Positions 1-21,036 of a stretch of 21,036 nt of DNA are shown here, piece after piece (within the stretch, counting starts at the first letter, position 1; each line of letters opens with the position of its first letter). This DNA comes from Entrophospora sp. SA101 (lineage: Eukaryota; Glomeromycota; Glomeromycetes; Entrophosporales; Entrophosporaceae). The stretch is from the NCBI GenBank assembly GCA_958430865.1, contig CAUDNR010001280.1, positions 47,517-68,552 of the forward strand. Reading direction: 5' to 3'. A program made the position numbers and the translations under genes. The notes below the pieces were generated by a model. The model saw only the letters and a program-made list of their open reading frames with translations. It ran no database searches and was not told the DNA's origin.

Positions 1-2
1 CT

Positions 3-1175
3 GACAAAGAACAAAAACTAATCCAAATCCAAAATCAAATCAAAGCCCTCGAAACTGGAAGGATTGATCATTTACGAACTCAACTTAAAAATTTAGGTGA
101 TAAATTAACTAATTTCAGTGATACCAACATTATCACTTATCAAGAAACAATTGCTATTAGAACTTTGATTTACTTCTTAACTGATTTAGAAAAGGAGGGC
201 AAATTAGAAACTCCCCTTACGGCTACTGAAAAAGGATATCTCACTAAAGTAGAACAATTAGAGACTGTTCGCAATGCTCAACTTCCTACTTATGGCACTT
301 GACAAGGTTTAGGTACTAGTTTTCAAGAAAGACTAAATAATTGAGAAAAAAAAGAAGGAAGAAACCTAACCTCAAAAAGCATTATAACTTATTTTGATTT
401 ACTAAAAGTGAGTTAAATAATGCTCAGCAAACCATTGGTCTTAGTCCAGAAGAAGAAACAGAATTATTAGCGATTAACAATTACTTAACTGAACCAGAAT
501 AAGAAGTGAAAATCTTCGGTCAGTTTTCAAGATTGATGCTGATATTACTACTTCTTCAGTTCAAGAATGAAAAAATTATGGTGATAAAAAGCTCTTTAAA
601 AAAGATGAATTAGAACTAAAAAAAATTGCTGATATTCTGCTCAATTTAGAAGATAAAACTACTTTTTTCAATGAACTGAAAGAATATTTTAAAGATAAGC
701 AAGGAGTGCCAACTTTCCCTGTTGACACCACAGATGATTACCAAAAAACAGATTATTTCTTTACTTTATCTCCCCACTATGTAATTGGATTTTCAGCTAC
801 TTACCAAATTAAGCATGATAGTGCTAAGAAAAAAGAAATGGAAGACCAAATGACTATGGCTAAAAATGAGCAAAAACTAGGCTTAGACTTGACTAAATAT
901 GGGAATGGAACTGAATTCACTGAAGCTGGAATTATTAAATATTATGCGGAAGAATTAGGTGGAGTGAACCATCACTTTGCTCAACAAGGAAAAGAAACCA
1001 GTGTTCCTAAACCAGATTTCTGAAGGAGAAATAATCCTTCTGCTTGAGCCGCAGGAGGAGCATTACTCCTTCTTTTAGCTAGTTTAGGTTGAGCGATTTG
1101 AAAAAGAAAACTCCTTGCTCAATGATGAAACTCCCAACTGAACTAGAAGAAGAGGATGATGAAGATGATGATTAA
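3..1175 (+). pseudogene. MRE-like membrane protein gene, UGA=Trp, frameshifted, 5' partial
   Basis: Seen: coding-like sequence runs through three frames (3-416, then ~400-502, then ~505-1146), with the last bases 1134-1175 best read in a fourth segment. Nine in-frame TGA codons (300, 342, 568, 1021, 1045, 1090, 1099, 1123, 1126) sit where Trp is plausible, and I find no in-frame TGG. The start of the gene lies before the window. The N-terminal part is rich in Lys, Glu, Gln and Leu and looks coiled-coil. Near 1048-1098 there is one hydrophobic span (AAGGALLLLLASLGWAIWKR), followed by positive residues. The tail ends in EEEDDEDDD if a last one-base shift is allowed. Known: Mollicutes decode UGA as Trp. 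Inferred: a C-terminally anchored surface or membrane protein of a mycoplasma-related endobacterium. I do not recognise the family. The shifts make it a pseudogene unless they are sequencing errors. Mitochondrial origin is possible under the same code but no mitochondrial gene is recognisable. Confidence 0.7.
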
Positions 1176-1245
1176 TAATGATTTGATTGTTTATTCTGCC
1201 AGTCTTCTTTTCTTTCTTGGTTCATCATGAGCTGATGTTAAGGTT
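1165..1245 (+). CDS. 5' fragment of a second MRE-like ORF, cut at the junction
   Basis: Two ATG codons (1165, 1168) open a frame that overlaps the acidic tail of the preceding gene by about ten bases. A purine-rich AGAGG at 1151-1155 lies about ten bases upstream and could serve as ribosome binding site. The first residues are MMINNDLIVYSASLLFFLGS, a hydrophobic signal or membrane segment, followed by SSWADVK with Trp encoded by TGA at 1228. The frame stays open to TAA at 1276, but from about 1245 the DNA belongs to the dispersed fungal repeat, so only ~27 codons are native. Overlapping tandem genes with a Shine-Dalgarno-like site are a bacterial arrangement and support the MRE reading. Product unknown. 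Confidence 0.5.
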
Positions 1246-1436
1246 CATTTATTGCATATTATTTTCCTTTCTTCATAAGTAATTCTTTCTTTTCTTAGAT
1301 AAGTTTCCAGTGTCTGAGTATCATTTATTTTGAAAATGTAAGGAGCAATTTTTTCACCATGTTCTTTTTTTAGAATACTTCTAATAGTGCTGTAATTCTT
1401 AGGTTCCATGGTAGATCTGATGTAAATAAGTTTCAT
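1245..1436 (-). CDS. Small conserved ORF in dispersed repeat (copy 1), hypothetical
   Basis: The ORF begins MKLIYIRSTMEPKNYS and encodes 63 residues, basic and rich in Ile, Lys and Glu, with no membrane span or signal peptide. Copy 2 (13222-13515) shares its first ~55 residues with only two changes (His/Gln and Thr/Ala), although the DNA has about a dozen substitutions, mostly at third codon positions. That pattern is typical of a protein under selection. Compared with copy 2, copy 1 has lost about 12 bases near 1272 and has a different C-terminus. Upstream on the same strand (~1565-1500) both copies also contain a coding-like stretch, TKPDKVNIG, which may be an earlier exon. I do not recognise the family. 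Confidence 0.45.
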   Translation of the reverse strand: MKLIYIRSTMEPKNYSTIRSILKKEHGEKIAPYIFKINDTQTLETYLRKERITYEERKIICNK

Positions 1437-1566
1437 ATTAACTATTTTTACATAAGAGTAGTTCTATATATCACTTAAGATAACAAATTATAATCACATT
1501 ACAAATTTTGATCCCTGAAATCCTTAGTAACACCAATGTTCACTTTGTCTGGTTTTGTTGCAGCAT
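1250..1566 (-). repeat. Dispersed repeat, copy 1
   Basis: This block is clearly homologous to 13325-13666 over its whole length, with scattered substitutions and small indels. Both copies end on the plus strand at the same point, a run reading GTTGCAGYATGCCCCA, after which the flanks differ. On the left, copy 1 abuts the UGA=Trp bacterial-like segment. I see no terminal inverted repeats or target duplication for the block. It may be a fragment of a larger mobile element or of a multicopy gene. Confidence 0.85.
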
Positions 1567-2013
1567 GCCCCATATACTATATATATAATATATATATATA
1601 GTAATAAATAGAAATGAGACTACCTTGGCATGAAACATTACTAGTTTTTAACATCAACAACAAACTCTTTACATGAGTAAACAATTTTGTAAGAAACTTT
1701 TTTGGAATGGTGATATATTCAAGTAGTTATTCATGCAGGCTTCTATTATCTATATCTATTTTTATATATTTGCAATGTATTATTATTAATTTTTTAATTC
1801 ACAATTTATCCAATGATAAAGTTAGATTGGTAATTTATAGTTGAAGGTTGAGCATGCTACACACTCACTTGGCTCTCATTTGTTAATTTATTCATTCGCC
1901 TAAGTTCAAGATCTTGTAAAAAAGCTTGGACATATCAAATATTTATGTGGCTTATGTGATTTGTAAAACATAAAAATAAGAGAAGTATTACTTTATTATT
2001 GATTTGTCAATTG
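1567..2013. other. AT-rich intergenic stretch, no gene seen
   Basis: Contains an alternating TA tract at about 1572-1600 and otherwise AT-rich sequence without a credible ORF, RNA gene or inverted-repeat element. Confidence 0.6.
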
Positions 2014-2015
2014 TA

Positions 2016-2482
2016 CAGTGCAGGACACCTAATCCCGCAACTTACTGCGCCACGACGACGAATTTTGGGAAAAAATTTCCAATCAAAAATGCAATAAAAA
2101 TTGTTTTGTCATGTGATATTTCCTAGTCATTCCATAAATAGTAAAATCGGCAATAAGAATAAACATTGGGTTACCTAATATGGATGTGATCATCAACTAA
2201 AAATTCAAAAACTTTTATTTTGTTTCAATTTGTTCATTTTTATATATATATAAATCGCGTGTAACGCGACAGTTTTGGGCTTAACATAGTAAACTTGTGC
2301 AACTTTGAGGCTTGATCTCTCCATGGTAATGTGACATATCAACAAAATGAAATCGTAGCTTTGTGGAGAAAGGTCTTAGCTTCAAAATCATGTTTTGTTT
2401 TTGTGTGTTACATTTCCATTTCTGGTATACTAAAGAATATACAAGACCAATAAAAAGTTGTGGGACTAGGTGTCCTGCACTA
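2016..2482. mobile_element. Non-autonomous Tc1/mariner-like element
   Basis: The ends are inverted repeats of about 27 bp: AGTGCAGGACACCTAATCCC near 2017 is matched by the reverse complement of 2455-2481 with two internal differences. The left end is preceded by TA (2014-2015) and the right end is followed by TA (2483-2484), as expected for a TA target duplication; the outermost right base has changed from the expected G. The CAGTG start and TA target fit Tc1/mariner-type elements. The 467-bp body has no long ORF, so it would be mobilised in trans. It includes a short GC-rich hairpin, TCGCGT/ACGCGA, at 2255-2269. Confidence 0.8.
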
Positions 2483-2484
2483 TA

Positions 2485-3548
2485 TATAAAAGCACTTATT
2501 AATTATTCCTGAAATAGTAAAGTATAAATCAATAAATTAGTAAAAATATCATTAAACTTGGACAACTACAATGCTTGGCTGTTTCTGCTAAAAAGTATAA
2601 ATAATTATCAACAGGTCAATGTAATATATCTATTATATCCATTTCTGATGACAAATTATAATAACAAATGGTCATATATCTGAATAAATTATATTTGCTG
2701 TTTTATTAAATCCATTAAAAGCTGTATCCTCTAACTCAAACCTTTAAATTTTATATAGTAATTTTAGACAGGAATCCAGCAATTCCTACATATAAACATA
2801 AAATATTTTATAAGAAAGTCCCTTTGAAAATTTGTATATTTAAACTTCGAGATTCATATCATGTGTTAAAAGTACAATTTTAGTTTATATCAACATAAAG
2901 GGTGGTTACGTTGGGGGTGAAAGTTGGAGTCTAGAAAATTTTAATTAGTGATCTGCAAAATTTTGCAGAGGTTTCACAGATTACGAATTAAAATAAGTTT
3001 CACAATATAAAAAAGATTGAGGATATTGTTGATTCATGAACTATAGCCCCCATTTTTGTTCAATCCATTTAATATATATTCTTTTTTGATCAATTTATTA
3101 TTTGCAGCAAATAAACCAAATTCATATTTTTGGGTATCAGATAAAGTCGCTTTACTTGAAAACATTTTATTTGGAAGTTATAAAAGAATATGAATAATTT
3201 TTTAATGATATAAAAACAATGACAGTGAACAATGATTTAATAATTAAGTATAATGTTAATTTAATTTATTAATAATATTTTATGAATTAGAAGATTGATA
3301 TGATAACTGAATGTTTTTTATTTTTAAAGTAATAAGTGTAATTAGACTTTAGTTATTAAAACTCCTTAATTTTATCTGTTATGTCTTTTCCTCTACCTTT
3401 ATATATGATAATTCCAACTAAAAAAAGATAAGAGTATTGTTGCCTGGATTCTTACTCTCTTATTCTGTTATTCTGTTATTATAATAATTCTCTACATCTA
3501 TTAAAAAAGAAAGAATTCTTTATTTGCTTGTTGCTTGAATTATTATTT
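2485..3548. other. AT-rich intergenic region with one perfect palindrome
   Basis: No gene is supported here. A perfect 16-bp palindrome (CTGCAAAATTTTGCAG) lies at 2953-2968 and the sequence nearby (GTTTCACAGATTA, GTTTCACAATA) is loosely repetitive. The rest is AT-rich with short homopolymers. Confidence 0.5.
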
Positions 3549-3556
3549 TACTACGT

Positions 3557-3685
3557 GTTCCATGTCGCAATCCAAAAAAGGAAACCAAAGTGGTCGCAAA
3601 GGTGGTTGCAACCAGGTGTCGCAAACCATTTTTATATGTCGCAAATATGGTTGCAACCATCACCAAGAATTGCGACCAGCATCTA
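3557..3685. mobile_element. MITE-like element A (GTCGCAA motif family)
   Basis: A 129-bp segment flanked by identical 8-mers TACTACGT (3549-3556 and 3686-3693), consistent with an 8-bp target duplication. Inside, GTCGCAA occurs at least four times in direct orientation and its reverse complement TTGCGAC near the right end, and the palindrome TGGTTGCAACCA occurs twice (near 3602 and 3648). The segments TGGTCGCAA near 3591 and TTGCGACCA near 3670 form inverted repeats. The extreme ends match poorly (left end eroded), so the element boundaries rest mainly on the duplication. An apparent ORF at 3535-3729 is a by-product of this repeat. Confidence 0.55.
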
Positions 3686-3733
3686 TACTACGTTTTAATC
3701 ATCATCATTATTATATTATTTGCATGTAACACG

Positions 3734-3937
3734 TAAGGTTGTGGGCGAAACCTCCTTAGTAATTACTGAAACCATGGCAAAACTATATTAAATCTTATCA
3801 AAAATCCTGTTGAAACTATGCCGAAATGGCGAAATCTCAAAATGCGAAACTCTGCCGAAACTCTAATAAACAATTAATGTGTAACCTGCCGAAACCCCGC
3901 TGATTGATTTCTGGAGGAATTTCGGCAAGCAACCTTA
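3734..3937. mobile_element. MITE-like element B with perfect 8-bp target duplication
   Basis: A 204-bp element flanked by identical 8-mers GTAACACG (3726-3733 and 3938-3945). The left end TAAGGTTGTGGGCGAAACC and the reverse complement of the right end TAAGGTTGCTTGCCGAAATT form a terminal inverted repeat of about 25 bp with a few mismatches. The interior repeats the short motif (C/G)CGAAA(C/T) about seven times, mostly in one orientation. An 8-bp duplication and ends of type TAAGG fit the hAT superfamily. There is no ORF, so it is non-autonomous. Confidence 0.85.
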
Positions 3938-4230
3938 GTAACACGGGAATTACTAAATTTTAAATTTTATATTACAGTATGGTCACGTGAAAGTCATGAG
4001 GTGCATTTAGAGAGGATAATTTTATATGAATGGGTCTAGGGAAAGGCCATGCAGTATAGAACATAAAGGTACACTTATCTCTAAGTCCCAAGCTTGAGAC
4101 TGTTGACTGTAGTTTGAATTTTTTTTATAGACGATCTGCACTGTATTACAAGTCCCAATATGTTTTGATCTGCGAGTGAGATATCAGAATTAGTAGCAAT
4201 GATTTAAAATTTTATTGTTACATTGAAAAA

Positions 4231-6903
4231 ATGTCTAGTGATGAGCAAAAATATGACGATATTCCAAGGGATGTTATAAACAAAAGAATTCAATCTGAAG
4301 ATCAATTAGCAACAATTCGTTATGTTGGCCCTGTCCCACCTACAAAAGGTATATGGTATGGTGTTGAATGGGACAATATTTCAAGAGGCAAACATGATGG
4401 TTTACATGATGGTGTAAGATATTTCACGTGTAGGTTAGTTATACTACATAGTTATTATTGCTTTTATGTATTGGAGAGAGAAAAAACGATTACATTAATT
4501 GATTTATTGATTGATTGATTATTTTAAATAAAACAGTGTTCCAAATAGTGGATCTTTTATTAGGCCTTCTCCAAAAATACATTTTGGTCGTAGTTTTCTT
4601 TCAGCCATGATTTTAAAATACATTGACTTAGAATTATCATCATCATCATCATCAATGGTTAAAAAAGATTCTAATGATAATAACATTAATAGTAATAATG
4701 GTGGTGGTGACGATGGTGGTGATGGTGAATCATATGATGCACAAAAAGATTTGGATACAATTTATTGGGCCGGTAATACAAAAATAGAGGTTGAGGCTAT
4801 AGGATGGGAAAAGATTCGTAGAAAACAAAGGTTTAATAATTAAATAATTTTAATTTAATTACTAATAATAGTGAACAATAATTCTTATTTATTAACAAAC
4901 TACTTACATATATACTATATATATTATTAATTATAGGCAATTGGATAGATTGACAGAAGTAGGTTTATCTTTTGAACGAATTTCAAATGCAGGAAAGCCT
5001 GGAGAAATCGAAACGACTTGTCCAAGTAATATATATATTAAAAAATTTTACAAACAAATGAAATAATTTAATATTGGTAATTAAGTATAAAGTTCTTTAG
5101 ATATAATTGACTTGAATTTGTCAAAAAATCTAATATCTGATTGGGAAACTGTTGCTCGAATTTGTGATCAATTAAAAAAACTGCAGGTTTTAAGATTAAA
5201 GTAAGCTCGCTTATCTTCTCCTATTGATCAATTTCATTAATAATTTGACTAATTTTTTTTATTTGATTTTAGTTACAATAGATTTCAAGGGTTAAAAGTG
5301 GTTCCTGATTTTAAAATTTCATTTACAAATTTAAAAAATTTATCTTTGAATTATACTAGGATTGAATGGAAACAGGTTTTATTTCATACTAATTAACTAA
5401 TCAGTTAAAATGCAAATTATACTCGAAATTCTTATGATTTTTCTTCTTTATAGATTGAACTACTTGAACCATGTCTTTTGAATTTGGAAAATTTACAATT
5501 AGGTTTTAACAATATTAAAAATTTTGGAGATATTGATGGTGAAAAGGAAAACCAGATAAAAAAAAGCAAGATAAAAGGTTTTTCCAAATTAAAAACACTA
5601 AATCTTGAATCTAATATTATTGATAGTTGGGATGAAATTGCTAGATTTTCAGGATTACCACAGTAACTAATTAATTATTATTATCTATTTATATATATAT
5701 ATATAATTATTTACCAATAATAATCTTTTATCATAGGTTGGAAACACTTTTTATTAGTAATAATTTAATAAACAATATTTATTATCCTAAAGGAGTTGAT
5801 AATCAAGAGTTTCCAAAATTAAAATATTTAAATGTTAGCGAAAATAAAATCAATGATTGGCAAAATGTTAATGAACTTAATAGGTTTCCCTCATTAGAAG
5901 AGTTAAGAATTAAAAAAAATCCACTTTTTGATAGTAATGAATTTAATGAATTTTAACATATTGATGATTTTTATGATTATATTTTAATCGCCTTACAAAT
6001 CAACAACACTTATTTTTGTATCTATAATATAGGTATAAAAGCCGATGAAGCATACATTCTAATTGTTGGTAGAATTAAAGGATTAAAAATGATGAATGGA
6101 AGTATGGTAATTATAATCATTAATCATTATTAAAATATCTTTTCAATTTGCTAAACAACATTAAATCTTATGTATAGATATCATCTAGCGATAGAATTGA
6201 TACTGAAAGATATTATTTGAGATTATGCATCAAGGATTTGAAATCATCTGATGAAATAGAGAAACACCATCCTAGATTTAAAGAATTATGTGAAATTCAT
6301 GGCGAACCTACTTTTGATGATAGAAGTTCAAAAGCAACTAGTAGCATGTTGAAAGATAGATTAATAAGTCTGTATATTCATTATCATTATCATTGTCATT
6401 ATCGCTAAACGCTAATTAATTAATTACAATTCATGGATCAAAATATTTTGATCATAAAAAAATTTTTTTTATAGCTTTGACTATTACCCATAGAAAATCT
6501 CTTGATGAAGAGCCAATAAAAATAATATCAAAAAAACTTTTAGGTATTTTTTTTTTATAATAATTATTGTGAATAGAGATAATGATTTCTAATTCAATTT
6601 AAGTTTTATAATCTTATTAGGAACTTTAACTTTGAGAAATTTAAAAAATATATTTCAAAAATCATTTGGAATACCAGCATCACAACAAAGATTATATGCA
6701 ATTATTAAAGATGAGGTGTTATTTTATTTTATTTATTATTTATTTATTATTTAAATATAATACTTAAAATTTATTAAAAATTGTATTTAAACTAGACTGT
6801 AAAAGGCACTTCAATATCAAAATTTGAAATGAATGATGATTTGAGACAATTATCATATTATGATTTTATATCAGGAGATGAAATCATAATATTATCAAAA
6901 TAA
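4231..6903 (+). CDS. Tubulin-folding cofactor E (TBCE), 12 exons
   Basis: Splicing of 4231-4433, 4537-4830, 4937-5025, 5101-5200, 5273-5375, 5454-5662, 5737-5933, 6033-6106, 6178-6367, 6475-6543, 6621-6715 and 6796-6903 gives an uninterrupted 576-aa protein; all 11 introns are GT-AG and about 70-107 nt. Domain order is that of TBCE: an N-terminal CAP-Gly domain (residues ~15-85, motif GKHDG at 53-57 where GKNDG is usual), leucine-rich repeats from about 185 to 420 (for example CPNIIDLNLSKN), and a C-terminal ubiquitin-like domain (~487-576). TBCE binds alpha-tubulin and works with cofactors C and D to assemble or dissociate tubulin dimers in the cytosol. A low-complexity insert of Ser, Asn, Gly and Asp (~102-133) separates the first two domains. 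Length is a little above the ~530 aa of animal TBCE. No sign of damage. Confidence 0.95.
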
Positions 6904-7013
6904 TTTTTATATTTAAGCAATCGATCAATGATAAAAAAATTTTTCTTATAAAAAAATAAAAAATAAATTGAATAAATCAGAATTATTTAACATTTATTAT
7001 AATAATTATTATC

Positions 7014-7384
7014 ATGAGTTATAAAGTTGGTGAGTGAAAAATAAGATAATAGTAATGATTTTTAAATCATAATATTTTAATTTGAATAATGAATCATTGT
7101 ATATGATTTTATGAATTAGCTGATGTTTCCCTCGCTAGTTGGGGTCGTAAAGAAATTTATATAGCAGAAAATGAAATGCCTGGACTTATGCATTTACGTA
7201 AAAAATATGGACCTTCTAAACCTTTAAAGGGTGCACGTATAGCAGGGTGTCTCCATATAGCAATTTAAACTGCGGTTTTAATTGAACTTGGAGCTGAAGT
7301 GGCTTGGAGTACTTGTAACATTTTTTTCCACGCAAGATCAAGCTGCTGCCCGCCATTGCAGTCACCGGCGTGCCTGTTTATGCA
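7014..7384 (+). pseudogene. S-adenosylhomocysteine hydrolase, truncated pseudogene
   Basis: A first exon (7014-7029, MSYKV) and a GTGAGT...TTAG intron (7030-7119) lead into sequence clearly matching the N-terminus of [24 protein letters not shown], then [13 protein letters not shown]. The intact enzyme (~430 aa) cleaves S-adenosylhomocysteine to adenosine and homocysteine in the methyl cycle. Here an in-frame TAA at 7266 replaces the conserved Glu of the TVETAVLIE region. Four codons are then missing before LGAEV, and at least two one-base shifts follow (~7320-7331 and ~7350). Homology stops at about 7384 after VPVYA, so only about the first 85 residues are represented and the NAD-binding domain is absent. 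The retained intron shows a DNA-level duplication, not a retrocopy. It starts only 110 bp after TBCE. Confidence 0.9.
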
Positions 7385-7455
7385 ACTATTTGCGATGTAA
7401 AAATCGATTACAAATCGAAAATCGATTACGAAAAATTAATCGATTAACATCTCTA
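7385..7455. mobile_element. Possible hAT-like transposon end abutting the SAHH copy
   Basis: SAHH similarity breaks off into sequence with three copies of ATCGATTA and ends in AACATCTCTA (to 7455). Read on the other strand this starts TAGAGATGTTAATCG, which resembles the ends of hAT elements (CAGAGATG-type). No matching opposite end or 8-bp duplication was found, so this would be a solitary relic, possibly what truncated the gene. Confidence 0.35.
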
Positions 7456-9269
7456 ATTCAGTGGCCACAAATATATATATATATAGCAACTTTGTGATGT
7501 AACCACTCTCATTTAATATTAATATTATTAATATAAATTTTTCTTCGGGAAAACTTTATATATACAAAGATCGTCAATTAAACCTTTGTCATAAAACACT
7601 TATTTTTTAATACATTTAACAAATTTAATAAAAGTTATGGTTCTCAGCGGGATATTTATTATGGCTTTACATAGTGTTATAAATATATAAAGAAAAATGT
7701 TTCGTGATACAATTTAATTTTATTACTCATTCAATCAAATAAAATTTAATATCGGATATTCATAATATGGTTAACATTGATAAATAACTAAAATTTTAAA
7801 TTATTCATCTTTTGTTATCCATAGTCACATAACAAGTGTGTAGATTCATCACTACATATTACAACATTACAATGTCAGGCACATTAGTTTTGCAAGTACA
7901 GCCAAACCTTGTCACAGCACAGCGGACTATTTTTATGTGCCCCGTTCATCCGCTGTTGACTGTAGCTCTTTTACAATTTTGTGACCCTTGTTTCTTTCAT
8001 ATCCAACTTGATTTCTTAAAATATCTCTTTACTTTTACTTTCTTCAAAATATGAGCAGCAGTAGAATTTTTTTGCTTGTTATTCTATTATTACTTTCTTC
8101 TTGTATTTAGTGACTGAAGCCTCTTCTGTATTTATAAACGAATGGAATTAATCAATAAGTTCATTGATCAAATATTCAATGAATATTAGATTTTTTTTCC
8201 AGTTCCCAAAGAATAGAATGGCTACACTCGCAACAAAATTTCAATTGTCATGGAAATATGTAGTAAAAATTAATCTAGCAAAACGTAAGTTAGAAACCGG
8301 GAATTCAGTTAGTAATTATTAATTATATGTCCATTTCAATCACAATTTTCCAAAACATCCTAATTTATATCAATATAACAAGTTACTATGAAGAGAAATG
8401 GAGTAGAGATACTCAAGAGGAAGATATTATATATTGTATGGTCTTAGTATTATTTATTAATCTTTTATAAAGCATATAAATGTATTAATAAAGAAGAATA
8501 TTGGAAATCGTTTGGTTAATTGTGAGGCAGAAACGTGACTATTGGGGATGTATATGACTGATGAAATCGTTCTACGTATTTGTGTATGATGTTTCCAAAC
8601 AGACTAGATTTGTAGAATTATCGAAGACAAGATAATTAGTGTCAAAGTACATGATGCTGTTGAGTATATCGACTTATCATATTTATCATGCATTTCATTC
8701 AAGTGTGACTGCACTGCTATAAAGCTTCGAAATACTCATTCAGCAACTTCATTATATGATGTGATGTTCCACTTGTCAAATTGATTATGCCGCGCAAACT
8801 AGAAATCGAAATATATAAAGACAAAGACAATCAATATTAGGGAAATAGATAGGTAGTGGAGAAGTTATCATTATTATAAGATTCCAATTAAAAAGTAATA
8901 ATAAAAAATTATCCTAATCTAAAAACTTAATATGGCTTTTATCTCAAGTTTACGTTTTATTTATTTGGCACATTTTAATTGAATGTATTTTTCAATAGCA
9001 TCTTTTTTGGAATAACTATCACTAGTACTAGTACTAGACCCTGAAAAATTCGCAATAGTCGATTATGATAAATATTGAAGTTGTTTTTTATTTTAAAAAT
9101 TAAATAATTATATCTATTGTGTCAACTCAAAGGAGTTGTTTTAATGAGCTTTACTAATTACTAATCTTAGCTTTGCTCAGTAACTTACATTAAGAATTAT
9201 AATAGTAATAATAATGATAATAATAATAACGTTTTCTTTCCCACATTAATTAAATCCACAAAAGTATAT
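7456..9269. other. Intergenic region, no supported gene
   Basis: AT-rich sequence between the SAHH relic and the 3' end of GUP1. At 8051-8110 a short frame reads MSSSRIFLLVILLLLSSCI and stops; it looks like a signal peptide, but no splice from GTATTT (8103) to the pyrimidine-rich acceptor at 8202 keeps an open frame. A segment 8203-8285 sits between that acceptor and a good GTAAGT donor, so a decayed small secreted-protein gene is conceivable. A CTAGTA triplication occurs near 9023 and an ATA/ATG-rich simple tract at ~9199-9230. Confidence 0.4.
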
Positions 9270-9674
9270 TTAGTATCTATTATCAGAATTTATTCCTTTT
9301 CTTTTTTCCTCTTCTCTAACTTCAAACATTATTTGGACGGCACAAAAAATTGCAATACAACTTAATCCAAGCGCTATTAAACCTTTATAATTGAAAGAAA
9401 AAAGTCAAAAAAAATTTTTTTATACGAGATTGAAGAAATGAGAAATGAATATATTTGTAAATAAATATTTTAAGAAATTTACCATCCGTTGTAAGAAATA
9501 TCTCTGATAATAAAAATTTCATTCCATCTAAACCAACAGCAAATCCAACTAAATTTGCTGCCCACATGGTTAATAAATTTAGTACACATCCAATAGCACA
9601 TAAATGTCTAAAATATTGCCAATTTGTCCACTAAGAATTTGTAAAATAATAATGATTAATTATATTATTATTAT

Positions 9675-9718
<44 letters not shown>

Positions 9719-11804
9719 TTATTATTATTATGATTTTGACTTTTTTATACATACCCCTTTGCCTGAAAATACTTTTGTAGCAATAGCTTCAGGTAAAATA
9801 AATAACCAAATTAGCCAACCCCATGCTAATAACGATAAAGTGATATCATGCCATATTGCTACAAATGTGAACACCACTAATATATTATATATAGCATATT
9901 TAGTTCCTCCAAGTGGTATATAAATATATCTAATAATTAAATCATCTTCATTATTATTTAAATGGCATTTGTATGCTTATTCACATAAATATATACATGT
10001 ATGCATATCGATATATGTTTAAATACCTAATAATCCAACGATAATAACTTCTGTGCCAACTACGCCAAAATCCCTGAGTAGAATAATTATTAAACATACA
10101 TCTTAACATATTTTCTTGCGTGTCAATACCATCCACCATTGCCCAAAATCTGAAGAATCTCCAAATAATCAAAAGCTTTTATTTTTAAAAAAAGTATTAA
10201 ATTTGCAGATCAACGAAAAAATTAAAACAATCAAACAAATTAACAAATAATTGATTTACCTTTAACCAAATCAATTTTAAATTGAATGCTCCAATCATGG
10301 CTAATTCAAATGGAGTATAGCCCTCATATACACCAGACTTACTTATTGCTACTACATACATATAATGCAACATAAATTCCATCAAAATAATGGCTGAAAA
10401 TAATCTTAATCCATATGATATTATAGATTTAAAATTTTGCTCCTTTGGATATCTAAACTAAGTGTAAATATAAATTTTATATTTATATATTTTGTTGAAA
10501 AATGTATGATGATTTAACAAAATTTTTTTAAAATTAAACTTACTTGAGAAACAAAATCATTATAAGTAATAATAGGCCCAGCAAGATATAAAGGTGTGTA
10601 TAATATATACGATAAATAATAAATATAGTTGTAATCTTCTTTGAAGCAAGGATTTATGATTCTACTTTTATCTGATAACAATGAACTATTTTTATCAATT
10701 TTCTAATGTATTTGAAATAAATTATCTTAATTATTAATTAATAGTTGTCATGAGTAATCTTCATATATTTATATATATATAACATTTACATTGGGTTCTC
10801 CCAAAATTACCTCTCTTGTATCATTAGAAGAATGAAATGACCAATAATAATCCATATTATAAGATATAATTCTTAACATTGAAAAATTAAATGTAATATT
10901 CCATCTCGGTAATAAACCTTTATTTAAATCCTTTTAAAAAAAAAAATTAGAAAAAAATCAAAATTCAACCTGGAGTAACAATAATTTAACTTACTAAAAA
11001 TCCAAGTCTTTCATCCAACATTTCGAATCTATAACCATCATAATTTTCGTTTAAAAATAATATTGTTAAATTAAATATCCAAGTTATCACAGGATTTAAT
11101 TTTGAACCTTTAAAAATCATTGATATCAGGTAACTTAAAGTTAATATAATTAATATCTTAATAAGACTATTACCAAATAGTACATAAAGAAATATCAATG
11201 AAAATGTTAGAGAGAAATAGATTCTGGATAAAAATTGTGATGGAAGTTTTGCTGATGAAGATGATGCAGAAAATCTTTTGTATAAATAACTAGTTAAAAT
11301 ATATGTTGTTAAAGCAAATAATAATGGCATATAATTATTACGAAATGAAGCGAATTGTACATCACTATTATCCTATATAAACAAATGGAAAAGTATATGC
11401 ACAAATACATTAGAAAATATACAGACAAAAAATTAATACATCCAAAATTAATCAATTTTAATATACTTGCAACTTTTCTTCCAAATATCCAGCCGTCACT
11501 CAATCTTTTGGAATAGTATATATAATTTGGATGATTATCTAAGATTCAAAATGCAATTGAATTAATAATAATACTAATTCAATATTTATACTAGATTCTT
11601 CGAATTTAACCTACCTTGACTTATATCAACTGTCACCTTGGCCATATAAAATAGTGAAGTTGCAACTATTAAATAATAAAAATAAAATTCTCGGGTATTC
11701 CATAATGGTGCTTTGGTTTTTATACGTTCTGTTGATGTTGATGTTGATGTTGATGTTGATGTTAATGTTGATGTTAATGGTGGTGGATAATTATTATTAT
11801 TCAT
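9270..11804 (-). CDS. GUP1-type membrane-bound O-acyltransferase, 10 exons
   Basis: Exons on the minus strand: 11804-11615, 11538-11471, 11372-10995, 10930-10790, 10702-10544, 10457-10260, 10175-10027, 9929-9755, 9630-9483, 9382-9270. They join to a 572-aa protein, close to the 560 aa of yeast Gup1. Matching blocks include [59 protein letters not shown] (His ~419), IPLGG, FVAIWHD (His ~455, the MBOAT histidine) and a C-terminal [12 protein letters not shown]. About ten hydrophobic spans indicate an ER membrane protein. Gup1 puts a very long acyl chain on GPI-anchor lipids and affects wall and membrane order. The N-terminus carries a Thr-Ser repeat from a 6-bp microsatellite. Nine introns: eight are GT-AG, while the second appears to be GC-AG (donor GCAAGT at 11470). 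The alternative GT donor at 11473 would delete the Val of GRKVDNSD. No damage seen. Confidence 0.95.
9662..9731. repeat. Compound trinucleotide microsatellite in GUP1 intron 8
   Basis: About 14 copies of ACT (9675-9718) are flanked on both sides by ATT repeats. It lies within the intron between exons 8 and 9 of the GUP1 gene and so should not affect the protein. Confidence 0.95.
11731..11778. repeat. Coding hexanucleotide microsatellite in GUP1 exon 1
   Basis: Eight tandem units of GTTGAT/GTTAAT. On the coding strand they give an alternating Thr-Ser/Leu tract at residues ~11-25, in the N-terminal tail before the first membrane span. Unit number can change without frameshift. Confidence 0.95.
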
Positions 11805-12004
11805 TTTTTAAATGAAAAAGTTAAAAAAATTTATCAAAAAAAAAAAAAGATCAGGTCGTAAAAAATGTGGTGGTAATGCACATTAATGTAGATCTTTCCA
11901 ATATAAATAACCTATTTTTTAATTATTTAGGAAAACAAACAGACTTTTTAATTGTAAAGTTATATTAATATAAACAAAAAAAATTTTGGTGCAAACCTTC
12001 ATAG

Positions 12005-12775
12005 TGGCATAGACTAAGGAAAATTATCAGCAAAGTTCATTTATTTGGTATTCAAGATGAAGCAGTAAGGGAGCAAATTAATTATGTTCTTAATGAAGAT
12101 GAAATTATAGGAAAAGGTCCTAATGGCACTCTTAGTATGATTTTTGATGGAATTAAGAAATTGAATAAAGGTGAAAAACATTTAAAGATTACTTGTGATA
12201 ATGCAGGTGGACAAAATAAAATAACACCACTATTTGGTTTTATTTATATTTGGTAATTTGTGGTTATTATGAAAGTGTTGAATTGAACTTCATGATTGCT
12301 GGACACACTAAATTTAAATGTGATGGCAATTTTGGGTTGATTAAAAAACTCTACAGAAGAACAAGAGTAGATTGTTTGGATCATGTGGTTGAGGTGGTAA
12401 AAAAGTCTAGTCCAGCAGGATTGAGTAGAGCTCAATGTTATGAAGGTGGAAAAGGTTTTCAATATTTAGATATTAAAGCAATTTTGGGAATTTATTTCAA
12501 GAAATTACCAAGTATACAAAAATATCAACATTTTCTTTTTGAAACATCTAATCTTGGTATAGTCAAAGCTCAGGAAACTGCTAATGGACCTTTTGTTGAA
12601 TTCAATTTATTGAAAACCAAGAAAGCAGATATTTTTGAAGAAATTAGAGCTTTATCTATTTTAGTGTTAACACCACCCCCTTTGGATCACAAAAGATAAG
12701 AATCTTTACCAGAATATTCGCCCATTTGTGAAAGATGAATACAAAAGATATTACTTGCCCAAGACCATTTTATAG
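12005..12775 (+). pseudogene. DUF7869-type transposase-like protein, truncated and frameshifted
   Basis: Reading 12005-12253, then 12250-12696, then ~12698-12772 gives one homology: LFGIQDEAVREQINYV, CDNAGGQNK, MIAGHTKFKCDGNFGLIKK, KKLPSIQKYQHFLFE, LTPPPL, then NLYQNIRPFV. The order CDN-GGQNK, GHTKF-D-FG-K, PPP-L, IRPFV is that of a multicopy eukaryotic family (DUF7869 in Pfam, as I recall), found next to transposon sequence and probably of RNase H-like fold. The N-terminal half of such proteins is missing. Two one-base shifts (near 12250 and 12697) break the frame, so no product is expected. The usual Asn after QNK is Ile here. It is probably a remnant of a DNA transposon, perhaps linked to the small ORF downstream in opposite orientation. 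Confidence 0.75.
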
Positions 12776-13132
12776 ATGAAAATACTGTGCAAATATTTAT
12801 TGATTGTTTGATTGTTTTTTAAATTAAGGATTATTTGAAGGATTTGTTATTTGAATTTTTTTACCTGAAAATTAAGTGAATTGGTAATGTTTTTATAATG
12901 TTCCAATACAAGGCAGGATTATTTACCTTGTTTCAATGTCAATGAGAGAAAAACAAAGACTTATAAAACATTTGTTCAAAACTCAAAAAATGTTTTTTTA
13001 TTGATAAGCAATGTAATATGATGATCATTAATTACATTTGCATAAAGGAGAATTTTCTTTGTAGTAATAGTCAGTAAAAAAAATTGTAATAATAAAATTA
13101 TTTTCCTTCTAAGGGTTTCTGCTTTTTGTTAT
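12776..13132. other. AT-rich spacer downstream of the transposase relic
   Basis: No ORF or repeat of note. It may be the 3' part of the same element that carries the DUF7869-type relic. Confidence 0.4.
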
Positions 13133-13140
13133 GTAATAGC

Positions 13141-13283
13141 TATACATGAAGTCGAAATTAAAACCCCAAAGTCAAAATGTTTCGACTTGAGGCAACTACA
13201 TAGTAAAAATCAGTTTCGACCTTATTTCGACCCTATTTCGACCAGATTTGCAACTGGTTGAAATAGTTTCGACTTCATGTATA
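13141..13283. mobile_element. MITE C with perfect 17-bp ends and 8-bp target duplication
   Basis: The first 17 bases, TATACATGAAGTCGAAA, are exactly repeated in inverted orientation at 13267-13283. The flanks are the identical 8-mers GTAATAGC at 13133-13140 and 13284-13291. The 143-bp interior repeats TTTCGAC in direct order (13190, 13213, 13226 and 13237 regions) and has no ORF of its own. Perfect ends and duplication suggest a recent insertion. It lies inside the 3' part of the small conserved ORF of repeat copy 2 and supplies that ORF's present C-terminal residues. Confidence 0.92.
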
Positions 13284-13515
13284 GTAATAGCACACTTTCA
13301 TTTTGTTTTCTTTTTCGAATATTTATTATTTTTCTTTCTTCTTGGTAAATTTCATAAGTAATCCTTTCTTTTCTTAGATAAGCTTCCAATGTCTGAGTAT
13401 CATTTATTTTGAAAATGTAAGGAGCAATTTTCTCACCTTGCTCCTTTTTTAGAATACTTCTAATGGTGCTATAATTCTTAGGTTCCATGGTAGATCTGAT
13501 GTAAATGAGCTTCAT
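13222..13515 (-). CDS. Small conserved ORF in dispersed repeat (copy 2), MITE-altered
   Basis: 97 codons starting MKLIYIRSTMEPKNYS, homologous to the ORF at 1245-1436. The copies differ at about a dozen bases over the shared part but at only two residues, which suggests protein-level selection. Residues after ~77 come from MITE C. Removing the element together with one 8-mer would leave a frame ending about 15 codons later in a Lys-rich tail (stop near 13100). A coding-like segment with TKPDKVNIGITKD lies upstream on the same strand (13665-13595) and may be an earlier exon. Family not recognised; no membrane span. Confidence 0.5.
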   Translation of the reverse strand: MKLIYIRSTMEPKNYSTIRSILKKEQGEKIAPYIFKINDTQTLEAYLRKERITYEIYQEERKIINIRKRKQNESVLLLYMKSKLFQPVANLVEIGSK

Positions 13516-13666
13516 ATTAACTATTTTTATATAGAGGCAATTCTATATATCACTTAAGATAACAAATGGAAGATTTTAATAATCACATTACTAAATTTTG
13601 ATCCATGAATCTTTGGTAATACCAATGTTCACTTTGTCTGGTTTTGTTGCAGTATGCCCCATTTAT
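13325..13666 (-). repeat. Dispersed repeat, copy 2
   Basis: Homologous to 1250-1566 and about 25 bp longer through two small insertions (near 13345 and 13567). Its right edge coincides with that of copy 1. The left flank contains MITE C, so the original left limit in this copy cannot be fixed. Confidence 0.85.
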
Positions 13667-13888
13667 TATATGGGTAAAACTTTTAATTTTTTGATATTTT
13701 GATTGTATACTAAAATGGGTAAGAGGAAAAATGATATTTGCTTAAAAGGGTAAAAAAAAATATGATGTTATCCATCCGTAGATGTTATTTCCTTCTAAAT
13801 GATATATATATCCAAATTTAAATGGTAATGTTGATTGATGATAAATATGTTTATTTATCATGAAGGTCCTATACTCAAAAGTCAATCA
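13667..13888. other. AT-rich intergenic stretch
   Basis: No gene supported. Two short ATG frames (near 13671 and 13723) stop within a dozen codons. Confidence 0.4.
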
Positions 13889-13952
13889 GGGTGTATATAT
13901 CACGTTACAATATCAGATTTAACCTATTTGATACGTGTAATGTGATACACCC
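13889..13952. repeat. Foldback (inverted repeat) of 64 bp
   Basis: GGGTGTATATATCACGTTACA on the left pairs with TGTAATGTGATACACCC on the right apart from a 4-base ATAT bulge and one mismatch, and pairing continues weakly inward. No target duplication was found. It may be a miniature foldback element or one end of a larger one. Confidence 0.65.
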
Positions 13953-14916
13953 GCGCACAAAAGTTTCTTCTGAAATGGGGAAAAAGAAATGATTTTGTGG
14001 TGCTACAAGAAGTTTGTGATACAAATCAAAATTGCGTGCTTTTAACAAAATTATGTAATATATATATAATTAATTATTAATATATAAAAAAATGGGAATT
14101 TTTTGAAAAGTTGCTTGTAAATTCAACACTCCTTGTTAAAATATAAAAGCCGCACGGCTTGAAATGGGCAACCAAATCTAATCAATTGCAATATGAGCAA
14201 GTATTGGGAGATGTTTGATAAATAAATTTTACCCAGTCAGTAATATGTAAGTCATCATCATAATATTTTTTACAAATGACTTTTACTTATTACACATATA
14301 TATATTATACTATTTTTAAAAAGTTAAATGCGGTTTTTTTTAATATTAATATATATATTTATTTAATAGTGATGCACATGATTCAATAAGTCTGTCATGC
14401 AGGGGCGGCGGACACATGTGAAGGACTTATCGAGTAAAACCGACTTCCATATAAATTTTTATTTAATTAATAATAAATGTTTAAAATAACGTATATAATT
14501 ATTTGTCTAGGTTGTTTTAAAGGACATCTATAATGGTCAATGATTATCACATGACTTTTAAAAGCTTATAACTCCTTATTAAAAAAGAAAAAGAAAAAAG
14601 TAAACCTATAGAATTAAAGCTAAAGACCTAAGCTTCATTTCCATCGGTTTATTTTTTCTTTTTATTAGAAAATTTTTGAGTTATAAGGCTTCAAAGTGAG
14701 GCCATTTTATATATGTCTATGTTAATGTGTAAATTGTAAAAAATTTTTCATGATACAGAAATCTTTCCAAAAAAGAGATCTAATTACTTAATTAGAAAGA
14801 TTTTTTAAAATTTTAAATTTCGGACTGCGACATTTATAGACGAATCATAATTTGATGTCCCGGCACTACTGAGTTATTTTACTCGTATCGGAATTTTGAA
14901 TGCTCTATATATATGT
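13953..14916. other. AT-rich intergenic region
   Basis: No gene is supported. It includes a short palindrome AAGCCG-CA-CGGCTT at 14147-14160 and a small GC-rich island (GGGGCGGCGG near 14402). Confidence 0.45.
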
Positions 14917-15050
14917 GTAGTTGCTAGTCGACTAACCGTAGTCGCGACTAGAAATTTCCAAGTCAACCAAGTCGTGACTAGGTTTCACTCGTGGCTCAAA
15001 CCTAGAAAAAAAATTTAATCGGCTAGCCACGACGCGTGACTCTTGCAATG
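14917..15050. repeat. GC-richer cluster of TAGTCG palindromes
   Basis: Within an AT-rich region this stretch holds the perfect palindromes TAGTCGACTA (14925-14934) and TAGTCGCGACTA (14939-14950), a further GTCGTGACTA (14971-14980), and a hairpin CTAGGTTT/AAACCTAG (14978-15005). Iteration of a GTCG-containing motif resembles MITEs A and C, but I could not define terminal repeats or a target duplication. Confidence 0.5.
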
Positions 15051-16358
15051 CGAAGGTGATTTAATTGATGTTATTATGCAAAAATTTTCACAATTAATGA
15101 AAAACGAAGTTCGGAATTTTAAGTGTATCATCATTTACTGACATGAGAAGAAGAAAATCAGTAACTTTTTCTTGAATTAAATTAAATTATTTCAGATTTA
15201 TTTAATTGATTGAAACATTCCAATGATTGAGATTTTAGTTATTTGACAAAAGCTGGCACTATTATTACTTTCGCCAATCAGAAATTGTAAGCAAGCCATA
15301 ATCTGATAAATATATTAATATGTAAAAAATCGGTACCCGATTTATGTCACAATCTCGTAATTTTTTACTTTGTAAAAGCCTCATTTGTGATCTGATCTTG
15401 GTGATAAAATTTTACTTTGAAAAAAAAAATATAGGACATGGCTTTGATAGATTAATATTTTATTTTTGTACATTTCCACAAAGTTAATGTTTTTGTAATA
15501 CGATAAATAAAATAAATAATAAAATAGGCTGTGAGTTTCCCCCATGACGTCAAAAATGATTATCTTGTAGGATAACAAAAAGTGATCAAATTAAATTATG
15601 TATTATGATAATGACCAAGATTGTGTCAACCCAAGCGCGAGAATTTATATTCTATTTGTTCCGTTCTCTTAAAATTTTCTTCCTGGTTTTTTTATTTTGG
15701 ATATCTATTTTGGCACCTTTGGCATTCTGTAATACAAACCATTGAAGTAGTATTTTTTTACTATCCTTTGAATATTTCCAAGTGAATTTAACGTCAGTTG
15801 CCGTTCTAGTCCAGAGTTTTCATATCCTTTTGTATGGACAGAATATATTATGTTATTATTACCATTGCTGTTTTACACAGGATGTAAAACCACGTGTAAA
15901 ACCTCACGTATTTCTGAAGAATCCCTCGCAAATCTGCCGATATAATCATTACTCGGACAAGGTAAACCATTTCCATCAAGGTTTGAATAATAATCATCAT
16001 CCCAAGTACTTTATATCAACAGATGTCGTTTTTTCATATCTGTTGATGTCAAAAAAATTAATTTAAGTTGATAAATTTTGTTCTTTGTTTAAAGAAAGGT
16101 AGATTGTATACTTATCAACGCAAAGTATTTTTCCCTAATATTCTAGCAAAGGTTTAAATTTTCCATTGCGAGCTTATTAGCATAATTCTTTTAACAGATT
16201 ATACTGAAATATTTATATTTATTATACCTATCTACATAAAAGTTGGTTTTCTCATTCTTTTAATTTTCAACTGATTCCATTCATTTTAATCAATCAGCAG
16301 AAGTGATGAAATTAAAAATATTTTAAAATTATTATTCTCATTATTTTGATATAGATAG
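15051..16358. other. Intergenic region upstream of the S19 pseudogene
   Basis: No gene is supported. A pair of near-repeats GTAAAACCACGT and GTAAAACCTCACGT lies at ~15884-15910, and a 10-bp inverted repeat ATCAACAGAT/ATCTGTTGAT at 16015-16047 could form a hairpin. A 94-codon frame at 15782-16066 lacks recognisable features. Confidence 0.4.
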
Positions 16359-17002
16359 ATGTCTACTAATTGTGGTGCATCTGTAAAGGATGTTAGTCCT
16401 CATGAATTTGTAAAAGTATATGTAGACTTTTAAAAAAAATCAGGAAAATTAGAAATACCTAAATGGGTAGATCTAGTAAAAACAGGTTCGTATAAAGAGT
16501 TGGCACCCTATGATCCGGATTGGTTTTATATCAGAGCTGGTAAAGAGATTCATTATTAATTAATTTATGTTTGGTTAGATAGGCTCTAATCCTTGAACTT
16601 AAAATGAGTGGATTTCAATTGTGAATTATTATTTAGCTTCTGTTGCTCGCCATATTTATTTACGCTCCAGTGTTGGTGTTGGTGCATTGAAAAAGCTTCA
16701 TGTGGTCGCAAACGTAGAGGTACTCGTTCCTCTCATCAGTCAGATTCATCAGGAGCCGTTGCTCGCAATGTTCTTCAATCTTTGGAGGTAATTAAAATTT
16801 TGGAGAAAGATCCTAAAAAAAAGATTTATTTATTTAAGATTAGTGATGAATTTTTTATTAATTTATTATTTTTAAAAAACAATTATTCTTTTTTATTATA
16901 AAAAATAGCTGTCGAAGGATTACACGGGATGAATAACGTGATCTTGATCGTATTGCTAAGCTTCTCTTAGAAAAGAAGACGACGACGAAGAAGAAAAAGT
17001 AG
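16359..17002 (+). pseudogene. Ribosomal protein S19 (eS19) pseudogene with introns
   Basis: Three exons match small-subunit protein eS19. Exon 1 (16359-16539) reads SVKDVSPHEFVKVYV, then [13 protein letters not shown] and [15 protein letters not shown]. Exon 2 (from 16637) reads SVARHIYLRSSVGVGALKKL, then the GGRKRRGT block, HQSDSSGAVARNVLQSLE and VIKILEKDPKK. Exon 3 (16909-17002) reads RRITRDE, then RDLDRIAKLL and a Lys-rich end. The intact protein works in maturation of the 40S subunit. Lesions: TAA at codon 25 (16431-16433), a missing base at ~16701-16703, no GT donor after DPKK in front of the last intron, and TAA at 16934 where Gln is conserved. Intron 1 (GTAAAG...TTTAG) is retained, so this is a duplicated gene copy that decayed, not a processed copy. 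A functional copy must exist elsewhere. Confidence 0.93.
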
Positions 17003-17518
17003 AAGCTGGAAATGATTAATATAATGATTGATTAATTTTATTTGCCAATCAAATGATCGTAATAATAAAGTTATACTCGAATAATTGCCAGCAAACAATA
17101 TCAATTGACTTGTCTTAAAAAAAATCTAATCCGAATTTATTATAAATCCAAAATCAAATCATCAACAGGATTTACCCATAAACATTATTATTATAAATAA
17201 TCAATGTTTAAAATATTACTATTATATCTATTAATTAATTTTACAAAGCCATCTAATAATAATTGTTTTACTCCTTAAACTTCACCAACATAAGAACTAT
17301 TGACTTTTGAAATTTTACCGTTGATCTCTGATGATGTACTGCTTTACCATCAAGTAATGAAGAAATAAAAGATCTTATAAAAAAAAAATAATTATAAATA
17401 GTTGTCATGATCGTTTAATTCGAATTGGTGAGAATTTGAAAAGCCAAAAATTATTTGATACGATTAATTAAATACCTTTTTACAATCACTTTAACATATA
17501 AAAAAATTTTTTTTTTAG
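17003..17518. other. AT-rich spacer with possible exon scrap
   Basis: A short open segment at ~17402-17470 (HDRLIRIGENLKSQ) may be an upstream exon of the decayed membrane-protein gene that follows. Nothing else is supported. Confidence 0.3.
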
Positions 17519-18218
17519 TCAACGTACGCAAGCAATTTACAATAATTTGATGGTCGTCAATTAATATTTCATATTTACCAATTGTATTTGGTATTCTCTT
17601 GCTTACTGTCTCTTCCTTGCACCAAGAAAGATTCCGCGAATCTTACATGATAATTATAAAATACGGCTCACTTATTTACTTATGACTGGTTTATTTCAGT
17701 CCTTTGCATTTATTGGCTGACACATTGATTTGTTTACAAATTTCTTGGTAGCTTGTTTAACAGCTATACTTTTTACAATAATGATGATACCGGTATGAAC
17801 CTAATGTTGAATATTTAGATATGAAAGAAAGAAAGTGTATTTGTTAGTTTCCTCAGATTACGAAAAAAATATAACTATAGCAACATATATGTATATTCCT
17901 CAATATCTGGAATTGATCAAGAGCACTGGGGTTGATGACATGAGAAAAGATACTTTTCTCGGAGTAGAATCATAAAATCCAACGATTGGTGATGTGAGAA
18001 AAGTGAATGCGAAATTAATGGTGTCATCAATATTCAAAAAGATTGCAAATTTTCTCGCAAATCCATTATTAGCTATAACATCTCAGGTTCCCGAAAGGAG
18101 GTAAATACCATTTACAGAAGATCCGATCGTAAAAAGAATAGATAATAAGCAAAAGGAAGCGAAAGCACAAAGAAAAAGAAGTCGTTGTTTTTTGCTTGTT
18201 AGACTATTGAATAAATAA
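17519..18218 (+). pseudogene. Decayed multi-span membrane protein gene, unrecognised
   Basis: One reading frame (codons starting 17520) is protein-like across most of 700 bp but is broken by stops at 17562 (TAA), 17718 (TGA), 17796-17810 (three stops), 17973 (TAA) and 18102 (TAA), ending at TAA 18216. A pyrimidine-rich acceptor (TTTTTTAG) precedes it. The first part has alternating hydrophobic and basic segments, for example YFIFTNCIWYSLAYCLFLAP, then LTYLLMTGLFQSFAFIG and FLVACLTAILFTIMMIP, which look like three membrane spans. The second part looks cytosolic (ITIATYMYIPQYLELIK, VNAKLMVSSIFKKIANFL, and a Lys/Arg-rich tail). The isolated stops fit Gln (CAA) or Trp (TGG) codons changed by C-to-T or G-to-A. 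It could be a receptor-like protein; I cannot name a family. Confidence 0.45.
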
Positions 18219-19299
18219 AAAAAAAACTATATCAGAGAATGCCAACTGAAGATTGAACTCAACAAAACCGGCTCGTAAAATCAAGCCTTTTCATTTTTGT
18301 GCCGACGCAAATACGTTTGGATTGCGATCCTAAATAGATGATCACCATCAACGTTCTGATGAGATGAATTTGGTAATTACTAACTAATTATTTACATTGA
18401 GCTCCAATGTGAAGGAAGGGTCTTATTTTATCGTGCATTGTGAGTTTATCATTAACTTCATTATATAGTGCATATCCCTGCCGCAGAAATTTTACCGGCC
18501 TTGAAAGCCAAGGCTTTTTTTACAAAGTTATGATTTTATTTTGTTGGTACTTAATATGCACTATTGTACTTTGGCTACGTGATCTGTTACAGAAAAAGTT
18601 AAAATTGCTGTCTAGGCACCAAATTAAGCACGAATTAACTTTTATAAAATTTTAATTCAAAGAAAAAAATTGACATTTCAACAGTTATTATCACCAGATA
18701 GAAAAGGATTTGTACAAGAACTTTTAATGAAATTTATGTTCATGAGAACTATTTAAATGAAACTGGCAGAGAAACTGAAAAAAAATTATTTATCATTGGT
18801 AAATGAAAATAAAGAAATGAAAAAGATTGTAAAGAACCGGGTTTTCCGATAAATCTGGTTGAAATGATAGTAATAGTAATGGTAATGGTAATAGAAATAG
18901 CAAAATTATTATTTGTTTTGCAACTATTTGGAAATCGGTTTTTTCGAGGTGATCTATTTTAAAACGATTTCGTCAACTGTCGAACGATTTGGCTATATCT
19001 TACGGGTCTGATTCATTTTGTCGACAGTTCATATGATTTTAGGGTAACATATTGGGAGGTGTCATACAAGTAGATCAACAAATCTAATTAATATCATTAA
19101 TATGTACGGTTTTTTTATGGATGTTACACGGAATACTGTAAGGGAAAATTTACCAATTTAAAAAAAAGAAATAAAAACAAAAAAAAACAGAATTATGTTC
19201 AGAAGATACTCTTCTGTAATACTAATATACATTTTGAAATGTTATTGCATGGCGAATTTCTAAGGAAACAATAATAAAAATAAAAATTCCAAAAGACCC
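18219..19299. other. Intergenic region, nothing firm
   Basis: No gene is supported. A short GTAATG/GTAATA simple tract occurs at ~18870-18900. Scattered protein-like pieces (for example LLSPDRKGFVQELL near 18683) do not extend. Confidence 0.4.
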
Positions 19300-20005
19300 G
19301 TTACAATATAACAAATGTTGATTGTGATTTTTTCATCACTGGTATTTGTTACCTTCAAAGACCTCTCTGTACCAATAAACTAGATATATTATACATTCCA
19401 TACTCAAAGTTGGAAATAATGTCTCTCTTTTTCACTGACTAGTAGCATTTTGAAAAATGTGTTTTTATTATATCTGTTACACTTTCAGCAATTTTTGATG
19501 GTGACGTTTTCATCAATGGTGTTTGTTACCTTCAAAAATCTCTCTGTACGATAAACTAAATATATTATACTATTCCATACTCAAATTTGGAAATGATATC
19601 TCTCTTTTTCACTGACTAGTAGCATTTTGAAAAATGTGTTTTTATTATATCCGTTACACTTTCAGCAATTTTTGATGGTGACGTTTTCATCAACGGTGTT
19701 TGTTACCTTCAAAATTCTCTCTGTACCGATAAACTAAATATATTATACTATTCCATACTCAAAGTTGAAAATAATACCTCTCTTTTCACTGACTAGTAGC
19801 ATTTTGAAAAATGTGTTTTTATTATATCCGTTGCACTTTCAGCAATTTTTGATGGTGACGTTTTCATCAATGCTGTTTGTTACCTTCAAAAATCTCTCTG
19901 TACTGATAAGCTAGATATATTATACTATTCCATGCTCAAAGTTGGAAATGATCTCTCTCTTTTTCATTGACTAGTAGCATTTTGAAAATACGATTTTATT
20001 TATTG
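19300..20005. repeat. Tandem array, four units of 177 bp
   Basis: The landmark TGTTACCTTC recurs at 19347, 19524, 19701 and 19878, a constant period of 177 bp. Other landmarks (GACTAGTAGCATTTTGAAAA, TTTGATGGTGACGTTTTC) recur in register. The inner units differ by only a few percent; the first ~50 bp and the last ~20 bp are more diverged, as usual at array edges. The unit is AT-rich with no conserved ORF. Unit length is near that of nucleosomal DNA plus linker, but four units are too few to call a centromeric satellite. Confidence 0.95.
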
Positions 20006-20017
20006 TTTTCTTTGCGT

Positions 20018-20055
20018 TGTCGATCATTAAAAAAAAAATAACTTGGTGATCGACA
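20018..20055. repeat. Hairpin just downstream of the 177-bp array
   Basis: TGTCGATCA (20018-20026) and TGATCGACA (20047-20055) are perfect inverted repeats around an A-rich loop. A second imperfect hairpin, TGACACACTA/TAGTGTCA, lies at 20117-20138. Confidence 0.6.
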
Positions 20056-20392
20056 CTATATGAGCATTACTGTTGTTTTTTAAAAAAATTTCCCCTCGTT
20101 GATCATCTCAAATTAATGACACACTATTTTTAGTGTCACAACACTATAAACTCACATGACCCAAACGGTTAGCAATAACATTCCTTCTGCAATAGCTAAA
20201 CTCACTAGGATAACTATTAAAGAAAATGAACAATTATGTAAAATATACTGCATGTTTGCTATTTTTAATTTAACATATGTTTTTTTATTATAATCAGCAA
20301 AACAAATTATAATTAATAAATTTTTATTGAATGGTAAATAAAGAAAACCTTGGCATTTAATCAACGCCCCAAGTAATAATCATATGAAACCT
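20056..20392. other. Intergenic, no supported gene
   Basis: A 70-codon minus-strand frame (20152-20364) contains a hydrophobic stretch but no recognisable family or supporting context; treated as chance. Confidence 0.4.
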
Positions 20393-20532
20393 AGGGTCTT
20401 CTGAAGCAATAATTCATGATGCGGAGCATAATAATAATTCGTGATTCAAAACATAATTCATGACACAAGACATATAGTTTGTGATACGAAGCATAGTTGT
20501 TAGTTCTTATTATAATAATAAAGGAAGACCCT
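20393..20532. repeat. Degenerate ~20-bp tandem repeat inside an inverted repeat
   Basis: Four diverged units of the form AATTCRTGAYNCNARRCAT run from 20411 to ~20495. They are bracketed by the 9-bp inverted repeat AGGGTCTTC (20393-20401) and GAAGACCCT (20524-20532). It may be part of a transposon end or a solo LTR; no TG...CA ends or target duplication were found. Confidence 0.5.
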
Positions 20533-21036
20533 AATTGTAATCAGCAAGAATTATGTATTTTATCCTATAGTAATAATCATCAAGTATAATTAGTATAATT
20601 TGATGAAAAATTATGTAAAATTTTTATTAGAAGAATATTATAAATTATTATTGTTACCTAAATCTATTTAAACATAACGTTCAACTTATTGCATTGCATA
20701 TTGTCTCATTTCCTCTATCATCTACAATTTTTATTTCCTTCTACATCTCCTCTACCTTCTGATCGTGTACATATACAATATGTAAGAAAATAGTTTTATT
20801 ATTCTCATAAATAATATTTAATGGCCCATTCTTCTGACCCCAAACATTCATTTAAAATTTCTTTGCTATTTCTTTAAAAACACATATATATCACCTATCA
20901 ATGCTTGTTAAATATTTGAACAAATACAGCTTCATGATAAACTAGAATAAATTTCATCAATCCTCTTCATCCTCTTCTATTTTTTGTAATAGTAACACTC
21001 CAAAAACCAGATATAATTTCATAATGTTGACACAGA
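20533..21036. other. AT-rich window end, nothing supported
   Basis: Includes a pyrimidine-rich stretch (~20705-20765) and otherwise low-complexity AT sequence. No ORF or RNA gene seen. Confidence 0.4.

Follow-up and report, generated by a model that had tools for sequence, protein, structure and literature searches.

Evidence that a transposon clade inserted many times into the nuclear DNA of Entrophospora sp. SA101 has been kept functional in a code that reads UGA as tryptophan

Introduction

How does a gene written with UGA for tryptophan come to lie on a contig of the glomeromycete Entrophospora sp. SA101, among genes that follow the standard code? The question is raised by the left edge of the window, the 21,036-nucleotide stretch of DNA analysed here (G000:C1061:47517-68552, from a 101-Mb assembly that comprises 2123 contigs). 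Ten in-frame TGA codons and no TGG over ~1.2 kb had led a sequence-only reading to propose a gene of Mollicutes-related endobacteria (MRE, Candidatus Moeniiplasma), joined to fungal DNA at 1200-1300 either by transfer to the host or by an assembly chimera. Further to the right, an ORF with a CAP-Gly domain (4231-4515, E 6.8e-19) is written in the standard code. According to Longley et al. 2023 (PMC10507103), MRE genomes contain fungal genes and assemblies of Glomeromycotina contain MRE sequences; according to Longley et al. 2024 (PMC11423566), most MRE, those of Gigasporaceae excepted, do not follow the phylogeny of their hosts. A search of the two main texts turned up no mention of transposons or transposases.

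Results

A degraded element copy at the start of the window

Read with code 4, the first 1.15 kb of the window yields a protein whose open pieces hold ten TGA codons and no TGG, as had been seen at first sight. In an alignment made by eye, nine of the ten TGA fall on tryptophans of an intact relative, P0001 (residues 709, 723, 799, 950, 958, 973, 976, 984 and 985), and the tenth, near 391, lies in the overlap of two frames. The reading passes through three frames, with 3-413 in frame 3, the part up to 499 in frame 2 and the part up to 1143 in frame 1; the acidic tail ELEEEDDEDDD and, at 1173-1178, TAATAA are back in frame 3. Since intact relatives read this stretch as one ORF, what had been proposed here as a second, overlapping gene bearing a Shine-Dalgarno-like site is the same gene continued after frameshifts. 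The window copy of this UGA-rich gene, hereafter the cargo gene, is a frameshifted pseudogene. Homology with other copies, once these are oriented, passes the supposed join and continues to ~1573 (~1573-1598), where it stops at a common inverted-repeat end, and we read window 1-1573 as the right part of a degraded DNA transposon insertion, not a one-off join. The features of this copy and of a second, deleted one further right are as follows:

1 to 1178, plus strand: 3' part of the cargo gene, broken by frameshifts, corresponding to P0001 residues 610-987 plus the tail (full gene ~1000 codons, UGA=Trp)
1020 to 1140, plus strand: C-terminal membrane-anchor segment of the cargo
1191 to 1436, minus strand: small ORF at the right end of the element (MKLIYIRSTMEPKNY...PRKKRRLAE), with an in-frame TGA in the window copy
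1536 to 1573, minus strand: right inverted-repeat end, ATGGGGCATGCTGCAACAAAACCAGACAAAGTGAACAT on the minus strand; beyond it the DNA differs between copies
12032 to 12774, plus strand: transposase C-terminus (DUF7869) of the second, deleted copy, frameshifted
13323 to 13671, minus strand: right end of the second copy, with its inverted-repeat end at ~13625-13662

The coding status of the small right-end ORF is ambiguous, because several other copies have CGA in place of its TGA. No UGA-rich gene lies between the two parts of the second copy. Directly left of the window is a run of 5338 N, beyond which 797 aligned bases match the left part of other element copies; the window copy would be ~7.7 kb long if that run has its true length; N runs in this assembly may be gaps. 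The C-terminal 222 residues of the window cargo were modelled (mean pLDDT 63) as a helical chain whose last helix is long, and the best hit of a PDB fold search with this model had E 3.4. Scanning the window for Rfam families and tRNAs gave no result.

Other repeats lie nearby. An apparent small inverted-repeat element, which by eye is bounded by GTGCAGGACACCTAATCCCGCAACTT and the inverse of that sequence, occupies window ~2010-2490, and a 65-base piece recurs on C185 and C1739. At 19395-20003 a 177-base unit is repeated three times in tandem (76 and 93% when set against the reference copy), and 77 bases of the unit occur four times. Left of the window on C1061, Ty3-type gag and pol ORFs (named by eye; L009:7439 to L010:1107) share a frame and are separated by a single TGA, a layout that would suit production of pol by read-through.

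Element ends and insertions

The left end of the element was observed in four copies, and its two ends match in inverted orientation over ~20 bases (left AAAACCTACAAAGTGAACAT; right, in reverse, AAAACCAGACAAAGTGAACAT), the right end carrying ~17 further bases that were not found on the left. The same right end is followed by eleven different flanks, none of which has an N within its first 80 bases. A first look at the whole assembly gave ~1430 candidate right ends, and all 40 of the 40 that were scored match, which suggests amplification inside the nucleus. Where they are readable, the flanks of cargo copies carry genes of fungal type that follow the standard code (by eye), and bacterial gene density was not seen in the 2 kb beside five sampled transposase copies. 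Not all insertions are independent, since C185 and C1739 have common flanks, as in part do C313 and C1798. No clear target-site duplication was found in flanks inspected by eye, among which only C1061 offers both ends and flanks in one orientation, with an N gap inside. In C313 and C1798 the left part of the element is inverted and lies ~7 kb from the remainder, alike in both contigs, perhaps as the result of an inversion that ran through the element and was later duplicated.

The cargo gene family

The assembly yields 18 DNA matches to the first 1260 bases of the window, eight of which, besides the window itself, extend over all 1260 at 77-91%. The protein search also gave 18 matches, on 13 contigs (13 loci, not all independent given the flanks common to C185/C1739 and partly to C313/C1798); all such counts are lower bounds. 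Eight of the 13 loci are open over 994-1025 codons when UGA is read as tryptophan, each with 15-19 TGA, 2-5 TGG and no internal TAA or TAG, at amino-acid identities of 33-100%. With 18 DNA matches and eight intact ORFs of ~1000 codons, the observation goes far beyond chance, and the code that had been proposed from the window alone is borne out. The intact copies have in common the start MTFNKND, the TAATAA end and a leader AGGAAGT (AAGAAGT in one copy) six bases upstream of the ATG. Among the other loci, C313 has one frameshift, C1289 (beside N) and C1744 are partial, and C1424 and the window copy are broken.

TGA and TGG swap at several tryptophan columns of the cargo, and six such columns are TGA in all eight intact copies. 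In the membrane-anchor segment, columns 999, 1022, 1033 and 1034 are TGA in every intact copy and column 1007 in seven, the eighth having TGG. Selenocysteine at TGA was rejected because TGA aligns with TGG, and stop-codon editing because the eight intact copies hold no TAG. Differences were present in 27 of the 28 cargo pairs, for which dN/dS lies at 0.30-0.53 (Nei-Gojobori under code 4, computed pairwise, the pairs being non-independent), and a neutral simulation under a simple substitution scheme, run for four cargo pairs, leads one to expect an average of 8.6-31 stops per lineage.

The cargo is a predicted coiled-coil, tail-anchored protein of ~1000 residues, for which searches of Pfam, NCBIfam and PDB sequences gave no relative. 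When copies are compared with C185, blocks of 99-100% identity adjoin blocks of 45-75% within the gene, which is thus a mosaic; in the same comparison most of the transposase part keeps to 87-100%, and the right end to 75-100%. Mosaic genes are known from recombining surface-protein families, which we offer as an analogy. From the anchor, the acidic tail and the block-wise variation one may guess at a membrane-anchored surface or host-interaction protein. Between the transposase stop and the cargo start, ~113 bases (L012:8697-8809, minus strand) are 99-100% identical among the copies that have them, C1010 keeping only the last ~45-70; the stretch is conserved above the neighbouring genes, and may be a regulatory stretch or a recombination anchor.

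The transposase

Upstream of the cargo the element carries a gene with a DUF7869 domain (PF25273), the Pfam profile scoring 62.4 bits for P0010 and 31.9 bits for window 12250-12696 at a curated cut-off of 26. The tryptophan of the motif KL-W-HQL is TGA in all four copies read and that before xQNVH in all three, and three further tryptophans are TGG or TGA. Across 15 aligned pieces the tryptophan columns hold 11 TGA, 10 TGG and 1 TTT, and the remaining columns 6 TGA, 6 TAA and 2 TAG. In a search of the whole genome (77 listed matches, derived from 74 scored of 1573 candidates) no listed match was free of TGA, 41 having TGA alone and 36 TAA or TAG as well, with totals of 235 TGA, 23 TAG and 70 TAA. 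Random nonsense mutations were rejected on the excess of TGA over the other stops and on its placement, 11 at tryptophan columns and 6 elsewhere.

Transposase dN/dS, likewise Nei-Gojobori under code 4 from non-independent pairs, is 0.06-0.62 in 22 pairs, always below 1, with a median of 0.24; 9 of the 22 lie at or below 0.15, and the 13 at 0.21-0.62 include several that involve the broken C1424 copy or pieces of fewer than 190 codons. Four copies, three on C1551 and one on C77, have equal stop counts including one TAA, a hint, if the TAA is assumed to be the same, that an already broken copy has spread; dead copies may have been moved in trans. Annotation elsewhere has met the same UGA, to judge by 105 related database proteins, many of them from metagenomes, 28 of which end internally, 19 of these exactly one residue before a conserved tryptophan; other related proteins skip conserved tryptophan sites as though these had been spliced out (by eye). 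A structure model of the transposase, based on 39 of the 105 relatives, was poor (mean pLDDT 58.9), and a PDB fold search with it gave E of 0.36 or more at best, Tn5 and RNase H being among the matches.

The code of other nuclear genes

The genome also contains another DUF7869 clade, distinct from that of the element. A search with a member of this second clade, P0059 of Rhizophagus irregularis, gave 69 rows, many from the UGA clade and 13 without a stop, and three of these 13 that were read out are ORFs of 608-624 codons with 7-8 TGG and no TGA. The inverted-repeat motif of the element was not found in ~2.5 kb around each of these three. A tree splits the two clades along a branch of 1.13 with support of 100/100 and, because the tool warned of long branches, is used for this split only.

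For chitin synthase, a fungal family that contains tryptophan, TGA occurred in 3 of 51 matches, and at the few checkable paralogous tryptophan positions of other nuclear ORFs there were 5 TGG, 5 other residues and no TGA. A first ORF control (62 TGA, 35 TGG, 38 other) had contained element ORFs and was replaced, and a kinase control was dropped because it proved to be a transposase piece. The nuclear genes of this fungus seem not to use UGA for tryptophan. The nuclear ORFs used for codon usage had been picked for being open under the standard code, so that their absence of TGA is partly by construction. GC3 is 0.20 in cargo and transposase, 0.20-0.21 in these nuclear ORFs and 0.26-0.36 in three bacterial operons (below), so that MRE-like codon usage was not found in the element; RSCU correlations are likewise higher with nuclear than with bacterial genes (transposase 0.94 against 0.83, cargo 0.90 against 0.86). 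Scans of 32 loci gave no tRNA-Trp, and a pattern search for tRNA-Trp(UCA) gave no clear nuclear tRNA, the CCA control pattern giving none either.

Endobacterial DNA in the assembly

A search with the RpoB family found three full-length loci with TGA only, each followed by an rpoC-like ORF and two of them preceded by an rplL-like ORF (rpoC and rplL named by eye):

C1799:20000-26000 (L032): rpoB-rpoC operon, TGA=Trp, 13 TGA in rpoB
C555:21000-27000 (L033): rpoB-rpoC operon, TGA=Trp, 12 TGA in rpoB
C2074:36000-42000 (L034): rpoB-rpoC operon, TGA=Trp, 8 TGA in rpoB

Mollicutes-type bacteria thus appear to be present in the sequenced material, the contigs being called bacterial from rpoB (Pfam) and TGA use. 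The three operons differ and represent at least three endobacterial lineages that were sequenced along. Two short TGA-bearing RpoB pieces also occur on C459. An ABC-transporter family search for further bacterial contigs gave 19 scored matches, few with TGA and none on element contigs.

The link to MRE was upheld in so far as Mollicutes-type rpoB DNA is in the assembly, but neither a homolog with an MRE name nor a copy on the MRE-type contigs came to light. Cargo and transposase had no match on C1799, C555 or C2074, and short-word, non-exhaustive scans of GTDB contigs, IMG/VR, phage and plasmid records found no relative. Among the matches listed, no protein bears an endobacterial name, most metagenome matches being nameless.

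Relatives in other fungi

The cargo protein finds its best named relatives in two arbuscular mycorrhizal fungi, as gene models from Entrophospora sp. SA101 and E. candida, and the family also occurs in gene models of Funneliformis and Dentiscutata, which have long near-identical stretches in common. Transposase gene models are identical, gaps excluded, at 368 of 409 aligned residues between Ambispora and Diversispora, 258 of 306 between Gigaspora and Entrophospora, and 258 of 274 between Geosiphon and Ambispora. The last two belong to one order; the hosts in each of the other two pairs are distantly related. Such near-identity fits transfer between hosts, as MRE do, and other transposon routes could also produce it.

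Discussion

Conservation, selection and the TGG-using controls make it very probable that the transposon clade to which the window copies belong, with its many insertions in nuclear DNA, has been kept functional in a code where UGA is tryptophan. Its two main genes in that code are a DUF7869-type transposase and a coiled-coil, tail-anchored cargo. Passage through endobacteria is the best explanation, because the three UGA=Trp rpoB loci show that endobacterial DNA is at hand. The transposase clade is related to the ordinary DUF7869 transposons of the fungal nucleus, one member of which most likely entered a Mollicutes-related endobacterium and adapted to its code; the cargo would have been acquired or have evolved there, and the element would then have spread with the bacteria between fungal hosts, repeatedly inserting into host nuclear DNA. 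Because the GTDB, IMG/VR, phage and plasmid scans found no relative and no listed match carries an MRE name, the origin in MRE is something we infer, as are translation in the endobacterium and movement between bacterium and nucleus.

We give a bacterial stage an even chance and no better, because no copy was found on the contigs known to be bacterial, the codons are nuclear-like and there are ~1430 candidate right ends, a number above what arrival of each from a bacterium would lead one to expect, all of which makes decoding in the nucleus a serious rival. Somewhat less probable still is a transposon that shuttles between bacterium and nucleus, with genes selected under the code of the bacterium, UGA=Trp, and insertions that pile up in the nucleus, and that has spread across fungal orders.

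That the element lives in the fungal nucleus and has UGA decoded as tryptophan there, by a suppressor tRNA, element-specific recoding or editing, is a weaker but real contender. To the codon usage of cargo and transposase, the very many right ends and the want of a copy on the bacterial contigs identified (C1799, C555, C2074) it can add the four copies with equal stop counts including TAA, which hint at the spread of a broken copy; against it stand the rarity of TGA in chitin synthase (3 of 51 matches), the paralogous tryptophan positions checked (TGG 5, other residue 5, TGA never), the TGG-only genes of the other DUF7869 clade and the failure to find tRNA-Trp in the 32 loci scanned.

We know of no mitochondrial transposon of this kind, and we consider it improbable that the UGA=Trp stage was the fungal mitochondrion, from which nuclear copies derived. 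UGA can mean tryptophan in fungal mitochondria, according to PMC7082362, but the AGGAAGT that precedes the cargo ATG by six bases would fit bacterial initiation better, weak as that sign is in AT-rich DNA. More doubtful still is old endobacterial DNA that has been dead since its transfer, a nuclear transposon having done no more than copy it: in its favour are the broken state of the window copy and of C1424 and the one frameshift in C313, but eight copies are intact despite up to 67% amino-acid divergence, dN/dS is well below 1 even for copies ~1% apart, and the transposase is written in the same UGA=Trp code. Transfer of a single endobacterial gene that then lay dead, one of the two original proposals, was rejected in view of the eight intact copies under purifying selection and of that same transposase. 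The other, an assembly chimera of bacterial and fungal contigs, is scarcely credible, for although the window starts right after the 5338-base N run and N runs lie near several other copies, the same right end stands beside eleven different flanks and annotated relatives exist in several other fungal assemblies.

If the bacterial route is true, this is a natural bacterium-to-nucleus transposon and a path for gene flow between endosymbiont and host; otherwise, the fungus decodes UGA for the element by some route not yet described. Gene models in these fungi will be wrong where annotation stopped at, or spliced around, the UGA codons. A search of the open-access literature found nothing like a UGA=Trp element clade with nuclear insertions, nor any paper that names DUF7869, Moeniiplasma together with a transposase, or Entrophospora together with SA101, and we know of no described counterpart to a nuclear-inserted element clade kept functional in a code foreign to the surrounding genes.

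Three known systems come closest. Genes of Mollicutes-related endobacteria share with the element the UGA=Trp code and residence in such hosts, and PMC10507103 reports gene exchange between MRE and fungi; unlike them, the element lies in fungal DNA, has no MRE-named homolog that we could find and has a GC3 below that of the three MRE-type operons here. The DUF7869 transposon-like genes of Glomeromycotina (P0059, Rhizophagus irregularis) share its domain and, by eye, the motifs YDWAQNV, DLC..C and GHTKF.CD, but form a separate clade, of which the three members sampled use TGG and not TGA. Finally, DNA of the NUMT and NUPT type, which consists of random, decaying fragments, is like the element in being foreign-code DNA in a nucleus, whereas the element ends at fixed points, is present in many copies and carries ORFs under selection.
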